NCBI RefSeq assembly: GCF_019263745.1 | Contig: NZ_CP077107.1 | Coordinates: 1,612,001 to 1,676,000 of the forward strand | Direction: 5' to 3' | DNA: 64,000 nt | From: Methanospirillum hungatei | Lineage (GTDB): Archaea; Halobacteriota; Methanomicrobia; Methanomicrobiales; Methanospirillaceae | Part shown: positions 1 to 64,000 of the stretch, piece by piece | Position numbering within the stretch: position 1 is the first letter of the stretch | How the letters are laid out: each line of letters begins with the position of its first letter | The notes under the pieces: generated by a model | Told to the model about the DNA's origin: nothing | Database searches by the model: none | The model's input: only the letters and a program-made list of their open reading frames with translations | Made by a program: the position numbers and the translations under genes

Positions 1-729
1 ATATGGCCAGCCTTCTGCCGGTTCTGCCTCTTCACTCGCGATTATATATGAAGCGTACGGTGAAAGACCAGAAAGCACTTCAAGGCATCCCATGAGGCAG
101 GAGTCAAACCCGATAAGATCAATATCCCATGGTCCTGTCCCAAAGCTTTCTGAGAGTTCACCAATGGTAAGACCATCCTCGTCATGGTTCTGGTCAAATA
201 GCATCCCGGTGTATGCCTGTCCATGTCCGATAAAAATGAGAAAAGTCCGATTTGAAGGATAGTTTTCAGAAATATATGATAAAAACAGGGAAAGCATTTG
301 AGGGTCTCCCATGTTCGCATTCGGATAATTAATCTGATATGCACTGGTATTGCCAAGTTCACCATCCTCAAGGTCTATCCTGAGGTCGGTCAGGTTCGCT
401 ATCGTCATCCCATGCCATCCGGGTTTGTCTGCACCTCCATAAGCAGCGAGAATATCAATTGTTTCAGAGAGATTTTCAGCCCCCTTAACGACCTGCTTAA
501 AATCATCGGTGATGAGCCCCAGCTCCTGCTCAAGAGTCCCGCCTGATGCATAGAGTGCGATGAGAATCGTACTATTTTGATCTGCTGCTGACGGAAATGC
601 AACAAACGAAAAGAGTAAAAATAAATGGCATATGAAGAAGATGGCTTTTCTCCCTCCAATGCCTGAACTCCTGAATAAACTACCAGTTTTATTCTTCAGG
701 TTCGTCCACTGATGTGATATTTGTCTCAC
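1..729 (-). CDS. Clostripain-type (C11) secreted peptidase, 3' part beyond the window
   Basis: This minus-strand reading frame stays open to the left window edge, so the C-terminus is missing. It encodes a hydrophobic signal segment followed by a C11/clostripain-like domain. The putative catalytic histidine is in GHGQAY and the putative nucleophile cysteine is in DSCLMG, the same pair as in the upstream neighbour. There is no ATG near the signal peptide. The best start I see is a GTG at 729-727, which overlaps the end of the upstream peptidase gene by about 40 bases. Alternatives would be non-standard codons nearer 660. The two peptidases are probably co-transcribed paralogues acting outside the membrane. 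The start is uncertain; the family call is fairly firm. Confidence 0.7.
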   Translation of the reverse strand, partial: MRQISHQWTNLKNKTGSLFRSSGIGGRKAIFFICHLFLLFSFVAFPSAADQNSTILIALYASGGTLEQELGLITDDFKQVVKGAENLSETIDILAAYGGADKPGWHGMTIANLTDLRIDLEDGELGNTSAYQINYPNANMGDPQMLSLFLSYISENYPSNRTFLIFIGHGQAYTGMLFDQNHDEDGLTIGELSESFGTGPWDIDLIGFDSCLMGCLEVLSGLSPYASYIIASEEAEPAEGWPY

Positions 730-2605
730 TCTCCGTAAGATTTACCGCTCCATTTTCAATCTGGAACAGTTTTATTCCTGCATAATCACCAGGTTTGTTC
801 CCATACTCTGCATAGAGTGCCTGGGCATAGGTGCCATCAGGGAGGATGTCGTAGATAAGTTTTGTATCTTCAGTAATATCCAGTGCACCAATCTCAACCC
901 ATTCTCCACCAGTTGTAGCAGTCTCATCGATCATCCAGGCATATGAATAAACCGTGTCATTGGGCTTTAATTCAAGATTTTGACGCGAAAACTGCACTAC
1001 TCCATTCGGACGAAGGGTATATGGACAAGCAACGAGTTTGGTTTCTCCGGTTTGCAGATTCACATAGACATTCAGGACCGCAGAGGTATTGAGTGATCCT
1101 CGGATAAGATCAATTTCTGACGTGAACAGGAGAGATCCAGATGGGACAATGGAATCATAACTCATTCCTATCAGGGCATAATTATTGGTATCTTTCGCAT
1201 CCTCCAGGTAAAACCATCGACCATCCCAATCAGGAAGAGTATATTCTCCATTTTCATCAGCTTCAAGGGGCTCATCTCCAAGAAGAATGAGATCATCTCC
1301 ATCAACAGAGTAATACTCTGCATAAACTGATGCTGTATTTGAGGGATCATCTACAACAAAACTGGTTCCTGACGTGACAATCTCAGGTTTTTCTGTGTCC
1401 TGTCCTGATACTTCAAGAAGATTGAAAAAAAACGAATCCCATTCAGGAGCAATCCGTCCATCATCCCCAAGTTCCTCATAGATATCAGGGGTAATACGGC
1501 TTGGGGACATGATAGAAATCCCTCCTGATTCAGGAACAAAGTCATCATTTCGGTGATACAAGACCGTTTCATCAATAAGTGCACCAACGGTAGATACCTC
1601 ATCGGCAAGGTCAGGTGTCTGATTTCCGATGACCATCAGGAACGAACTCAGATCAACCGATGTCTCTCCGCCTTCACGGTTGTCAGCACCATACTTGGCT
1701 GGTACCTGGTATGCTTTCCCAACAATCCGGTATCCGTCCAGAGACTGTGTGTATGGCATCAGGTTGGTACCAAGGTTGTCCAACGCCTCAATCAGGGCTG
1801 GGATCTTCGTAAGGTCGATAACCGAAAGCGTTTTGCCAGTGTCATCAAGACGAGTCATATAGGCGTCCACTATGATTCGACCCAGTTCCTCATACTCTAT
1901 GTCAGGATTATCACCAAGGGCTTTGATCCAGGTTTCATACTCCCAGCCGGTCCCAGGTTCAGTCTCTTCAGATCCAATCATGAGTATCCCATATGGTTCC
2001 ATGGCTTTGGCAACCTCAAGTGCCCCCATGAGACAGGCATCATACCCAATCAGGTCAAAAGTGCTGTTGGATGACTCAAGAGCCTCTGATATATCCGTAA
2101 GCGATAGCAGACCTTCGGTAACCTCATCTACACCAAATCCATCATATCCACTGCCATGATCCCAGAACACGAGAATCTTCCGATCAGCATGATAATTCTC
2201 TCCGGTCCATGAGAGAAAGTGTTCAAGGATTTTCCGATCGCTCATGTCAGCATCTGGATTATAATACAAGACATTCTCGGCATTACCGATTGTTCCGTCT
2301 GATGCATCATCCATCAGCTCTTTCACGGTAACATAGGTCACTCCTTCAAATCCAGGTGTTTTTGATCCCCCATACGCGAGAACAATCTGAAGATCCTCCT
2401 CACTGGTCTCCCCATACCCATCAAGGAGCTCCGCGATATTCATTGTCGCCGCCTGGTAATTGCTCTCCAGATCACCAGCTATCATATATATTACCAGGAG
2501 GTTGTGTGACAGATCCTGTGTTCTGTCATCCTGTGCCTCCTCCCCCATACCCACCGGAATAATCCAGATGAACAGGAGAAGAATAAAAATGTGTGCTACT
2601 CTCAT
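689..2605 (-). CDS. Secreted clostripain-like (C11) cysteine peptidase
   Basis: The 638-residue product has an N-terminal signal peptide (hydrophobic residues 5-20). A C11 peptidase domain occupies roughly residues 35-390. The likely catalytic dyad is visible as His150 in WDHGSG and Cys191 in DACLMG, each preceded by a hydrophobic strand as expected for the caspase-like fold. The remaining 250 residues look like a beta-rich extracellular module, possibly for substrate or surface attachment, which I cannot assign. Clostripains usually cleave after arginine, but specificity cannot be read here. A second C11 gene follows immediately on the same strand, so the two form a tandem pair. ATG at 2605 lies just after a purine-rich stretch. 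Confidence 0.88.
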   Translation of the reverse strand: MRVAHIFILLLFIWIIPVGMGEEAQDDRTQDLSHNLLVIYMIAGDLESNYQAATMNIAELLDGYGETSEEDLQIVLAYGGSKTPGFEGVTYVTVKELMDDASDGTIGNAENVLYYNPDADMSDRKILEHFLSWTGENYHADRKILVFWDHGSGYDGFGVDEVTEGLLSLTDISEALESSNSTFDLIGYDACLMGALEVAKAMEPYGILMIGSEETEPGTGWEYETWIKALGDNPDIEYEELGRIIVDAYMTRLDDTGKTLSVIDLTKIPALIEALDNLGTNLMPYTQSLDGYRIVGKAYQVPAKYGADNREGGETSVDLSSFLMVIGNQTPDLADEVSTVGALIDETVLYHRNDDFVPESGGISIMSPSRITPDIYEELGDDGRIAPEWDSFFFNLLEVSGQDTEKPEIVTSGTSFVVDDPSNTASVYAEYYSVDGDDLILLGDEPLEADENGEYTLPDWDGRWFYLEDAKDTNNYALIGMSYDSIVPSGSLLFTSEIDLIRGSLNTSAVLNVYVNLQTGETKLVACPYTLRPNGVVQFSRQNLELKPNDTVYSYAWMIDETATTGGEWVEIGALDITEDTKLIYDILPDGTYAQALYAEYGNKPGDYAGIKLFQIENGAVNLTESETNITSVDEPEE

Positions 2606-2652
2606 CTTCTTTTCCGTATGTTCCTTGGTTTTTCAAATCATATGAACATGGT

Positions 2653-3603
2653 TTATATCATCTCCGGATGAAACACCGCCATAGCAGCACCAATAAGTGG
2701 AGCATCCCCATGTAACAGGCTTAATTTGCAGTCTGGCAGGTCAAGGTACCGGTCAGTATACAAAAGAGCCTGATCAAGCAAGTCTGGATGACTTTGGATA
2801 ACAGTTCCATCCAGTATGATACAGTCAGGATCATATGCTACTATCACTGCCGAGAGTCCCCTGCCATTTATCTGAGCAAGAGCATCGAGAAATCCACTAT
2901 ACACGGGATCAGTTATGGAGAGTTGGAGAATGTCAGAGGCAATTGTCATTGTACAGGGAAGATTATGAGCAATGCACCATTCCTTGAAAAAAACAGGAAT
3001 TCCTCTTCCTGATGCAAATCCTTCCCAATGACCAGAAAGGCCACACGTACATGGAAATGTATAGGTAGAATCAACCGGGAAGTGTCCAATCTCTCCTGCA
3101 TTTCCCCCCCGACCGGTGAGAACTCTTCCATGAGTAAATACCCCGCCTCCTATTCCGGTTGAGATGGTGATATAGACGACCGTATCATATCCACTGGCTC
3201 CTCCGGCACACACCTCACCGAGTACAGCTGCCCGGCAGTCATTCCGGAATATAACCGGAAGGTGTGTTTCCTCCATGAGAGGGACAACAATAGGGACAGT
3301 GTCAAAAGGGATGTTCGGAGGGTGATCCAGGATTCCGGCCCTGATATCGAGCGGCCCTGCAGCTGCAATTCCTAGACCTGCAAGAGGTATGTCACCTGCG
3401 ATATCATGAATGGCCCGGGCTATAGAAAGTGGTATGTCTCCAGCTGTTCCTGTGACCGGAGTTGGAAACCGCAACATCCGGATAATTTTTCCATCCTCCT
3501 GAACAAGTCCCACACGGGTATTGGTACCTCCGATATCTGCTGCTCCAGCTATTCGGTATTGCCTCTCCGTCATAATCTCCAAAGATGGTTTCTGCCTTTT
3601 CAT
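2653..3603 (-). CDS. ROK-family sugar kinase (glucokinase-like)
   Basis: A 316-residue ROK protein. The phosphate-1 motif DIGGTNTRVG lies near residue 23, a conserved Asn-Asp (RNDCRAA) supplies the catalytic aspartate near 125, and STGIGGG forms the second phosphate motif. The family zinc site is recognisable as GH followed by CTCGLSGHWE. The third cysteine of the usual C-x-C-G-x2-G-C motif is replaced by His, which could still bind zinc. ROK proteins phosphorylate glucose, N-acetylglucosamine or related sugars, or act as repressors; there is no DNA-binding domain, so a cytoplasmic kinase is favoured. An internal ATG at residue 11 could be the true start. It diverges from the antiporter gene across about 40 bases. 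Confidence 0.85.
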   Translation of the reverse strand: MKRQKPSLEIMTERQYRIAGAADIGGTNTRVGLVQEDGKIIRMLRFPTPVTGTAGDIPLSIARAIHDIAGDIPLAGLGIAAAGPLDIRAGILDHPPNIPFDTVPIVVPLMEETHLPVIFRNDCRAAVLGEVCAGGASGYDTVVYITISTGIGGGVFTHGRVLTGRGGNAGEIGHFPVDSTYTFPCTCGLSGHWEGFASGRGIPVFFKEWCIAHNLPCTMTIASDILQLSITDPVYSGFLDALAQINGRGLSAVIVAYDPDCIILDGTVIQSHPDLLDQALLYTDRYLDLPDCKLSLLHGDAPLIGAAMAVFHPEMI

Positions 3604-3644
3604 GAAAAGAACCTAGTGGTATCAGGTGCCATGATAGTCAGTTC

Positions 3645-5615
3645 ATGGAAGGGCAGCTAGCGTCACTTTTCACCGGGATTGTGGTGGTTTTCCTCATCGC
3701 AGTCCTTCTCCTTATCATTTTGTATCGTGTGAAGATCCCCTCGGTTGTGGCATTTTTAATAGCAGGTCTGATAGCAGGTCCGGCAGGTTTAGGTCTTATC
3801 ACCAATGAAGAGTCGATAAGTTTCTTTGCCGAACTGGGTGTAATATTTCTGCTCTTTACAATAGGACTTGAATTTTCTGTTTCCAGGATTCTCAAAAGCA
3901 GACGCTATGTCCTCATCGGCGGCCTTACCCAGGTAATCACAACGATAATTATCTGGACTGTGCTCATGCAGGTAACCGGGATGGATATTGCTCATGCATT
4001 CTTCTGGGGTATGCTCATTTCGCTTTCATCTACCGCCATTGTAATGAAAGTCCTGGCAGACCGAATGGAGGTAGACAGTCCCCATGGCAGGGCAACCCTT
4101 GGCATCCTCATCTTCCAGGATTTGATAGTCATCCCTATGGTCATGGTTACACCGGTTCTTGCCGGAACATCAGATCCAGATGTGTCACTTGCAAAACTGG
4201 TCATCGGAAGTGTTGTCATTGTGTCGGTGGTCTACATTGCATCACGATATGTCGTTCCTGCCCTGCTTCTCCATGCTGCCAGACTTAAAAACCGTGAGAT
4301 GTTCCTCTTTATTGTAATGGGAACCTGTCTCATGGTTGCATATCTGACCAGTGAATTTGGTCTTTCAATGGCACTTGGTGCTTTTCTTGCTGGAATCATC
4401 ATTTCTGAGTCAGAATATAGCACCCACGCCATGTCCAGTATTCTTCCATTCAGGGATCTGTTTACCAGTTTTTTCTTCATCTCTATCGGGATGATATTTA
4501 ACGTGAATTATTTCCTGAATAATCCCCTTGTTATTGCTGAACTTGTCCTCCTGGTCATTGGAGTAAAATATGCAGCAGGGACAATTGCAGCACTTCTTGC
4601 AGGACTTGCCCCTCGGGCCAGTGTGATGACAGGTATTTCTCTAGCCCAGGTTGGAGAGTTCTCTTTTGTTTTAGCAACCACGGGAACATCACTTGGTTTT
4701 TTTGCTCAGGACCAATTTCAACTGTTCCTTGATGTGTCAGTGGTAACTATGGGAGTAGCACCCATTCTGATGGGCCTGTCTGGCAGGATTGCTGCACCCC
4801 TCTCTTCACCCCTCTGTAGGATTATGCCAAATCGGGAACAAAGCCCAGATGTCCAAGAACAGGGGCCTGAGGATCATATCATCATCGTCGGGTATGGTCT
4901 GAACGGGAAAAACGTTGCACGCTCAGCCGACATTGCCGGGGTTCCGTACCGTATTATCGAGATGAATCCTGATACGGTCAGGGAAGAGAAAGCAAAAGGA
5001 AAACCGATAATGTTTGGTGATGCTGCCCAGGGAGAAGTCCTAAAAAAAGCTGGTATTTCGAAAGCACGTGTCCTGGTTATTGTCGTCAATGATCCGTTTG
5101 GAACACAGCAGGTAGTACAAACCGCCAGAATGCTAAATCCGGGTATTCATATCATCGTCAGAACCAGGTACATGGGAGAAGTCAAGACCCTTATGGAACT
5201 TGGTGCTGATGAGGTGATTCCTGAAGAATTTGAGACAGCTGTTGAGATTTTTACCCGCATTTTATATACATATCTCATTCCGACAACGGAGATAGAGCGT
5301 TTGGTACGTGAAATCCGGGCAGGTGGATATCAGATGCTCCGGAGTATCAATACCCCTGCTTATACATTTGATGATCTCCGGGTTTTGGTTCCTGACATTG
5401 AAATACGGACCATCCGGATTTCTGATGGCTCACCATACACCAAAAAAATGTTGAAAGAGACTATGATACGGAGTAATTTCCAGGTTTCAATTGTTGCCAT
5501 CCGAAGGGGTCAGCAAATGACCGTCAGTCCAGGTGGAGAAGAGATACTCAATAGTGGTGACCTGGTGATGGTCCTGGGCAGACCGGATGATATCACCAAA
5601 GCCTTCTTTTCATAA
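3645..5615 (+). CDS. CPA2-type cation:proton antiporter with TrkA-N/TrkA-C regulatory domains
   Basis: The 656-residue protein begins with about twelve membrane segments (residues 5-385) of the Na+/H+ exchanger fold found in KefB/C and related K+ or Na+ antiporters. A cytosolic TrkA-N (RCK) domain follows from about residue 408, with the nucleotide-binding glycine motif GYGLNG. A TrkA-C domain occupies the last 80 residues. The fusion implies gating by NAD(H), nucleotide or another small ligand. The transported ion cannot be read from sequence. It is a single gene divergent from the ROK kinase and ends in a T-rich tract facing the next gene. Confidence 0.9.
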   Translation: MEGQLASLFTGIVVVFLIAVLLLIILYRVKIPSVVAFLIAGLIAGPAGLGLITNEESISFFAELGVIFLLFTIGLEFSVSRILKSRRYVLIGGLTQVITTIIIWTVLMQVTGMDIAHAFFWGMLISLSSTAIVMKVLADRMEVDSPHGRATLGILIFQDLIVIPMVMVTPVLAGTSDPDVSLAKLVIGSVVIVSVVYIASRYVVPALLLHAARLKNREMFLFIVMGTCLMVAYLTSEFGLSMALGAFLAGIIISESEYSTHAMSSILPFRDLFTSFFFISIGMIFNVNYFLNNPLVIAELVLLVIGVKYAAGTIAALLAGLAPRASVMTGISLAQVGEFSFVLATTGTSLGFFAQDQFQLFLDVSVVTMGVAPILMGLSGRIAAPLSSPLCRIMPNREQSPDVQEQGPEDHIIIVGYGLNGKNVARSADIAGVPYRIIEMNPDTVREEKAKGKPIMFGDAAQGEVLKKAGISKARVLVIVVNDPFGTQQVVQTARMLNPGIHIIVRTRYMGEVKTLMELGADEVIPEEFETAVEIFTRILYTYLIPTTEIERLVREIRAGGYQMLRSINTPAYTFDDLRVLVPDIEIRTIRISDGSPYTKKMLKETMIRSNFQVSIVAIRRGQQMTVSPGGEEILNSGDLVMVLGRPDDITKAFFS

Positions 5616-5619
5616 GTGA

Positions 5620-5627
5620 TTTTTTTT
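5620..5627 (+). terminator. T8 tract after the antiporter gene
   Basis: A run of eight T directly follows the antiporter stop codon. It fits the oligo-T type of archaeal intrinsic terminator. It sits in the 13-base gap between two convergent genes, and no stem precedes it. Confidence 0.5.
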
Positions 5628-5628
5628 G

Positions 5629-6030
5629 TTATTCTGAATCAATAAAATTTATCGCCTGTCGGTATGCCTGTGCCCCTGAAAATCTGCGCATCTCCTGCAG
5701 ATCATCAGAGATGATAATCGTCGGACGGGCATTGTCCATAACAAAGGTCAAGAGACAGTCACGGTATTCACCAATTGACACTCCTTCAGCAAGCGATGAT
5801 GCCGGGGTGAAAGCAAGAATTTCCCTGGCTTCATCATTTGGATATTCCTGAAAAAAGTAAAAAAACACCTGCCAGGCATTCAGCAGATCAGATGTCAGGA
5901 TAGCATCCCGGAAACGAGGCTCAAGTCCGGCAAGTCGCATTCTGGTACAGACAACATCCTCATCACAATCCTCGAGGATCTGATCAACTATTCCGGATAA
6001 AACTGAAAACGGGATGGGTTCAAAATCCAT
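5629..6030 (-). CDS. Hypothetical acidic cytosolic protein
   Basis: A 133-residue acidic protein without signal peptide, membrane segment or recognisable motif. It is predicted to be largely helical, with alternating hydrophobic positions and two cysteines near residues 22 and 28. It ends almost against the convergent antiporter gene. A 37-base gap separates it from the upstream SIMPL gene on the same strand, so the two may be co-transcribed. I do not recognise the family. Codon use resembles the neighbours, which supports a real gene. Confidence 0.6.
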   Translation of the reverse strand: MDFEPIPFSVLSGIVDQILEDCDEDVVCTRMRLAGLEPRFRDAILTSDLLNAWQVFFYFFQEYPNDEAREILAFTPASSLAEGVSIGEYRDCLLTFVMDNARPTIIISDDLQEMRRFSGAQAYRQAINFIDSE

Positions 6031-6067
6031 ACTAAAGGTAGACCTTGTAGGAAAAAATGGGTTGGTT

Positions 6068-6841
6068 TTACAGAATCTGATATCCTGCGGTGACCCGTGC
6101 TGTCACTTCGACTGCTCCTGGTTCGATTGGGGTTGCAGGTGCTGCTGCAGCAAGCTGGGATGACCGGTAATCCTGGTTATAGTAGATGGGTGGCTGGTAA
6201 CTTTCATCAACAGTTACCTCATGGACATCACCAAGGGATTTTCCCATGGCTGCAACAACCGTCTCTGCGTCAGTGTGTGCCTTATTGACTGCAATTGCAA
6301 GGGCTTCTTTTCGAAGTTCTGCAGTCTTCTCCTGACTTAAGGTGAACTGAAGTGAACTGACTGCGTTTGCTCCGGATACAACAGCGATGTCAATAATATC
6401 ACCAACCCGGTCAATCTTTTCTGTTTCAATGGAGATAGTATTTGAAACCTGGTAAATTGTAACCCCTTCCCCATATTTTGCTTTCAGTGCATCATCAGGA
6501 TAGTATACTTCAGAGATAGAGTATGATGTTGTCCCGATCTCCCTGCCGCTCAGATTCCCTTTTGAGGGATCGCGAAGGGCAGACATGACGGTGTCCATCT
6601 TTCTTGCATTCTCCTTTTGAGCTGCTTTCACATCAGGGTTTTTTGTAACCACAGTGAGTTCTATCTGAACCCGGTCTGGTGCTGCTTTGATTGTCCCACT
6701 TCCGGTCACCTGAATGAGCGGAATATCTTCTTTCGTTTCAGCAGCATAGGCTGGTGCGACAAGAGCTACGATAACCAGCACAAGAAGAGCTGATACAAGT
6801 GCGTGTGTATGCATAGTATCAAAATTGAACGCTATCCTCAT
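6068..6841 (-). CDS. SIMPL-domain (DUF541) secreted protein
   Basis: After a signal peptide ending in an APAYAAE-type cleavage region, the protein begins the domain with VTGSGTIKAAPDRVQIELTV, typical of SIMPL/DUF541 proteins (BP26, YggE and relatives). These form periplasmic or surface-exposed oligomers of poorly known function, some linked to oxidative stress. The C-terminal AVEVTARVTAGYQI also fits the family end. The frame is open from 6877, but I prefer ATG 6841, which supplies an arginine before the hydrophobic core; ATG 6814 is also possible. The divergent winged-helix gene starts about 50 bases away. Confidence 0.85.
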   Translation of the reverse strand: MRIAFNFDTMHTHALVSALLVLVIVALVAPAYAAETKEDIPLIQVTGSGTIKAAPDRVQIELTVVTKNPDVKAAQKENARKMDTVMSALRDPSKGNLSGREIGTTSYSISEVYYPDDALKAKYGEGVTIYQVSNTISIETEKIDRVGDIIDIAVVSGANAVSSLQFTLSQEKTAELRKEALAIAVNKAHTDAETVVAAMGKSLGDVHEVTVDESYQPPIYYNQDYRSSQLAAAAPATPIEPGAVEVTARVTAGYQIL

Positions 6842-6891
6842 ACGTTTTCCGATGACTTCAACAAATGCAAAAGTCATGGAAGGAAGTACTC

Positions 6892-7209
6892 ATGCTATTT
6901 GAGAGTAAACATGTGGGAATAGTGAGAGACGAGGATATCGACTGGACGGTATATCATATGATAACCGGTGAAAAAGGATGCACCGAAGATACGCTTCTGA
7001 CCCGGACCGGATATGATAAAGAGGTCATTGCCTCATCACTGAACCGACTCAAACGATATTGCCTGATTGACTGTCGCAATGATGTCTGGTGTGCCTGCAA
7101 TTTTGAGGAGATCATACTGAAAAACCAGATATCTGATCTATTGACAGACGGTCTTGAGTTATCTGGCGGGGTAATCCGGTACAGGCCGGTCGGAGAGGGA
7201 AAAAAATGA
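6892..7209 (+). CDS. Small winged-helix-like protein upstream of aTrm56
   Basis: This roughly 105-residue protein has the spacing of a winged helix: about three helices, then [20 protein letters not shown] as the likely recognition region, followed by a short wing. A role as a small DNA-binding or regulatory protein is inferred. ATG 6892 is preferred over the upstream in-frame start at 6865 because GGAAG precedes it at good distance and the longer form would overlap the divergent SIMPL gene. Its stop overlaps the next start as ATGA, so translation is probably coupled to aTrm56. Confidence 0.65.
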
Positions 7210-7721
7210 TTGTTGTTTTACGGATAGGACACCGGCCCCAGCGGGATATGCGTGTCACAACACATGTCGGACTTACCGCACGAGCTCTTGGCGCGTCAGG
7301 GATGTATATTGCAGCCGATGACAAAGGGGTTGTAGAGAGTATTACTGATGTTTCGACTCGATTTGGCGGAGATTTTTTTGCTGAAGATAAAGTCGGGTGG
7401 AGTTCGTGCATCAAAAAATGGAAACAAAATGGGGGATGTGTTGTCCATTTGACCATGTTTGGTATGAATCTACCAGATGTAGAGGCAGAGATCAGGACAA
7501 AAGAGAAGATCATGGTCGTTGTTGGTGCTGAAAAGGTGCCTGGGGATATTTACCAGATGGCAGATTACAATGTTGCAGTAACAAACCAACCCCATTCAGA
7601 GATTGCAGGCCTTGCGGTATTTCTGGATCATATCGCTCCAAACGCACTTCACCGGGAATTTCCAGGGGCAAAGGTCAGGGTGTATCCAAATCCATGTGGA
7701 AAAACGGTGGAAGAACTCTGA
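7206..7721 (+). CDS. trm56: tRNA (cytidine(56)-2'-O)-methyltransferase, aTrm56
   Basis: The 171-residue product matches archaeal aTrm56, a SPOUT-class enzyme that methylates the 2'-hydroxyl of C56 in the T-loop of tRNA using S-adenosylmethionine. The N-terminus [20 protein letters not shown] and the SAM-binding trefoil-knot region around VVVGAEKVP and [20 protein letters not shown] are diagnostic. Length matches the family. The gene overlaps the upstream winged-helix gene by ATGA, and the downstream ATP-grasp frame overlaps it by 28 bases, indicating one transcript. Confidence 0.93.
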
Positions 7722-8794
7722 AACGAATTCTGATAGCCGGGTTTTCTACCAGGCATGTTGCTCTCTCTGCACATCGGGCAGGGTATGAGGTATATGCAAT
7801 AGACCATTTTTGTGATGTGGATCTCAGGAAAATTGCAGTATCATTTCGTCAATTCGAGGAACTTTCAGAAATTCCGGGGTTCATCGAAGAGATGTGCAGA
7901 ATCTATAAAATTGATGCGATCATTCCAACATCCGGAGCAGAAACACTCCGGAACCTGCCTGTTTCGGTTCTTGGAACAGATCATGGAACCGCTGGACAGT
8001 TCCTTGACAAGGGATTTGTTCAGTCGTGGTTTGAAAGACTCAATATCCCGGTTCCACCATTAGCAAGTCCCGGGGAGTTTCCAGCCATGCTCAAACCTCT
8101 TCGTGGTTCTGGTGGTTGGCGCAATACAGTTGTGCATTCAGAAGAAGAGATTGCATCCTGGAAAGAAAATTTTCCAGATGAACCATTTCTTTTACAAAAA
8201 ATTGTGGAGGGAATTCCAGCATCGGTCTGTTGTGTAGCCGGATGTGGGAAGGCATGTGCTATTGCAGTAAATCGTCAGATCATGCGTGGTTCAGGAGCAT
8301 ATCAATTTGGTTTTTCCGGATCCCTGACTCCCTTTGATCATCCCATGCAGGAAGAGATGATCAGGTATGCTGAACTGGCTGCAGCCTTATCTGGTTGTCT
8401 TGGAGTGTTGGGTATCGATTTTATGGTCAATGATTCAGCCATATATGCAATTGAATTAAACCCAAGATTTGTTGCTACCCTTGACACAATTGAGTCAGCC
8501 ACCGGAGTAAATCTGGTACAGCTCCATATTGATGCCTGCCAGGGAATTATACCAGACAAGCGTCCGGTTCCGTTCAGATATGCAATGCGTCGGATATTGT
8601 TTGCTGACCGGCCATGTGAAGTATGCGAAGATCTCAGTCATCTGATTCCTCATGTTGCAGATATCCCGGTTCCTCCTGCTAGTTTCGAGGAAGGCGGGGC
8701 GGTTATCAGCGTGTATGGAAATGGTCCGGATGTGACCTCTGCAGAGTTAGCTCTGGATACTACTATCAGGTTAGTAACGCAATATATACGGTGA
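7694..8794 (+). CDS. ATP-grasp carboligase-like protein (COG2232 type)
   Basis: The 366-residue product has a Rossmann-like N-terminus ([21 protein letters not shown]), then an ATP-grasp fold. The lysine-bearing strand is [13 protein letters not shown] and the metal-binding end is [13 protein letters not shown], near residues 255-265. It resembles archaeal proteins annotated as ATP-dependent carboligases related to biotin carboxylase (COG2232); the substrate is unknown. The first ATG lies 28 bases inside the aTrm56 gene; later starts such as the TTG before KRILIAG are possible. It ends in a TGATG overlap with tfe. Its place between a tRNA methylase and a transcription factor suggests housekeeping work. 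Confidence 0.75.
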
Positions 8795-9315
8795 TGGTTT
8801 CCTACGAGGAAATGCTGGCCGACAAGGCTATTTTTGCATACCTTCACCGGATGATCGGGGATGAAGGAATTGAACTCATCCGGCGGTTTCCGACCGATAA
8901 GGAATACAGTGATGAAGAATTAGCCGAGGTTACCCAGATTAACCTTAACTCTGTCAGGAATACACTGTATACCTTATATGAGCACCGACTGGCGAAATAT
9001 CGCAGAATAAAAAATAACGAGACCGGATGGCTGACATATCTCTGGCAACTTGAACTTGAGAATATGTACGATTCAGTATCGAAGGATCTTGAAATCATAG
9101 TTGAAAAACTCCGGAAGCGGTTTAAATATGAGAATGAGAATGCGTTTTACTGTTGTAAAAATTGTGGGAATACAGTAACCTTCTCAGATGCAATGGACAC
9201 TCAATTTGTTTGTCAGAACTGCGAGGATCAATTGATCCATTTTGATAACGAACCGCTCGTGAATGCCCTTCAGCGTCGTATTGCACGGATTGAAGAGAAT
9301 CTCGGTCATGTGTAG
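8794..9315 (+). CDS. tfe: Transcription initiation factor E alpha subunit (TFE)
   Basis: A 173-residue homologue of eukaryotic TFIIE alpha. The first 85 residues form a winged helix (DEELAEVTQINLNSVRNTLY). A linker helix leads to a C-terminal zinc ribbon whose four cysteines appear in CKNCG and CQNCE (about residues 120-145). TFE binds the preinitiation complex with TBP, TFB and RNA polymerase and helps open the promoter. I start at ATG 8794, which overlaps the upstream stop as TGATG; a GTG at 8791 is in frame. The last eight bases overlap the HD gene. Confidence 0.95.
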   Translation: MVSYEEMLADKAIFAYLHRMIGDEGIELIRRFPTDKEYSDEELAEVTQINLNSVRNTLYTLYEHRLAKYRRIKNNETGWLTYLWQLELENMYDSVSKDLEIIVEKLRKRFKYENENAFYCCKNCGNTVTFSDAMDTQFVCQNCEDQLIHFDNEPLVNALQRRIARIEENLGHV

Positions 9316-9829
9316 TCCGGGAGACGAACTCATCCCTTTTCTAACACAGGTAGGATGTGATGATGGAGTCATCGCCCACTGCCGTGTAGTTCGTGATGTC
9401 GCTGTCCGAATTGCGAATGGAATTGAAAAAGCAGGGACTCAGGTTGACATAGATCTTGTTGCTGCCGGAGCAATTATCCATGATATCGGAAGATCACAGA
9501 CACATGGAATGGACCACGCAGATGTCGGTGGTTGTATCTGCAGGTCTCTTGGTTTTGATGAACAAATCTGCCTGATCGTGGAGCGTCATATCGGGGCTGG
9601 ACTTCGTGCTGCCGAGCGGGAAGGATTTGGACTTCTACCTGTAGATCGGATACCTGAAACTCTTGAAGAAAAAATAGTTGCACATGCAGATAATCTGGTA
9701 AAAGGGACCAGAGTACTAAATCAGCAGGAGTTTGAATCTGCATTGGACCGGTTTGATAGGCAGGTAAAAGAACGGTTTCTTGCTCTTGCACATGAATTAA
9801 ATCAGTTATTAGAAAAGACTGATTCCTAA
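9308..9829 (+). CDS. HDIG-type HD domain phosphohydrolase
   Basis: The roughly 173-residue protein carries the HD metal site: His in AHCRVVRDVA, HDIG near residue 57, then HMDHADVGG-type and VERHIG histidines, and a terminal HADNLVKG aspartate. This arrangement is common in archaeal HDIG proteins of unknown substrate, thought to hydrolyse phosphate esters of nucleotides. A longer frame exists from 9263, but ATG 9308 places the start eight bases inside tfe and gives the usual family length. It is the last gene of the trm56-tfe run. Confidence 0.82.
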   Translation: MCSPGDELIPFLTQVGCDDGVIAHCRVVRDVAVRIANGIEKAGTQVDIDLVAAGAIIHDIGRSQTHGMDHADVGGCICRSLGFDEQICLIVERHIGAGLRAAEREGFGLLPVDRIPETLEEKIVAHADNLVKGTRVLNQQEFESALDRFDRQVKERFLALAHELNQLLEKTDS

Positions 9830-9834
9830 ATCAG
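9819..9834. terminator. Hairpin across the HD gene stop codon
   Basis: CTGATT and AATCAG form a perfect six-base stem with a four-base loop, spanning the TAA of the plus-strand gene. It lies within three bases of the convergent ACT-domain gene's stop. A bidirectional RNA end signal is a plausible reading. Confidence 0.45.
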
Positions 9835-9836
9835 AA

Positions 9837-10334
9837 TTAGAATATTAGTTTTTTTACCACCGGGAGATCACGTATTTCATCGATGACTCCGGCCGGCATC
9901 TTTCCTTCTGCGATGATTACCAGGCGCGGTTCTTCTGAAAGGTGAGGATCGGTCACAAAGACCTGACGAAGACCGATATTGTGATCTGAAAGTATGTGGA
10001 TACAGGCGTCTACAATGCCTGGTTTACTCGCATCCTGGGGGATGATTGTGATAACAGATAGAGAAAGATTTTCGGCAATTACCGAAAGATCTGGTGTGGC
10101 CCGCATATTTATGAAGATATCTTTGAAGGGTGATATGAGAATGCGCCTTGCGGTTGCTTCAACAACTCTCCGGTCGACATGGAGTTTTGCGGCTACCTGC
10201 GTTGCTGCAATAGCAATTGTATTACAGGAAATTTTTCCCTCTTCATTTACACCAAATCCGTTTTCCAGAAGAAACCGAACCACACGGGTTTGTGAGGGAG
10301 AATCTTCAAACCACCCAAGAATTGCAGACCACAT
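9837..10334 (-). CDS. Predicted amino-acid-metabolism regulator with HTH and ACT domains (COG2150 type)
   Basis: The 165-residue protein has an N-terminal helix-turn-helix-like half (RVVRFLLENGFGV through AAKLHVDRRVVEATARRIL). The C-terminal ACT domain has the pattern LSVITIIPQDASKPGIVDACIHIL followed by a strand-rich PRLVIIAEG. Archaeal proteins of this architecture are predicted amino acid-responsive regulators; the ligand cannot be seen. It converges with the HD gene, with seven bases between stops. Start at ATG 10334 gives a typical length. Confidence 0.8.
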   Translation of the reverse strand: MWSAILGWFEDSPSQTRVVRFLLENGFGVNEEGKISCNTIAIAATQVAAKLHVDRRVVEATARRILISPFKDIFINMRATPDLSVIAENLSLSVITIIPQDASKPGIVDACIHILSDHNIGLRQVFVTDPHLSEEPRLVIIAEGKMPAGVIDEIRDLPVVKKLIF

Positions 10335-10496
10335 ACATCAATTTCTGTTTCTCATTGGTTATAGGCAGTAGCTATTCTTCGGAGGATAAATAGATAAGTT
10401 CTTTACGTAGGACATCGACCTTATTCAGGCACAGGGACACGATGTTCCAGTAAGAATGGAATGTCATGAATCTGAAAGCACATTATTGTTCATTGA

Positions 10497-10581
10497 GCGA
10501 GGGTATCCGAGCCAGGTCAAAGGAGCAAGGTTGAGGGCCTTGTCGCGAAGGCGTTCGAGCGTTCAAATCGCTTCCCTCGCA
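10497..10581 (+). tRNA. tRNA-Leu (anticodon GAG)
   Basis: A full class II cloverleaf. Acceptor GCGAGGG pairs with CCCTCGC, the anticodon stem CAAGG/CCTTG encloses the loop TTGAGGG, and a long variable arm marks leucine. No intron and no encoded CCA are present; the discriminator is A, as expected for tRNA-Leu. Reads CUC codons. Confidence 0.96.
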
Positions 10582-10860
10582 TACTTCTTAAAAAATTTAA
10601 TAGATTAGCAAATTTGCTCTTTTAACGTCACTTATCTCCAGTTCTCACAACATCTACAACCATTGATAAAAAATTATTCTCAAAGGTGGCAGACAGAGAG
10701 AAAATGATCTGTTCATTATTATAATCCACAACATGATGGATACTATCTGAGCAAAAAATCAAATGATCACCTATTAAATCGATACAACTCATTGTAATTT
10801 TTATCAAGCTTTGCCAGAAAGCTCTCAATAAAATAAAATGAGGAAAGGAAGGGATTTACT
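10582..10860. other. AT-rich spacer between tRNA-Leu and the NCS2 permease
   Basis: An AT-rich stretch of about 280 bases. The only open frame of note is a 66-codon minus-strand frame at 10628-10828 with a TTG start and no recognisable motif, which I do not call. A short ATG-initiated frame at 10839 reads into the permease leader and is discussed with that gene. No promoter is obvious. Confidence 0.4.
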
Positions 10861-12579
10861 ATTGATAAAAAACCCTCTTATGAACTAAGTTATACAGTAG
10901 ACGAAATCCCTCCACTGGTTCCTTGCTTCATGCTCGGATTACAGCATGCACTTCTCATCGCCACGTCATTTATTTTTCCTCTGATTCTCATCAAATCTAC
11001 AGGAATGGGGAATGCTGAAGCTGCTTTTTTTATCTCTATGACCATCTTTGCCGTCGGTATCGGGACAATTCTCCTGTCTTTAAAAGGACAGTATATTGGA
11101 ACTGGGTTTTTATGCCCGTCATTTGCAGCGTTATTTTTCATCCCTCCATCTACTGCTGCATATACTCTCGGGGGTCTTGGACTCATGTCAGCGATGACTG
11201 CAGTAAGCGGTGTGTTTCAGGTTGCATTGTCAAGGATCATCAAAAGACTCCGGTTTCTGTTTCCCCCGGAAGTTACCGGATTAGTCATCATTATGGCAGG
11301 AATATCGGCCATTCCATTTTCTATTCAGAGTTTTCTGGGTATGGAAAGCCAAAAAAGTGTATTCCTGTATGAAAACCTTGTCATAGCAACAGTAACCCTC
11401 GGGGTGATTGTTATTGTCAGTATATGGGGAAAGGGTTCCATGAAACTATATCCTGCCTTTATTGGAATTCTTGCAGGATATTTTACCGCTTTTTTCCTCG
11501 GACAGATACCAATCTCACTAATATATACCTCTATTTCATTCCCTTTGGTAGCAATACCAAAGCCTGCATTTCTCTCCTGGAGTTTTGAATCCTCATTACT
11601 ATTCCCCTTCCTTATTGCAGGTCTGGCAGGAATTTTTAAAACCATTGGCAATCTGACATCATGTCAGAAGATCAATGATGCAAAATGGACCAGATCCGAT
11701 ATGCAAAATTATAGCAGAGGGACGTTAACAGACGGATTGATCAACATTCTCTGTGGATCGTTAAGTGGTCTTGGTCAAAGTACGTCATCTGGAAATATCG
11801 GTCTGTCGCTTGCGACTGGTGCAACAAGTCGGAGAATCGGATTTTTTGCCGGAGCCATCTTATTAGCAATGGCCATTTTTCCACCAGTTTCCTTTTTTTT
11901 CATGATTATGCCACTTCCGGTTATCGGAGCTGCTCTTATCTATTCCATTTGTTACATGGTAATGACAGGAATAGAAGTGATGATGACCAGGCTTATGGAT
12001 ACAAGGCGGTTTTTTACCATTGGTATATCACTTGTATTTGGCCTGGGTGCCAGCACTTTTAGCAATGTTGCTCTCCCCACAGATTACACATGGCTTGCAA
12101 CAATTCTCACATCACCCCTAACGCTCTCCACCATCATCGCACTACTCCTGACCCTAATATTTAGAATTGGCATAAAACAGACAGAGAATATTGAGATAAG
12201 AGATGATGTTCAAAACCTTGGGGACACCGTTTTTTCTTTTATCGACTCGAATGCCAGAAAATGGGGAGCGCGTCGAGATGTTGCATTAAAGGCTGGAACC
12301 GCCCTCTTTGAATTTTTAGAGAGTGGACTTGTGAATGGGGTGTTCCGTGATAATCCAAAAGTCCGTCTCTCATTTGATGAATACAACCTGGATATAATGA
12401 TTGATTACCAGGGTGAAATGGTATCAATTCCACAGACGATGCCCTCTCCAGAAGATTTCATTAATAAGCCAGATTCTTTTTTCAAGATGTCACTTGCTCT
12501 GGTAAAAATGCATTCAGATGCATTCTCCCTTTCAAAAACTGAATCCACAAACCGGGCTCATATTCACTTTGAACATTAA
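10861..12579 (+). CDS. NCS2 (xanthine/uracil-type) permease with C-terminal ATPase-like domain; unusual start
   Basis: The protein has about twelve to fourteen membrane segments of the nucleobase:cation symporter-2 family, including the N-terminal GLQHAL motif. The first ATG in this frame is at 10930, but family-like sequence (YTVDEIPPL just before GLQHAL) is encoded upstream of it. The frame is open back to a stop at 10834. The only SD-supported start is ATT at 10861, six bases after GGAAGGGA; a one-base error in the A6 run would alternatively join an ATG at 10839. After the membrane domain, the last 120 residues resemble an RsbW-like histidine-kinase ATPase fold without clear ATP-binding residues. 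The substrate is probably a purine or pyrimidine. Confidence 0.85.
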   Translation: MDKKPSYELSYTVDEIPPLVPCFMLGLQHALLIATSFIFPLILIKSTGMGNAEAAFFISMTIFAVGIGTILLSLKGQYIGTGFLCPSFAALFFIPPSTAAYTLGGLGLMSAMTAVSGVFQVALSRIIKRLRFLFPPEVTGLVIIMAGISAIPFSIQSFLGMESQKSVFLYENLVIATVTLGVIVIVSIWGKGSMKLYPAFIGILAGYFTAFFLGQIPISLIYTSISFPLVAIPKPAFLSWSFESSLLFPFLIAGLAGIFKTIGNLTSCQKINDAKWTRSDMQNYSRGTLTDGLINILCGSLSGLGQSTSSGNIGLSLATGATSRRIGFFAGAILLAMAIFPPVSFFFMIMPLPVIGAALIYSICYMVMTGIEVMMTRLMDTRRFFTIGISLVFGLGASTFSNVALPTDYTWLATILTSPLTLSTIIALLLTLIFRIGIKQTENIEIRDDVQNLGDTVFSFIDSNARKWGARRDVALKAGTALFEFLESGLVNGVFRDNPKVRLSFDEYNLDIMIDYQGEMVSIPQTMPSPEDFINKPDSFFKMSLALVKMHSDAFSLSKTESTNRAHIHFEH

Positions 12580-12586
12580 TTTTTTT
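12580..12586 (+). terminator. T7 tract after the NCS2 gene
   Basis: Seven consecutive T follow the stop codon immediately, the oligo-T pattern of archaeal termination. A PadR cassette with its own operator begins 150 bases downstream. Confidence 0.5.
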
Positions 12587-12727
12587 GATTTAAACACAAA
12601 GGCTCGATATATGTAAACCTTCTTATTGTGTAAAATGGAGATAAAACCCGGTTGTTTTCTAAAAATTATCTCCCTTTTTATCGTGCTACAATTTGTCATT
12701 ACTTCGTCCAACGATATATCCATATAG

Positions 12728-12745
12728 TATTGTACTAGTACAATA
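12728..12745. promoter_or_regulatory. Perfect 18-bp palindrome, likely PadR operator
   Basis: TATTGTACTAGTACAATA reads identically on both strands and ends four bases before the ATG of the PadR gene. PadR dimers bind palindromes over their own promoters, so an autoregulatory operator controlling the whole cassette is a direct inference. The surrounding TATAGTATTG could serve as the TATA element. Confidence 0.7.
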
Positions 12746-12749
12746 TTGT

Positions 12750-13310
12750 ATGAGTTCGATCTCGAACATGGAGACAGCCCTTCTGGGGCTTCTCTCTGAA
12801 AGACCGATGTATCCGTATGAGATTGAAAAGAACGTATGGGAACATGACATGCGGTACTGGACCGAGATCTCACTCTCATCCATCTACAAGGTTCTGGAAA
12901 AACTCGAGAAGAAACTGCTCGTTGACGTAAACCTGACCGTCACCGATACCAACAAGGTCAAGAAGATCTACTCCATCACCGAGAAAGGAAAAAAGGAACT
13001 CAAAGAGAGGATCGTTGAGATCATGTCTGAACTGGAGATCAGCATCCACCAGATTGATCTCGCCCTTGCAAATCTGCACCTTCTGACCACAGAAGAGGTG
13101 AACGAAGTCCTTGGCAAATACCTGAAGTCCATTGATGAGCGTATCACCTGTTACAAGGAATTGGAACAGTATCTTCAGGATCATGAATGTGCGGTGGGGA
13201 ACCTTGCTTTGTCAAAGAGGAGGCAGTTTCTGATGAAGGCTGAGCGGGAATGGGTTATCAGTTTCCTTGATGAATTTAATGCACATGCAGGAGGGGAAGG
13301 ACATGAGTGA
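12750..13310 (+). CDS. PadR-family transcriptional regulator
   Basis: A 186-residue protein. The N-terminal PadR winged helix is clear in ETALLGLLSERPMYPYEIEK, then SLSSIYKVLEKLEKKLLV, then the wing with KKIYSITEKGKKEL. A long helical C-terminal half (residues 95-180) would form the dimer interface. Such regulators sense drugs or aromatic compounds and release their operators. I start at ATG 12750 rather than the longer frame from 12693 because the palindromic operator lies just upstream; ATG 12768 is a second option. The last eight bases overlap the UvrA-like gene, so the cassette is probably one operon. Confidence 0.88.
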   Translation: MSSISNMETALLGLLSERPMYPYEIEKNVWEHDMRYWTEISLSSIYKVLEKLEKKLLVDVNLTVTDTNKVKKIYSITEKGKKELKERIVEIMSELEISIHQIDLALANLHLLTTEEVNEVLGKYLKSIDERITCYKELEQYLQDHECAVGNLALSKRRQFLMKAEREWVISFLDEFNAHAGGEGHE

Positions 13311-15582
13311 GTCGATAGAACTCTCCGGTGTAAGAGTCCATAACCTGAAGAATGTCTCGGTTTCAATTCCAAAGAACCAGATTGTGGTCTTTACCGGTGT
13401 GTCCGGAAGTGGAAAATCCTCTCTTGTGTTTGATACCATCGGCCTTGAGGCACGGCGGCAGCTTATTGAGACGTTCAGCACTTTTGAACGCTCCATGCTC
13501 CCAAAGATTACCCGGCCTGACGTAGATGAGATTGTGAACCTCTCGCCAGTTATCGTCATAGATCAGAAAAGACCTGGTCAGACGCTCCGGTCCACTGTCG
13601 GGACCATGACTGAACTCTATACATACCTTCGTCTCCTCTACTCCCGGTGTGGAGATCCGTTCATCGGGGGATCGAATCTCTTCTCGTTCAACAATGCGGA
13701 AGGAATGTGCCCGGAATGCAGCGGTCTTGGACAACTGATGGTCATCGATGAGAATAAGGTGTTTGATTTCTCAAAAAGCGTTGCAGAGGGAGCCGTTCTC
13801 CATCCCCAGTACAAGAAAGGCGGGTATTACTGGTCATCTCTGATGAAATCAGAACTCTTTGATCCTCACTGTCCGGTGGGAGAACTCTCCGAAAAGGAAC
13901 GGTATAACCTGATGCATCATCCCCAGACTACTATCCTGGGAGAGCGGTTTGGGGAGAAGTACCAGGCACAATATGAAGGTGTGCTGAGCAGACTGAAAAA
14001 GACCTATATCAACAAGGAGGAGAATTCTGATGCATATACCCAGTTCTTCAGGTACGAAACCTGTCACTCCTGTCATGGATCACGGTTGAATGAACAGGCA
14101 CGTACGGTCATAGTTGCGGGAAGAACAATTCCTGACCTTATCCACCTGGAGATGCCTGCTCTCCTCGCCTGGCTTGATACCCTTGATCATCCCCATGCAA
14201 CACCGATTGCCCGGAAGATGGGACTTATCATCCAGTATCTGATAGATATCGGAGTCGGATACCTTACCCTTCATCGCCCGGTTGCAACCCTCTCCGGTGG
14301 TGAGGCACAGCGGGTTAAGATTGCTAAACAACTTGACTGCACATTGGTAAACCTTGTTTATATCCTTGATGAGCCAAGTATCGGACTTCATCCCCGTGAT
14401 ATCCGGAATCTGACCCGGATTTTAACCGAACTTCGGGACCGGAAGAATACGATCCTTGTCGTGGAGCATGACCCCGAGGTGATCCTCTCCTCTGACCACC
14501 TGGTCGATATCGGACCCGGAGCAGGAATACACGGGGGTCAGATTACGTATAGCGGACCTGTCAGCGGGATTCATACGTCAGGAACCAAAACGGCGGATTA
14601 CCTAAACCATCGGGCTGAAATGGCATCCGTTAGAAGGCAGGCAAAAGGTGAATTCAGAATCGAGAATGCAATCCTTCACAACCTGAAAAATGTCTCGATC
14701 TCCATCCCGAAAGGGGTTCTGGTCTGTGTGACCGGGGTTGCCGGGAGTGGGAAGAGTTCTCTTATTCACGGAGTATTCTGCAAGGAGCACACTGATGCAG
14801 TCGTCATTGATCAGTCAGCAATCGGACGGAGTTCACGGTCAAATCCGGTGACATACCTTGGAATCTTTGACCTTATCAGAAAGGAGTTTGCACGGGCAAC
14901 CGGCACCGAACCATCCCTCTTTAGCTTCAATTCGAAAGGGGCGTGCCCGAAATGCAAGGGGCTTGGTATCCTTAAGATGGATATGCATTTCCTTGATGAT
15001 GTCGCGATGGTCTGTGATGAGTGTAACGGGCTTCGGTATCGTCCTGATGTGCTTGCTCTCCGTTATAAGGGAAAAACAATATCAGATATTCTGAACGAAA
15101 CCGTAGGGGAAGCAATTGATTTCTTTGAAACACCGGAGATCAGGAGAAAATTAGAGGTCCTTAAACTGGTTGGTCTTGATTATCTCAGGCTGGGTCAGTC
15201 ACTTAGTTCGCTCTCCGGTGGCGAGGCACAGCGGTTAAAACTTGCAACCGAGCTCCATAAGAAGGGTAATATCTACGTGATGGATGAACCCACAACCGGG
15301 CTTCATATGGCTGATACCGAGCGGCTGCTTGGGATCATTCACGGACTTGTTGATGCCGGGAATTCGGTCATCGTGATAGAACATAACCTGGATGTGATCT
15401 GCCAGGCTGACTATATCATCGATATGGGTCCGGAAGGAGGAAGCAGCGGAGGAGAGATCGTCGCTACCGGCACTCCGGAAGAGATCATGGCGAATACAGC
15501 ATCGGTAACCGGACGGTTCCTGAGCGAGATTTTTGGCACGAATCAGGTGCAGAATTGCAGGATAAAGGTGGCTCATGAGTAA
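13303..15582 (+). CDS. Short UvrA-like ABC ATPase (drug-resistance type)
   Basis: The 759-residue protein has two UvrA-style ABC modules. Walker A motifs are GVSGSGKSS (about residue 32) and GVAGSGKSS (about 480). Signatures are LSGGEAQRVK and LSGGEAQRLK, with Walker B LDEPSIGLHP and MDEPTTGLHM. Zinc-finger cysteines appear in CPECSGLG, CHSCHGS and CPKCKGLG/CDECNG. Canonical UvrA is about 940 residues; this one lacks the space for a UvrB-binding domain, as in UvrA2/DrrC-like proteins that protect against DNA-binding drugs. It lies between a PadR regulator and an ABC exporter, which supports drug resistance over general repair. It overlaps both neighbours by eight bases. Confidence 0.88.
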   Translation: MSESIELSGVRVHNLKNVSVSIPKNQIVVFTGVSGSGKSSLVFDTIGLEARRQLIETFSTFERSMLPKITRPDVDEIVNLSPVIVIDQKRPGQTLRSTVGTMTELYTYLRLLYSRCGDPFIGGSNLFSFNNAEGMCPECSGLGQLMVIDENKVFDFSKSVAEGAVLHPQYKKGGYYWSSLMKSELFDPHCPVGELSEKERYNLMHHPQTTILGERFGEKYQAQYEGVLSRLKKTYINKEENSDAYTQFFRYETCHSCHGSRLNEQARTVIVAGRTIPDLIHLEMPALLAWLDTLDHPHATPIARKMGLIIQYLIDIGVGYLTLHRPVATLSGGEAQRVKIAKQLDCTLVNLVYILDEPSIGLHPRDIRNLTRILTELRDRKNTILVVEHDPEVILSSDHLVDIGPGAGIHGGQITYSGPVSGIHTSGTKTADYLNHRAEMASVRRQAKGEFRIENAILHNLKNVSISIPKGVLVCVTGVAGSGKSSLIHGVFCKEHTDAVVIDQSAIGRSSRSNPVTYLGIFDLIRKEFARATGTEPSLFSFNSKGACPKCKGLGILKMDMHFLDDVAMVCDECNGLRYRPDVLALRYKGKTISDILNETVGEAIDFFETPEIRRKLEVLKLVGLDYLRLGQSLSSLSGGEAQRLKLATELHKKGNIYVMDEPTTGLHMADTERLLGIIHGLVDAGNSVIVIEHNLDVICQADYIIDMGPEGGSSGGEIVATGTPEEIMANTASVTGRFLSEIFGTNQVQNCRIKVAHE

Positions 15583-16516
15583 TTCAGTCATACTGGATGT
15601 ATCCAATTTTTCATTTGCGTATGGTGATGTACAGGCGGTAAAAGATGTCTCATTCACGGTGAAGAGGGGGGAATTCTTCTCGTTTCTCGGGCCGAACGGA
15701 GCCGGAAAGACGACGGTCATAAACACCCTTATCACGCTCCTCCCGATGCAGGAAGGGACGGTCACCGTCGCAGGATATGATCTCCGGGCAGACCGTGTTA
15801 AAGTCAGGGAGTCAATCGGGATAGTATTTCAGCAGATAACCCTTGACAAGGACATGACGGTCAGGGAAACCCTTGACTTTCACGGGGATATCTATGGGAT
15901 GGACCGGGATAATAAACTGCAGCGAATTTCAGAGCTTCTGGCCTTAGTGGAGCTTGAGGAGAAGGCGGATGTACTGGTCAATAACCTGTCCGGCGGAATG
16001 AAACGCAGACTTGAGATAGCTCGTGGTCTGATGACACGTCCGCAGATTCTCTTCCTTGATGAACCGACCATCGGGCTTGATCCACAAACAAGACAGAAGA
16101 CCTGGGAGTATCTCAGAATGGTAAACCAGGAAGGAACCACCATCTTCATGACGACCCATTATATGGATGAGGCAGATATCCTCTCCGATTCGATTGCCCT
16201 CATTGATCATGGAGAGATCATTAAGAGGGGAACACCGGATGAGCTCAAATCAGGCCTTGGAAAAGATATCATCTATCTTGAAACCAGTGATAACAATGCA
16301 GCATCTGCCCTGATTCGAGAAATCCCCGGAATCAGCGGGATTCAACCCTGCGATGGGAAGCTGCTGATATTCTCCGGAAACGACGGGGCACAGGTACTTC
16401 CTGGCATCATAAGAGCTGCTGATGAACAGGGAATCATGGTGAGATCAGTCAGTCTGAAAAAACCCACGATGGATGATGTCTTCATGCACTACACCGGAAC
16501 GGAGATCCGGGACTGA
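15575..16516 (+). CDS. ABC exporter ATPase subunit (DrrA-like)
   Basis: A 313-residue ABC ATPase. Walker A is GPNGAGKTT near residue 38, signature LSGGMKRRLE near 140, Walker B ILFLDEPT, and the switch histidine is in TTHYMDEA. The C-terminal 90 residues match the extension found in DrrA/CcmA-type drug and polysaccharide exporters. It would hydrolyse ATP to drive the ABC-2 permease encoded next. The start overlaps the UvrA-like gene by eight bases, and the permease begins 11 bases after the stop. Confidence 0.92.
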   Translation: MSNSVILDVSNFSFAYGDVQAVKDVSFTVKRGEFFSFLGPNGAGKTTVINTLITLLPMQEGTVTVAGYDLRADRVKVRESIGIVFQQITLDKDMTVRETLDFHGDIYGMDRDNKLQRISELLALVELEEKADVLVNNLSGGMKRRLEIARGLMTRPQILFLDEPTIGLDPQTRQKTWEYLRMVNQEGTTIFMTTHYMDEADILSDSIALIDHGEIIKRGTPDELKSGLGKDIIYLETSDNNAASALIREIPGISGIQPCDGKLLIFSGNDGAQVLPGIIRAADEQGIMVRSVSLKKPTMDDVFMHYTGTEIRD

Positions 16517-16527
16517 GGTGATTCTCT

Positions 16528-17364
16528 ATGGTTTCAGGATTTATTGCGGTATTCAAACGAGACTTTCGCCGGTATGTCAGATTCAAAGATCAACTCTTCA
16601 CCTCAATGCTTCATCCTATCCTCTGGCTTGCACTCTTCGGTCTTGGGATGGCAGGAAATTTTGAACGAATTCTGGGTGGTGGTTCAACGCCGGCAGGGAT
16701 GATCTCCTATGATTACCTGACCTTCATGTGTCCGGGGATGATTGCAGCAACCATCCTCTTTGCAAACCTGTACGGGGGATTCTCAGTGCTCTTTGATAAG
16801 AACTGGGGAATCTTAAGAGAGATCATGGCAAGCCCGATGCCAAGGCGTGATCTGATTATCGGGATATCCCTCTCATCAGTTACAAAGTCACTGATTCAGA
16901 CGGTAATCATCATCGTCTTCGGGATAGTCCTTGGTGTCACGTTCTTCTCCGGAGAGAACTTTGGTGGAGTGCTCATCTCACTCATCGGCATGGTCCTCTT
17001 TGTTGCTGTCTTTTCAGCAGCGGTGCTCTGTGTCTCACTTTACGTTGCGTTTAAAACATCATCACCGGAAGGGTACCAGGGAGTCACGACGGTTCTCTCT
17101 ATGCCGGTCTTCTTTGCGTCTAATGCCCTCTATCCATCGGCAGGACTTCCCCCCGTTCTGCAGGAGATTGCTCTCATAAATCCACTGACCCACCTCTCAA
17201 ACGGACTCCGATACTTCTCAATGGGCGATCATTTCAGTGCTCTTGGGCTGGAATTCATCTTTAGCAGTACTGAGATCCTGATATCGTTCGTCTACCTCCT
17301 GGTCTTTGCACTGGTGACGTTCTATTTCGCTCTCCGGGCAGTTGAGCAGTCGGTTATTACCTGA
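16528..17364 (+). CDS. ABC-2 type exporter permease (DrrB-like)
   Basis: The 278-residue product has six predicted membrane segments and the ABC-2 pattern: an N-terminal amphipathic stretch (FKRDFRRYVRFKDQ), then the conserved cytosolic loop REIMASPMPRRDLIIG near residues 95-110. With the preceding ATPase it would form a dimeric exporter for a hydrophobic drug or lipid. GAGGTGAT is a strong ribosome binding site before the ATG. It is the last gene of the PadR cassette; no terminator hairpin is evident. Confidence 0.9.
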   Translation: MVSGFIAVFKRDFRRYVRFKDQLFTSMLHPILWLALFGLGMAGNFERILGGGSTPAGMISYDYLTFMCPGMIAATILFANLYGGFSVLFDKNWGILREIMASPMPRRDLIIGISLSSVTKSLIQTVIIIVFGIVLGVTFFSGENFGGVLISLIGMVLFVAVFSAAVLCVSLYVAFKTSSPEGYQGVTTVLSMPVFFASNALYPSAGLPPVLQEIALINPLTHLSNGLRYFSMGDHFSALGLEFIFSSTEILISFVYLLVFALVTFYFALRAVEQSVIT

Positions 17365-17566
17365 ACCCATTTTTCGAACTTCCACGATCTCCTGGATATT
17401 GCGATGAGGACTTGACAGAAAAAACAGCAGAATGGATGAAAATATCAAATCCTTGGAAGATATGATGAAAGAATTGGGGATCGATGAATGAATCCCCGGT
17501 ATTATTCAATCAAATTAACTCCAGCAATCGGAAGAGATTTTAATAATTTTTAGACATAATTTTAAC

Positions 17567-18184
17567 TTAAAGACGTTCAATACAAGCACAGATTGCTGGC
17601 ACAGGTGGAGCGACTTTACTCAGGAATTCAACTATTTGAATATCTTTAATACGCCATCCTTTTTCAACCGTAAAACAGGTTTGTAATTCATCAAGAGAAA
17701 CTTGGCGGGGCACATTCGGAATAGGAAATTCGATTGCAAACTCATGTAAATAATAACAACCATGTGGTTTCAAGATAGAGGCAACTTCATCAATTAATTG
17801 CTCACATTGGTCTGGATTGAATAAATGATAAAAACCGGAATCAAAAACCGCTCCGAATTTTTCTTGAAGTAAGGAGGGCTTTCGAGCGTCAGCCACTTGA
17901 AACCTTAAATTTAGAGCAGTCTCATGGGGAAGAGTGGCAACTTTATCCTGAGCGATCCTGATAGCAGATTCCACAAAATCAATCCCAGTTACCTGATTCC
18001 CTAACTTTGATAAGTAAATAGCAAGGTCGCCTGAACCACAACCAAGATCTAATATAGGATTTTTAGGTGGATATTTTTCAATAAGAGCAGCCATAGCAGG
18101 CTGTGGTACACCAATATCCCATGGTGCAAAATTCTGGTACACAGAATTGAAAAAATTGAGTGGGTCAGATCCAAATCTACTCAC
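17567..18184 (-). CDS. Class I SAM-dependent methyltransferase
   Basis: A 205-residue methyltransferase with motif I ILDLGCGSGDLAIYL near residue 43, an acidic motif II VTGIDFVE, and a VADARK motif III region, as in thiopurine/tellurite-type small-molecule methylases. The substrate is unknown. It starts with GTG at 18184, preceded by GGAG at seven bases. The gene stands alone, is more AT-rich than the PadR cassette, and faces it across a 200-base spacer. Its sequence style reads like a recent arrival, but that is impression only. Confidence 0.82.
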   Translation of the reverse strand: MSRFGSDPLNFFNSVYQNFAPWDIGVPQPAMAALIEKYPPKNPILDLGCGSGDLAIYLSKLGNQVTGIDFVESAIRIAQDKVATLPHETALNLRFQVADARKPSLLQEKFGAVFDSGFYHLFNPDQCEQLIDEVASILKPHGCYYLHEFAIEFPIPNVPRQVSLDELQTCFTVEKGWRIKDIQIVEFLSKVAPPVPAICACIERL

Positions 18185-18215
18185 AATAAATCTCCAAATT
18201 TATATATATTGATGA

Positions 18216-18352
18216 ACGAAAGTTCAGAGTAAGGCTCAAACAATCTGCCTCCATCCCACAAGGGTGTAGAGACACTCGTTCACCCGTCAATGAACTCTGT
18301 GATAAGAGGGGCATCTTAATTGATGATCCGATTATATGCGAAAAATGCATCT
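18216..18352 (+). pseudogene. Possible TnpB C-terminal relic with guide-RNA scaffold-like sequence
   Basis: An open stretch without a start codon encodes CRDTRSPVNEL, resembling the tail of IS605/IS1341 TnpB proteins. The DNA contains a GGGTG/CACCC hairpin followed by GTCAATGAA, a short pattern often found where tnpB genes end and their guide RNA (omega/reRNA) scaffold is encoded. No TnpB catalytic domain, TnpA or element ends are present. This would be a decayed remnant at most. The match is by memory of the pattern and is weak. Confidence 0.3.
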
Positions 18353-18505
18353 AACGAGTGTTGTCATATATCGATTTGATACTTAAAATACATCGTCAAG
18401 ATGCTACCAATTCATAGTATAATTGCTATAATGGATAATACAATAACTAGATTGAAGGATATCCCAAAAACAATTCAACCATAATTGGAAAATAAATTGT
18501 CAAAA

Positions 18506-18579
18506 TGCCTCAGCCCGGATTTGAACCGGGGACAACCAGATCTTCAGTCTGGCGCTCTCCCAGTCTGAGCTACTGAGGC
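18506..18579 (-). tRNA. tRNA-Phe (anticodon GAA)
   Basis: Complete cloverleaf on the minus strand. Acceptor GCCTCAG/CTGAGGC, anticodon stem CCAGA/TCTGG around loop CTGAAGA, T-stem CCCGG/CCGGG with TTCAAAT loop, discriminator A. There is no intron and no encoded CCA. Reads UUC/UUU. Confidence 0.97.
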
Positions 18580-18709
18580 GCGACTATACAGATAACACCC
18601 ATAGATAATTAATACTTTCTATTTGGATCGAACTTCAAATCCCTTTTTAAGAATTAATGAAAGGCATATACCACGTTTATTAAGGCATCTGAGGACTGAC
18701 ATTATCCCG

Positions 18710-19687
18710 ATGTTTTTCAGGAGACGGAGTGCGAAACCAGATATTCCCAAAATTCAGGCAGATATCGCTCTCCGGACAGCAAAAATAGTTCATCTTACCC
18801 ACAACGATTTTGACGCTGTTGGCACAGATGCTGTTCACAGAATCCGGTTCAAGAATGAGGGAGTCTATACCATTTTTAGTTCGGTTGGAAAGTTCCCTCT
18901 GTATCTGGACATACTATCACAGGTCGCTGGAAATGGAGATACCCTTTCAATAAGTGATCTCTCTTATCGCCGGGGTATAGAGCAGCACCTTCGAAAGTTG
19001 AAACAAAAAGGGTGGCGAATCGAATGGCGGGACCATCACCGCTGGCACGAAGATGAGATCGGATTAGTAAAGAGCATTGTTGATCTGCTACACATAGATA
19101 CCGGACGATGTGCATGCGGCATATGTGCAAGTGACCTAACCCCCGATGATGTTATCACCCAGGAGATTGGTCTTGTAGTGTGCGACTATGATCTCTGGAA
19201 ACACCAGGACCCACGTTCAGGGGTACTTGGACTTGTTCTGCAACGACATGAAAACCGGGAACATGTCAGGGACATGCTCATGCTCGGAGTTTTTGATGAT
19301 AAAAAAATCCGAAGTGAATATGAAGACATCATGAGGGAGATGAACCGGGTCATGGAGCGAACCAAGCGGGCATCCAGCATGCTTGGAAAAAAGTACCGAA
19401 CCATCGTTACCCCCATGTATGGGTACCCCAGTGAAACCGCAGCATATCTTCGAAAACAACTGAATTCAGACATTGAAGTACTCGTCTCCCAGTCAGGAAA
19501 ATTTTCAATACGATCTGTCCCACCAATCAGTCATAAAATTGCCAGAGAGTTTGGTGGAGGTGGTCATCCCAACGCTGCCGGAGGTTTTTTCAACTTTACC
19601 TTCAAAGACAAAGTCCTTCTCCGATTTTTGAAAAGGAACCGTTGGTTTGATAAAATAGCAAATTACGCTGATACTATACAGAAATAA
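18710..19687 (+). CDS. DHH/DHHA1-family phosphoesterase
   Basis: The roughly 325-residue protein carries the DHH signature set: HNDFDAVGTDAV near residue 31, DHH near residue 108, and the DHHA1 glycine motif GGGGHPNAAGG near residue 282. Such proteins use two Mn ions to cleave phosphodiesters, for example nanoRNA, cyclic dinucleotides or single-stranded DNA ends. The exact substrate is not visible. It lacks membrane segments. The frame extends upstream to TTG 18623, but ATG 18710 gives a standard start. It converges on and slightly overlaps the next gene. Confidence 0.82.
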   Translation: MFFRRRSAKPDIPKIQADIALRTAKIVHLTHNDFDAVGTDAVHRIRFKNEGVYTIFSSVGKFPLYLDILSQVAGNGDTLSISDLSYRRGIEQHLRKLKQKGWRIEWRDHHRWHEDEIGLVKSIVDLLHIDTGRCACGICASDLTPDDVITQEIGLVVCDYDLWKHQDPRSGVLGLVLQRHENREHVRDMLMLGVFDDKKIRSEYEDIMREMNRVMERTKRASSMLGKKYRTIVTPMYGYPSETAAYLRKQLNSDIEVLVSQSGKFSIRSVPPISHKIAREFGGGGHPNAAGGFFNFTFKDKVLLRFLKRNRWFDKIANYADTIQK

Positions 19688-20447
19688 TTGCAGAGTCCTG
19701 TACTTTTTTCCAATACTTTTCTTCTGATCCCTGGCAATACCCGGCAACAACCAGGTGATCCGGATCTACATATTCTAACACACTTAAAAGAGCCGGAGCC
19801 GTTGCATCTAACAACATTACTCTTCGGATCTGGAACTGATCGATGAGTTCACCAAGAAAAGAGATCTTCTCTGTAGGAAGGATGAGATCAGATGTGTGTT
19901 CTAGAAGATCACCGAGGATTTCAAGGGTAGGATTACGGAGAAAGTAAAGGGATCTTGGACTGGAGAGAAGTTCTAATTCAAGCTGTGTCGGACTTTCAAG
20001 ATGAATAATATGACTAAAAATACGATTATCCCGTAGTGTGCGAAGTATTTGACGAAAGCCATGATACATTTCGGCAAATGAATCTTCATCATCTTGAGAC
20101 GGGCAGGTGGACAGAACTGAAGGACTTTCATGCACCGACCAGATACCCCCACTTTTGCTGGTAATCAGTGAATAATCATACACCAGATCATCTACGTGGA
20201 TGAGAGGTCCTTGTTCTGCATCCCATTTCAGCCCTTCTTCCATTCTTTGCCGCATATATCCACCGCCAACACCAATCGTATGAATATCCGCTGATTTTTG
20301 ATCTGAATAGGAACGAAGCATCTGAAATGTAACAAGGTCTGCCTCATATCCCCGATATAAAGCGATGAACTCCTTCAGGGTGGTGATATCCGGGATATCA
20401 GGTTCTGATCCAAGTGATTGTGTTTTTAATTCCAGTTTTTTTTTCAT
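19674..20447 (-). CDS. Conserved-looking hypothetical protein
   Basis: A roughly 257-residue soluble protein with no recognised motif. It has a lysine-rich N-terminus, a glycine-containing IGVGGGYMRQRMEEG segment near residue 60, an alternating strand-helix C-terminal half and a final YCQGSEEKYWKK region. Archaeal codon use and a long uninterrupted frame support it as real. The frame opens at 20483, but ATG 20447 is a better start because the longer form runs close to the divergent metG leader. It overlaps the end of the DHH gene by 14 bases. Function unknown. Confidence 0.65.
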   Translation of the reverse strand: MKKKLELKTQSLGSEPDIPDITTLKEFIALYRGYEADLVTFQMLRSYSDQKSADIHTIGVGGGYMRQRMEEGLKWDAEQGPLIHVDDLVYDYSLITSKSGGIWSVHESPSVLSTCPSQDDEDSFAEMYHGFRQILRTLRDNRIFSHIIHLESPTQLELELLSSPRSLYFLRNPTLEILGDLLEHTSDLILPTEKISFLGELIDQFQIRRVMLLDATAPALLSVLEYVDPDHLVVAGYCQGSEEKYWKKVQDSAIISV

Positions 20448-20569
20448 TCCAGTTCTGACTCCATAGGTTCCCTGCCTGCGCAAGAACCGGTCACACGATT
20501 ATGCAACTTCAGGATATGAGAAAACAGTGGTTCGTATCCTCTGTATATTTTATAGAATTATCTTCAAAA

Positions 20570-22573
20570 ATGTACCCAATGAATAGCCGCCCACTTCTTG
20601 TTACTTGTGGCCTTCCGTATACGAACGGCCCATGCCATCTCGGCCATCTCCGGACGTATGTACCTGCAGATTTTTATGTTCGGTTCATGCGTCGGAAGGG
20701 AGAAGAGGTGGTTTTTATCTGCGGCTCAGATAATCACGGAACTCCCATTGTTGTCAGCGCCGAAAAAGAAGGTACAACCCCCAGGAAAATATCTGAACGG
20801 TATCACACCCACTTCTCTGATACCTTCAAAAAAATGCAGGTGAACTTTGACCATTTTGGGATGACTGATGATCCAACAACCCATGCACGGACGAAACATC
20901 TGGTAAGCCGGCTTATTGAGCGTGGATATGTTTACCCAAAAGTTATCCAGCAGGCATACTGTACGAAATGTCAGAAGTTCTTACCAGACCGGTACCTGGA
21001 AGGAATATGTCCACATTGTAAAAAACCAGCCAGAGGTGATGAGTGTGATCAGGGATGTGGGAAACACCTGGAACCGGGTGAAATTCTTGAACCCACCTGT
21101 AAAATATGCGGAAACCAGGCAGAATACCGGGAGCAGGAACATTTCTTTTTCCGGCTGAGTGGATTTCAGAACTGGCTTAGGGAGTACCTTGGTGAATTAA
21201 AAGGCACTGATAATGCCATCAATTATGCTCTTGGGTGGGTAAATGAGGATCTTCATGACTGGTGTATTACCCGGACACTTGAATGGGGAGTAAAATTCCC
21301 AGGTCATGATGAACTGGTCGTTTATGTATGGGTTGATGCTCCGATTGGGTATATCGCATTTACCGAAGAATGGGCAGAGAAGGTCGGGAAAGAGTGGAAG
21401 GACTGCTGGTGTGGAGAGAATACTCGGGTGACACACTTCATCGGACAGGATATCACGTACCATCATTGTGTCTTCTGGCCTGCTATGCTCCATGGTGCAG
21501 GATATGGAACACCATATGCTGTTGTTGCTTCAGGAATGCTCAAGATAGATGATCATAAATTTTCAAAATCACGAGGATACGTAGTCTGGACAAACGAAGA
21601 TTATCTTGATCAAAACCTCCCGGCAGATTATCTCCGGTATTACCTTCTTTCATATACCAGCCATACCAAAGAGATGAACTTTTCATGGCAGCTTTTCCAG
21701 GAACGGATCAATAATGAAGTGGTAAATAACCTTGGTAATTTCATATACCGGTCCCTCCATCTTTCCCAGAAACAATTCGGAGGAGTCCCTGAAGGAGAAG
21801 TAGAACAGGAGATCCTTGAAAAAATATCTGAAACTATCGCCAATGTCACCAGCCTTGTCGAATCATATGACTTCAAAGGTGCTGTTGACGCAATACTCAC
21901 ACTCTCTGCATGGGGAAATACCTATATTCAGAGTAATGAGCCCTGGAAGCTTGCAAAAACTGATCAGATCGCAATGGCACAGGTCATGAGAAACTGTCTT
22001 CAGCTGGCAAAAGCACTTACCCTTCTCATGGAGCCAGTCATGCCTGAACGGGCATCCCTTATCTGGGCACAACTAGGACAGGATGCCCCAATCCAAAAAA
22101 CCGGATTTGAAGCAGGACTTGAGAAACTCACATCTGGCCCACTTCCTGCACCATCAATTGTGTTTACAAAAATTGATGATAAAATGACCACAGAATTAGA
22201 TAAAAGACTTCGTGAACGGATTGACGCTCTCGATGCCGGGAAAAAACCACAGACTCCACAGATTAGTATTGAAGAATTTGCAAAAGTTGAATTAAAGACC
22301 GCCACTATACTTTCAGCTGAATCAGTACCAAAGTCGTCCAAATTACTCAAACTACAGGTTTCACTTGGAGATGAAATCAGACAGATAGTAAGTGGGATTG
22401 CCCAGTTCCATAATCCGGATGACCTGGTTGGAAAAGATGTTGTAGTCTGTACAAATCTGAAACCTGCAAAAATATTTGGTATTGAAAGTAATGGAATGAT
22501 TCTCGCCGCTGGAGACGAAGCATCACTCTTAAAACCAGAAACTCAGGTTCCAGCCGGAACAAAAATCCGGTAA
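20570..22573 (+). CDS. metG: Methionine--tRNA ligase
   Basis: A class I synthetase of about 667 residues. The HIGH-type motif is HLGH near residue 22, and KFSKS marks the KMSKS loop. Two zinc knuckles appear between residues 125 and 185 (CTKC, CPHC, CDQGC, CKIC). The last 105 residues form an EMAP-type tRNA-binding domain (EEFAKVELKTATIL and following), covalently fused as in many archaea and bacteria. The frame extends upstream to 20501, but ATG 20570 or 20579 matches the family start (RPLLVTCGLPYTNG). It ends three bases from the convergent HEAT-repeat gene. Confidence 0.97.
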   Translation: MYPMNSRPLLVTCGLPYTNGPCHLGHLRTYVPADFYVRFMRRKGEEVVFICGSDNHGTPIVVSAEKEGTTPRKISERYHTHFSDTFKKMQVNFDHFGMTDDPTTHARTKHLVSRLIERGYVYPKVIQQAYCTKCQKFLPDRYLEGICPHCKKPARGDECDQGCGKHLEPGEILEPTCKICGNQAEYREQEHFFFRLSGFQNWLREYLGELKGTDNAINYALGWVNEDLHDWCITRTLEWGVKFPGHDELVVYVWVDAPIGYIAFTEEWAEKVGKEWKDCWCGENTRVTHFIGQDITYHHCVFWPAMLHGAGYGTPYAVVASGMLKIDDHKFSKSRGYVVWTNEDYLDQNLPADYLRYYLLSYTSHTKEMNFSWQLFQERINNEVVNNLGNFIYRSLHLSQKQFGGVPEGEVEQEILEKISETIANVTSLVESYDFKGAVDAILTLSAWGNTYIQSNEPWKLAKTDQIAMAQVMRNCLQLAKALTLLMEPVMPERASLIWAQLGQDAPIQKTGFEAGLEKLTSGPLPAPSIVFTKIDDKMTTELDKRLRERIDALDAGKKPQTPQISIEEFAKVELKTATILSAESVPKSSKLLKLQVSLGDEIRQIVSGIAQFHNPDDLVGKDVVVCTNLKPAKIFGIESNGMILAAGDEASLLKPETQVPAGTKIR

Positions 22574-22576
22574 CCT

Positions 22577-23050
22577 CTACTTTTGTAACTGATGAAATGC
22601 GTCTTCAAAAAAGGCACGTACTTCAGAATCGGTCTCACTTTCAAGGGCTTTTTGCAAAGAAGGAAGAACTGTAACGTTACCTGACCGTACAAGCCCTCCT
22701 GCAGCGATTTTCCGAGTGTATGAATGATCATCGGAAAGCATTCTGATAAGAACCGGAACCACTCTGGGATCAAGCATTGCACCGAGTGCTTTTGTTGCCA
22801 TATACCTGACATGGTCTTTTGGATCTGCGGTTGTCCGAATAACTGAATCTATTGATTCTGTATCCCGGATTCCGGACAGGGCTTCCAGAGCTCGATACCG
22901 AATCACCCAGTCCTCATCTTCTAGTAAAGGTAACAAATAGGGTACTGCTTCATTGCCTAAGGCTATTAGGCCGCTCACCGCATCAGCACGTATTTGTTTA
23001 TCCGGACTATGAAGGAGAGAAAGTAAGGACTCAATGTTTTGAACCGACAT
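22577..23050 (-). CDS. HEAT-repeat (PBS lyase-like) protein
   Basis: A roughly 157-residue protein made of about five HEAT-like helical repeats with the pattern D-x2-V-R-x3-A-x2-L-G, for example KQIRADAVSGLIALG and DHVRYMATKALGAM. Methanogens carry many such short repeat proteins; they serve as protein-protein scaffolds, and no enzyme activity can be assumed. The frame opens at 23125 but would overlap the upstream secreted-protein gene, so ATG 23050 is chosen. It converges with metG. Confidence 0.85.
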   Translation of the reverse strand: MSVQNIESLLSLLHSPDKQIRADAVSGLIALGNEAVPYLLPLLEDEDWVIRYRALEALSGIRDTESIDSVIRTTADPKDHVRYMATKALGAMLDPRVVPVLIRMLSDDHSYTRKIAAGGLVRSGNVTVLPSLQKALESETDSEVRAFFEDAFHQLQK

Positions 23051-23069
23051 GAAAAAAAGGAAAAAAATT

Positions 23070-23918
23070 TTAGGTTGTTGAAGAGTATTCGTGGGTTTGT
23101 GCAAGGTCAAAGAGTCCACGAGCAACCGTACGCTGCCTGTCTGATATCTTTGTGGTCAGATTAGAGTCAAGGAAGGTTCCATCATAGGTCTCGAAATCCG
23201 TTTCCATGAAGACTTCTGCTGCACCAACACCAAGGGTGTTATTTGCATTCGTTCCAAGACCCTGTGCATCAAATCCATACCGGAGATTTACCGGTACCGT
23301 TGAACTCTCTGATATTGCCCTTCCTCCAACAGTAGTGACTGCTGCAACCTCCTGAACATTCATTGCACTTCCTGCTGCTACAGTTCCCCTAAATCCTGCA
23401 GCATTGCTACCCGTCCCACCGGCAAAGACACAACGACCGACATCATCAAGAGTTGTTGCAGCTCCGGCGGAGGTAATTGTGGCCTCTTCGTCCCAAAGCA
23501 TAGTTCCACTCTGACTCTGATCAGCCTCGTAATTCACGGTATGTCTGGCATACAAATTATCTCTGCCCTCAGATACATTTGATCCATCCATATTGTACTC
23601 TTTTGTGTACTTCGTGGTCCCAGTGGCTGCCAGGGTATTTTCACGATATGTAAAAATTGCCCTGGTTTCGTCGGGTGTCAGTGTATTATTCGCCAGATCC
23701 CCTCCAGGAAGGTTTGTCTGCTGCCACTCCATGTCATGATTGACCAGAAGCGTACCAATACATGTTGCATCAATAGAGGTAGTTATTCCAGTCTGATCAT
23801 ACAAAGCAGAAGTAGGTCTGACAGCAGATGCCCATCCGGTCAAGAGAACCAGGATGATTAGTAGCACAACGCTTACTCGCCTTAATTCATAGGCATTCAT
23901 ATTGATCAACCCCATCAA
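23070..23918 (-). CDS. Secreted protein of unknown function
   Basis: A 282-residue protein with a clear signal peptide (hydrophobic residues 16-31, cleavage near ASA). The mature part is Thr-, Ser-, Asn- and Gly-rich with beta-strand character, resembling a surface or extracellular structural protein. I see no membrane anchor and no catalytic motif. Several N-x-S/T sequons (for example NNT, NVS, NLT) make it a candidate substrate for the AglB glycosylation machinery encoded downstream. It has its own TATA-like element. An alternative ATG lies six codons in. Confidence 0.7.
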   Translation of the reverse strand: MMGLINMNAYELRRVSVVLLIILVLLTGWASAVRPTSALYDQTGITTSIDATCIGTLLVNHDMEWQQTNLPGGDLANNTLTPDETRAIFTYRENTLAATGTTKYTKEYNMDGSNVSEGRDNLYARHTVNYEADQSQSGTMLWDEEATITSAGAATTLDDVGRCVFAGGTGSNAAGFRGTVAAGSAMNVQEVAAVTTVGGRAISESSTVPVNLRYGFDAQGLGTNANNTLGVGAAEVFMETDFETYDGTFLDSNLTTKISDRQRTVARGLFDLAQTHEYSSTT

Positions 23919-23968
23919 ACGTGACTAAATATGTAGTCAAGTTGGTCACGAAAAATTCGTCGGGGATC

Positions 23969-23976
23969 TATATATA
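23969..23976 (-). promoter_or_regulatory. TATA box of the secreted-protein gene
   Basis: On the minus strand the sequence reads GGTATATATAG, about 50 bases upstream of the ATG at 23918. A start of transcription near 23945 would leave a short leader. Confidence 0.5.
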
Positions 23977-24080
23977 CCTTGTTAAATTTTTTTTAGAAAA
24001 GGTAGTCTAAATAGAGATAATATTGAAAAATAAATATAAAGAAAATGATTTAATTGAGTGATGAAAATTGGGGGGAAGAT

Positions 24081-26276
24081 TTAGGCAAGGTAATCCGCGG
24101 GCTTAGGCAGCTCTTCCTTGAGACCCTTGCGCTTTCTAATCTGCAGGACGATATCTTTGGCTGATCCTGCTGGAACAATCTCAAATCCTGCAAATTCACT
24201 GTTCCACATTGCCCGGCCTTCTGTTGCAGACCGTACATCCCCGGCAAATCCAAAGAGCTCAGCAACTGGTGCCTTTCCAATAACCGTGATGGTGTCTCCT
24301 TCACTGGTCATATCAAAGACCTGCCCGCGTCGGCTCTGGATCTGTGAAGTTGCACTGCCCATGTGATCCTGAGGAACGGTAATGTGCAGTTTCTGCATAG
24401 GTTCAAGAAGTGAGTCCCCAGCGAGGAGCATACCACCCTTGATTGCACTCCGGACTGCTGGAATAACCTGAGCCGGACCACGGTGGATTGCATCTTCGTG
24501 AAGCTTGACATCAACCAGCTTGATAAGCATGTTCTGAACCGGCTCGTCTGCAAGCGGGCCGCCATCAAGGGCTTCATGAATACCATCGATGATAAGTTCC
24601 ATCGTTTCATTCAGGTACTGAATACCCTTGGTCATATCAAGAAGGATGTTGGTTGCATAGATATCCTTGACACTTTTGGCTTCATCTTTTTCAAAGCCAG
24701 CTTTCACCATCGCGTCACGGCGTTCAAGAGACTCCTGGTTCATGGAGATCTCATGGCCCTTGATCATATCAACAACATGCTCGGGAAGCGGGTGAAGCGT
24801 AAAGTAGAACCGGTTGTGACGGTTTGGAGACTTACCTTCGACTGCATCAGTGAGTTCCTGGGTGATGGTCTCACGGTACACCACGATCGGTTCAGAGGTG
24901 ATAATCTCAACACCCTTGTCACGCTTGATACGTCCGGTGATGATCTCGAGATGCAATTCTCCCATTCCGGAGATCAGGTGCTCACCGGTCTCTTCATTAA
25001 TGTTGACACGGAGGGTTGGATCTTCCTTTGCGACCTGTCGCAGAACATCGACCAGTTTTGGCAGATCTTTCATGTTCTTTGCTTCGACTGCAACGGTAAC
25101 GACAGGCTCAGAGTAGTGCTCAAGGGACTCGAACGGAGTCATGTCCATAAGGCTTGAGACGGTAGAACCGACGACAGCATCCTTCAGACCAGTAACAGCT
25201 GCAATGTTTCCTGCGTAGAGTTCTGGAACCTCCACACGGGTAGGTCCCATAAAGATACCAACCTGCTGGAGACGGTTGACCTTCTTTGCAGTTCCCATGA
25301 TATACATTTCATTGCCACGGCTGAGTTTTCCAGAGAAGAGACGACCGGTTGCAACCTCTCCGGCATGAGGATCAAAGGAGATATCAGTGACCATCAGACA
25401 ACTGGGTGCACTCGGATCACAGGTCATCATACCTTTTCCTTCAGGGCTGTTGATGTCACCATGCCAGATAACACCCACACGGCGTGGCTGTGCTTCCTTC
25501 GGATTTGGAAGGAATGATACAACCATATCAAGGACGACTTCACAGAGCGGGCTCTTCTTTCCGAGCTCTTTCATCTCACCTTTCTTACAGTGCTCATATA
25601 CTTCCTTAAAGGAGATCCCGGACTTTTTCATATATGGAACAGAAATAGCCCAGTTGTACAGTGCTGATCCAAATGCGACCGTTCCTCCGGCGGCATCAAG
25701 TTTCCAGCCATTATTGTACATCTCCTCATTCATACCTTTGATCAGCTTGTTGACTTTGTCAATGACTTTTCCAAGCCGGATCTGCATCTCCATCTCGTCA
25801 ACCTGCAATTCATTGATCAGCCGGTCGACTTTGTTGATGAATAAAACAGGTTTAACACGTTCCTTCAATGCCTGACGCAGAACAGTCTCAGTCTGAGGCA
25901 TGGTCCCTTCAACTGCATCGACGAGAACGACTGCTCCGTCTACGGCACGCATTGCACGAGTAACGTCTCCACCAAAATCAACGTGACCAGGGGTATCAAT
26001 CATGTTGATGAGGTATTCTTTTCCATTATACTCGTGGACCATTGAGACGTTGGATGCATCAATAGTAATTCCACGTGCCTGTTCTTCTTCATCAGAATCC
26101 ATCCAGCAGGCCTTACCCGCTAAATCTTCACTGATGATACCAGCACCGGACAGGAGGTTGTCAGAAAGGGTAGTTTTTCCATGATCGATATGGGCAACGA
26201 TACCGATGTTTCTGATACTCTCCGGCTGGTTCATGAGCTGCATAACGCGCTCTACCGTCTTCTTCCCTCGGCTCAT
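24081..26276 (-). CDS. fusA: Translation elongation factor 2 (aEF-2)
   Basis: The 731-residue GTPase catalyses ribosome translocation. G1 is AHIDHGKTT near residue 28, G3 DTPGHVDF, G4 NKVDR. The domain IV tip with the diphthamide histidine lies in [12 protein letters not shown] near residue 597, the site modified by the Dph enzymes. Length and organisation match archaeal EF-2. It is the last gene of the rps12-rps7-fusA operon, 45 bases after rps7, with GGTGA before the ATG. No tuf gene follows. Confidence 0.98.
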
Positions 26277-26321
26277 AATTCACCTGCAATTTTTTTAAAA
26301 AAACAGAAATGGGACCGTTAT

Positions 26322-26906
26322 TTACCGTGCAGACTTTGCAACACGTTCCCGTTCTTCACGCTTTGCGACAGAGTAGCACTTTGGATCCCCGTTTGCAGCT
26401 GCAATGAGTTCTTCTGCAAGGGCATTTGCAACGGGTTTCTTCTTTTTGTGAGATGCTGAATAGACACCTGCTGCGATTAAACCGACAGCGGTATTGACCC
26501 GGCGCATAGGTGCGGTATCAACTGACTTTGGCACATTGATACCACCATATTTGAGACGGACAGTCTCTTCACGAGGCCCGGAATTTGCAACTGCATCACA
26601 GAGAACTTCAATTGGATTCTTTTTGGTCTTCTGGTTGATTATTTCAAACGCATCTCTGACGATGCGAATTGCAAGCTGCTTCTTTCCAGTGTTTACTTCA
26701 GTACGCATCAGCTGATTAATCAGCCGCTCGACGATGAGCATATTTGCTTTATGAAACTCCTGACGGGTCAATCGTCCACAGGAATGTGGCACAATCATCG
26801 AGTTCAGGTTGACGTACCGTGCGATACCTGGGTCACGAATAGTGACCTCGCCTGTGTCCCAGCGGTTAAAGAGGAGACGTGCCGGGGCAGATACTTCTTC
26901 ACTCAT
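26322..26906 (-). CDS. rps7: Small ribosomal subunit protein uS7
   Basis: A roughly 194-residue archaeal S7 that binds the 3' major domain of 16S rRNA at the subunit head. Recognisable are the N-terminal LLFNRWDTGEVTIRDPG extension, the helical core ERLINQLMRTEVNTGKKQLA and the C-terminal basic helix. ATG 26906 is preceded at four bases by AGGTGAT, better than the GTG at 26915 that overlaps the rps12 stop. It sits between rps12 and fusA in the classical order. Confidence 0.97.
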   Translation of the reverse strand: MSEEVSAPARLLFNRWDTGEVTIRDPGIARYVNLNSMIVPHSCGRLTRQEFHKANMLIVERLINQLMRTEVNTGKKQLAIRIVRDAFEIINQKTKKNPIEVLCDAVANSGPREETVRLKYGGINVPKSVDTAPMRRVNTAVGLIAAGVYSASHKKKKPVANALAEELIAAANGDPKCYSVAKREERERVAKSAR

Positions 26907-26911
26907 CACGA

Positions 26912-27340
26912 TCACCTGCGTGGCTTCTCCTTCCGTCCTATCACCAGTTCATGGAGACAGACATTATTCACCTTGGTCACAACAAACCGCACTCCCGGAA
27001 TATCACCCATGGAACGACCAAGACGACCGCCGATACCTTCAATTTCGACTTCATCGTGTTCATCGATGAAGTTAATGGCACCGTCGCCGACTGCAAATGC
27101 AGACACCTGACGTCCGTTTTTGATCAGCTGAACACGAACACATTTCCGGATCGCGGAGTTTGGCTGTTTTGCTTCCACACCGATCTTTTCAAGGACGATA
27201 CCTCTTCCCTGGGGCGCGCCCTCAAGAGGATCGGACTTCAGTTTCAGACCACCTGCTGTTCTCGCAAAATGCGGGTCACTCCAGCGAAATCTCGCAGAGT
27301 CACGCTTTAATTTACGTGCTGCAAATTTACCCTGTCCCAT
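26912..27340 (-). CDS. rps12: Small ribosomal subunit protein uS12
   Basis: A 142-residue archaeal S12, starting [20 protein letters not shown]. The decoding-centre loop is [15 protein letters not shown] and the second conserved loop is in [15 protein letters not shown]. It helps select cognate tRNA in the A site. The frame extends 19 codons upstream to 27397, but homologues begin at the ATG at 27340 used here. First gene of its operon, with its own TATA element and a leader hairpin. Confidence 0.97.
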
Positions 27341-27367
27341 TACATCACTCTGATAATCTTCGATAAT

Positions 27368-27386
27368 TTCGCCAATAAGAGGCGAA
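27368..27386 (-). promoter_or_regulatory. Hairpin in the rps12 leader
   Basis: TTCGCC and GGCGAA form a perfect six-base stem with a seven-base loop, 27 bases before the rps12 ATG and just downstream of the predicted transcription start. Ribosomal operons are often autoregulated through such leader structures; that role here is inferred. Confidence 0.4.
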
Positions 27387-27412
27387 TTAGAATCCAAATG
27401 CGCGACGATTCC

Positions 27413-27422
27413 GATATAAAAT
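27413..27422 (-). promoter_or_regulatory. TATA box of the rps12 operon
   Basis: On the minus strand ATTTTATATC lies about 75 bases upstream of the rps12 ATG. Initiation about 25 bases downstream would begin the RNA right before the leader hairpin. Confidence 0.5.
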
Positions 27423-27462
27423 GTCGGCTTTGAAACCTGTCTGTATACGTTGACACTTATGC

Positions 27463-27471
27463 AATATAATA
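27463..27471 (+). promoter_or_regulatory. TATA box of the que operon
   Basis: AATATAATA sits about 30 bases upstream of the queD ATG at 27498, which would give a very short or absent leader. Confidence 0.45.
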
Positions 27472-27497
27472 GTTGTATTCACGCCCAACCTGATCTC

Positions 27498-27911
27498 ATG
27501 CAGATCAGACTCTACAAAGAGGTCTCATTTGACGCAAGTCACCGGCTGTTACATTACCGGGGGAAGTGTCACAATCTTCACGGCCACCGTTGGAAAGTGG
27601 AAGTGTGGATATCAGGTTACACCGATGAAGGGACAAATATTCTGGTTGACTATAATGAGATCCGCGAGGTTGTGGACTATTATGACCACGAGATCATCCT
27701 CAATGAAGCAGATCCGATGGTCCCGCGTATCCAGGAGTTTCATGAGGTCATCACAACCCCCGGTGATCCGACGAGCGAGCTTCTGGCACGCCTGATCAGG
27801 GATGCAATAGAACTCCGATACAAAGACAGCGGGAGAGATATCATTGTCGATACGATAAGAGTATGGGAATCACCCACCGGCTGCGCAGAGCTCAGGCATG
27901 AAGATCGCTGA
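27498..27911 (+). CDS. queD: 6-carboxytetrahydropterin synthase (QueD)
   Basis: The 137-residue enzyme converts dihydroneopterin triphosphate to 6-carboxytetrahydropterin, an early step to preQ0 and, in archaea, archaeosine at position 15 of tRNA. Zinc ligands are visible in FDASHRL and CHNLHGH, with the catalytic cysteine in the same motif. A C-terminal VWESPTGCAELR is typical. The frame extends to 27450, but ATG 27498 starts the conserved QIRLYKEVSFDASH. It overlaps queE by 14 bases. Confidence 0.95.
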   Translation: MQIRLYKEVSFDASHRLLHYRGKCHNLHGHRWKVEVWISGYTDEGTNILVDYNEIREVVDYYDHEIILNEADPMVPRIQEFHEVITTPGDPTSELLARLIRDAIELRYKDSGRDIIVDTIRVWESPTGCAELRHEDR

Positions 27912-28506
27912 AATATTTACCTCACTCCAGGGAGAGGGGCTGGTCTCCGGCTACCCGACCATCTTTATCAGGCTGGCCGGGTGCAACCTCTCATGCTCCT
28001 ATTGTGATACCCCGACAAGCAGGCAGGGCGGAACTGATATGGATGTGAGCGAAGTTGTTACAAGAGTACTTTTAGAGAACCCACACTATGTCTGTATTAC
28101 AGGTGGAGAACCACTCCTCCAGAAAAATGAGGTTACAGTACTATCCTGCCAACTTATGAACGCCGGAAAAAAGGTGAGCATCGAAACGAACGGGACTGTT
28201 CCTTTTGATGATCTTCCGGATGGCGTTTCTGTCTGTATGGACGTGAAATGTCCTTCTTCAGGCGAATCAAGTGATGTAACCCTGCTACCCTGTTTAAAAT
28301 CCACCGACTCAGTTAAGTTTGTGGTCGGAACTGACGAAGACCTGAAGTATGCTGAAAAAATCATTCATAATCATCCAATACACTCAGAGATTTTTATCTC
28401 GCCAATCTATGGGACTGATTATCAACAAATTGCTACATATATTCTCGAGAAAAACCTTCCAGCACGAATGCAGCTTCAATTACACAAATTCATAGGACTA
28501 CCCTGA
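27898..28506 (+). CDS. queE: 7-carboxy-7-deazaguanine synthase (QueE)
   Basis: A 202-residue radical SAM enzyme that contracts the pterin ring of carboxytetrahydropterin to CDG. The family start [10 protein letters not shown] and the [4Fe-4S] motif CNLSCSYCD (Cys spacing C-x3-C-x2-C) are clear, followed by ITGGEPLLQ. It lies between queD and queC, one base before queC, so the three pathway steps are co-expressed. Confidence 0.95.
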
Positions 28507-28507
28507 T

Positions 28508-29170
28508 ATGAAAGCAGTTTGTCTCCTTTCAGGCGGAATGGACTCTTCCACTCTCGCATTTCTTGCAAAGCATGATGGCTATGATATCCTGGCTCTCCAT
28601 TTTACCTATGGGCAACGGACTGAAGAAAAAGAGAGAGAGTGTGCAAAGCGGATAGCAAGGCATCTCAATGCCCTTGAATTCCTGGATGTCGATCTCGCAT
28701 ACTTAAAAAAAGTTGGTGCTTCCAGTCTGACTGACCAGCGAATGCAGGTTAAACCACATAATGAAGCAGGAGAGGGTATACCGGAAACCTATGTTCCCTT
28801 CAGAAATGCGAATCTCCTTTCAGTTGCAACAAGTTTTGCAGAAGCGCGTGCGGCTGATGCAATATATATAGGCGTTCAGGCATCTGACTATTCAGGGTAT
28901 CCAGACTGTAGACCAGAGTTCATCGACGCATTCCAGAAGGTAATCACCTTGGGGACACGGCCAGATTCAGGGATCGAACTCAAAACTCCTTTTGTAAGGC
29001 TGAATAAAGCAGAGATTCTGAAAATCGGTATGGAATTAAACGCCCCTTATGAAGATACCTGGTCGTGTTATTCTGAAAATGAGATTGCATGTGGAATATG
29101 TGGATCCTGTCATTTCAGACGTGAAGCATTCAGACAAATAGGAATTGAAGATCCTATTCAATACCGGTGA
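28508..29170 (+). CDS. queC: 7-cyano-7-deazaguanine synthase (QueC)
   Basis: A 220-residue ATP-dependent ligase of the PP-loop family that turns CDG into preQ0 using ammonia. The PP-loop is LSGGMDSST at residues 7-15. The C-terminal zinc site is made by cysteines in [21 protein letters not shown]. preQ0 would then be inserted into tRNA by archaeal TGT and amidinated to archaeosine; those genes are not in this window. It immediately precedes the NUDIX gene. Confidence 0.96.
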
Positions 29171-29173
29171 ATC

Positions 29174-29683
29174 ATGGAACTCTACCGGGGACGCAGACTA
29201 TGGGTTGAAAAAAAACTTTTCCAACTCCCAGACGGACAAGAAAAAGAAGCAGTAGTTGTCCATCCAGGGGATGCAGTTGTAATCCTCCCCCACGAAGGAG
29301 ATGAATTTCTATTTATCAAACAATGGCGATCCCCCATTGGTTCATATATTTTTGAAGCACCTGCCGGAACCATGGAAGAAGGAGAGGATCCAATGCAGAC
29401 AGCAGAACGGGAACTTATCGAAGAGACCGGTATGGCTGCAGGATCCATGACTGCTCTCGGATACATCTATACTACACCAGGTTTTACAGATGAACGCCTC
29501 TGGCTTTTTGAAGCAACAGATCTTGTCCCGTCCCGGGAGTATTCACCAGATGAGGACGAAGTTATTGAACCGGTGCGGTTTACTTCACCACAAATCAGGG
29601 ATATGATTCGATCGGGACAGATCGTGGATGCAAAGACTATCTGTATCTTTTACCGGTGGATGTGTGGGTGTTCTGATGAATAA
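29174..29683 (+). CDS. NUDIX hydrolase, ADP-ribose pyrophosphatase type
   Basis: A 169-residue protein containing a complete Nudix box (G-x5-E-x7-REL-x-EE-x-GM) around residues 58-80. The flanking layout, FIKQWRSPIGSYIFEAPAG before and YTTPGFTDERLWLFEA after, is typical of ADP-ribose pyrophosphatases. It would hydrolyse ADP-ribose or a related nucleoside diphosphate derivative. It follows queC by three bases and overlaps the lipoprotein gene by eight. Confidence 0.9.
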   Translation: MELYRGRRLWVEKKLFQLPDGQEKEAVVVHPGDAVVILPHEGDEFLFIKQWRSPIGSYIFEAPAGTMEEGEDPMQTAERELIEETGMAAGSMTALGYIYTTPGFTDERLWLFEATDLVPSREYSPDEDEVIEPVRFTSPQIRDMIRSGQIVDAKTICIFYRWMCGCSDE

Positions 29684-30557
29684 TACCAATATTCTCCTGG
29701 TCCTGATTCTCACCATATCTCTCCTGGGTACAGGCTGTACCAATATCGGAGATGATGAGGAGAAACCAGTTGCATCATGGAATCTCACAGAAGATGGCAG
29801 CATCGAATTTTCTATTCCAAAGACTGCGGTAGATGAACGAATTCAGGAAGACGGGAGCAACCTGACCACAACTGACCTGATATTCAAAGGATTTGCCGGG
29901 GATGTGCATGCGATACTAGTAAGCCCGAAAAATCCAGTGGCTTTTCTCATCTGGGCTCCAGGAGCCAACAATCCTGCTACTGGATACGTAGAATACATGA
30001 AATATTACCCAGTTCATGGGATTGGTGTCATTATCATGGATGTCAGGGGAAATGGAGGGACAACCCCCGGTTATCCAATGAATATTGAAAAGGATGCTGA
30101 ACTCTTTACACAAGGAGCCTGGCCGCAGTTTTACCTGATTAGTGCTGATATGATTACCACCAGGGAGTATCTTCATGAAAAGTATCCAGATATTCCGGTC
30201 TATGCGGTTGGTGAATCGAATGGGGGGCGGTATGCCGCACTTGCTGCAGGTTCTGATCCGGATTTTGCAGGATATATCGGAATCTCCACATCCGGCTTTC
30301 ACCGCATCGGAGAGGATTATACATCCCCAATCAGGGAGTTTCTCTTGAGTGTCGATCCAGATGTCCAGGTTGTAAGGATTACGCCCAGACCGGTTATTCT
30401 GTTTCACGCTCCTGATGATTCGGTGATCGCTATTACAGAAGGGGAATCTCTTGCAACATCTGCAGGAAAGGGGACAATGTTTATCCCATTCAACGGAACT
30501 CATGGTGTAAACAGGGAAGTTGATGACAGGATCATCACCCTGGTACCACACCTATGA
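29676..30557 (+). CDS. Lipoprotein alpha/beta hydrolase
   Basis: The roughly 293-residue product has a lipobox signal (LLGTGC, Cys near residue 20). The mature part is an alpha/beta-hydrolase fold: oxyanion-region strand FLIWAPGANNP, nucleophile elbow GESNGG near residue 180, acidic residue in HAPDDS and final histidine in NGTHGVN. It is probably anchored outside the membrane by a lipid and acts as an esterase or peptidase; substrate unknown. The frame opens at 29628, but ATG 29676 gives the signal peptide and an eight-base overlap with the NUDIX gene. Confidence 0.82.
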   Translation: MNNTNILLVLILTISLLGTGCTNIGDDEEKPVASWNLTEDGSIEFSIPKTAVDERIQEDGSNLTTTDLIFKGFAGDVHAILVSPKNPVAFLIWAPGANNPATGYVEYMKYYPVHGIGVIIMDVRGNGGTTPGYPMNIEKDAELFTQGAWPQFYLISADMITTREYLHEKYPDIPVYAVGESNGGRYAALAAGSDPDFAGYIGISTSGFHRIGEDYTSPIREFLLSVDPDVQVVRITPRPVILFHAPDDSVIAITEGESLATSAGKGTMFIPFNGTHGVNREVDDRIITLVPHL

Positions 30558-30600
30558 AGATGACGCGGGACAACGGTGAACCTTAAGTCAGCCTCAGATC

Positions 30601-30610
30601 AATATATACC
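30601..30610 (+). promoter_or_regulatory. TATA box of the aRF1-argS-taw1-sepS operon
   Basis: AATATATACC lies 24-33 bases upstream of the aRF1 ATG, so transcripts would be leaderless or nearly so. Confidence 0.55.
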
Positions 30611-30633
30611 AGCTTATACTGTAGGATAGTCTC

Positions 30634-31905
30634 ATGAGCGAAGCGGTTGAACTGGACGAAGCTAGACGGAAATATGAATTTAAAAAGATGCTGGAGCGTC
30701 TGGAGGCAAAAGAAGGTAGTGGAACAGAACTTATATCCCTGTACATTCCCCCGGACAAACAGATCTATGATGTAACCGCCCAGCTCAGGGATGAGTTTGG
30801 TCAGTGTTCAAACATCAAGTCCAAGCAGACTAGAACAAATGTCCAGAGTGCTATCTCCAGTATTCTTTCCAGGCTAAAATATTATTCAAAGCCACCGGAG
30901 AATGGCATAGCAGTCTTTTGTGGAACAGTAAATAAACACGGAGATCGGCAGGATCTTGAATGTGATATTGTAAATCCGCCTGAGCCCCTGAATCTCTACT
31001 TATATAGGTGTAGTTCCCGGTTTGAGCTGGAACCTCTCCGTGAGATGCTTGAGGAGAAATATGTTTATGGACTTCTTGTCATAGACCGCCGCGAAGCATA
31101 TTGGGGATTTTTACGTGGAAACAGGATAGATCCTATCGGTGGCACGACCTCAACCGTTCCAGGAAAACAGCGGAAAGGTGGTCAGTCAAGTATCCGTTTT
31201 GAGCGGCTCCGTCTTATTGCAATTAATGAGTTCTATAAAAAAGTAGGAGAACGTTCCAGCGAGATCTTCATCAATGAGAAGGACTTTTTTAATCGGTTTA
31301 AAGGACTCCTCATCGGTGGGCCGTCTCCAACAAAAGAAGAGTTTGAAGAGGGAAATTTCCTTCATCATGAAGTACAGAAACGAATCATCGGACTCTTTGA
31401 TGTAGCATATACCAATGAGAGCGGTCTTCCTGAACTTGTTGAGGCTGCAGAAGATGCACTCAAAGGACAGGAAGTCATTGAAGAAAAACACCTCATGGAT
31501 CGGTTCTTTAAGGAACTTGTCAAAGATAATGGTCTTGCTGCATATGGAGAACAGTCTATCAGGGCGAACCTTGAAATTGGAGCTGTTGATACCCTGCTGC
31601 TCTCAGACAAACTTCGAAAAAGCCGATTGTCTATAAGGTGCGATGCATGTGGCTATACTGAAGAAAAAACTGTTCAGATAAAGCCTGGAGAAAATCCAGA
31701 TGACATCGAACTTGGAAGTTGTCCAAAATGCACGTCTCCGCTTGTGCTTGCTGACTCATCTGATATTGTAGATGAACTGACGTATCTTGCAGATCAATCA
31801 AACAGTAAAGTTGCAATCATCTCTGATGATTTTGAGGAAGGATCACAGTTATTTACGGCATTTGGTGGTATTGCCGCAATTTTAAGATACAGGACCGGAT
31901 ACTGA
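30634..31905 (+). CDS. prf1: Peptide chain release factor subunit 1 (aRF1)
   Basis: A 423-residue release factor that reads all three stop codons and triggers peptide release. The stop-codon motif NIKS is at residues 60-63 and the catalytic GGQ at about 182-184 (GGQSS here, where many have GGQSA). The C-terminal domain contains a zinc-ribbon-like minidomain with cysteines in CDACGYTEE and CPKCTSP. It is the first gene of a four-gene decoding operon and shares one base with argS (TGATG). Confidence 0.97.
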   Translation: MSEAVELDEARRKYEFKKMLERLEAKEGSGTELISLYIPPDKQIYDVTAQLRDEFGQCSNIKSKQTRTNVQSAISSILSRLKYYSKPPENGIAVFCGTVNKHGDRQDLECDIVNPPEPLNLYLYRCSSRFELEPLREMLEEKYVYGLLVIDRREAYWGFLRGNRIDPIGGTTSTVPGKQRKGGQSSIRFERLRLIAINEFYKKVGERSSEIFINEKDFFNRFKGLLIGGPSPTKEEFEEGNFLHHEVQKRIIGLFDVAYTNESGLPELVEAAEDALKGQEVIEEKHLMDRFFKELVKDNGLAAYGEQSIRANLEIGAVDTLLLSDKLRKSRLSIRCDACGYTEEKTVQIKPGENPDDIELGSCPKCTSPLVLADSSDIVDELTYLADQSNSKVAIISDDFEEGSQLFTAFGGIAAILRYRTGY

Positions 31906-33572
31906 TGTACCATAATACATGTGATGTTATCACGACAATTCTCCGGGAACATACTGGGAAAGAAGATGTTCTGCTTACCGATGGAGGTGACCATGCTGAT
32001 GTCGCTTCAACCATTGCTTTTAGTCTCGCAAAGGAACTAAAAAAAGCACCCGCTCTCATTGCCAAAGATATTGCAGAAGCCATTAAGGACAAGGTCTTAC
32101 AGGAGACCGGTGCACAAACCCTTGCAGTCGGTCCCTATGTTAATTTTATTTTTGGCGCACAATACTGTTCAAACGTCCTGAAACAGGCTGTTTGCGACGG
32201 ATATGGGAAAGGTCAGTCTCAATCCCAACGCGTTGTTCTTGAACACACATCTGCCAATCCGAACGGGCCTCTCCATGTCGGTCATATTAGAAATACCATC
32301 ATTGGCGATACCCTGACGAGATCATTTCGGAAAGCCGGCTATCCACTTGAAGTCCAGTATTATGTCAATGACATGGGCAGACAGATAGCCATCGTTGCCT
32401 GGGGTATTGCTACACAGGGGGCGGATATCCATGCTGAAGGAAAAGGGGACCACCTCATCGCTGAGGTGTATATCGAAGCAAACCGCCATCTTGAGAAAGA
32501 TCCTGCTCTGAATGCAGAAATTGATCGACTCATGCAGATGGTGGAATCCGGAGATCCTGACACAATCAGCCAATTCAAAATCCCGGTAAAGCGGTGTCTT
32601 GATGGATTTAAAGACACACTTGCAGCCATGCATGTGAAACATGACCGGTTTGTATATGAGAGTGATTTTATCCGGAATGGCGATACTGCCAAAATCCTCT
32701 CCAGGATATCACATCTGCCCGAAGCACGTATTGAGGAGACACTTTCCCTGGATCTCTCTGCTTATGGATTTGAGAAGAATTATATACTGAGGAGATCGGA
32801 TGGAACCAGTGTCTATGCTGCGCGTGATATAGCGTTTCATATCTGGAAAGGACACAACTTTGACCGGATAATCGATGTACTTGGTGCAGATCACAAACTT
32901 ATCGGAACTCAACTCCAGGCCACATTAGATATCCTTGGCGAACGTGTTCCAGAAATTGTCTTCTTTGAATTTGTTTCTCTCCCTGAAGGCTCGATGAGTA
33001 CAAGAAAAGGGAAATTTATCTCGGCCGATGAACTTATTGCAGAGACAGAACGCAGGGCTCTTGAAGAGGTAACTGTAAGAAGGCCGGAACTCTCTGAAGA
33101 AGAGAGAAAGAAGATCGCCCACTCTGTGGCTATTTCTGCAATCAGGTATGATATTATCAGAACTATTCCGGAAAAGAGCACGGTTTTTGACTGGAAAGAA
33201 GCCCTTGACTTTGAAAAACAAAGCGGTCCGTATATCCAGTATGCCCATGCACGTGCCTGCAGTATTCTGGATAAAGCGAATTCGTACACACCATGTTTTG
33301 AAGCAGAAGGTGAGGGAGAGATCGCTCTTACCAAGCAGATAGCCCTGTTCCCAAAAGTAATTCAGGAAGTTGTTACTGAATTAAAACCACATCTTCTCGC
33401 AATTTATGCCAGGGAACTTGCAGATATCTTTAACTCCTTCTACCATGCAGAACCCGTCCTCAAAGCTGAAGGTAAGATCCGGGATCGCCGGTTGACGCTG
33501 GTCGATGCGACTCGTAATACGCTCAAAGAAGCATTGGAAACGCTGGGTATAGATGCACTCCGGGCAATGTGA
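31905..33572 (+). CDS. argS: Arginine--tRNA ligase
   Basis: A 555-residue class I synthetase. An N-terminal Add-1 domain (residues 1-100) is followed by the HIGH motif in ANPNGPLHVGHIRNT near residue 123. The KMSKS equivalent is SMSTRKGKF, and the C-terminal DALR anticodon-binding domain ends with [12 protein letters not shown] 31905 overlaps the aRF1 stop as TGATG, and the 3' end overlaps taw1 by 20 bases, so the genes are translationally coupled. Confidence 0.97.
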   Translation: MYHNTCDVITTILREHTGKEDVLLTDGGDHADVASTIAFSLAKELKKAPALIAKDIAEAIKDKVLQETGAQTLAVGPYVNFIFGAQYCSNVLKQAVCDGYGKGQSQSQRVVLEHTSANPNGPLHVGHIRNTIIGDTLTRSFRKAGYPLEVQYYVNDMGRQIAIVAWGIATQGADIHAEGKGDHLIAEVYIEANRHLEKDPALNAEIDRLMQMVESGDPDTISQFKIPVKRCLDGFKDTLAAMHVKHDRFVYESDFIRNGDTAKILSRISHLPEARIEETLSLDLSAYGFEKNYILRRSDGTSVYAARDIAFHIWKGHNFDRIIDVLGADHKLIGTQLQATLDILGERVPEIVFFEFVSLPEGSMSTRKGKFISADELIAETERRALEEVTVRRPELSEEERKKIAHSVAISAIRYDIIRTIPEKSTVFDWKEALDFEKQSGPYIQYAHARACSILDKANSYTPCFEAEGEGEIALTKQIALFPKVIQEVVTELKPHLLAIYARELADIFNSFYHAEPVLKAEGKIRDRRLTLVDATRNTLKEALETLGIDALRAM

Positions 33573-34473
33573 ACCACCGGAGAAAGCACTCCGGGGGATG
33601 GGATACCAGTTTTTCCATCCTGATTCCTCAGCAGCACTCAAACCCTGCCTCTGGTGTAAACGATCACTTACCGGTGGCGATCAGTGTTATAAAAACCAGT
33701 TTTATGGAATAACCAGTCACCGGTGTGTTCAGATGACACCAACACTCCGGTGTAACCATAAATGTCTCTTTTGCTGGCGCTCTTTTGAGCATGAATATAC
33801 TGGTGAAAAAGATCTGGATCCAAAAGAGATTGTTGCCCGCATCCCATTTCTCCAAAAGAAAGCTCTTGGTGGATACAAAGTTTCACCCAGAGTAACGAAA
33901 GAAAAGTGGGAGGAGGCACTACAACCAGACCAGTATGCAATCTCCCTCTCCGGAGAGCCAACTCTGTATCCACACCTGCCAGAACTCATTGATCTGCTTA
34001 ATCAGACAGGAGGCACAACATTTCTAGTATCAAACGGCACTATGCCAAATGTGCTGAAGCAATGTCACCCGTACCAGAAGTACATCTCATTAACCGGACC
34101 TGATCGTGAGACATATCTTCGGATAGCACGACCTGATGAAGATTACTGGGATAGGATCCTCGAGAGCCTCTCGGATCTTGGACATGAGACCGATACAGGA
34201 CACCGGACTGCGATACGGGTCACTCTGGTAAGAGGGATCAATGATCAGAATCCTGAAGGGTATGCCAGAATTATTCAGGAGAGCGGAGCACAGTTTGTTG
34301 AAGTGAAGGCATACATGCATGTCGGATACAGCCAACGTCGTCTTACCATCAAGCATATGCCCCTTCATGATGAAGTTGAGCGGTTTACACAGAGAATGCT
34401 TCCCCATCTTTCTTATAAGATCCGGGGTGAAAACAGTCTTTCACGGGTTATTTGTCTGGAGCGAGATTCATGA
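33553..34473 (+). CDS. taw1: tRNA 4-demethylwyosine synthase (Taw1/TYW1)
   Basis: The roughly 306-residue radical SAM enzyme uses pyruvate to build the tricyclic ring of wyosine on m1G37 of tRNA-Phe. The radical SAM cluster cysteines are Cys67, Cys71 and Cys74 in CNHKCLFCW. Additional cysteines CLWCKRS and CYK upstream fit the second Fe-S cluster of archaeal TYW1. LSGEPTLYP is the SAM-binding GE motif. The first ATG lies inside argS; ATG 33598 is an alternative. It overlaps sepS by ATGA. The tRNA-Phe substrate is encoded in this window. Confidence 0.96.
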
Positions 34474-36083
34474 TATTTGACATAGAAGAGTTTAAAAAGC
34501 GGGGAAAAGAGGATTTTGAATCAGCATGGCATACAGGCCCGTCTGTTCTTACTCCACCGACTACTGATTTGATGTATCCAAGGCTTACATACCCCGGGGC
34601 TCAGGTTCATCCAGTTTTTGAAACAATTCACCGGCTCAGGCAGGCATACCTGGCAATCGGTTTTGATGAAGCTGAAAATCCGATAATCGTTGATGAGAAG
34701 GAAGTCTACCGGCAGTTTGGTCCTGAAGCAATGGCAGTCCTTGACCGGGTTTTTTATCTTGGAGGACTTCCCCGACCAAATGTCGGTATCGGGAAAGAAC
34801 AGATCCAAAAGATCAATGGTATTCTTGGTCGTTATCTTTCAGAGGAAGAAGAAGAATCACTCCGAAAGACGCTTCATGCATATAAGAAGTCAGAGATCGA
34901 TGGGGATGAGTTAACTCATGAACTTTCTGCAGTGCTTCATACAGACGATGCTCGGATTGTTGAGATATTGGATCAGGTTTTCCCGGAGTTTCGTGAATTA
35001 AAACCTGAATCATCCAGACAGACACTCCGATCCCATATGACGAGCGGGTGGTTTCAAACCCTTGGCTCCATCTGGGAAAAAGTCCCTCATCCAATAAGAC
35101 TGTTTTCTATTGACCGGTGTTTCAGACGTGAACAGGCAGAAGATTCACATCGTCTTATGAGTTATCACTCTGCGTCCTGTGTGGTTGCAGGGGAACATGT
35201 AACAATTGAGGATGGAAAAGCGGTTGCACGAGCACTTCTTTCTGCATTCGGATACACTGATTTTGAGTTCAGGCCGGATGACAAACGATCAAAATACTAC
35301 ATGCCTGATACCCAGACTGAGGTGTATGCTGCTCATCCTGATCATGGATGGGTTGAGGTAGCCACTTTTGGTATCTATTCCCCGGTTGCATTGGCAGAAT
35401 ATGGGATTGGAGTACCGGTTATGAACCTTGGCCTTGGTGTTGAACGAATGGCCATGATCATGAATAAAGCAAAAGATGTTCGTGAACTCTGCTTCCCCCA
35501 GTTCTTCCCTATCCGGTATACAGACACCGAACTTGCAGCAGGCGTCTCATTACTTACTGAGCCTGCAACAACACCCGGAAAGAATCTTGTGAGATCCTTA
35601 ATTGACACCGCTGTTGCAAATAGTAGTGCAATTGGTCCCTGCTCATTTGTAGCATTTGAGGGAGAAATCGCCGGAAAACAAGTACGGGTGTATGTGGAGG
35701 AACCGGAAGAAAACGCAAAGCTGCTCGGACCAGCCTGTATGAACGAGATATTTGTTTACAACGGCGCTATTCTTGGGGTTCCTGATACAGAAAAATTTGC
35801 AGAAGTCAGGAAAAACGGCATATCCACCGGAATAACTTATCTTTTTGCAGTTACCTCACAGGCTGCGGCGGAGATTGAGCAGGCAGCACATTTTGGAATT
35901 CCGACATCAGTTCAGATTAAAATGGCACGACTCCCAGGAGATATTAATCTGAAAATTGAACCCTGGGCCATGCGATATATAACTGATAATAACCTGAAAA
36001 CCGATGTTCGGGGACCGGTATTTCTGACAATCAGATCTGAGATTGTATCAACATCAGAGGAAGAAAAACCCGACAAAATATAG
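34470..36083 (+). CDS. sepS: O-phosphoserine--tRNA(Cys) ligase (SepRS)
   Basis: A roughly 537-residue class II synthetase characteristic of methanogens. It charges tRNA-Cys with O-phosphoserine, which SepCysS then converts to cysteine. It shows the class II motif 2 region [20 protein letters not shown] near residues 205-225 and motif 3 GLGVERMAM. Archaeal PheRS alpha is the nearest relative, but the opening [18 protein letters not shown] and length are those of SepRS. ATG 34470 overlaps the taw1 stop (ATGA). SepCysS and conventional CysRS are not in the window. Confidence 0.95.
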
Positions 36084-36125
36084 TTAAATTAAAAATTCAG
36101 GAATAAATATACCAAAATATCAATA

Positions 36126-36131
36126 TTTTTT
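36126..36131 (+). terminator. T6 tract downstream of sepS
   Basis: A run of six T about 40 bases after the sepS stop, in an AT-rich region, a plausible archaeal termination site for the decoding operon. Confidence 0.35.
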
Positions 36132-36232
36132 CAAGTCTTTCTTTTGTTCATATCAGACCTGTAATGCAGAGTTCTTCCACAATCCTTATCTTCACTGTGC
36201 ACAATATTCAAACACTCAGGAAACTTAGGTAC

Positions 36233-36252
36233 TCCTGATCTATACATCAGGA
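36233..36252. promoter_or_regulatory. Inverted repeat around a TATA-like core before the PKD protein gene
   Basis: TCCTGAT and ATCAGGA flank the six bases CTATAC, 24 bases before the ATG at 36277. A regulator binding here would cover the core promoter. GGGGAT provides the ribosome binding site. Confidence 0.45.
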
Positions 36253-36276
36253 AAATATGCTTCTTTAGGGGATGAA

Positions 36277-39200
36277 ATGATGGATGGGATTCGAATACTC
36301 AGGCCGGCGGCAATGCTGGCCGTTCTGCTTTGCCTTGTAATGGTAACAGTAAGTGCAGTGCCTCCACTGCCAGCTGAATATTATGGAAAAGTAACCGTTG
36401 ATGGATCTCCGGCTGCATCCGGAACAGCACTCATTGCTAAGATCAATGATCAGATCAGGGGAAAACTGGTTCTTTCATCTGCTGGACAATATGGTGGAAA
36501 TGGTATTTTTGATGACAAATTGGTTGTAGCAGCAACTGAAGAAGATGTTAAGTCAGAATCTGTAGCAATTACATTCCATATTGGTGATAAAAAAGCTGAC
36601 CAGACCGTTCCTTTTGAGCCAGGGGTTGCAAAAGAACTGGACCTGACCGTTGGTGGGGGTTTTGGTGCTGACTTTACTGCAACACCGACATCAGGTGCTG
36701 CTCCTCTTACAGTGCAGTTTACTGATACCTCTACATCAGAATGGTCAGTCTGGAACTGGGACTTTGGAGATGGTGGAACTTCAGTAATTAAAAATCCAAG
36801 CCACGTATACGAGACTCCTGGAACCTATACGGTGAAAATGACTGTTGGCTCATTGGGTGGAGAATACACAGTAACGAAGGATAATTACATTACGGTAACA
36901 CAGGCTGGTGGAATTGTTGCTGACTTTACCGCAACTCCAACATCTGGGACTGCACCATTAACCGTTCAGTTTACCGATACCTCAACGGGAAGTCCAACCA
37001 TGTGGGCATGGGAATTTGGGGACGGAACAACGGAAGGAATGCTCGCAAACCCATCACACACATACCAGAACCCGGGAACATATACTGTTAAACTAACAGC
37101 ATCATCACAGACCGGTGGAACCAGTACAAAGACAAAAGAAGGATTCATTACGGTAACACAGGCTGGTGGAATTGTTGCTGACTTTACCGCAACTCCAACA
37201 TCTGGGACAGCACCATTAACCGTCCAGTTTACCGATACCTCAACGGGAAGTCCGACCATGTGGGCATGGGAATTTGGGGACGGAACAACGGAAGGAATGC
37301 TCGCAAACCCATCACACACATACCAGAACCCGGGAACATATACTGTTAAACTAACAGCATCATCACAGACCGGTGGAACCAGTACAAAGACAAAAGAAGG
37401 ATTCATTACGGTAACACAGGCTGGTGGAATTGTTGCTGACTTTACCGCATCTCCAACATCCGGGACTGCACCATTAACCGTTCAGTTTACCGATACCTCA
37501 ACAGGAAGTCCGACCATGTGGGCATGGGAATTTGGGGATGGAACAACAGAAGGAATGCTCGCAAACCCATCACACACATACCAGAATCCGGGAACATATA
37601 CTGTTAAACTAACAGCATCATCACAGACCGGTGGAACCAGTACAAAGACAAAAGAAGGATTCATTACGGTAACACAGGCTGGTGGAATTGTTGCTGACTT
37701 TACCGCAAATCCAACATCCGGGACTGCACCATTAACCGTTCAGTTTACCGATACCTCAACGGGAAGTCCGACAATGTGGGCATGGGAATTTGGGGATGGA
37801 ACAACGGAAGGAATGCTCGCAAACCCATCACACACATACCAGAACCCGGGAACATATACTGTTAAACTAACAGCATCATCACAGACCGGTGGAACCAGTA
37901 CAAAGATAAAAGAAGGATACATAACGGTTAGTTCATCAGGATCAGGTCCAAAAGCTGCTTTCACAGTGGACAAGCGAAGTGGACCAAAACCCCTGACCGT
38001 TCAATTTACCGACCAGTCAACTGGTGGACCGACAATGTGGGCATGGGAATTTGGGGATGGCACAACAGAAGGAATGCTCGCAAATCCGTCACACACATAC
38101 CAGGAAGCAGGAGTATATTCTGTCAGTCTTACCGCCTCAAATACGGCTGGATCAGATAAAAAGACTGAAACTGATTACATTTCAGTGACAGGAGACATTC
38201 CACCACCAGTCGCCATGTTTGAAGCGACACCCCTTTCAGGTTCTGCACCACTTGAGGTGAAATTCACTGATCTCTCAATCGGCCCACCAACTTCATATAT
38301 ATGGGACTTTGGGGACGGAGCAACATCAACTGATGCAAATCCGGCTCACGTGTATTCAAGTGGCGGATCCTTTACGGTAAAACTCACTGTCAAGAATAGT
38401 GGCGGTTCTCATACCATGACTAGGGAGAACTACATCTCGGTAGGTGGATCCGGAATTGTTGCAGACTTTTCAGCAAATCCAACCACGGGAACATCTCCGC
38501 TCACAGTCCAGTTTACTGATATGTCCACCGGTGGTCCGACCATGTGGGCATGGGAATTTGGAGATGGCGGAACCTCAATGGTTGCATCACCATCATATAC
38601 ATACCAGAATCCGGGAACATACACGGTGAAACTCACCGCATCCTCTCAAACTAGCGGATCAAGCACAAAGGTCAGGGAAGGATACATCACAGTCTCACCA
38701 TCGGGGGGTATTGTAGCTGATTTCTCAGGGGCACCAACTTCGGGTACTGCTCCGCTCACAGTCCAGTTTACTGATATGTCCACCGGTGGTCCAACTATGT
38801 GGGCATGGGAATTTGGGGATGGCGGAACCTCAATGGTAGCATCACCATCATATACATACCAGAATCCGGGAACATACACGGTGAAACTCACCGCATCCTC
38901 TCAATCTAGCGGAACCAGCACCAAGGTCAGAGAGGGGTACATTACAGTCTCACCATCGGGGGGCATAATTGCCGACTTTGTAGGGACACCGACAAGCGGT
39001 AATGCACCACTTGCAGTCCAATTCAGTGACAGATCCCAGGGTGGCCCGACAATGTGGGCATGGGAATTTGGAGACGGGGGTTCAGCCCTTGATGCAAACC
39101 CATTGCATATCTACCAACAGTCAGGTAAGTATACCGTAAAACTGACAGCAAGTAACCAGGCATCATCAAATACCGCTATAAAAGCGGATTACATTACTGT

Positions 39201-39954
39201 CTCGTCCGGACCAGTTGGATCAGGAGCAATCAAGATCATCTATGCTCCGGATAGGTCAACAGTATATCTTGACAATGCTCTGAAAGGAGAAACAAAATTC
39301 CTCCAGACGTTTACTATTGACAACCTTCAGGCTGGTTCACACCAGTTGAAAGTTACAAAACCCGGATTTACTGATTATTACGTGAATGTCCCGGTTACAT
39401 CTGGCAGAGCAACCGAAGTAGTCGCAGATATGAGACTACAGCCAAGCCAGAATGGGATCCTGAGTGTGTACACGTACCCGACAGGGTCATCTGTATATGT
39501 TGATGGAGCACTTGCAGGAAATGGTCCACTCTGGCTTGCTGATGTGACTCCAGGAGTCCACCAGGTTCGGGTTACCGCCGATGGATATCTTGACTGGAAC
39601 CAGGCAATTAATGTGAGAGGCGGAGGCAGCGTGAACTATGTTACCGCTGCGCTGTATCCATCATGGTGGACACCGATTTATGGATATGTAATGATATCGT
39701 CAATGCCAGGAAACGGGGTTGCTTATCTTGACGGAGTCGCTCAGGGCAAGACTCCTGTTACCCTTTCACAGGTCACACCAGGACAACACACCATACGGAT
39801 TGAACTGCCAGGGTACCAGCCATGGGAACAGGTTGTAAATGTTCTTGAAGGAAGGACTTCTTATGTCCTTGCCCAGATGTCATCCGGAAGCAGTGGAACT
39901 GGGGGCGGTGTTACTCCGGTAATTGTTGCTTCTGCAGGGAACGCAACAAATTAA
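36277..39954 (+). CDS. Large surface protein with ten PKD and three PEGA domains
   Basis: The 1225-residue protein has a signal peptide (hydrophobic residues 12-28) and an unassigned N-terminal module (residues 30-125). Ten PKD domains follow, recognisable by repeated WEFGDG/WDFGDG, PLTVQFTD and YTVKLT motifs. Three PEGA domains close the protein (residues 985-1210; STVYLDN, SSVYVDG, VAYLDG). Four central PKD copies are almost identical. PKD and PEGA modules form rigid extracellular stalks in methanogen surface and sheath proteins; a structural or adhesive role is inferred. There is no C-terminal membrane anchor, so attachment must be otherwise. Several N-x-S/T sites make it a likely AglB substrate. 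Confidence 0.92.
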   Translation: MMDGIRILRPAAMLAVLLCLVMVTVSAVPPLPAEYYGKVTVDGSPAASGTALIAKINDQIRGKLVLSSAGQYGGNGIFDDKLVVAATEEDVKSESVAITFHIGDKKADQTVPFEPGVAKELDLTVGGGFGADFTATPTSGAAPLTVQFTDTSTSEWSVWNWDFGDGGTSVIKNPSHVYETPGTYTVKMTVGSLGGEYTVTKDNYITVTQAGGIVADFTATPTSGTAPLTVQFTDTSTGSPTMWAWEFGDGTTEGMLANPSHTYQNPGTYTVKLTASSQTGGTSTKTKEGFITVTQAGGIVADFTATPTSGTAPLTVQFTDTSTGSPTMWAWEFGDGTTEGMLANPSHTYQNPGTYTVKLTASSQTGGTSTKTKEGFITVTQAGGIVADFTASPTSGTAPLTVQFTDTSTGSPTMWAWEFGDGTTEGMLANPSHTYQNPGTYTVKLTASSQTGGTSTKTKEGFITVTQAGGIVADFTANPTSGTAPLTVQFTDTSTGSPTMWAWEFGDGTTEGMLANPSHTYQNPGTYTVKLTASSQTGGTSTKIKEGYITVSSSGSGPKAAFTVDKRSGPKPLTVQFTDQSTGGPTMWAWEFGDGTTEGMLANPSHTYQEAGVYSVSLTASNTAGSDKKTETDYISVTGDIPPPVAMFEATPLSGSAPLEVKFTDLSIGPPTSYIWDFGDGATSTDANPAHVYSSGGSFTVKLTVKNSGGSHTMTRENYISVGGSGIVADFSANPTTGTSPLTVQFTDMSTGGPTMWAWEFGDGGTSMVASPSYTYQNPGTYTVKLTASSQTSGSSTKVREGYITVSPSGGIVADFSGAPTSGTAPLTVQFTDMSTGGPTMWAWEFGDGGTSMVASPSYTYQNPGTYTVKLTASSQSSGTSTKVREGYITVSPSGGIIADFVGTPTSGNAPLAVQFSDRSQGGPTMWAWEFGDGGSALDANPLHIYQQSGKYTVKLTASNQASSNTAIKADYITVSSGPVGSGAIKIIYAPDRSTVYLDNALKGETKFLQTFTIDNLQAGSHQLKVTKPGFTDYYVNVPVTSGRATEVVADMRLQPSQNGILSVYTYPTGSSVYVDGALAGNGPLWLADVTPGVHQVRVTADGYLDWNQAINVRGGGSVNYVTAALYPSWWTPIYGYVMISSMPGNGVAYLDGVAQGKTPVTLSQVTPGQHTIRIELPGYQPWEQVVNVLEGRTSYVLAQMSSGSSGTGGGVTPVIVASAGNATN
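36913..37944 (+). repeat. Four near-identical 258-bp tandem repeats
   Basis: Copies begin at 36913, 37171, 37429 and 37687 with an exact 258-base (86-codon) period and only a few substitutions. Each encodes one PKD domain. Identity at the DNA level points to recent duplication or ongoing gene conversion. Confidence 0.93.
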
Positions 39955-39955
39955 C

Positions 39956-39962
39956 TTTTTTT
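39956..39962 (+). terminator. T7 tract after the PKD protein gene
   Basis: Seven T begin one base after the stop codon codon context (TAA then C), a typical archaeal oligo-T end signal. Confidence 0.5.
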
Positions 39963-40030
39963 AAAAATGTCCTCCGATGAGGATAGAATCTATTGTAAGT
40001 TCTAAAAATCAAATTGAAGAATATAGAACA

Positions 40031-40104
40031 TGGGCCCGCTGAGATTCGAACTCAGGATCTCCGCCGTGTGAAGGCGACGTCATAACCAGCTAGACCACGA
40101 GCCC
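40031..40104 (-). tRNA. tRNA-Val (anticodon CAC)
   Basis: Complete cloverleaf on the minus strand. Acceptor GGGCTCG pairs with CGGGCCC (one G-T pair), the anticodon loop is TTCACAC, the T-stem CTGAG/CTCAG encloses TTCGAAT, discriminator A. No intron, no encoded CCA. Reads GUG. Confidence 0.96.
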
Positions 40105-40439
40105 CATGAATTAGTATGCACCGAACAGGTGAAATTACGGTTTCTGAAACCTAACGAGTGCCCTTATATTTTTGTTGTCGAGACATATAAACCGCATGCA
40201 ATATATTTACTGGATCTTCATTTTGCTTTTCTACTGTATGGTAATAACAGAAAGCAGGAATAGAACGCAAGGAGATGTCTGTTTTACACAATATAAATGG
40301 AGACCTCCTTCAATTCTAGCAGATCTAGATGAACTCTGAGCAGAGATAGATTTTCAAGAATATATCTACCTAAACACAGAATAGTAAAATACTTCAGAAA
40401 GAGAGTTCAGGGACCGGCAAGATCTCAAGAAAAAAATAA
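40105..40439. other. Spacer between two tRNA genes
   Basis: About 335 AT-rich bases. On the minus strand AAAATATAAGG near 40160-40171 could be the promoter of tRNA-Val with a short leader. A 47-codon plus-strand frame (40196-40339) encodes a peptide with one hydrophobic N-terminal segment; it has no ribosome binding site and I do not call it a gene. Nothing else is recognised. Confidence 0.4.
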
Positions 40440-40510
40440 TGCACCGATCGGGATTCGAACCCGAGCTATTGGCTTGGAAGGCCAAAGTCATACCTCTAGA
40501 CCATCGATGC
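40440..40510 (-). tRNA. tRNA-Gly (anticodon TCC)
   Basis: Complete cloverleaf on the minus strand. Acceptor GCATCGA/TCGGTGC, anticodon stem TTGGC/GCCAA around CTTCCAA, T-loop TTCGAAT, discriminator A. No intron and no encoded CCA. Reads GGA/GGG. Confidence 0.96.
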
Positions 40511-40535
40511 AGATGCTCTACAACGTTGGATATAG

Positions 40536-40546
40536 TAGTATATAAT
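40536..40546 (-). promoter_or_regulatory. TATA box of tRNA-Gly
   Basis: The minus strand reads ATTATATACTA about 30 bases upstream of the tRNA 5' end, the standard archaeal distance. The element is nearly symmetric, so it may also serve the divergent HAD gene. Confidence 0.5.
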
Positions 40547-40601
40547 ACTTTTTAAAAATCATGACACAACCCTTCTTTTTATTAACTTCGTATATTCATT
40601 T

Positions 40602-41375
40602 ATGCAGATATGTGCAGTTCTGCTTGACATTGATGGCACCCTGATGACTGGAAATGAACCCATACCTGGAGCAGATGCTGCGATTCGATTCCTTCAGGAT
40701 AACAAAATTCCGTATAGATACATATCAAATGGTACCCGAAAGTCAAGAAAAAATGTCCTGAAAAAACTGGAGATTCTCGGAGTTAGAGTTTCTATTGATG
40801 AGATATATACTCCGGCAATGGCAACAATCCAATATCTCCGAGATGCAAATATAAGTGCCTGTAATCTCCTGGTAACGAATGATTTAATGGAGGATTTCCA
40901 GAAGGCCGGTATTATTCATGACGCATATGCTTCATCGGTTGTTGTGGGAGATGCCGGGGATCGGTTTACCTATACATCGATGAATTCAGCGTTTCGATCT
41001 CTCATTCAGGGAGGAAAACTCATTGCTCTTGAGAAAGACCGGTTCTGGAAGGATGTGGATGGATTATCCCTGAGCGCTGGACCATTTGTCACTGCTCTTG
41101 AATTTAGTACCGGTTGTACCCCGATTGTCATGGGAAAACCCTCTCCACACTTTTTCCTGGCAGCCATGAAAGATTGGAATATACATACAAAACAAGTCCT
41201 CATGATTGGTGATGACATCATGACTGATGTAAGAGGTGCGCAAGATGCCGGACTTCTTGGAGCAATAACATGTACCGGTAAATATCGACCGGATGAGATC
41301 CAAAAGAGCAATGTAAGGCCAGATATGATAATAAACTCAATAGAAACACTTCCAATTATCCTTGAGACGTACTAA
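40602..41375 (+). CDS. HAD-superfamily (NagD/HAD-IIA) phosphatase
   Basis: A 257-residue HAD phosphatase. Nucleophile motif I is LLDIDGTL near residue 8, motif II ISNGTRKS near 42, the catalytic lysine is in MGKPSPHFF near 180, and motif IV is GDDIMTDVRGA. The central cap between motifs II and III marks the type IIA cap (NagD, HDHD2, sugar-phosphate or nucleotide phosphatases). Substrate unknown. It is a single-gene unit divergent from tRNA-Gly. Confidence 0.88.
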   Translation: MQICAVLLDIDGTLMTGNEPIPGADAAIRFLQDNKIPYRYISNGTRKSRKNVLKKLEILGVRVSIDEIYTPAMATIQYLRDANISACNLLVTNDLMEDFQKAGIIHDAYASSVVVGDAGDRFTYTSMNSAFRSLIQGGKLIALEKDRFWKDVDGLSLSAGPFVTALEFSTGCTPIVMGKPSPHFFLAAMKDWNIHTKQVLMIGDDIMTDVRGAQDAGLLGAITCTGKYRPDEIQKSNVRPDMIINSIETLPIILETY

Positions 41376-41454
41376 GAAAAGTAGCCTGCACAAAATGTGA
41401 TATCAGAGTGATAAAGAATACAAACGTATAACCTATGAGAAGAAGGGCAAAACC

Positions 41455-42567
41455 ATGCATAATACCATTCAGATGACTGATCTCTCTGATGATGATCAGA
41501 AACGACTTGCTCTTACCGGCCTTGAAGTCGATATGAAAAACAGGTCAGGCAGTTTCTTCCAAAAAGACCAGGATGTCTGTCATATTACATCCGACTGTGA
41601 GGGGATTGAATTCCTGACATTCAGCATGGCACTGGAAAAATATCCCTGGGTTTCTGATTATATCTGGAAAGCGGTTTCAAAAGATAAAGATAAATACACC
41701 AGATATGTTGCATCCAGACCAGATCCAAAAGGATTTGTCATCATTGCCAAAAAAGGAACGAAAAGCATTTACCCCTTACAGGCTTGTTTGTTCCTCTCCG
41801 ATTCCGCTATTCAGCATGTCCATAATATTGTCATCGCTGAGGAGGAATCAGAACTACATATCATCTCTGGATGTACGAGTTCATCTTCCCGGAATAGCGG
41901 AGCACATCTTGGGATAACAGAGATCTATGTAGGAAAGGGTGCCAAAGTTACATCTACCATGATACACAACTGGGGCAAAAATATTTCTGTTTTCCCAAGA
42001 TCAGCCACCATTGTTGAAGAAAATGGAGTGTTTCTCTCTAATTACGTCTGTATGGAGCCCGTAAGAAAAATTCAGATGGCACCGGTCTGTCATTTAAAGG
42101 GCGAGGGAGCAGTTGGACGGTTTTCAAGTGTTGTTGTCTGCACTCCTGGATCTTTCATGGACCTTGGATCTACAGCCGTACTTGGTGCAAAGGGAACCAG
42201 TGCTGAGCTTATTACCCGGGCAATAACAACCGGAGGGACTATTCTTTCAAGGGGCAGGATTGATGGAAAAGTAAAAGGAACAAAAGGTCATATCGAATGT
42301 AAAGGCCTTATCCTCAGAGACGGGACAATCCATGCAATTCCTGAAATTAAAGGAGACGTGGTTGATACCGAACTATCACACGAGGCAGCTGTTGGCAAAA
42401 TAGCACGGGATGAAATTGAATATCTCATGGCCAGAGGCCTGGATGAAGAAACAGCAACCGCAACCATCATTCGAGGGTTTTTGGATGTCAAGGTAGAAGG
42501 TCTGCCAGACGTTTTACAAAACCAGATAGATGCAGCAATTGATGCTGCAGAGAAATCGGGATTCTAA
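41455..42567 (+). CDS. SufB/SufD-family Fe-S assembly protein
   Basis: A 370-residue protein of the SufB/D beta-helix family that scaffolds Fe-S cluster assembly. Recognisable is the C-terminal core: TSSSSRNSGAHLG, the right-handed helix stretch VVVCTPGSFMDLGS, then KGHIECKGLILRDG and HEAAVGKIARDEIEYLMARG. The short archaeal length and the Cys in IECKGL lean towards SufB rather than SufD. No sufC ATPase is adjacent, so the partner must be elsewhere. ATG 41455 is used; ATG 41473 is an alternative. It shares one base with pcm. Confidence 0.87.
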   Translation: MHNTIQMTDLSDDDQKRLALTGLEVDMKNRSGSFFQKDQDVCHITSDCEGIEFLTFSMALEKYPWVSDYIWKAVSKDKDKYTRYVASRPDPKGFVIIAKKGTKSIYPLQACLFLSDSAIQHVHNIVIAEEESELHIISGCTSSSSRNSGAHLGITEIYVGKGAKVTSTMIHNWGKNISVFPRSATIVEENGVFLSNYVCMEPVRKIQMAPVCHLKGEGAVGRFSSVVVCTPGSFMDLGSTAVLGAKGTSAELITRAITTGGTILSRGRIDGKVKGTKGHIECKGLILRDGTIHAIPEIKGDVVDTELSHEAAVGKIARDEIEYLMARGLDEETATATIIRGFLDVKVEGLPDVLQNQIDAAIDAAEKSGF

Positions 42568-43226
42568 TGGATACATCCAGGGCAGCAGAACGTGAAGAGA
42601 TGGTGGAGCGGCAAATAGGAGCCAGAGGTATTACAAACAGCCGGGTTCTCCATGCTATGCGAACAGTCCCTCGACATGTGTTTGTCCCTGAATCACATTC
42701 CCGAGAAGCATACGAGGATTATCCACTCCCTATTGGGAATGGACAGACCATTTCCCAGCCGTATATTGTTGCAGTCATGACAGAACTGTTATCACCGGAA
42801 ATTGGTGATACTATTCTGGAGATTGGAACCGGTTCCGGGTATCAGGCAGCAGTTCTCGCAGCTTGCAACACCACCGTAATATCAATTGAGAGAATTCCTC
42901 AGGTTGCAGAGCAGGCAGTAAAGAATCTTGCTGCTGCAGATGTTACGAACGTCCGGGTCATTGTAACCGACGGAACTTTAGGATACTCTGATGAAGGACC
43001 GTATAATGGAATCCTCATAACCGCCGGAACTCCGGAAATACCAAAACCTCTCCTCGATGAACTAGCAGATGGTGGGAGACTTGTCGCTCCTGTTGGTGAT
43101 CGGGCAATTCAGGATCTTGTCAGAGTAAAAAGAGAAGGAGAAACATACCATACACAGCAATATGGAGCAGTGAGATTTGTACCACTTATCGGAACGTATG
43201 GATGGAGAAATGAAGAAAAATGGTAA
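42567..43226 (+). CDS. pcm: Protein-L-isoaspartate O-methyltransferase
   Basis: A 219-residue SAM-dependent repair enzyme that methylates isoaspartyl residues in aged proteins. The family motifs are complete: VPRHVFVPE, IGNGQTISQPYIVA, motif I ILEIGTGSGYQAAVLA near residue 80, and RLVAPVGDRAIQDLV. The start overlaps the SufB/D stop by one base (TAATG) and the 3' end overlaps the next gene by seven bases, implying one transcript. Confidence 0.96.
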   Translation: MDTSRAAEREEMVERQIGARGITNSRVLHAMRTVPRHVFVPESHSREAYEDYPLPIGNGQTISQPYIVAVMTELLSPEIGDTILEIGTGSGYQAAVLAACNTTVISIERIPQVAEQAVKNLAAADVTNVRVIVTDGTLGYSDEGPYNGILITAGTPEIPKPLLDELADGGRLVAPVGDRAIQDLVRVKREGETYHTQQYGAVRFVPLIGTYGWRNEEKW

Positions 43227-43855
43227 CACAAATGCATCCAATGAATAAAGCCGTCCAGGCATTAGTACCAATGATGGAAGAGTGTGGGATTGCAGAGAGC
43301 CCGGTCCTCCTGACACCAGACTATGATCTTCCCAAGTGCGCATATGAACGTGGAGTTCCTGTCCAAGTCCTTTTTGGAGGGAGAAGTGCAGTATTTGTCT
43401 CTGATGAGCCAATAAAAGCGACCACCAAAGCATCATTCATGACCGGTTCATCTCTAAAAAAATCTGCCCAGCGTGCTGCAGCTGGAGGAATAATGAATGC
43501 TGTATCTGGTTTTTTATGTACAGTCCGAAAATTGCATGCTTGTACACAGACAGATCATGCACCATGTCGTGACGAACTTGCAAAGATCCTGAAAAGTAAA
43601 CACGTGTATTGTTGTGGAGATATGCCAGATGTAAAAAAAATAGCAGGCAATTCCCTTGTTGACAAACCGGAAGAGGCAGATATTATCATCATGAACAATG
43701 AGGGGATAATTTCGGATGAGGCTACTCTTCTCTCAGATATTCCCTCAGAAAAGATCCTGTATGTGGGGCCATCAACCGTTGGAACCGCCAAACTTTTACA
43801 ATGTGAACATTTCTGCCCGTTCGGAAGAGCGAACCTTCAAACCTCTGAAGATTGA
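43220..43855 (+). CDS. Hypothetical protein between pcm and glmM
   Basis: A 211-residue soluble protein. The N-terminal half has a repeated strand pattern (VQVLFGGRSAVFVSDEPI), then a helical AAAGGIMNAVSGFLC segment. The C-terminal half contains several cysteines (LHACTQ, APCRD, VYCCGD, EHFCPFG) and a VGPSTVGTAKLL segment that loosely recalls DUF364-type metal-chelation proteins. I cannot make a family call. Three in-frame ATGs near the start are possible. It is co-transcribed between pcm and glmM, whose TTG/ATG region it abuts. Confidence 0.6.
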   Translation: MVTQMHPMNKAVQALVPMMEECGIAESPVLLTPDYDLPKCAYERGVPVQVLFGGRSAVFVSDEPIKATTKASFMTGSSLKKSAQRAAAGGIMNAVSGFLCTVRKLHACTQTDHAPCRDELAKILKSKHVYCCGDMPDVKKIAGNSLVDKPEEADIIIMNNEGIISDEATLLSDIPSEKILYVGPSTVGTAKLLQCEHFCPFGRANLQTSED

Positions 43856-43866
43856 ACCAATCTGGT

Positions 43867-45126
43867 ATGCTGTTCGGTTCTTCCGGGATCAGACGAAGAT
43901 ATAATGATGATCTTCTCGGTCTTGCATTGCAGGTTGGAAAGGCAGTTGGATCTAAAGCTGGCCGGGTTGTAATCGGGCGCGATACCCGAACGACTGGTCC
44001 CCTCATCTCTGCTGCATTTTGTGCAGGAGTGCTTGCCACAGGGGGTAGAATTTTAAATGGGGGGATTGCTCCGACTCCTTCAATTGCATATACATGTCGA
44101 AATACAGATGCAGCATGCATGATTACTGCATCTCACAACCCGGAACCCTATAACGGCCTGAAACTTTTTAATCCAGATGGATCTTCTTTCTCATCTTTTC
44201 AACAAAAAGAAATTGAAGAGACTATAGCAGACATTCCCTGGGGAGACTGGAAAAACCAGGGAACAATAACGGCTGCATATCCGGGAGAGCTGCATAGTGA
44301 AGCGATCGCTGAAAATATTCACATAAAAGAAGGATTAAAGGTTGTTATAGACTGTGGAAATGGAGCTGGATCTGTTGTCACTCCTCATCTACTTAGCCGA
44401 ATGGGTGCGAAAACCATCGCAGTCAATGCAAATGTTTCCGGGACTTTTTCACGGCCATCTGAGCCACTCCCAGAACATCTTCCATATATCCCCTCACTCA
44501 TTCAAAAATCCGGATCTGCATGTGCCATTATCCATGATGGTGACGCTGACAGAATGATGGCGTTTGATAAAAACGGGAAATTTATTCCTGGAGACACACT
44601 GCTTATTCTTTTTGCAAAATATCTTGGCGCAAAACAGGTTGTTACTACGTATGATGCATCAATGGCAATAGAAGAGGTCGCAGAAGTCAGAAGAACCCCT
44701 GTCGGAGATGCTTATGTCTCAGAGCAACTCGTCAGATGGGGAGACTTTGGTGGCGAACCTTCAGGTGCCTGGATATTTCCACAAATTTCAAAGTGTCCGG
44801 ACGGGCCGTATGCGGCAGCTTTGTTCTGTGAAATGGCAGGAGAATGGGATATCACATCTGAAATTGGGTCAATACCCACATATCCGATTTTGAGAACATC
44901 AATAGAACTTGAGCATGCACATGATCTGCTATATGCCCTCGGAGCAGTAAATCCAACAGATGGAATCCGTATCGAAGAGGAAGATGGATGGTGCCTGATA
45001 CGAGCAAGCGGAACAGAACCTAAGATACGGTTCACTGCTGAAGGAAAGAGCATGGATGTAGCAAAGGAACTGCTTCGAAAAGGTGAAGAAATGGTTCGAA
45101 TAATTCGAAAAGAGGTCAAGTCGTGA
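43867..45126 (+). CDS. glmM: Phosphoglucosamine mutase-like phosphohexomutase
   Basis: The roughly 419-residue enzyme interconverts glucosamine-6-phosphate and glucosamine-1-phosphate. The phosphoserine is Ser89 in TASHNP, the metal loop is DGDADRMM near residue 222, the sugar-binding loop is GGEPSGAW, and RASGTEPKIRFTAE binds phosphate at the C-terminus. Phosphomannomutase activity cannot be excluded, but the glmU and glmS neighbours favour GlmM. ATG 43867 begins the conserved LFGSSGIRR; TTG 43852 is an in-frame alternative. It overlaps the next gene by GTGA. Confidence 0.92.
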   Translation: MLFGSSGIRRRYNDDLLGLALQVGKAVGSKAGRVVIGRDTRTTGPLISAAFCAGVLATGGRILNGGIAPTPSIAYTCRNTDAACMITASHNPEPYNGLKLFNPDGSSFSSFQQKEIEETIADIPWGDWKNQGTITAAYPGELHSEAIAENIHIKEGLKVVIDCGNGAGSVVTPHLLSRMGAKTIAVNANVSGTFSRPSEPLPEHLPYIPSLIQKSGSACAIIHDGDADRMMAFDKNGKFIPGDTLLILFAKYLGAKQVVTTYDASMAIEEVAEVRRTPVGDAYVSEQLVRWGDFGGEPSGAWIFPQISKCPDGPYAAALFCEMAGEWDITSEIGSIPTYPILRTSIELEHAHDLLYALGAVNPTDGIRIEEEDGWCLIRASGTEPKIRFTAEGKSMDVAKELLRKGEEMVRIIRKEVKS

Positions 45127-46328
45127 CAGTCTGTGTCATCCTCGCAGCTGGTGAAGGAAAACGAATGAGGCCGCTGACCGGATCACGGCCAAAAGTCATG
45201 CTCCCCCTGGCTGGGAAGCCTATGATTGAACATCTGCTCTGTGCAACCAGGGATGCAGGAGTTTCTGAATTTATTCTGGTTGTCGGATATGGGGAATCAT
45301 CAGTCAGATCGTACTTTGGTAATGGTGAATCTCTGGGTATTTCTATACATTATGTTACCCAGAAGAGACAACTCGGAACCGGCGATGCTGTGATGACCGT
45401 TGCACCCCACGTTCATACCCGTTTTCTTCTCTTAAATGGGGATATGGTCCTCCAGACTGAAGATATCAAAAAAATGCTTCAGACTCCTGCCCCGGCTATG
45501 GGAATATTCACATCATCACATCCACAGGATTATGGAGTTGTCACCCATTCCAGTGGGATCGTAACTGGCCTTGAAGAAAAGTCTCTTACTCCGAAAAGTG
45601 ATCAGATAAATGCCGGAATATACTTATTTGATCCACAAATATTTGAACAATTAAATAAAATTACTCCCTCCCCCCGGGGAGAACTCGAACTTACTGATGC
45701 CTTGATGGGATACATAAAAACAGGTTCACTCCAGGCAGTCCCTCTTCAATACTGGGCTGATATGGGTTCACCATGGGATCTCCTTGGAGTACATGAGGAT
45801 ATGATGAAGGAGATCTCCTCCAGGCAGGAAGGAGTAATAGAAGAGGGGGTTTACATAAAAGGGAATGTTCAAATCGGACCTGGAACGGTTATCATGTCAG
45901 GATCATATCTGGAAGGACCATGCATAATCGGTGCTGATTGCAGGATCGGTCCTCATGCATATATTCGTCCGGGAACAGCTGTTGGAAATCATTGTCACAT
46001 TGGCCACAGTTCTGAAATTAAGAACACTATCATCATGGATGAGACAAATGTTCCGCACTTTTCATATATCGGGGATAGTGTCATCGGGAGTGGATGTAAC
46101 TTTGGAGCTGGAACAAAGGTTGCGAACCTACGCCATGATAAAAGTACCATCATAATTGGAGGAAAAAATACACGGAGAAGGAAATTTGGTGCAGTTATCG
46201 GTGATGATGTCCTCTTTGGTATTAACTGCTCTGTAAATGTAGGAGCAATTGTAGGTAACCATTGCAGAATTGGTCCTCATGCACTTGTTGAAGGCATAAT
46301 TGATGACGAAACGGTGATACGAAGATGA
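45123..46328 (+). CDS. glmU: Bifunctional sugar-1-phosphate nucleotidylyltransferase/acetyltransferase (GlmU-like), first copy
   Basis: The 401-residue protein couples two domains. An N-terminal nucleotidyltransferase has AAGEGKRMRPLTGSRPK and the catalytic LNGDMVL. A C-terminal left-handed beta-helix of I-G-x4 hexapeptides (residues 240-400) is of the acetyltransferase type. Archaeal enzymes of this shape acetylate glucosamine-1-phosphate and transfer UMP to make UDP-GlcNAc. Nucleotide and sugar specificity cannot be read. GTG 45123 overlaps the glmM stop; the next paralogue overlaps by four bases. Confidence 0.9.
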   Translation: MTVCVILAAGEGKRMRPLTGSRPKVMLPLAGKPMIEHLLCATRDAGVSEFILVVGYGESSVRSYFGNGESLGISIHYVTQKRQLGTGDAVMTVAPHVHTRFLLLNGDMVLQTEDIKKMLQTPAPAMGIFTSSHPQDYGVVTHSSGIVTGLEEKSLTPKSDQINAGIYLFDPQIFEQLNKITPSPRGELELTDALMGYIKTGSLQAVPLQYWADMGSPWDLLGVHEDMMKEISSRQEGVIEEGVYIKGNVQIGPGTVIMSGSYLEGPCIIGADCRIGPHAYIRPGTAVGNHCHIGHSSEIKNTIIMDETNVPHFSYIGDSVIGSGCNFGAGTKVANLRHDKSTIIIGGKNTRRRKFGAVIGDDVLFGINCSVNVGAIVGNHCRIGPHALVEGIIDDETVIRR

Positions 46329-47491
46329 CCCTGCAGGCTGTAATTCTGGCAGCCGGAGAGGGAACCCGGCTCCGACCCCTCACACAGAACCGGCCCAAAG
46401 CTCTAATTCCAGTAGCAAACAAGCCAATAATTGAGCATACAATTCTTTCACTTGTTGAAGCAGGTATTCGCGACATCATTGTTGTTGTGGGATACCGGAA
46501 AGAGCAGGTAATGAGACACCTTGCTCGTCTTAGCCTTCCGGTTATGATTGTCAGGCAGACTGAACAGATGGGGACCGGTCATGCCCTGTTGAGCGCAAAA
46601 GATAAAATTGCAGGAGATGTAATCGTCCTTCCCGGGGATAATTACATTGATCCGGTATCTATCAGAAATATTGCACACAATAAGAATTCCCTTCTGTATA
46701 CAACTCATAAGAATCCATCAAATTTTGGAGTCGTAACGATAGAGAATGAAAATATCACTAGTATTATAGAAAAACCGGTTCATGCCAACAGGATGACAGT
46801 CAGTTGTGGTGTATACCACTTAAGTTCAGATATTATCAGGCGTATTCAGACACACATTTTAAGTGAAGCAATTGATGATGAAATCCGAAACGGCACAAAA
46901 ATATCTGCAATAAAGGCTCAATCCTGGCAGGATGCAATTTATCCGTGGGACCTGCTTTTTATGAATAAGAGACTCCTTCTTAATGTTGAAAAAAGAAAAT
47001 CTGGAACCATCAGTTCATCTGCTGTTATTGATGGGCAGGTATCGATAGGATCCGGAACAAAAATCGGACCTGGAACCGTAATATCAGGTCCCGTAATTAT
47101 CGGGGATGACTGTACCATCGGGCCTCATGTGGTAATAGAACCAGGAACAAGCATAGGATCACGAGTGAAAATTGAACCATTCTCGGCTTTAAAAAATTCA
47201 ATAATTATGGATGATGTTGTCATTGCATCTCATTGCTGCATATCAGGATCAGTTATCGGAGAGGGATGTACCATTGGAGAGTATACGTCTGCTGTATTCA
47301 TGTCAGGTTTTATTCCATATGAAGAAAATGCAGTACGTTCTGCGTGTGGCGTGATAATGGGAAATGGGGTGTTTTGCAAGCCATCTATAATTTTCGAAAA
47401 TACCATAGTAGGGAATGAAGTGCATATTGAAGGGACATCAAATCTCAAATTTTCATGCACACAAATACCCGATAAAACCCGGGTGATATAA
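46325..47491 (+). CDS. GlmU-like nucleotidylyltransferase/acetyltransferase, second copy
   Basis: The 388-residue paralogue repeats the architecture of its neighbour: AAGEGTRLRPLTQNRPK and LPGDNYI in the catalytic domain, then a hexapeptide beta-helix from residue 235. The two are clearly divergent, which suggests a split of roles, for example one for UDP-GlcNAc and one for another nucleotide sugar. A tandem pair followed by glmS makes a complete UDP-GlcNAc route. The start overlaps the first copy as ATGA. Confidence 0.9.
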   Translation: MTLQAVILAAGEGTRLRPLTQNRPKALIPVANKPIIEHTILSLVEAGIRDIIVVVGYRKEQVMRHLARLSLPVMIVRQTEQMGTGHALLSAKDKIAGDVIVLPGDNYIDPVSIRNIAHNKNSLLYTTHKNPSNFGVVTIENENITSIIEKPVHANRMTVSCGVYHLSSDIIRRIQTHILSEAIDDEIRNGTKISAIKAQSWQDAIYPWDLLFMNKRLLLNVEKRKSGTISSSAVIDGQVSIGSGTKIGPGTVISGPVIIGDDCTIGPHVVIEPGTSIGSRVKIEPFSALKNSIIMDDVVIASHCCISGSVIGEGCTIGEYTSAVFMSGFIPYEENAVRSACGVIMGNGVFCKPSIIFENTIVGNEVHIEGTSNLKFSCTQIPDKTRVI

Positions 47492-47492
47492 G

Positions 47493-49232
47493 ATGTGTGG
47501 CATAGTTGGATATGCCGGATACCGGAGTGCAGCACCAGTTCTGATACAAGGACTTCGAAGGCTTGAATATCGGGGATATGACTCCTATGGAATTGCAACC
47601 CTGGCAGAGGATGTATGTGTTCATAAAAAAGCAGGGAAAGTTTCTGATCTCCCTGATTCACCAGAGATTTTACAGGGGACTATTGGGATAGGTCATACAC
47701 GATGGGCAACTCATGGAATTCCTTCTGATATCAACGCCCACCCGCACCTTGATTGTACTGACAAAATTGCCGTTGTTCATAATGGAATAATAGAAAATTA
47801 CACTCATTTAAGACGTGATCTTATTGAAAGAGGACATATATTCCGCTCAGAAACTGACACAGAAGTCATTGCACATCTGATAGAAGAGGCTTATAAAGGT
47901 GATCTGCTTGAAGCAGTTAAAAAAACGCTGCCCCTTTTGACCGGATCATATGCCCTTTTGATAGTATCAACCGGAGAAAACCGGTTTATTGCTGCAAGAA
48001 ATCAAAGTCCGCTTGTCCTAGGAATCGGTGACGGAGAGATATTTGCTGCTTCAGACATCACCCCGCTTCTTGAATATACATCACGGGTTATATATCTTGA
48101 TGATGGTGATATCGCAGAACTGCGAGCTGATTCATATCATGTGTACTTTCAAAATAATCCAGTTGAAAGAGAGATCAAAGAGATCTCCTGGACACCGGAT
48201 ACCGTTCAGAAAGGTGGCTATGCTCATTTCATGCTCAAGGAGATCTTTGAGCAGCCGGATGTTATTCATCGTGCTACCCACGCCGTATCAGAAGAAACAT
48301 TACCATCATCTCTTCGGGATGCGAAATCAATAACGGTCGTTGCCTGTGGAAGTTCGTACCATGCAGGTATGATCTTCAGATATCTTCTGGAACCGGCATG
48401 TGGAATTCCTGTCAGATTAGAACTTGGTTCAGAATATAAATACACGCCAGTTCCTTTCAGTGATGTAATCATCGGGATATCACAGAGTGGTGAGACAGCA
48501 GATACACTGGCAGCCATCAGAAAGGGAATTTGTAATAATGTAAGAACTGTTGCAATTACAAACGTACTGAACAGCTCAATTACAAGAAGTGCACAAGATA
48601 CGATTCTCATGCATGCCGGCCCGGAAATAAGTGTTGCTGCATCAAAATCTTTTCTCGCACAGGTTGGAGTTCTCATGCAGATCGTAAACCTCCTATCAGG
48701 AAGGCAATGTATTGATATTTTGGACCATGCCAGGTATGCAATAGAGCAGGTATTGCTTACAGATCTTACTGACGCAGTGGACATCTGTAGCTCTGCAGAT
48801 CACCTTTTTTATGTGGGTCGTGGTGTTTTTTATCCAGTTATGATGGAAGGAGCCCTGAAGATGAAAGAGATCTCGTATATTCATGCTGAGGCATATGCTG
48901 CTGGAGAACTCAAACATGGGCCTTTTGCATTATTATCTCCTGAAACACCGGTTATTGCTATCTGTTCACCTGGCCAGGCATATGAAGTAATGCTTGGCAA
49001 TATGAAAGAAATGAAAGCCCGTGGCACCCCAATAATTGCTTTTGGTCTTGAAAATGACACTGATGTCAGGGATATCGCTGATGTTGTGATACCAATCCCG
49101 GAAGTCCATCCCTGGATTCAGGTTCTTACATCTACTGTTCTTTTACAACTTCTGGCTTACCACACAGCAAACAGACTTGAACGTGAGATTGATATGCCCC
49201 GAAACCTTGCAAAGAGTGTTACCGTAGAATGA
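47493..49232 (+). CDS. glmS: Glutamine--fructose-6-phosphate aminotransferase
   Basis: A 579-residue enzyme that makes glucosamine-6-phosphate from fructose-6-phosphate and glutamine. The class II glutaminase nucleophile is Cys2 (CGIVGYAG), with GYDSYGIAT and GHTRWATHG in the same domain. Two SIS domains follow (CGSSYHAGM, SQSGETADT; later GRGVFYPVMMEGALKMKE and ELKHGPFAL). The C-terminal DMPRNLAKSVTVE is invariant in the family. It follows the GlmU-like genes by one base and overlaps the next glycosyltransferase by four. Confidence 0.97.
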   Translation: MCGIVGYAGYRSAAPVLIQGLRRLEYRGYDSYGIATLAEDVCVHKKAGKVSDLPDSPEILQGTIGIGHTRWATHGIPSDINAHPHLDCTDKIAVVHNGIIENYTHLRRDLIERGHIFRSETDTEVIAHLIEEAYKGDLLEAVKKTLPLLTGSYALLIVSTGENRFIAARNQSPLVLGIGDGEIFAASDITPLLEYTSRVIYLDDGDIAELRADSYHVYFQNNPVEREIKEISWTPDTVQKGGYAHFMLKEIFEQPDVIHRATHAVSEETLPSSLRDAKSITVVACGSSYHAGMIFRYLLEPACGIPVRLELGSEYKYTPVPFSDVIIGISQSGETADTLAAIRKGICNNVRTVAITNVLNSSITRSAQDTILMHAGPEISVAASKSFLAQVGVLMQIVNLLSGRQCIDILDHARYAIEQVLLTDLTDAVDICSSADHLFYVGRGVFYPVMMEGALKMKEISYIHAEAYAAGELKHGPFALLSPETPVIAICSPGQAYEVMLGNMKEMKARGTPIIAFGLENDTDVRDIADVVIPIPEVHPWIQVLTSTVLLQLLAYHTANRLEREIDMPRNLAKSVTVE

Positions 49233-50377
49233 ATAATACCAGAAAAATTATTATTTCTGTGGTAGGACCTTCAACCAGGTTTCTTTCAGGTATCAGTTAT
49301 TATACCATCAGGTTATGTAATGCACTTGCGACACAAAACGCAGTCCATGCAATATTATTTAGAAACATGCTTCCAAAAAGGCTGTTTCCCGGATGGAAGC
49401 GGATTGGGAAAACTGATATTTCAATTGGTATCAATTCATCTGTAGAGGTTCTTGAAGTTTTGGATTGGTATAATCCATTTTCATGGGCTCTGGGTGCAAA
49501 GCGACTTAGATCTTCTGATGCAGTAATATTTGAGTGGTGGACATCAAGCGTTGTTCACATGTTTCTGGCCTTATTATTGCTATCGGGTAAAAAATCCAAA
49601 CTATTCATAGAATTTCATGAGGTGGTTGATCCCTTGGAATATGGTATTCTCCCTCTCCGTATGTATGCAAGAATAATGGGGAGAATTATTCGAAGATCTG
49701 CATCCCGGTTCATTGTTCATTCAGAACACGACAGGATACTCATTGCATCCCAATACAAAATTAATCCCAAATACATTGCAGTTATACCCCATGGATTATA
49801 TGATCAGTACCCGATACTTGACAAAGGGCAAAGCAAAACAATCCTCGGAGTGCAGAATTCTTTTGTAATTCTTTTTTTTGGACTGTTAAGACCATATAAA
49901 GGTGTGTCAGATCTCATTCGTGCATTTGAAAAACTACCTGGAACAATTCAGGACAACGCGATACTGCTGATTGCCGGAGAAGCATGGGAAGATCTTGAAT
50001 CACTTGAGATAATTAATAACTCTCCTCTTGCAAACCGGATATACCTCAAAAACAGGTATATTGCAGATGAAGACATTCCAATCTTTTTTTCTGCTGCAGA
50101 TTTACTTGTTTTGCCATATACCCGGGCTTCTCAAAGTGGAGTGGCTCATATCGGTATTGCGTATGGTTTGCCAATACTTGCAACGAAAGTTGGGGGTCTT
50201 GTAGAAAGTCTTGGATCATACAAAGGGACCAAATTTGTCGAGCCATTGGACAATACTGCACTGATTCAAGGAATTATGGAATTATACAATACCAGGGCAC
50301 AAGAGCGGTATGAACCTCCAGATGAAATGAGATGGGATAGGATTGCTCTCAAGATGAGAGAGATAATGAGCAGTTGA
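49229..50377 (+). CDS. GT4-family glycosyltransferase
   Basis: A 382-residue GT-B glycosyltransferase. The N-terminal half begins SVVGPSTRFLSGISYYT (acceptor domain). The C-terminal half has the nucleotide-sugar domain pattern LFFGLLRPYKGVSDLIRAF, then VLPYTRASQSGVAHIGIAYGLPI with the E/G-rich donor site. It would act on the cytoplasmic face, adding a sugar to a lipid-linked oligosaccharide. The start overlaps glmS by four bases (ATGA), so it shares the UDP-GlcNAc operon. Confidence 0.87.
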   Translation: MNNTRKIIISVVGPSTRFLSGISYYTIRLCNALATQNAVHAILFRNMLPKRLFPGWKRIGKTDISIGINSSVEVLEVLDWYNPFSWALGAKRLRSSDAVIFEWWTSSVVHMFLALLLLSGKKSKLFIEFHEVVDPLEYGILPLRMYARIMGRIIRRSASRFIVHSEHDRILIASQYKINPKYIAVIPHGLYDQYPILDKGQSKTILGVQNSFVILFFGLLRPYKGVSDLIRAFEKLPGTIQDNAILLIAGEAWEDLESLEIINNSPLANRIYLKNRYIADEDIPIFFSAADLLVLPYTRASQSGVAHIGIAYGLPILATKVGGLVESLGSYKGTKFVEPLDNTALIQGIMELYNTRAQERYEPPDEMRWDRIALKMREIMSS

Positions 50378-50401
50378 AAAAAATTAGGTATTTAGGTTCA
50401 A

Positions 50402-51484
50402 ATGAGAATTGCACTGCTATCTTGCCGAGAATTTAAAATTCCAGGAGGAGCTGAACGTCTTGAGATAGATATTGCTTTAGCATTAAATGCGTCAATTGTC
50501 TGTTTGGATGTTGATCCAGAATTCCAAAAAATATATCCAATTTCTCAAAGTGTTACATTCCATCCACTGAAGCATAGATTGCCGGGAGAACCATATAAAC
50601 AATTTTTAGGGATGCTATTATTCCGCAGAATTAAATTGGATTATGATTTTTTTATTATAATGGATGATATGTCATTGCGATATCTCACCCATCGTGTTCC
50701 TCATATATATTATATGCATACACCAAGAAGGATTTTATATGACATGTATTATCCTTCAATAAATGAGTATCATTTCCTAAAAAAATATATAATGATAATA
50801 ATATTGGGCATTGTCCGCTATTGTGATCGTAAATTTGTATGCAAATACGTAGAAAATATTGCATGTAATTCCCATAATACCAGAAATAGAATCTGGAAGA
50901 CATACCAGCGGGATGCAAAAGTCCTCTATCCCCCCGTTCATCTTAAAACAGATCGAAAAGAAACATCTGGTGATTTTTGGTTATCCGTAACCAGAGTTGA
51001 TAAGTGGAAACGTGTTGAACTTCAATTAGAAGTTTTTAAACTGATACCTCAAATAAAATTAGTTATTGTAGGAAAAGTATATCCAAAATATAAAAATATT
51101 ATTAAAAATGCACCAAGTAATGTAATTTTTTTAGATACAGTAAATGATAAAGAGTTGGACAACCTGTATGCTTCATGCCGGGGATTTTTAACTACTGCAA
51201 TAGACGAGGATTTTGGTATCACCCCATTAGAAGCCATGGCAGTTGGTAAGCCTGTTGTTGCGGTTAAAGAAGGGGGATATTTAGAAACTGTTGTTGATGG
51301 AGTAACAGGACTACTTGTTGGGCCAGTACCCCAGGATATTGCAGACGCGATTACATTTATTGACAAAAATCCCGAGACATTTTCTTATCAATGTAAAAAA
51401 AGAGCTGAGTTGTTTGAGTATAATATTTTTCAAGAAGAACTAAAAAAATATTGGATGACCATTGTTGATAAAAAACAGAAATAG
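50402..51484 (+). CDS. GT4-family glycosyltransferase, AT-rich
   Basis: A 360-residue GT-B glycosyltransferase with SVTRVDKWKRVELQLEVF near residue 197 and the donor-binding EDFGITPLEAMAVGKPVVAVKEGG near 275-300. Sugar and acceptor are unknown; GDP-mannose-type enzymes share this layout. Base composition is clearly more AT-rich than the neighbours, with many ATA and AAA codons, which suggests a later arrival into the glycosylation cluster. It lies 24 bases after the first glycosyltransferase and 280 before aglB. Confidence 0.87.
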   Translation: MRIALLSCREFKIPGGAERLEIDIALALNASIVCLDVDPEFQKIYPISQSVTFHPLKHRLPGEPYKQFLGMLLFRRIKLDYDFFIIMDDMSLRYLTHRVPHIYYMHTPRRILYDMYYPSINEYHFLKKYIMIIILGIVRYCDRKFVCKYVENIACNSHNTRNRIWKTYQRDAKVLYPPVHLKTDRKETSGDFWLSVTRVDKWKRVELQLEVFKLIPQIKLVIVGKVYPKYKNIIKNAPSNVIFLDTVNDKELDNLYASCRGFLTTAIDEDFGITPLEAMAVGKPVVAVKEGGYLETVVDGVTGLLVGPVPQDIADAITFIDKNPETFSYQCKKRAELFEYNIFQEELKKYWMTIVDKKQK

Positions 51485-51766
51485 AATTTTTGTTGTCGCA
51501 ATACCAGGATAATTGATGATGTTTAAACATTAAAAACAATAGGTGTTATGATGGATTTATGTTTAAAAAGATCTGGAAAAATGATAGGAATGAGGAGGCT
51601 ACTCATAAGGTGAGTTTCTTCAAAAAAAAGAACCGATTCAATGCAGATTATTCTATATAGGACGGATGAATTATCCAAATCATTTCATCAAATTTCAATG
51701 GTGTAATACCCCTCGAGTACCAGATATTTAGACATATAGATATTGATTATATTCAATGGAGGAAAA
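51485..51766. other. Spacer between glycosyltransferase and aglB
   Basis: An AT-rich region of 282 bases. A 33-codon frame (51559-51660) encodes a basic peptide (FKKIWKNDRNEEATHK) of uncertain reality. CATATAGATATTGATTATAT near 51732-51752 may hold the aglB promoter, and GGAGG at 51757-51761 is its ribosome binding site. Confidence 0.4.
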
Positions 51767-54307
51767 ATGGACCTTAAAATGGTTTTTAAACCTATTCATT
51801 TAATAATTGCGAGCTTACTTTTAATTTTAACTTTCTTCTCATTTCTCATAAGAACACTTCCTGCTTATTCAGGAAATGCTGATGTACTCATGTTTGTTGG
51901 TATGGATGATCCGACGTACCAACTTCGAAGAATCGAACAGGTGCTTGCAAATTACCCAAATATCGCCTGGTTTGATCCGATGACTTTTTTTCCTAATGGT
52001 CAACCAATGCACTGGGGACCACTCTTCCCTCTTCTTGGGGCGACCATCTGCCTGATTACCGGAGCAGTAACCAGAACAGAGATCATAACCGTCTCTCTCT
52101 TTATCCCATGTGCGCTTGCTGCACTTATGGTCCCTGTTGTCTATCTTCTGGTGAGCAGAGTTGCAGATTGGAAAGCAGGACTCGCAGCAGCATTTTTTAT
52201 CTCTATCGTCCCAGGTCAGTTTTTCTTCCGATCATTTTACGGTTATCTTGACCACCATGCAGGAGAGGTCTTTTTTAGTACTCTCTTTTGTCTTTGTTAT
52301 CTGTCAGCACTCGTGTACTGTAGAAAACATCCCGTTGATATAAAAAATAAAGAGACCTGGAAAATTCCAGCACTCCTGGGGTTGTTATGTGGTGTCACGT
52401 ATGTTCTCGGTCTTGCTCTGATGCCAACGATGATCCTGTTTGCATTACTCGTGGGAATCTTTACTCCTATCTGGTTCATTATTCAGCGCTATATTGGGCA
52501 TCTTGGAGCTTCTGCACTTCTCGTTAACTCAGTCACCTTTATTGTAGCAATCATTGGATTTTTTATCATCGGAGTGCATGCAGACGGAGGATTAAATTAT
52601 TACACAACAGGACATCCAATCGCATATTCCCTGTTAATATTAGCAAATGTCGTATTATTCGGATTTTCATACCAACTTCGTGATAAACCATATTGGTACT
52701 ACGTTGGTGCTATCGTCGGAGTCTCGGTCCTTGGAATTATTGCTCTGGCTCTGATACTCCCAGACCTGTTCGCATACCTGTCAGCGAATGCAACCGCATT
52801 CTTTGGATCAGACGATATTCATTGGAAGACCATTCAGGAAGCACGAGCCTGGACCTGGGATGATGCCTGGCGAACATTCCAGTATAGTCTTCTCCTGTTT
52901 GCAGCAGGAGCAGCGGTTCTCATATACCGAATCCGAAAAGAACTCTGTCCCTCACATGCCTTCACCCTCATCTGGGCTTTGGTAATTTTCTATGCAACCT
53001 GCCAGCATATCAGATATGAATATTACCTGGCAGTCCCGGTCGCCATTCTTGCAGGAATTGCTGTAGGTTTTGCCCTGAATTTTGTCAAGGATCCTTTCGG
53101 AACTATTGAAAGAAAGGTACCAGATACTGGTGAGCATCATCACCACCATAAAAAAGCAGGAAAAGGTCCTGAGTCACATTCGAAGACTTCCGGAACAGTA
53201 AGAACAACTTCATACATTTTTCTGGCAATAATAATCGTGTTGGCACTACTTTTCTCATATCAGGCATTGGGACGGGATCTCATGATGGGAGCATACAATC
53301 TTAATCCTGATTGGAGAGAGGCAACAGAGTGGCTTGAGAAGAATACCCCAGATCCAGGAGTTGACTATTACGCCATCTATGATAAGGAAAATTATACCTA
53401 TCCGGATACCGCATATGGTGTTATGTCCTGGTGGGACTACGGACATATTATTACCTATCTCGGGAAACGGATGCCAAATGCAAATCCATTCCAGTACGGT
53501 GTGAACGGGCCGAATGGATCTGCCCGTTTTTTTATGACACAAAACGAGAGTGAAGCAAACCAGATCCTTGATAACCTGAACACCCGGTATGTTATCACTG
53601 ATTATGAGATGGATACCGGAAAATTCTGGGCAATGTCAACGTGGGATAATCCGGATGTTGGTGTTTATCCATACCAGCGGACGTTCATCTTCCCAAATCC
53701 AGATGAACCAAAGTCAGGGATGAATTATCCGCTTTTAATGAATGCATATTACCAGACAATGATATCCCGGTTGCATAACTTTGACGGATCACAGACCGAC
53801 CCAGGGAAAGTTTACTTCCTGCGGTACATGAAACCATCAGCTTCAGGTTTATCTGCTCCTGTTGTTGTCGATGGTGCACAGACGAATTACACCGCAGGAA
53901 AGGCTCTTGTTGAGTCATTTAAACCGAATGAAAATCCACAATATGAAGTCATTCTTGCAAACTTTGGGTATACTGATCCAGTGAGCCCAGTTTCAGCTCT
54001 TCAACATTATCGTCTGATATATGAATCAAAAACCAGAACAACCCCTACAGACATGCATGATCTCAGGTACGTGAAGATCTTTGAGAAGGTAAAAGGCGCA
54101 CAAATTCCTGGTGAGGGTATACTGGAATTACAAGTGAAAACAAATGCAGGTCGGGAATTCATATATAGGACTGAAAGTATCAATGGAACCTTTACAGTGC
54201 CATACCCAACTGAAGCATCTATTGGAGCAGTGACTATACCCGGCAAGTACCATAATATCAAAACCGGTGCTGAATATTCAATCACTGAAGAACAAATACA
54301 GGGATAG
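51767..54307 (+). CDS. aglB: Oligosaccharyltransferase AglB (STT3 family)
   Basis: The roughly 846-residue membrane enzyme transfers lipid-linked glycan to asparagine in N-x-S/T sequons on the outer side. About a dozen membrane segments precede a soluble C-terminal domain. Catalytic acidic motifs are visible in GMDDPTYQLRRIE (about residue 45) and YLDHHAGEVFF (about 160). The WWDYG motif lies near residue 555, as SWWDYGHIITYLG. A histidine-rich cytosolic loop (HHHHHKKAGK) is unusual. ATG 51767 follows a strong GGAGG site; the frame opens 24 bases earlier. It completes the glmM-to-aglB glycosylation block. Confidence 0.96.
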   Translation: MDLKMVFKPIHLIIASLLLILTFFSFLIRTLPAYSGNADVLMFVGMDDPTYQLRRIEQVLANYPNIAWFDPMTFFPNGQPMHWGPLFPLLGATICLITGAVTRTEIITVSLFIPCALAALMVPVVYLLVSRVADWKAGLAAAFFISIVPGQFFFRSFYGYLDHHAGEVFFSTLFCLCYLSALVYCRKHPVDIKNKETWKIPALLGLLCGVTYVLGLALMPTMILFALLVGIFTPIWFIIQRYIGHLGASALLVNSVTFIVAIIGFFIIGVHADGGLNYYTTGHPIAYSLLILANVVLFGFSYQLRDKPYWYYVGAIVGVSVLGIIALALILPDLFAYLSANATAFFGSDDIHWKTIQEARAWTWDDAWRTFQYSLLLFAAGAAVLIYRIRKELCPSHAFTLIWALVIFYATCQHIRYEYYLAVPVAILAGIAVGFALNFVKDPFGTIERKVPDTGEHHHHHKKAGKGPESHSKTSGTVRTTSYIFLAIIIVLALLFSYQALGRDLMMGAYNLNPDWREATEWLEKNTPDPGVDYYAIYDKENYTYPDTAYGVMSWWDYGHIITYLGKRMPNANPFQYGVNGPNGSARFFMTQNESEANQILDNLNTRYVITDYEMDTGKFWAMSTWDNPDVGVYPYQRTFIFPNPDEPKSGMNYPLLMNAYYQTMISRLHNFDGSQTDPGKVYFLRYMKPSASGLSAPVVVDGAQTNYTAGKALVESFKPNENPQYEVILANFGYTDPVSPVSALQHYRLIYESKTRTTPTDMHDLRYVKIFEKVKGAQIPGEGILELQVKTNAGREFIYRTESINGTFTVPYPTEASIGAVTIPGKYHNIKTGAEYSITEEQIQG

Positions 54308-54341
54308 TAAATAGAACGTTAGAAATGCAGGATGCAGAAAG

Positions 54342-54632
54342 ATGGAAACCAATCTTATAGCTGGAACACCGGTGCGATATCCCCGCACTGGAACCTCTGG
54401 GATAATTACACGACTTGTAGATAAAAATGGAAGCAGATATGCGGAGATTGATTCGACAGGCCTCCTATATCGGCTTGATCAACTGATTCCAGGAAAGCCC
54501 ACCAGTAAATTTGATCACGAAATGAACCGAGAGGAAGGTCTTGCACAGCTCGAACGTGAAAGAAAACGTGTTGAAGAAGAAGCACTTGAAGAACCGCCAT
54601 CTCTGGATGGTGCATGTGCAGGGGCTGGATAA
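54342..54632 (+). CDS. DUF2098-type small methanogen protein
   Basis: A 96-residue protein. The first 55 residues form a small beta-barrel-like module with GTPVRYPRTGTSGIITRLVD and YRLDQLIP, the pattern of archaeal DUF2098 proteins found mostly in methanogens. The tail is a charged helix, EGLAQLERERKRVEEEAL. Function unknown. It starts 34 bases after aglB and precedes the aIF2 gamma leader. Confidence 0.65.
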   Translation: METNLIAGTPVRYPRTGTSGIITRLVDKNGSRYAEIDSTGLLYRLDQLIPGKPTSKFDHEMNREEGLAQLERERKRVEEEALEEPPSLDGACAGAG

Positions 54633-54681
54633 TTACGTGTATCTTTATATCAATACCAGAAAAATTACTTTAACTAATTTG

Positions 54682-54702
54682 GCAGGGAACATGCAGCCCT
54701 GC
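54682..54702 (+). promoter_or_regulatory. Hairpin and 20-codon leader ORF before aIF2 gamma
   Basis: GCAGGG and CCCTGC form a six-base stem with a nine-base loop. The loop holds the ATG of a 20-codon frame (54691-54753) that ends four bases before the aIF2 gamma GTG, in the same frame. AAGGAGGT lies inside the end of that short frame. Translational control is possible but unproven. Confidence 0.35.
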
Positions 54703-54756
54703 AGTTATGTCTATAAGTATGATCCGATGGAAATACGTAAGGAGGTTGAATAGCTG

Positions 54757-55992
54757 GTGCCAGAAGAACTGATTCCTAATACAAATATTGGAGTGGTCGG
54801 TCATGTCGATCATGGCAAGACCACACTAGTAAATACCCTCACCGGCGTCTGGACTGACAGACATAGTGAGGAGATGAAACGAGGTATATCCATTCGGCTT
54901 GGATATGCAGATGCAGTCTTTTACCGATGCAGAAAATGCAGAGGACCTGAAGGACTTACAACAACACCGGTATGTACACGGTGTGATAGTGAAACTGAAC
55001 CAGTGAGAGCAGTATCCTTTGTCGATGCTCCAGGGCATGAAACCCTGATGGCAACAATGCTTTCAGGTTCTGCTCTGATGGATGGTGCCATGCTGGTTAT
55101 TTCAGCAGCAGATCGATGTCCACAGCCTCAGACAAAAGAACACCTCATGGCCCTTGAGCTGGTCGGGATTAAAAAAATTGTCATCGTCCAGAACAAGATA
55201 GATGTCGTCTCTCACAAAGAAGCAATCAGAAATTATGAGGAAATAAAGGCATTTGTCAAGGGTACCATTGCTGAAAATGCACCCATCATACCGGTATCAG
55301 CACAAAAAAATATCAATATCTGGGCACTTATCCAGGCGCTTGATGAGGTCATTCCAGAACCATCCCGTCACCCGGAAGCAGATCCGGTCATGCTTATTGC
55401 CCGTTCTTTTGATGTGAACCGGCCAGGATGCAGCTGGAAAGATGTAAAGGGAGGTGTCGTTGGTGGTTCTCTTATTCGCGGTCTGATTGAAGATGGTGCA
55501 GAGATAGAAATCCGGCCCGGAATTCAGAACCAGGTTGAAAATAAAACTAAGTGGGAACCCATTGTCACAAAGGTGACAGAAATCCATAAAGGGCAAAAGA
55601 AGGTCCATATTGCAACCCCTGGTGGACTTCTTGCCATTGGAACAAAACTTGATCCTGCTATTACCAAGAGTGATATGCTTGCCGGACAGGTTCTGGGTCA
55701 TGTCGGAAAACTTCCACCTGTCTGGGAAAAGATGTGGTTTTCAGTAAAACTTATGGAACGGGTTGTTGGTTCAAATAGTGAAGTGTCTATCGAACCACTC
55801 AAACAACGTGAGCCACTTATGCTGTCGGTTGGAACTGCAGTTACCGTTGGTGTGGTGAGTAATACCCGGAAAGATGCAGCTGAAGTTATCCTTAAACGTC
55901 CGGTTTGTGCAAGTCTTGGATCACCAATCGCTATCAGCCGGCAGGTTGGTGGAAGATGGCGTCTGATCGGGATGGGGACGCTGATCGAGTGA
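54757..55992 (+). CDS. eif2g: Translation initiation factor 2 subunit gamma (aIF2 gamma)
   Basis: The 411-residue GTPase delivers initiator Met-tRNA to the small subunit. G1 is GHVDHGKTT near residue 15, the zinc knuckle is in CRKCRGPEG and CTRCDSE, G3 is DAPGHE and G4 QNKID. Beta-barrel domains II and III follow. It starts with GTG at 54757, eleven bases after GGAGG; an in-frame TAG just upstream blocks extension. The stop overlaps the PIN gene as GTGA. Alpha and beta subunits are not nearby. Confidence 0.97.
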
Positions 55993-56366
55993 CGGTTCTC
56001 ATCGACACAAATGCCTTTCTCATGGCATCACAGTTCAAAATAGACCTCCTTGATGAACTGAAATGGTTACTTGGATCAGTGAGAATTGTAGTCCCAGACA
56101 TTGTTCTTTCAGAACTTGAGGGATTATCCAGGGGAAAAGGAAATCATGCAGCAGCAGCCCGCCTTGGTCTGCTTTTTGCAAGAAAATGTGAAGTCATTCC
56201 ATCCTCTGGAATCGGAACTCCTGATGACCAGATCCTTATGAGCGCACGTGATTTGCAGTGCGGTGTTGTAACTAATGACCGGAGACTACGTGACCAGGTA
56301 CTGGATGAAGGTCTCCCTGTCGTTAGCCTGGCAGGAAAACAGAAATTAGAGTTAATTCGGAGATAA
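55989..56366 (+). CDS. PIN-domain ribonuclease-like protein
   Basis: A 125-residue PIN domain beginning [10 protein letters not shown]. The acidic active-site set is Asp5, a glutamate in LSELEGL near residue 38, DDQILMSA and TNDRRLRDQ. Archaeal PIN proteins of this operon context resemble Fcf1/Utp24, which cut pre-rRNA, rather than toxin VapC, and no antitoxin is adjacent. The GTG start at 55989 overlaps the aIF2 gamma stop; the open frame upstream is a shadow of that gene. Confidence 0.85.
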
Positions 56367-56370
56367 AAGT

Positions 56371-56940
56371 ATGTATTACCGGTTGGAACTTATTGACAAA
56401 GTTCGTGTTCCTCCTCACCGGCTTGGGGAGGATCTTACAACTGTTATTCTTGATGTTCTGCAGGAGCAGCTTGAAGGGAGTATTGACAAAGAAATTGGTA
56501 TTTTCATCGCCGTTACCAAGGTTCTCAGAATTGGAGAAGGAGAAATGGTCCCTGGAGATGGTGCTGTCTATTATGATGTAGACTTTGAAGGTCTGGCACT
56601 ACGGCTTTCTCTCCAGGAAGTAATAGAAGGCATTATTGTAGAGACCACCAGTTTCGGAGCATTCGTCAGCCTGGGGCCAATCGATGCAATGCTCCATGTA
56701 AGTCAGATTTCTGATGAATACATCAGTTATGATGAGAAAAACTCCCAGCTTATCTGCCAGGATTCAGGACGACATCTTGGAGTTGGATCACTGGTTCGTG
56801 CGCGAGTAGTAACCTTAAGTCTGAATGAGCGTGAGCCTCGGGAAAGTAAGATAGGTCTTACCATGCGACAGGCAGGACTTGGAAACCTTGTCTGGCTTGA
56901 AGAAGATATGAAGAACGAACAAAAAGAAAAGAGTGAGTAA
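56371..56940 (+). CDS. rpo7: RNA polymerase subunit Rpo7 (E')
   Basis: A 189-residue stalk subunit. The N-terminal SHS2-like domain starts YYRLELIDKVRVPPHRLG, and the S1 RNA-binding domain occupies about residues 80-160 (GIIVETTSFGAFVSLGPIDAMLHVS). With Rpo4 it forms the stalk that contacts TFE and RNA during initiation and elongation. The gene follows the PIN gene by four bases and leads into spt4, the standard archaeal pairing. Confidence 0.97.
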   Translation: MYYRLELIDKVRVPPHRLGEDLTTVILDVLQEQLEGSIDKEIGIFIAVTKVLRIGEGEMVPGDGAVYYDVDFEGLALRLSLQEVIEGIIVETTSFGAFVSLGPIDAMLHVSQISDEYISYDEKNSQLICQDSGRHLGVGSLVRARVVTLSLNEREPRESKIGLTMRQAGLGNLVWLEEDMKNEQKEKSE

Positions 56941-56942
56941 AC

Positions 56943-57146
56943 ATGGCTGGTGGAAAGAAGAAGCAATACATGGTTTGCCGTGACTGCCACCGGGTTGTTG
57001 AAGGGACGTCATGTTCCATATGCGGAACCTCCAACCTTACCGCCGATTGGTCCGGGTACCTGGTCATCATTGATCCGGAACATAGTGAAGTCGCCCACCG
57101 GATGAATATCACACTTCCCGGAAGATACGCACTTAAGGTCCGTTAA
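56943..57146 (+). CDS. spt4: Transcription elongation factor Spt4
   Basis: A 67-residue zinc-ribbon protein with CRDCHRVVEGTSCSICG providing the four cysteines. It pairs with Spt5 to clamp RNA polymerase and raise processivity. It was formerly named RNA polymerase subunit E''. Gene order rpo7-spt4 is conserved. It shares one base with the following kinase gene (TAATG). Confidence 0.96.
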   Translation: MAGGKKKQYMVCRDCHRVVEGTSCSICGTSNLTADWSGYLVIIDPEHSEVAHRMNITLPGRYALKVR

Positions 57147-57664
57147 TGCGAGTTCTCCCTGCCCGGCATCGCCAATTGTTTAAAGAACCATTTGGCACCC
57201 TTTTTCTCTCCTTTGAAGAAGTTCTGATACAACTTCCAGGGAAGCATGTTTTTAGTGTTGGTGATGTGGTAACTGCACATCTTCTGACAGCTGGAAGACC
57301 ACCGGATGTTGCAGTTGTTGACGGGCACACGATGCGACAACCGTATCCTGGTGTGAAAATACCAGAGTACCATCAAATCCTTGTAAAAAATCCTCCAGGC
57401 GGACTTACTGAAGAGTTAATTGAGGCATCTGCAATAGCAGCGGGGCAACCTGGAACCGTCATTCAGGTTGAGGGTGAAGAGGATCTCGCGGTAGTCCCCC
57501 TTGCAATGCACGCGCCATTAGGCACAATCATCTTGTATGGTCAACCAAGTGAGGGAGTTGTTATGCTGGCAATTACTCAGGATATGAAAAAACGTGCTGA
57601 GGAATTGTTTATGTGTTTTGAAGAGGTTAGTACATCCTCTGCGCGCGAGGTATTTAATATCTGA
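57146..57664 (+). CDS. GTP-dependent dephospho-CoA kinase (DUF359)
   Basis: A 172-residue protein of the archaeal DUF359 family, shown elsewhere to phosphorylate dephospho-CoA with GTP in the last step of coenzyme A synthesis. Visible family features are FGTLFLSFEEVL, VGDVVTAHLL, PDVAVVDGHTMR, and the metal-binding VEGEEDLAVVPLA segment near residue 110. The position between spt4 and rps24e is the usual archaeal context. Confidence 0.92.
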   Translation: MRVLPARHRQLFKEPFGTLFLSFEEVLIQLPGKHVFSVGDVVTAHLLTAGRPPDVAVVDGHTMRQPYPGVKIPEYHQILVKNPPGGLTEELIEASAIAAGQPGTVIQVEGEEDLAVVPLAMHAPLGTIILYGQPSEGVVMLAITQDMKKRAEELFMCFEEVSTSSAREVFNI

Positions 57665-57687
57665 CAGGTAACCTAATACGGATCTCT

Positions 57688-58026
57688 ATGGAGATTACGA
57701 TTACTTCAGATAAAGAGAATGTGTTGTTAAACCGAAGAGAAGTCGGATTTGACATCGTATTCAATGGAGCAACTCCATCACGTAAGATGGTTCATGCAAA
57801 ACTTGCAGCAATGCTCAACACGCCAAAAGACCAGCTCGTGATTGGATCTCTTCAGAACCGGTTTGGAATGACAGAAATCACCGGTGATGCCCGGATCTAT
57901 ACCTCTGCAGAAAATCTGAAAAAGATTGAACCAGAGTACATCCTGAAACGTGGAATGGTTGGAGAAGAGGAAAACAACGCAGATGCTCAGGATGCACCGT
58001 CCGGTGACGCTGCGGAGGCATCTTAA
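57688..58026 (+). CDS. rps24e: Small ribosomal subunit protein eS24
   Basis: A 112-residue ribosomal protein. The family pattern is EITITSDKENVLLNRREV, NGATPSRKMVHAKLAAML and KDQLVIGSLQNRFGM. The acidic C-terminal tail beyond residue 92 is a species-specific extension. It is followed 13 bases later by the S27Ae gene. Confidence 0.96.
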   Translation: MEITITSDKENVLLNRREVGFDIVFNGATPSRKMVHAKLAAMLNTPKDQLVIGSLQNRFGMTEITGDARIYTSAENLKKIEPEYILKRGMVGEEENNADAQDAPSGDAAEAS

Positions 58027-58039
58027 GGGGGCATGAAAT

Positions 58040-58225
58040 ATGGCAGCAAAAGGTAAAAAAACAGAAAAGGCTGCAGTCAAGCGGTCTGCCTATTTCAAAG
58101 TTGAAGGAAAGAATGCAGTTCCTCAGCGCAGGTACTGTCCCCGGTGTGGGCCGGGTGTTTTTATGGGTGAGCACAAAGACCGTGTCACCTGTGGAAAATG
58201 CGGCTACACTGAATTTAAGAAGTAA
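58040..58225 (+). CDS. rps27ae: Small ribosomal subunit protein eS31 (S27Ae)
   Basis: A 61-residue protein with a zinc ribbon, [10 protein letters not shown] and [11 protein letters not shown], and a lysine-rich N-terminus. In eukaryotes the same protein is fused to ubiquitin; here it stands alone. GGGGGCATGAA precedes its ATG. It ends five bases before the Kae1-Bud32 gene. Confidence 0.96.
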
Positions 58226-58230
58226 TCCTG

Positions 58231-59793
58231 ATGAAAACAGGACCGGTACTGGGAATCGAGGGAACTGCCTGGAATCTCAGTGCTGCTCTTTTTGATGAAG
58301 ACCTGATTAAACTGGTCTCAAATCCATATAAACCGATACAAGGTGGTATACATCCTCGTGAGGCCGCCCAACATCACGCAGCGGTAGTGACCAGTGTTAT
58401 TGAGGAGGTACTTGAGAATAATCCAAGACCTGTTGCAATTGCATTTTCACAAGGTCCTGGCCTTGGACCATGCTTGCGGATTGTCGGAACAGCTGCACGG
58501 GCTCTTGCACTATCACTGAACGTACCCCTCATTGGTGTCAATCATTGTGTGGCACATGTTGAAATTGGACGGTTTGCATCTGGATTTGATGATCCTATCG
58601 TTCTCTATGCCAGCGGAGCAAATACACAGGTACTGGGATACCTTCAAGGCAGGTACCGGATATTTGGTGAAACACTAGATATCGGAATAGGAAATGCAAT
58701 TGATAAATTTGCAAGAAGCAAAGGATTGCCTCATCCTGGTGGTCCGGAAGTCGAACGGATTGCACAGAATGGGACATACATTCCCCTGCCCTATACTGTG
58801 AAGGGAATGGACCTTGCTTTTTCCGGACTTGTTAGTGCTGCAAAAGACTCACCAGAATCCCTTGAAGACGTCTGTTACAGCTTTCAGGAAACAGCATTTG
58901 CGATGTGTACTGAAGTAACAGAACGCGCACTCTCTCAAACAGGTAAGGATGAACTTATACTGGTTGGTGGGGTGGGTATGAACAAACGTCTCCAGGAGAT
59001 GCTTCGGCTGATGTGTGGAGAACGAGGTGCTGCATTCTCAGTACCAATTTCTCAATATCTGGGTGATAATGGTGCCATGATTGCATACACCGGACGAGTC
59101 ATGATGGAGTCAGGTTGTACCATTCCTGTTGAACAATCGCGTATCAATCCGTCATTCCGAGCAGATCAGGTGAACGTTACCTGGCGAACCGAACCAGATA
59201 ACAAAAGCACTCATGCGGAAGAGAACACTGCGCGAGGTGCTGAGGCTATTGTCAGGTTTTCAGATGGCTCTGCAGCGAAGATCAGGACATCTAAACAGTA
59301 TCGTCATTCCGAACTTGACAGAAGACTGATCACTGAACGAACCCGTGCAGAGGCGAGGCTAATCGTTGAGGCAAGAAAGGCAGGAGTCAGAACACCAATC
59401 ATTCGTGACATTTCTCATGATACCATCATCATGGAACATATCACCGGCAGAAAACTCAGGGAAACACTTACTCCTTTATTGTTAGAAGAGGCCGGTCGGA
59501 TGGTTGGTAAACTTCATTCTGCACAGATTGTTCATGGAGATCTGACAACCTGTAATTTCCTGGTTAAGGACAGGAAAATATGGCTTATTGATTTCGGCCT
59601 TGCGACTACTTCGGCAGAGTTAGAACATCGGGGTGTTGACGTTCATGTCCTGTTTCAGGTACTCGAAAGCACCTCACCAGAATCTGACGTGCTGAAAGAG
59701 GCTTTTATCCGAGGGTATCGTGAGATAATGCCACAGGCGAATGATATCCTGGAGCGAGAACATGAGATTGAATTGCGGGGGAGGTATCTGTGA
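58231..59793 (+). CDS. Kae1-Bud32 fusion, KEOPS tRNA t6A synthesis complex
   Basis: The 520-residue protein fuses two KEOPS subunits. Residues 1-325 are Kae1 (TsaD-like), which transfers threonylcarbamoyl to A37 of ANN-decoding tRNAs; metal ligands His105 and His109 lie in NHCVAHVEIG. Residues 330-520 are the Bud32 small kinase/ATPase with RAEARLIVEARKAGV, HGDLTTCNFL near 435 and DFGLA near 454. Fused versions are known from several euryarchaea. Pcc1, Cgi121 and Sua5 are not in the window. The 3' end overlaps the next GTG start. Confidence 0.97.
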   Translation: MKTGPVLGIEGTAWNLSAALFDEDLIKLVSNPYKPIQGGIHPREAAQHHAAVVTSVIEEVLENNPRPVAIAFSQGPGLGPCLRIVGTAARALALSLNVPLIGVNHCVAHVEIGRFASGFDDPIVLYASGANTQVLGYLQGRYRIFGETLDIGIGNAIDKFARSKGLPHPGGPEVERIAQNGTYIPLPYTVKGMDLAFSGLVSAAKDSPESLEDVCYSFQETAFAMCTEVTERALSQTGKDELILVGGVGMNKRLQEMLRLMCGERGAAFSVPISQYLGDNGAMIAYTGRVMMESGCTIPVEQSRINPSFRADQVNVTWRTEPDNKSTHAEENTARGAEAIVRFSDGSAAKIRTSKQYRHSELDRRLITERTRAEARLIVEARKAGVRTPIIRDISHDTIIMEHITGRKLRETLTPLLLEEAGRMVGKLHSAQIVHGDLTTCNFLVKDRKIWLIDFGLATTSAELEHRGVDVHVLFQVLESTSPESDVLKEAFIRGYREIMPQANDILEREHEIELRGRYL

Positions 59794-60347
59794 GAATTAC
59801 ATTTGTTACAAGTAACGAACATAAAGCACGTGAAGCAGCAGGTATTCTTGCGGGCCTTGCAGAGATAGAACATGTGTCTATGGATATCCCCGAACTCCGC
59901 TATGATTCTATCGCAGAAATTGCAGCAGGAAAAGCAGCATATGCATTTTCTGTCCTGAAGCGGCCGGTTATTACCGATGATACCGGGCTTTTCATACCGG
60001 CACTCAACGGCTTTCCCGGAACATGCGCTGCATATGTCCAGAAGACTATCGGGAATGCCGGAATTCTTACCCTTATGGCAGGATTTGCAAACAGATCTGC
60101 AACATTTGAAACAGGAATCGCCTATTACGACGGTGTGCGTCAAAAGGTATGCACCGGAACAATTGATGGAAAAATAGTGGTTCCCCGGGGATGTAGTGGA
60201 TTTGGATATGATCCAGTCTTTGAAGTGGATGGAGTAACTTTGGCTGAGATGACTGAAGAAGAAAAAAACAGGATATCTCACCGAGCAATCGGACTCCATG
60301 CATTGCGGGACTGGCTGGCAGAAGAGTTGAGGAGAGACCAGGCATAA
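59790..60347 (+). CDS. XTP/dITP pyrophosphatase (RdgB/HAM1)
   Basis: A 185-residue house-cleaning enzyme that hydrolyses dITP, ITP and XTP to monophosphates. The start ITFVTSNEHKAREA, the acidic VITDDTGLFIPALNGFPG and GCSGFGYDPVFEVDG, and the SHRAIGLHAL end are all family hallmarks. It begins with GTG overlapping the Kae1-Bud32 stop as GTGA. It is followed by rpl40e. Confidence 0.95.
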   Translation: MRITFVTSNEHKAREAAGILAGLAEIEHVSMDIPELRYDSIAEIAAGKAAYAFSVLKRPVITDDTGLFIPALNGFPGTCAAYVQKTIGNAGILTLMAGFANRSATFETGIAYYDGVRQKVCTGTIDGKIVVPRGCSGFGYDPVFEVDGVTLAEMTEEEKNRISHRAIGLHALRDWLAEELRRDQA

Positions 60348-60370
60348 CCCTTATGTGAGGTTACATCCCT

Positions 60371-60378
60371 CTATATAA
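60371..60378 (+). promoter_or_regulatory. TATA box before rpl40e
   Basis: CTATATAA lies 25-32 bases before the ATG at 60403, so the ribosomal protein may have its own transcript besides read-through. Confidence 0.45.
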
Positions 60379-60402
60379 GACAGATATTTACGGAGATATG
60401 AT

Positions 60403-60549
60403 ATGGCACGTTTTCCTGAGGCAGAAGCAAGACTATTAAACGTAAAGATATGCATGCACTGCAACGCCCGTAACCCGGTCAGGGCAGTCAGCTGTAGAAA
60501 ATGCGGGTATGTAAACCTGCGTCCAAAGAACAAGGATCGGAAAGCCTGA
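60403..60549 (+). CDS. rpl40e: Large ribosomal subunit protein eL40
   Basis: A 48-residue ribosomal protein with the zinc motif [19 protein letters not shown] (C-x2-C ... C-x2-C) and a basic tail ending [11 protein letters not shown]. It is the archaeal stand-alone form of the protein that eukaryotes make fused to ubiquitin. GGAG precedes the ATG. It ends in a hairpin shared with the convergent gene. Confidence 0.95.
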
Positions 60550-60560
60550 TTTTTCAGGCT
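60543..60560. terminator. Hairpin containing both stop codons of convergent genes
   Basis: AGCCTGA and TCAGGCT form a perfect seven-base stem with a TTTT loop. The left arm carries the rpl40e TGA and the right arm the complementary stop of the minus-strand gene. It is symmetric, so it could end transcripts from both sides. Confidence 0.6.
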
Positions 60561-61204
60561 GAATAAAACGTTACTTTTTTCCCTCTCGCGCTGTATTCAC
60601 CTTTAAAGGTCTCAATATTGCGCTTATATCCAATCCGGTCAGTGATGCCAATTTTTCGTAGTTCTTCTCTGACACGCATTACATCAGACTCATCTTCCCA
60701 GTCTGCTGTGTAAACATAGATGACTTTTCTGTCATCTCTGGCGTCAGGATCAGGTTTTGCTGTCGAAACTTTAGCAGAGAGGCCGAGTTTTCCTTCCCAG
60801 GTGAGATCGCGGATCTGCCGCCAAACATCGTCCACGACATCCATCGGAAGAAACACGAGCCATTTCCCTGCTTTTTCAATATCTGCAGCTTTGCCATCAA
60901 CATGCGGAGAATCCTGTTCTATCCATCTGGCTTGAAAAGTTTTGCTCGGAATGACTCCTTCACCTTCCCGGATCATTCTGAATATTTCATCAGGTGAATT
61001 GAATTGTTCTATCAGGATTTCTACGATTTCAGGGTACATCGAAGAAAAATCGGTAAAAATTTCAGAAAAAAGATCTTCAAAAGGTTCACCACTCTCAACA
61101 ATGCGGGACAGAGATTTTTTTCGCATATGCAGCTGGCTTCCGAAAAAGAGCTCAAAAATGGCATATGCGCTCTCCGCAAGTTCATCAGTTTCAGCTGCGT
61201 TCAT
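60554..61204 (-). CDS. BLES03/DUF1917-like protein
   Basis: A 216-residue protein. The C-terminal half (from about residue 110) has the pattern of the DUF1917/BLES03 family: GKWLVFLPMDVVDDVW, LGLSAKVSTAKP, IYVYTADWEDESDVMRV and IGYKRNIETFKGEYS. That family spans eukaryotes and some archaea; its biochemical role is unsettled. The N-terminal hundred residues are helical and acidic with no match I recognise. The match is by pattern memory. It converges with rpl40e, stop to stop. Confidence 0.6.
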   Translation of the reverse strand: MNAAETDELAESAYAIFELFFGSQLHMRKKSLSRIVESGEPFEDLFSEIFTDFSSMYPEIVEILIEQFNSPDEIFRMIREGEGVIPSKTFQARWIEQDSPHVDGKAADIEKAGKWLVFLPMDVVDDVWRQIRDLTWEGKLGLSAKVSTAKPDPDARDDRKVIYVYTADWEDESDVMRVREELRKIGITDRIGYKRNIETFKGEYSARGKKVTFYSA

Positions 61205-61245
61205 ACTCAGGAATAACGCCTGTTAGGAAAAAATAGATATTGGTT

Positions 61246-61749
61246 TTATCGAAACAAGGTACTGTTTGGATAGAGGTGCCGAAGACCGCGCCATGCTTCT
61301 TCTGCAACTGATTCATCTGCTTTTAGCTGTTCTTTTAGAGAATCCCTGACATCATTGTTGTGAGTGCCAAGACCACTGCTTTTTTCGAGCTCTTCATCTG
61401 TCTCGCTGCTTGTCACCAGGTAAAACAATAGTTTGGTAAGGTTCAATGCATCCGGATAGAACTCTGGACTTACTTTCATAGCACTTGCAGAATAATACAC
61501 AGACTGGACATCAATCCGTTCAGAACTGTTCAGAGATCTGTCAGTCAGGCCATCGATGACCGGATTTACAATCGTCATGAATTCATCATCATCAAAAGGT
61601 TCTGAAGTATTTGTTGTAAGAACAAGTGGCATTGTCGTTGGATCTGATGCCGCTGAACAAATGCCGGAGAATGTTGTCATCACGAGGACTAACAGCACGA
61701 TTGCCCATTGTTTCATTAACATGTTGTATCGCATGATTGTCTGTATCAT
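61246..61749 (-). CDS. Secreted or membrane-tethered protein of unknown function
   Basis: A roughly 167-residue protein with an N-terminal hydrophobic signal (KQWAIVLLVLVMTTFSGICSAA) shared among alternative starts at residues 1, 6, 10 and 12. Cleavage after CSA is likely; the mature 130 residues are acidic and helical, with N-x-S/T sites (NTS, NSS, NLT, NST). No domain recognised. It lies between the BLES03-like gene and the MFS gene on the same strand. Confidence 0.6.
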   Translation of the reverse strand: MIQTIMRYNMLMKQWAIVLLVLVMTTFSGICSAASDPTTMPLVLTTNTSEPFDDDEFMTIVNPVIDGLTDRSLNSSERIDVQSVYYSASAMKVSPEFYPDALNLTKLLFYLVTSSETDEELEKSSGLGTHNNDVRDSLKEQLKADESVAEEAWRGLRHLYPNSTLFR

Positions 61750-61774
61750 CAGCAGAAAAAGGATCTTGTCCTCA

Positions 61775-62971
61775 TTATTCGAACCGGTGGTTATGATGCA
61801 TTGAAAAGCGTGTTTTTGATAAATAAACAGGCGTTGAGATGAGGACTATCACTGCCGAAAGATAAAAAACTGCAGTAATTCCTGCGTTATCCATAATCAT
61901 TCCACATAGAAGAGGAGATATAATCATTCCAATACTCATAACCATGTTTACTGTCCCCATTGCAGCCCCCTGCCCAACATCACGTCCAGTAATCGTGACA
62001 AGGGCATACATCGCTGGAACAGATATTCCTCCTCCAATACCCATAATCAGGGCAAAGAGCATATAATTCCATAATCCTTCAAAACCAGGAACCAGGGCCA
62101 GGGCAAGTGCAACAATAATACATCCAACAGTAATGAGAACATATTTATCAAACCGATCTGCTAACCGTCCACATACCCTCTGGAGCAATGCGGTAGAGAG
62201 AACAGATACAGAAATTACCATCCCGGTCTCTCCCACGGATAAATTGCCAATATGAGCTGCAATAACCGGTAAAAATACCATAAACGTTCCATTAGCAAAC
62301 GCGTTCATTAACTGGTATAAGAGAGGTATTCTCAGACCCGGATGAGTAACCAGGTTCATAATAGGTGTCTGCTCTTTTCGTGTACCCCGATAATCAGGTA
62401 AGAAAACCAGACATGTTATGAGCGCTACACCAGTAAGACCGGCCATACAAATAAAAGCCATATCCATTCCAGCAAGATCGGTAACGATCCCCCCCAGAAA
62501 CGGACCAAATCCCATTCCAAGGAATAATGAACTGGTGAATGTCCCTAAATACCTCCCTTCCATTCCAGCCGGGGCGATATCTCCGATATATGCCATCGCT
62601 ACCGGAAAAACCATCGCTGATGCAACCCCTTGGAGAAATCTGATTCCGGAGAGTTCAAGCACAGAATTTGCAGGAACATACAGGAGAGAAAATAATGCAT
62701 AAATAAATAGTCCAATGATGATTATCTGCCGCCTCCCCTGGGTATCTGAGAACCTTCCAAAAAAAGGCATCGCAATTGCTCTTGATACAGCAAATGAAGA
62801 AAAAATCATGCCTATTCCAAAACCAGATGCACCAAGTGTTTCAGCAAACCGGGGAAGCAATGGAATAACAATACCGATTCCAAGCATTGTTGTGAAAACT
62901 GCAACATATAATGAAGTAAATAATAGCCGGTGATCCCTTCTTTCTGTCAGAACAGGATCTGAAATATGCAT
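61775..62971 (-). CDS. Major facilitator superfamily transporter
   Basis: A 398-residue protein with twelve predicted membrane segments. The MFS signature between segments 2 and 3 is visible as GRFSDTQGRRQ near residue 70, with a related GRLADRFDKY in the second half. The pattern resembles drug:proton antiporters of the TetA/DHA1 group. Substrate unknown. TAATATACG just upstream on the minus strand suggests a nearly leaderless transcript. The 3' end lies 25 bases before the secreted-protein start. Confidence 0.9.
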   Translation of the reverse strand: MHISDPVLTERRDHRLLFTSLYVAVFTTMLGIGIVIPLLPRFAETLGASGFGIGMIFSSFAVSRAIAMPFFGRFSDTQGRRQIIIIGLFIYALFSLLYVPANSVLELSGIRFLQGVASAMVFPVAMAYIGDIAPAGMEGRYLGTFTSSLFLGMGFGPFLGGIVTDLAGMDMAFICMAGLTGVALITCLVFLPDYRGTRKEQTPIMNLVTHPGLRIPLLYQLMNAFANGTFMVFLPVIAAHIGNLSVGETGMVISVSVLSTALLQRVCGRLADRFDKYVLITVGCIIVALALALVPGFEGLWNYMLFALIMGIGGGISVPAMYALVTITGRDVGQGAAMGTVNMVMSIGMIISPLLCGMIMDNAGITAVFYLSAVIVLISTPVYLSKTRFSMHHNHRFE

Positions 62972-63079
62972 ATACGTATATTATCCTTAATTCCATATCA
63001 GATTCGCTTGAATTATCCTCATCATGTGACCATCCTTATTATCTCATGAGACTGATATCCAGATGGAGTATCGTGTGAT

Positions 63080-63775
63080 ATGGCTGGAACAGATGTGAGT
63101 CAGGGGCAAGGTTTTCGTTTTCTAGGAGTCCTCGTGGATCTTGACAACACACTCTACGATTTTGGGACTGCTAAAGAAGAAGCCTGCAGACAGGTTGTCA
63201 ATGCTGTTGGAACTGGGACTGTTGATGATCTGATTCGTGCATTTTTGTTCTCTCCATATGGTGTGGAAAGTCCAAAAGCTATTCAGACCTTTCTTACCGA
63301 GAAAGGAATTACCGATCCAGATGTGTTCATCCTCGCAGTAAATGTATATACCAAAGCAAAAATTGAGTCGATCAAGGCATACCCAGGAGTATATGAAACG
63401 CTCCTGAAAATACATACCGCTGGCCTAAAAATTGGAGCAGTCACGAATGCCAGCTTAGAGCATGCTTCTGAACGATTACTCCATATACAGGCATCTGATT
63501 TTTTAAACTGCCTTGTAACTCCCGATAGCACCGGTTTAAAAAAACCTGATCCTGCAATGTTCCTCCATGCTGCATCAATTCTGAAAATTCAGCCACATCA
63601 GCTCTGTGCAGTTGGAGATAATCTGGTAAATGACATTAAGCCGGCAAAACAGGCAGGAATGTGCACCATACATGCAGAATATGGAAACAGGCTCCCACCA
63701 GAGTTCTCTGAAGGTATCTGTGCTGATTTTTCAATATCATCATTTTCAGACATCCTTCCAATTCTGGGATTATAA
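63080..63775 (+). CDS. HAD-superfamily hydrolase
   Basis: A 231-residue HAD protein. Motif I is LVDLDNTLYDF near residue 20, motif II VTNASLEHA near 118, the lysine is in GLKKPDPAMF near 152, and motif IV is GDNLVNDIKPAK. An alpha-helical C1 cap lies between motifs I and II. This is the pyrimidine-nucleotidase/haloacid dehalogenase-like layout; phosphatase activity is likely and the substrate unknown. It stands alone, divergent from the MFS gene and convergent with a PAS-domain gene. Confidence 0.87.
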   Translation: MAGTDVSQGQGFRFLGVLVDLDNTLYDFGTAKEEACRQVVNAVGTGTVDDLIRAFLFSPYGVESPKAIQTFLTEKGITDPDVFILAVNVYTKAKIESIKAYPGVYETLLKIHTAGLKIGAVTNASLEHASERLLHIQASDFLNCLVTPDSTGLKKPDPAMFLHAASILKIQPHQLCAVGDNLVNDIKPAKQAGMCTIHAEYGNRLPPEFSEGICADFSISSFSDILPILGL

Positions 63776-63777
63776 AA

Positions 63778-64000
63778 TCAGGTTATACTTTTACCCACAA
63801 CAGATTCAACAGCCCGTTTCCAGTTTGTCATATCCTTAATGGTCTGAATATATCCTATTACTTTTCCGGATGTATCTATGATAGGAGATGCTTTTGCCCA
63901 GACATACGTCCCTTTTCCATTGTGAAATGCAGGAACAAATGCTTCGGTATAAAAACTATTGCCAACACGAGAAACCTGAGGAAATACCTGAATCAACTCT
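63778..64000 (-). CDS. PAS-domain protein, C-terminal end
   Basis: This frame is open through the right window edge, so only the last 73 residues are seen. The segment GKGTYVWAKASPIIDTSGKVIGYIQTIKDMT is the second half of a PAS sensor fold, close to the protein's end. Methanogens have many PAS-only and PAS-kinase proteins; the remaining architecture lies outside. The stop falls two bases from the HAD gene's stop. Confidence 0.75.
   Translation of the reverse strand, partial: ELIQVFPQVSRVGNSFYTEAFVPAFHNGKGTYVWAKASPIIDTSGKVIGYIQTIKDMTNWKRAVESVVGKSIT

Follow-up and report, generated by a model that had tools for sequence, protein, structure and literature searches.

A permease gene of the NCS2 type, in the 64,000-nucleotide stretch of DNA analysed here (the window; positions 1,612,001-1,676,000 of a single contig of genome G000), has no canonical start codon at the place where one is expected. 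Judging from a comparison with two orthologues of the genus, it is highly likely that translation starts at an AUU codon at 10861 by way of a ribosome-binding block and initiator Met-tRNA, and that this AUU replaced an ancestral canonical start; the low rate of synthesis it would give may be tolerated or useful. The features concerned are as follows.

10861..12579, forward strand: NCS2-type permease gene, 572 codons plus stop, identified by its PF00860 match and PDB matches
10834..10836, forward strand: TAA, a stop codon in the permease frame ahead of the gene
10847..10855, forward strand: ribosome-binding block GGAAGGGAT, identified by its conservation in three species and its 16S duplex
10861..10863, forward strand: ATT (AUU), the proposed start codon
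10864..10929, forward strand: codons 2-23, translated and conserved by pS/pN despite lying upstream of the first ATG
10930..10932, forward strand: ATG (codon 24), the first in-frame canonical codon

Between the stop codon and codon 24 there is no in-frame ATG, GTG or TTG. An earlier note on this DNA had pointed to the in-frame stop at 10834 and to a Shine-Dalgarno-like GGAAGGGA six bases upstream of the ATT, and both are where it had placed them (TAA at 10834-10836; GGAAGGGA at 10847-10854). It had also described an ATG in another frame and a run of six A residues in which a single indel could join the two frames. Both exist, each one base away from the position given, the ATG lying at 10838-10840 rather than 10839 and the run at 10867-10872 rather than 10866-10871.

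The permease matches PF00860 (Xan_ur_permease) with 172.7 bits against a Pfam gathering score of 27, and passes the broader NCBIfam model NF037981 (56.7 against a cut-off of 40). It does not reach the NCBIfam cut-offs of TIGR00801 (ncs2; 159.5 of 291.8 bits) or TIGR03173 (pbuX; 194.9 of 414.15 bits), so that the assignment of a substrate is not justified. An AlphaFold2 model was obtained with a mean pLDDT of 81.9, and the best PDB matches of the predicted fold were SVCT1, UapA and UraA. The protein is thus alike to these NCS2/NAT permeases in sequence and predicted fold, but carries an additional C-terminal domain at about residues 440-572 (12160-12579). This domain matches no Pfam family at E 0.1; it is modelled confidently, in the order beta-alpha-alpha-beta-beta-alpha-alpha-beta-beta, and is also present in the aligned homologues. 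The 16S rRNA of G000 is archaeal (RF01959, 1548 bits). Elsewhere in the window a TFIIE-alpha homologue lies at 8791-9315, and beyond the 3' end of the permease gene, at 12693-15582, a PadR-type regulator lies beside a short UvrA-like ABC protein that carries a UvrA DNA-binding match.

The genus was searched at E <= 1e-90 in 12 genomes including the window's own, seven of them at least 90% complete, and an orthologue (at least 73% identity) was found in three of the 12: the window gene, L002 in G007 (74% identity) and L003 in G003 (73%). Among 392 genomes drawn from the phylum, the only matches besides the window's own were at or below 43% identity. Of two further contig scans, one found nothing and the other gave two loci in Elusimicrobia assemblies (L147 and L148), close relatives of this archaeal permease family that are 40-41% identical over almost the full length; a scan of viral sequences found none. 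Interrupted partial second copies of the 3' part of the permease were observed at G007:C1:464101-464791 and G003:C2:635448-636145, about 5-11 kb from the intact gene. Since L002 and L003 are themselves 90.75% identical, the three genes amount to only two independent, well-separated lineages, which weighs against the AUU reading.

All three orthologues have ATT at the same codon, the homologous start position, and no usable in-frame ATG, GTG or TTG at the N-terminus, as the earlier note's proposal of an AUU start would have it. The frames read GGA TTT ACT ATT GAT AAA AAA CCC in the window, TAG ATC ATT GCC AAG AAA CCG in L002 and GGA TTC ATC ATT GTC CAG AAA CCA in L003. In L002 the in-frame TAG stands two codons upstream of the ATT, with nothing but ATC and ATT between it and the conserved stretch, and a canonical codon is absent from the first 25 codons; in L003 the first canonical codon is a TTG at codon 9, within the conserved YELTY. 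Gene finders that accept only ATG, GTG and TTG would truncate these proteins at different wrong sites in each species. A single base would alter this picture, and broken partial copies of the permease lie nearby in G003 and G007, as might be expected of a sequencing error or a decaying gene; we regard either as extremely improbable, as three separate genomes agree and each gene is open to its end with constrained codons. With the ATT retained in two related species, it appears to be an enduring trait of the gene, not an error of sequencing.

Codons 2-23 were compared with the rest of the gene using Nei-Gojobori counts. For the window and L002, pS was 0.87 and pN 0.11 in this stretch (rest of gene 0.71 and 0.16); for the window and L003 the values were 0.89 and 0.15 (0.67 and 0.15), and for L002 and L003 0.57 and 0.06 (0.46 and 0.05). 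The low pN against a high pS shows that the stretch, though short, is protein-coding in all three genes. As purifying selection acts on the 22 codons that separate the ATT from ATG 10930, the start is truly absent from its expected place, and the claim that conserved N-terminal residues are encoded upstream of the first ATG is borne out in three species. Codons 2-23, including the DE-PP stretch, align with the beginning of E. coli UraA. Synonymous sites are near saturation between the window and the two orthologues (dS 2.2 and 1.7). Of the ATT isoleucine codons of the window that are matched to isoleucine, 7 of 22 are ATT in L002 and 12 of 21 in L003, the start included in both counts; retention of T at the third base of the start codon is in itself uninformative.

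These results bear on a start at ATG 10930, which would give a protein 23 residues shorter. This codon is the first canonical one in frame and precedes the first long membrane helices that are predicted for the permease. However, it is unlikely to be the start because the methionine preceding GLQHAL in the window is replaced by leucine in both orthologues (CFLLGLQH); the selection on the 22 codons upstream of it and the reach of the UraA alignment into the DE-PP stretch stand against it too. Of the more remote homologues, 22 have a 5' end that can be read, and all of these start near the position of the ATT, 21 with ATG and one (L021) with GTG. Relative to the ATT residue, their starts fall at positions -1 to 4, in 13 cases exactly at position 1; the positions were obtained by extending the tblastn match without gaps, and some of the homologues have more candidate starts upstream. 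This count covers 27 of 42 loci, 15 weaker ones (L011-L018 and L023-L029; E 2e-17 or worse) lying outside it; the 24 that are not orthologues were reduced to 22 by leaving out L042 (5' end missing) and L022 (whose best match is the L009 gene). In L147 and L148, where the match starts at residue 3, an ATG lies three and five codons upstream of it. Homologues that begin at the methionine close to GLQHAL and lack the upstream residues, the pattern that the earlier note had named as speaking against its own proposal, were not found. Initiation at ATG 10930 is scarcely credible.

A maximum-likelihood tree of 27 proteins placed the ATT genes in one clade with support of 100/100. L004, a member of the same family with ATG at position 1, was sister to this clade (99/99), although it forms a long branch and the tree tool warns that its placement may be false.

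A block of the form GGMAGGGAT was found at the same distance from the ATT in all three orthologues. Eight of its nine columns are identical, compared with two of 26 in the preceding bases and one of five in the spacer. With the last 12 bases of the 16S rRNA, RNAduplex gave -10.1 kcal/mol for the window, -8.2 for L002 and -12.1 for L003. The quartiles were -9.5, -6.8 and -5.2 kcal/mol for 57 control starts and -6.9, -4.8 and -3.5 for 1000 random 22-mers; the best-scoring candidate of each control was taken, which favours the controls, and 57 of 61 controls gave one. The block of L002 is only moderately strong. A ribosome-binding site therefore stands at a working distance from the AUU.

Another nearby codon could be the start, either the ATC that directly precedes the ATT in L002 and L003, or a TTG that overlaps the ATT out of frame (ATTG in all three orthologues) and is followed by a slip. 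The ATC is a point against the AUU itself, but the window has ACT in its place; the TTG frame stops after eight codons, and L002 and L003 have no slippery heptamer in it. We consider a start at either of these codons improbable.

Initiation at AUU was also weighed against a programmed -1 frameshift, in which translation would start at ATG 10838 or TTG 10862 and slip into the permease frame at A-AAA-AAC (10867-10873). This is a classic X-XXY-YYZ heptamer in the correct frame, a -1 slip on it yields CCC TCT TAT GAA, and L002 too has an upstream ATG in the slip frame. There is an archaeal precedent in fucA1, for which -1 frameshifting on A-AAA-AAT has been described (PMC8211752). Neither L002 nor L003, however, has any slippery heptamer in that frame, and in L003 the overlapping TTG is the first ATG, GTG or TTG that the frame contains. 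For a stimulatory structure downstream the picture is mixed, the window folding well (z -2.5) but none of 19 consensus pairs covarying. The frameshift, and with it the earlier suggestion of an indel in the run of A residues, is in our view very improbable. The idea that an overlapping leader ORF, starting at an ATG of its own, is conserved was rejected as well, as the window and L002 have one and L003 does not.

Folding of the window at 10821-10920 gave a hairpin in which the binding block is paired with the IPP codons (-21 kcal/mol, z -2.5); the z-scores of the start regions of L002 and L003 were -1.3 and -1.6. None of the 19 pairs of the consensus hairpin covaries. Against 400 synonymous shuffles per gene, the fold-energy fractions of L002 (0.435) and L003 (0.472) were ordinary and that of the window (0.055) borderline, while the pairing of the window's start region gave a fraction of 0.045 in the same test. 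A hairpin masking the binding site was therefore rejected, given the lack of covariation and the folds of L002 and L003, which are no better than those of synonymous shuffles.

In order to judge how unusual this start is, two samples of the genome were compared, from which shadow frames (frames overlapping a better match) were removed ahead of counting. In the first, which set 0.4 Mb of G000 beside 1.2 Mb of G007, 85 pairs were reduced to 61, and in 12 of these the alignment starts before the first canonical codon of either gene. In the 11 of these other than the permease, inspected by eye, the canonical codons lie within a few residues of each other or, in one case, the aligned ends are poorly conserved. 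The second sample, 0.8 Mb of G000 against sampled sequence of G007 and G003, was reduced from 226 to 167 frames, of which 139 have an aligned canonical start. Among the remaining 28, again judged by eye, only the permease is clearly conserved as protein ahead of its first canonical codon in the two species alike. The other 27 look like stretch-end cuts, starts before the local alignment, overlaps with an upstream gene, shadow frames and two single-species cases (L168 in G000 and L102 in G003). The comparison between G007 and G003 was not used as a control, as their flanks align as well as their genes. Further AUU starts may exist elsewhere in G000, this being a sample assessed partly by eye.

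The two single-species cases are separate observations. L168 (734-1690, minus strand; G000:C1:580734-581690), whose product we take to be lipid-kinase-like, has AGG in G000 where ATG opens the gene in three orthologues from the genus, and no ATG, GTG or TTG before a GTG 17 residues into the match; start loss, decay or sequencing error may each account for this one-species case. L102 (5444-7111, plus strand) of G003 has a signal-peptide-like N-terminus, STTKRAALLLLICVVFF, right after an in-frame TAA, and the stretch shown has no canonical start.

Based on these comparisons, we propose that the binding block just upstream of the AUU would position the small subunit and that initiator Met-tRNA would start on the AUU, so that the protein would begin Met-Asp-Lys-Lys-Pro. 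Initiation at this codon is probably of low efficiency. The ancestral start would have been canonical, as it is in most relatives (ATG), and would have changed to AUU on the branch leading to the three orthologues, without reverting in any of them, though one substitution suffices. The simplest reason may be that the poor start holds synthesis at a low rate, and that a transporter tolerates this or benefits from it; the exact initiation codon, the insertion of methionine, the low output and its usefulness are what we infer. Binns and Masters, by the title of their 2002 paper, reportedly traced the low output of pcnB to an inefficient start. Retention of AUU argues against strong selection for AUG and is no proof of selection for AUU. 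It is possible, though doubtful, that selection maintains the AUU because it acts as a control element, such that the stringency of aIF1 and aIF2 sets or senses permease output in an archaeal counterpart of infC and pcnB; to our knowledge archaea have no IF3.

Some observations weigh against the AUU start. The first eight residues of the model are of low confidence (pLDDT below 50), and aIF1, reported to oppose non-AUG starts, is present: a SUI1-domain gene was found in all four genomes searched. The presence of aIF1 also means that its loss is not the cause of the AUU start, an explanation that was rejected. The relative of this factor in S. solfataricus has been described as destabilising the initiation complex on non-AUG mRNA (PMC6237735).

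Switches from AUG to AUU are extremely rare. In a reconstruction based on 36 triplets of related genomes from bacteria and archaea, the portion of the paper concerned gives one AUG to AUU switch among 61,358 reconstructed AUG starts and one GUG to AUU switch among 5,080 GUG starts (PMC5622118). For unannotated small ORFs detected by Ribo-seq in Methanosarcina mazei, the passages concerned list ATG (56%), TTG and GTG (about 20% each) and CTG (5%) and report no ATT start (PMC11456600). The corresponding part of a review of archaeal initiation gives AUG, GUG and UUG as starts and does not mention 'AUU' (PMC7531240). An AUU start in a clade with near-saturated synonymous sites would be a natural test of how far the archaeal initiation machinery, which is eukaryote-like, tolerates near-cognate codons, and the same clade would also test whether weak starts are retained to restrain expression.

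Three known systems invite comparison. The fucA1 gene of Sulfolobus (Saccharolobus) solfataricus, as excerpted, has A-AAA-AAT where the window has A-AAA-AAC, both beside a startless frame (PMC8211752), but in the permease the slippery site occurs in only one of three orthologues. The genes infC (IF3) and pcnB, which in the source passage are the sole E. coli genes said to start at AUU (PMC9410913), share their start codon with the permease; they are, however, bacterial and experimentally proven, with feedback of IF3 on infC, whereas the permease is an archaeal transporter known by sequence comparison alone. Among the matches listed from the open-licence PMC literature, we recognised no archaeal AUU start other than that of the tubulin AtubA, in a kariarchaeal metagenome-assembled genome, where an ATT start was inferred in 2026 from alignment, from an N-terminus that would otherwise be missing and from a ribosome-binding site in a suitable position, according to the extract concerned (PMC13394414). 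The two cases are alike in being archaeal ATT starts deduced from sequence, and differ in gene, in lineage and in that AtubA comes from one assembled genome while the ATT of the permease is common to three. The permease would thus be the second archaeal AUU start found, and the first found to be common to several species.
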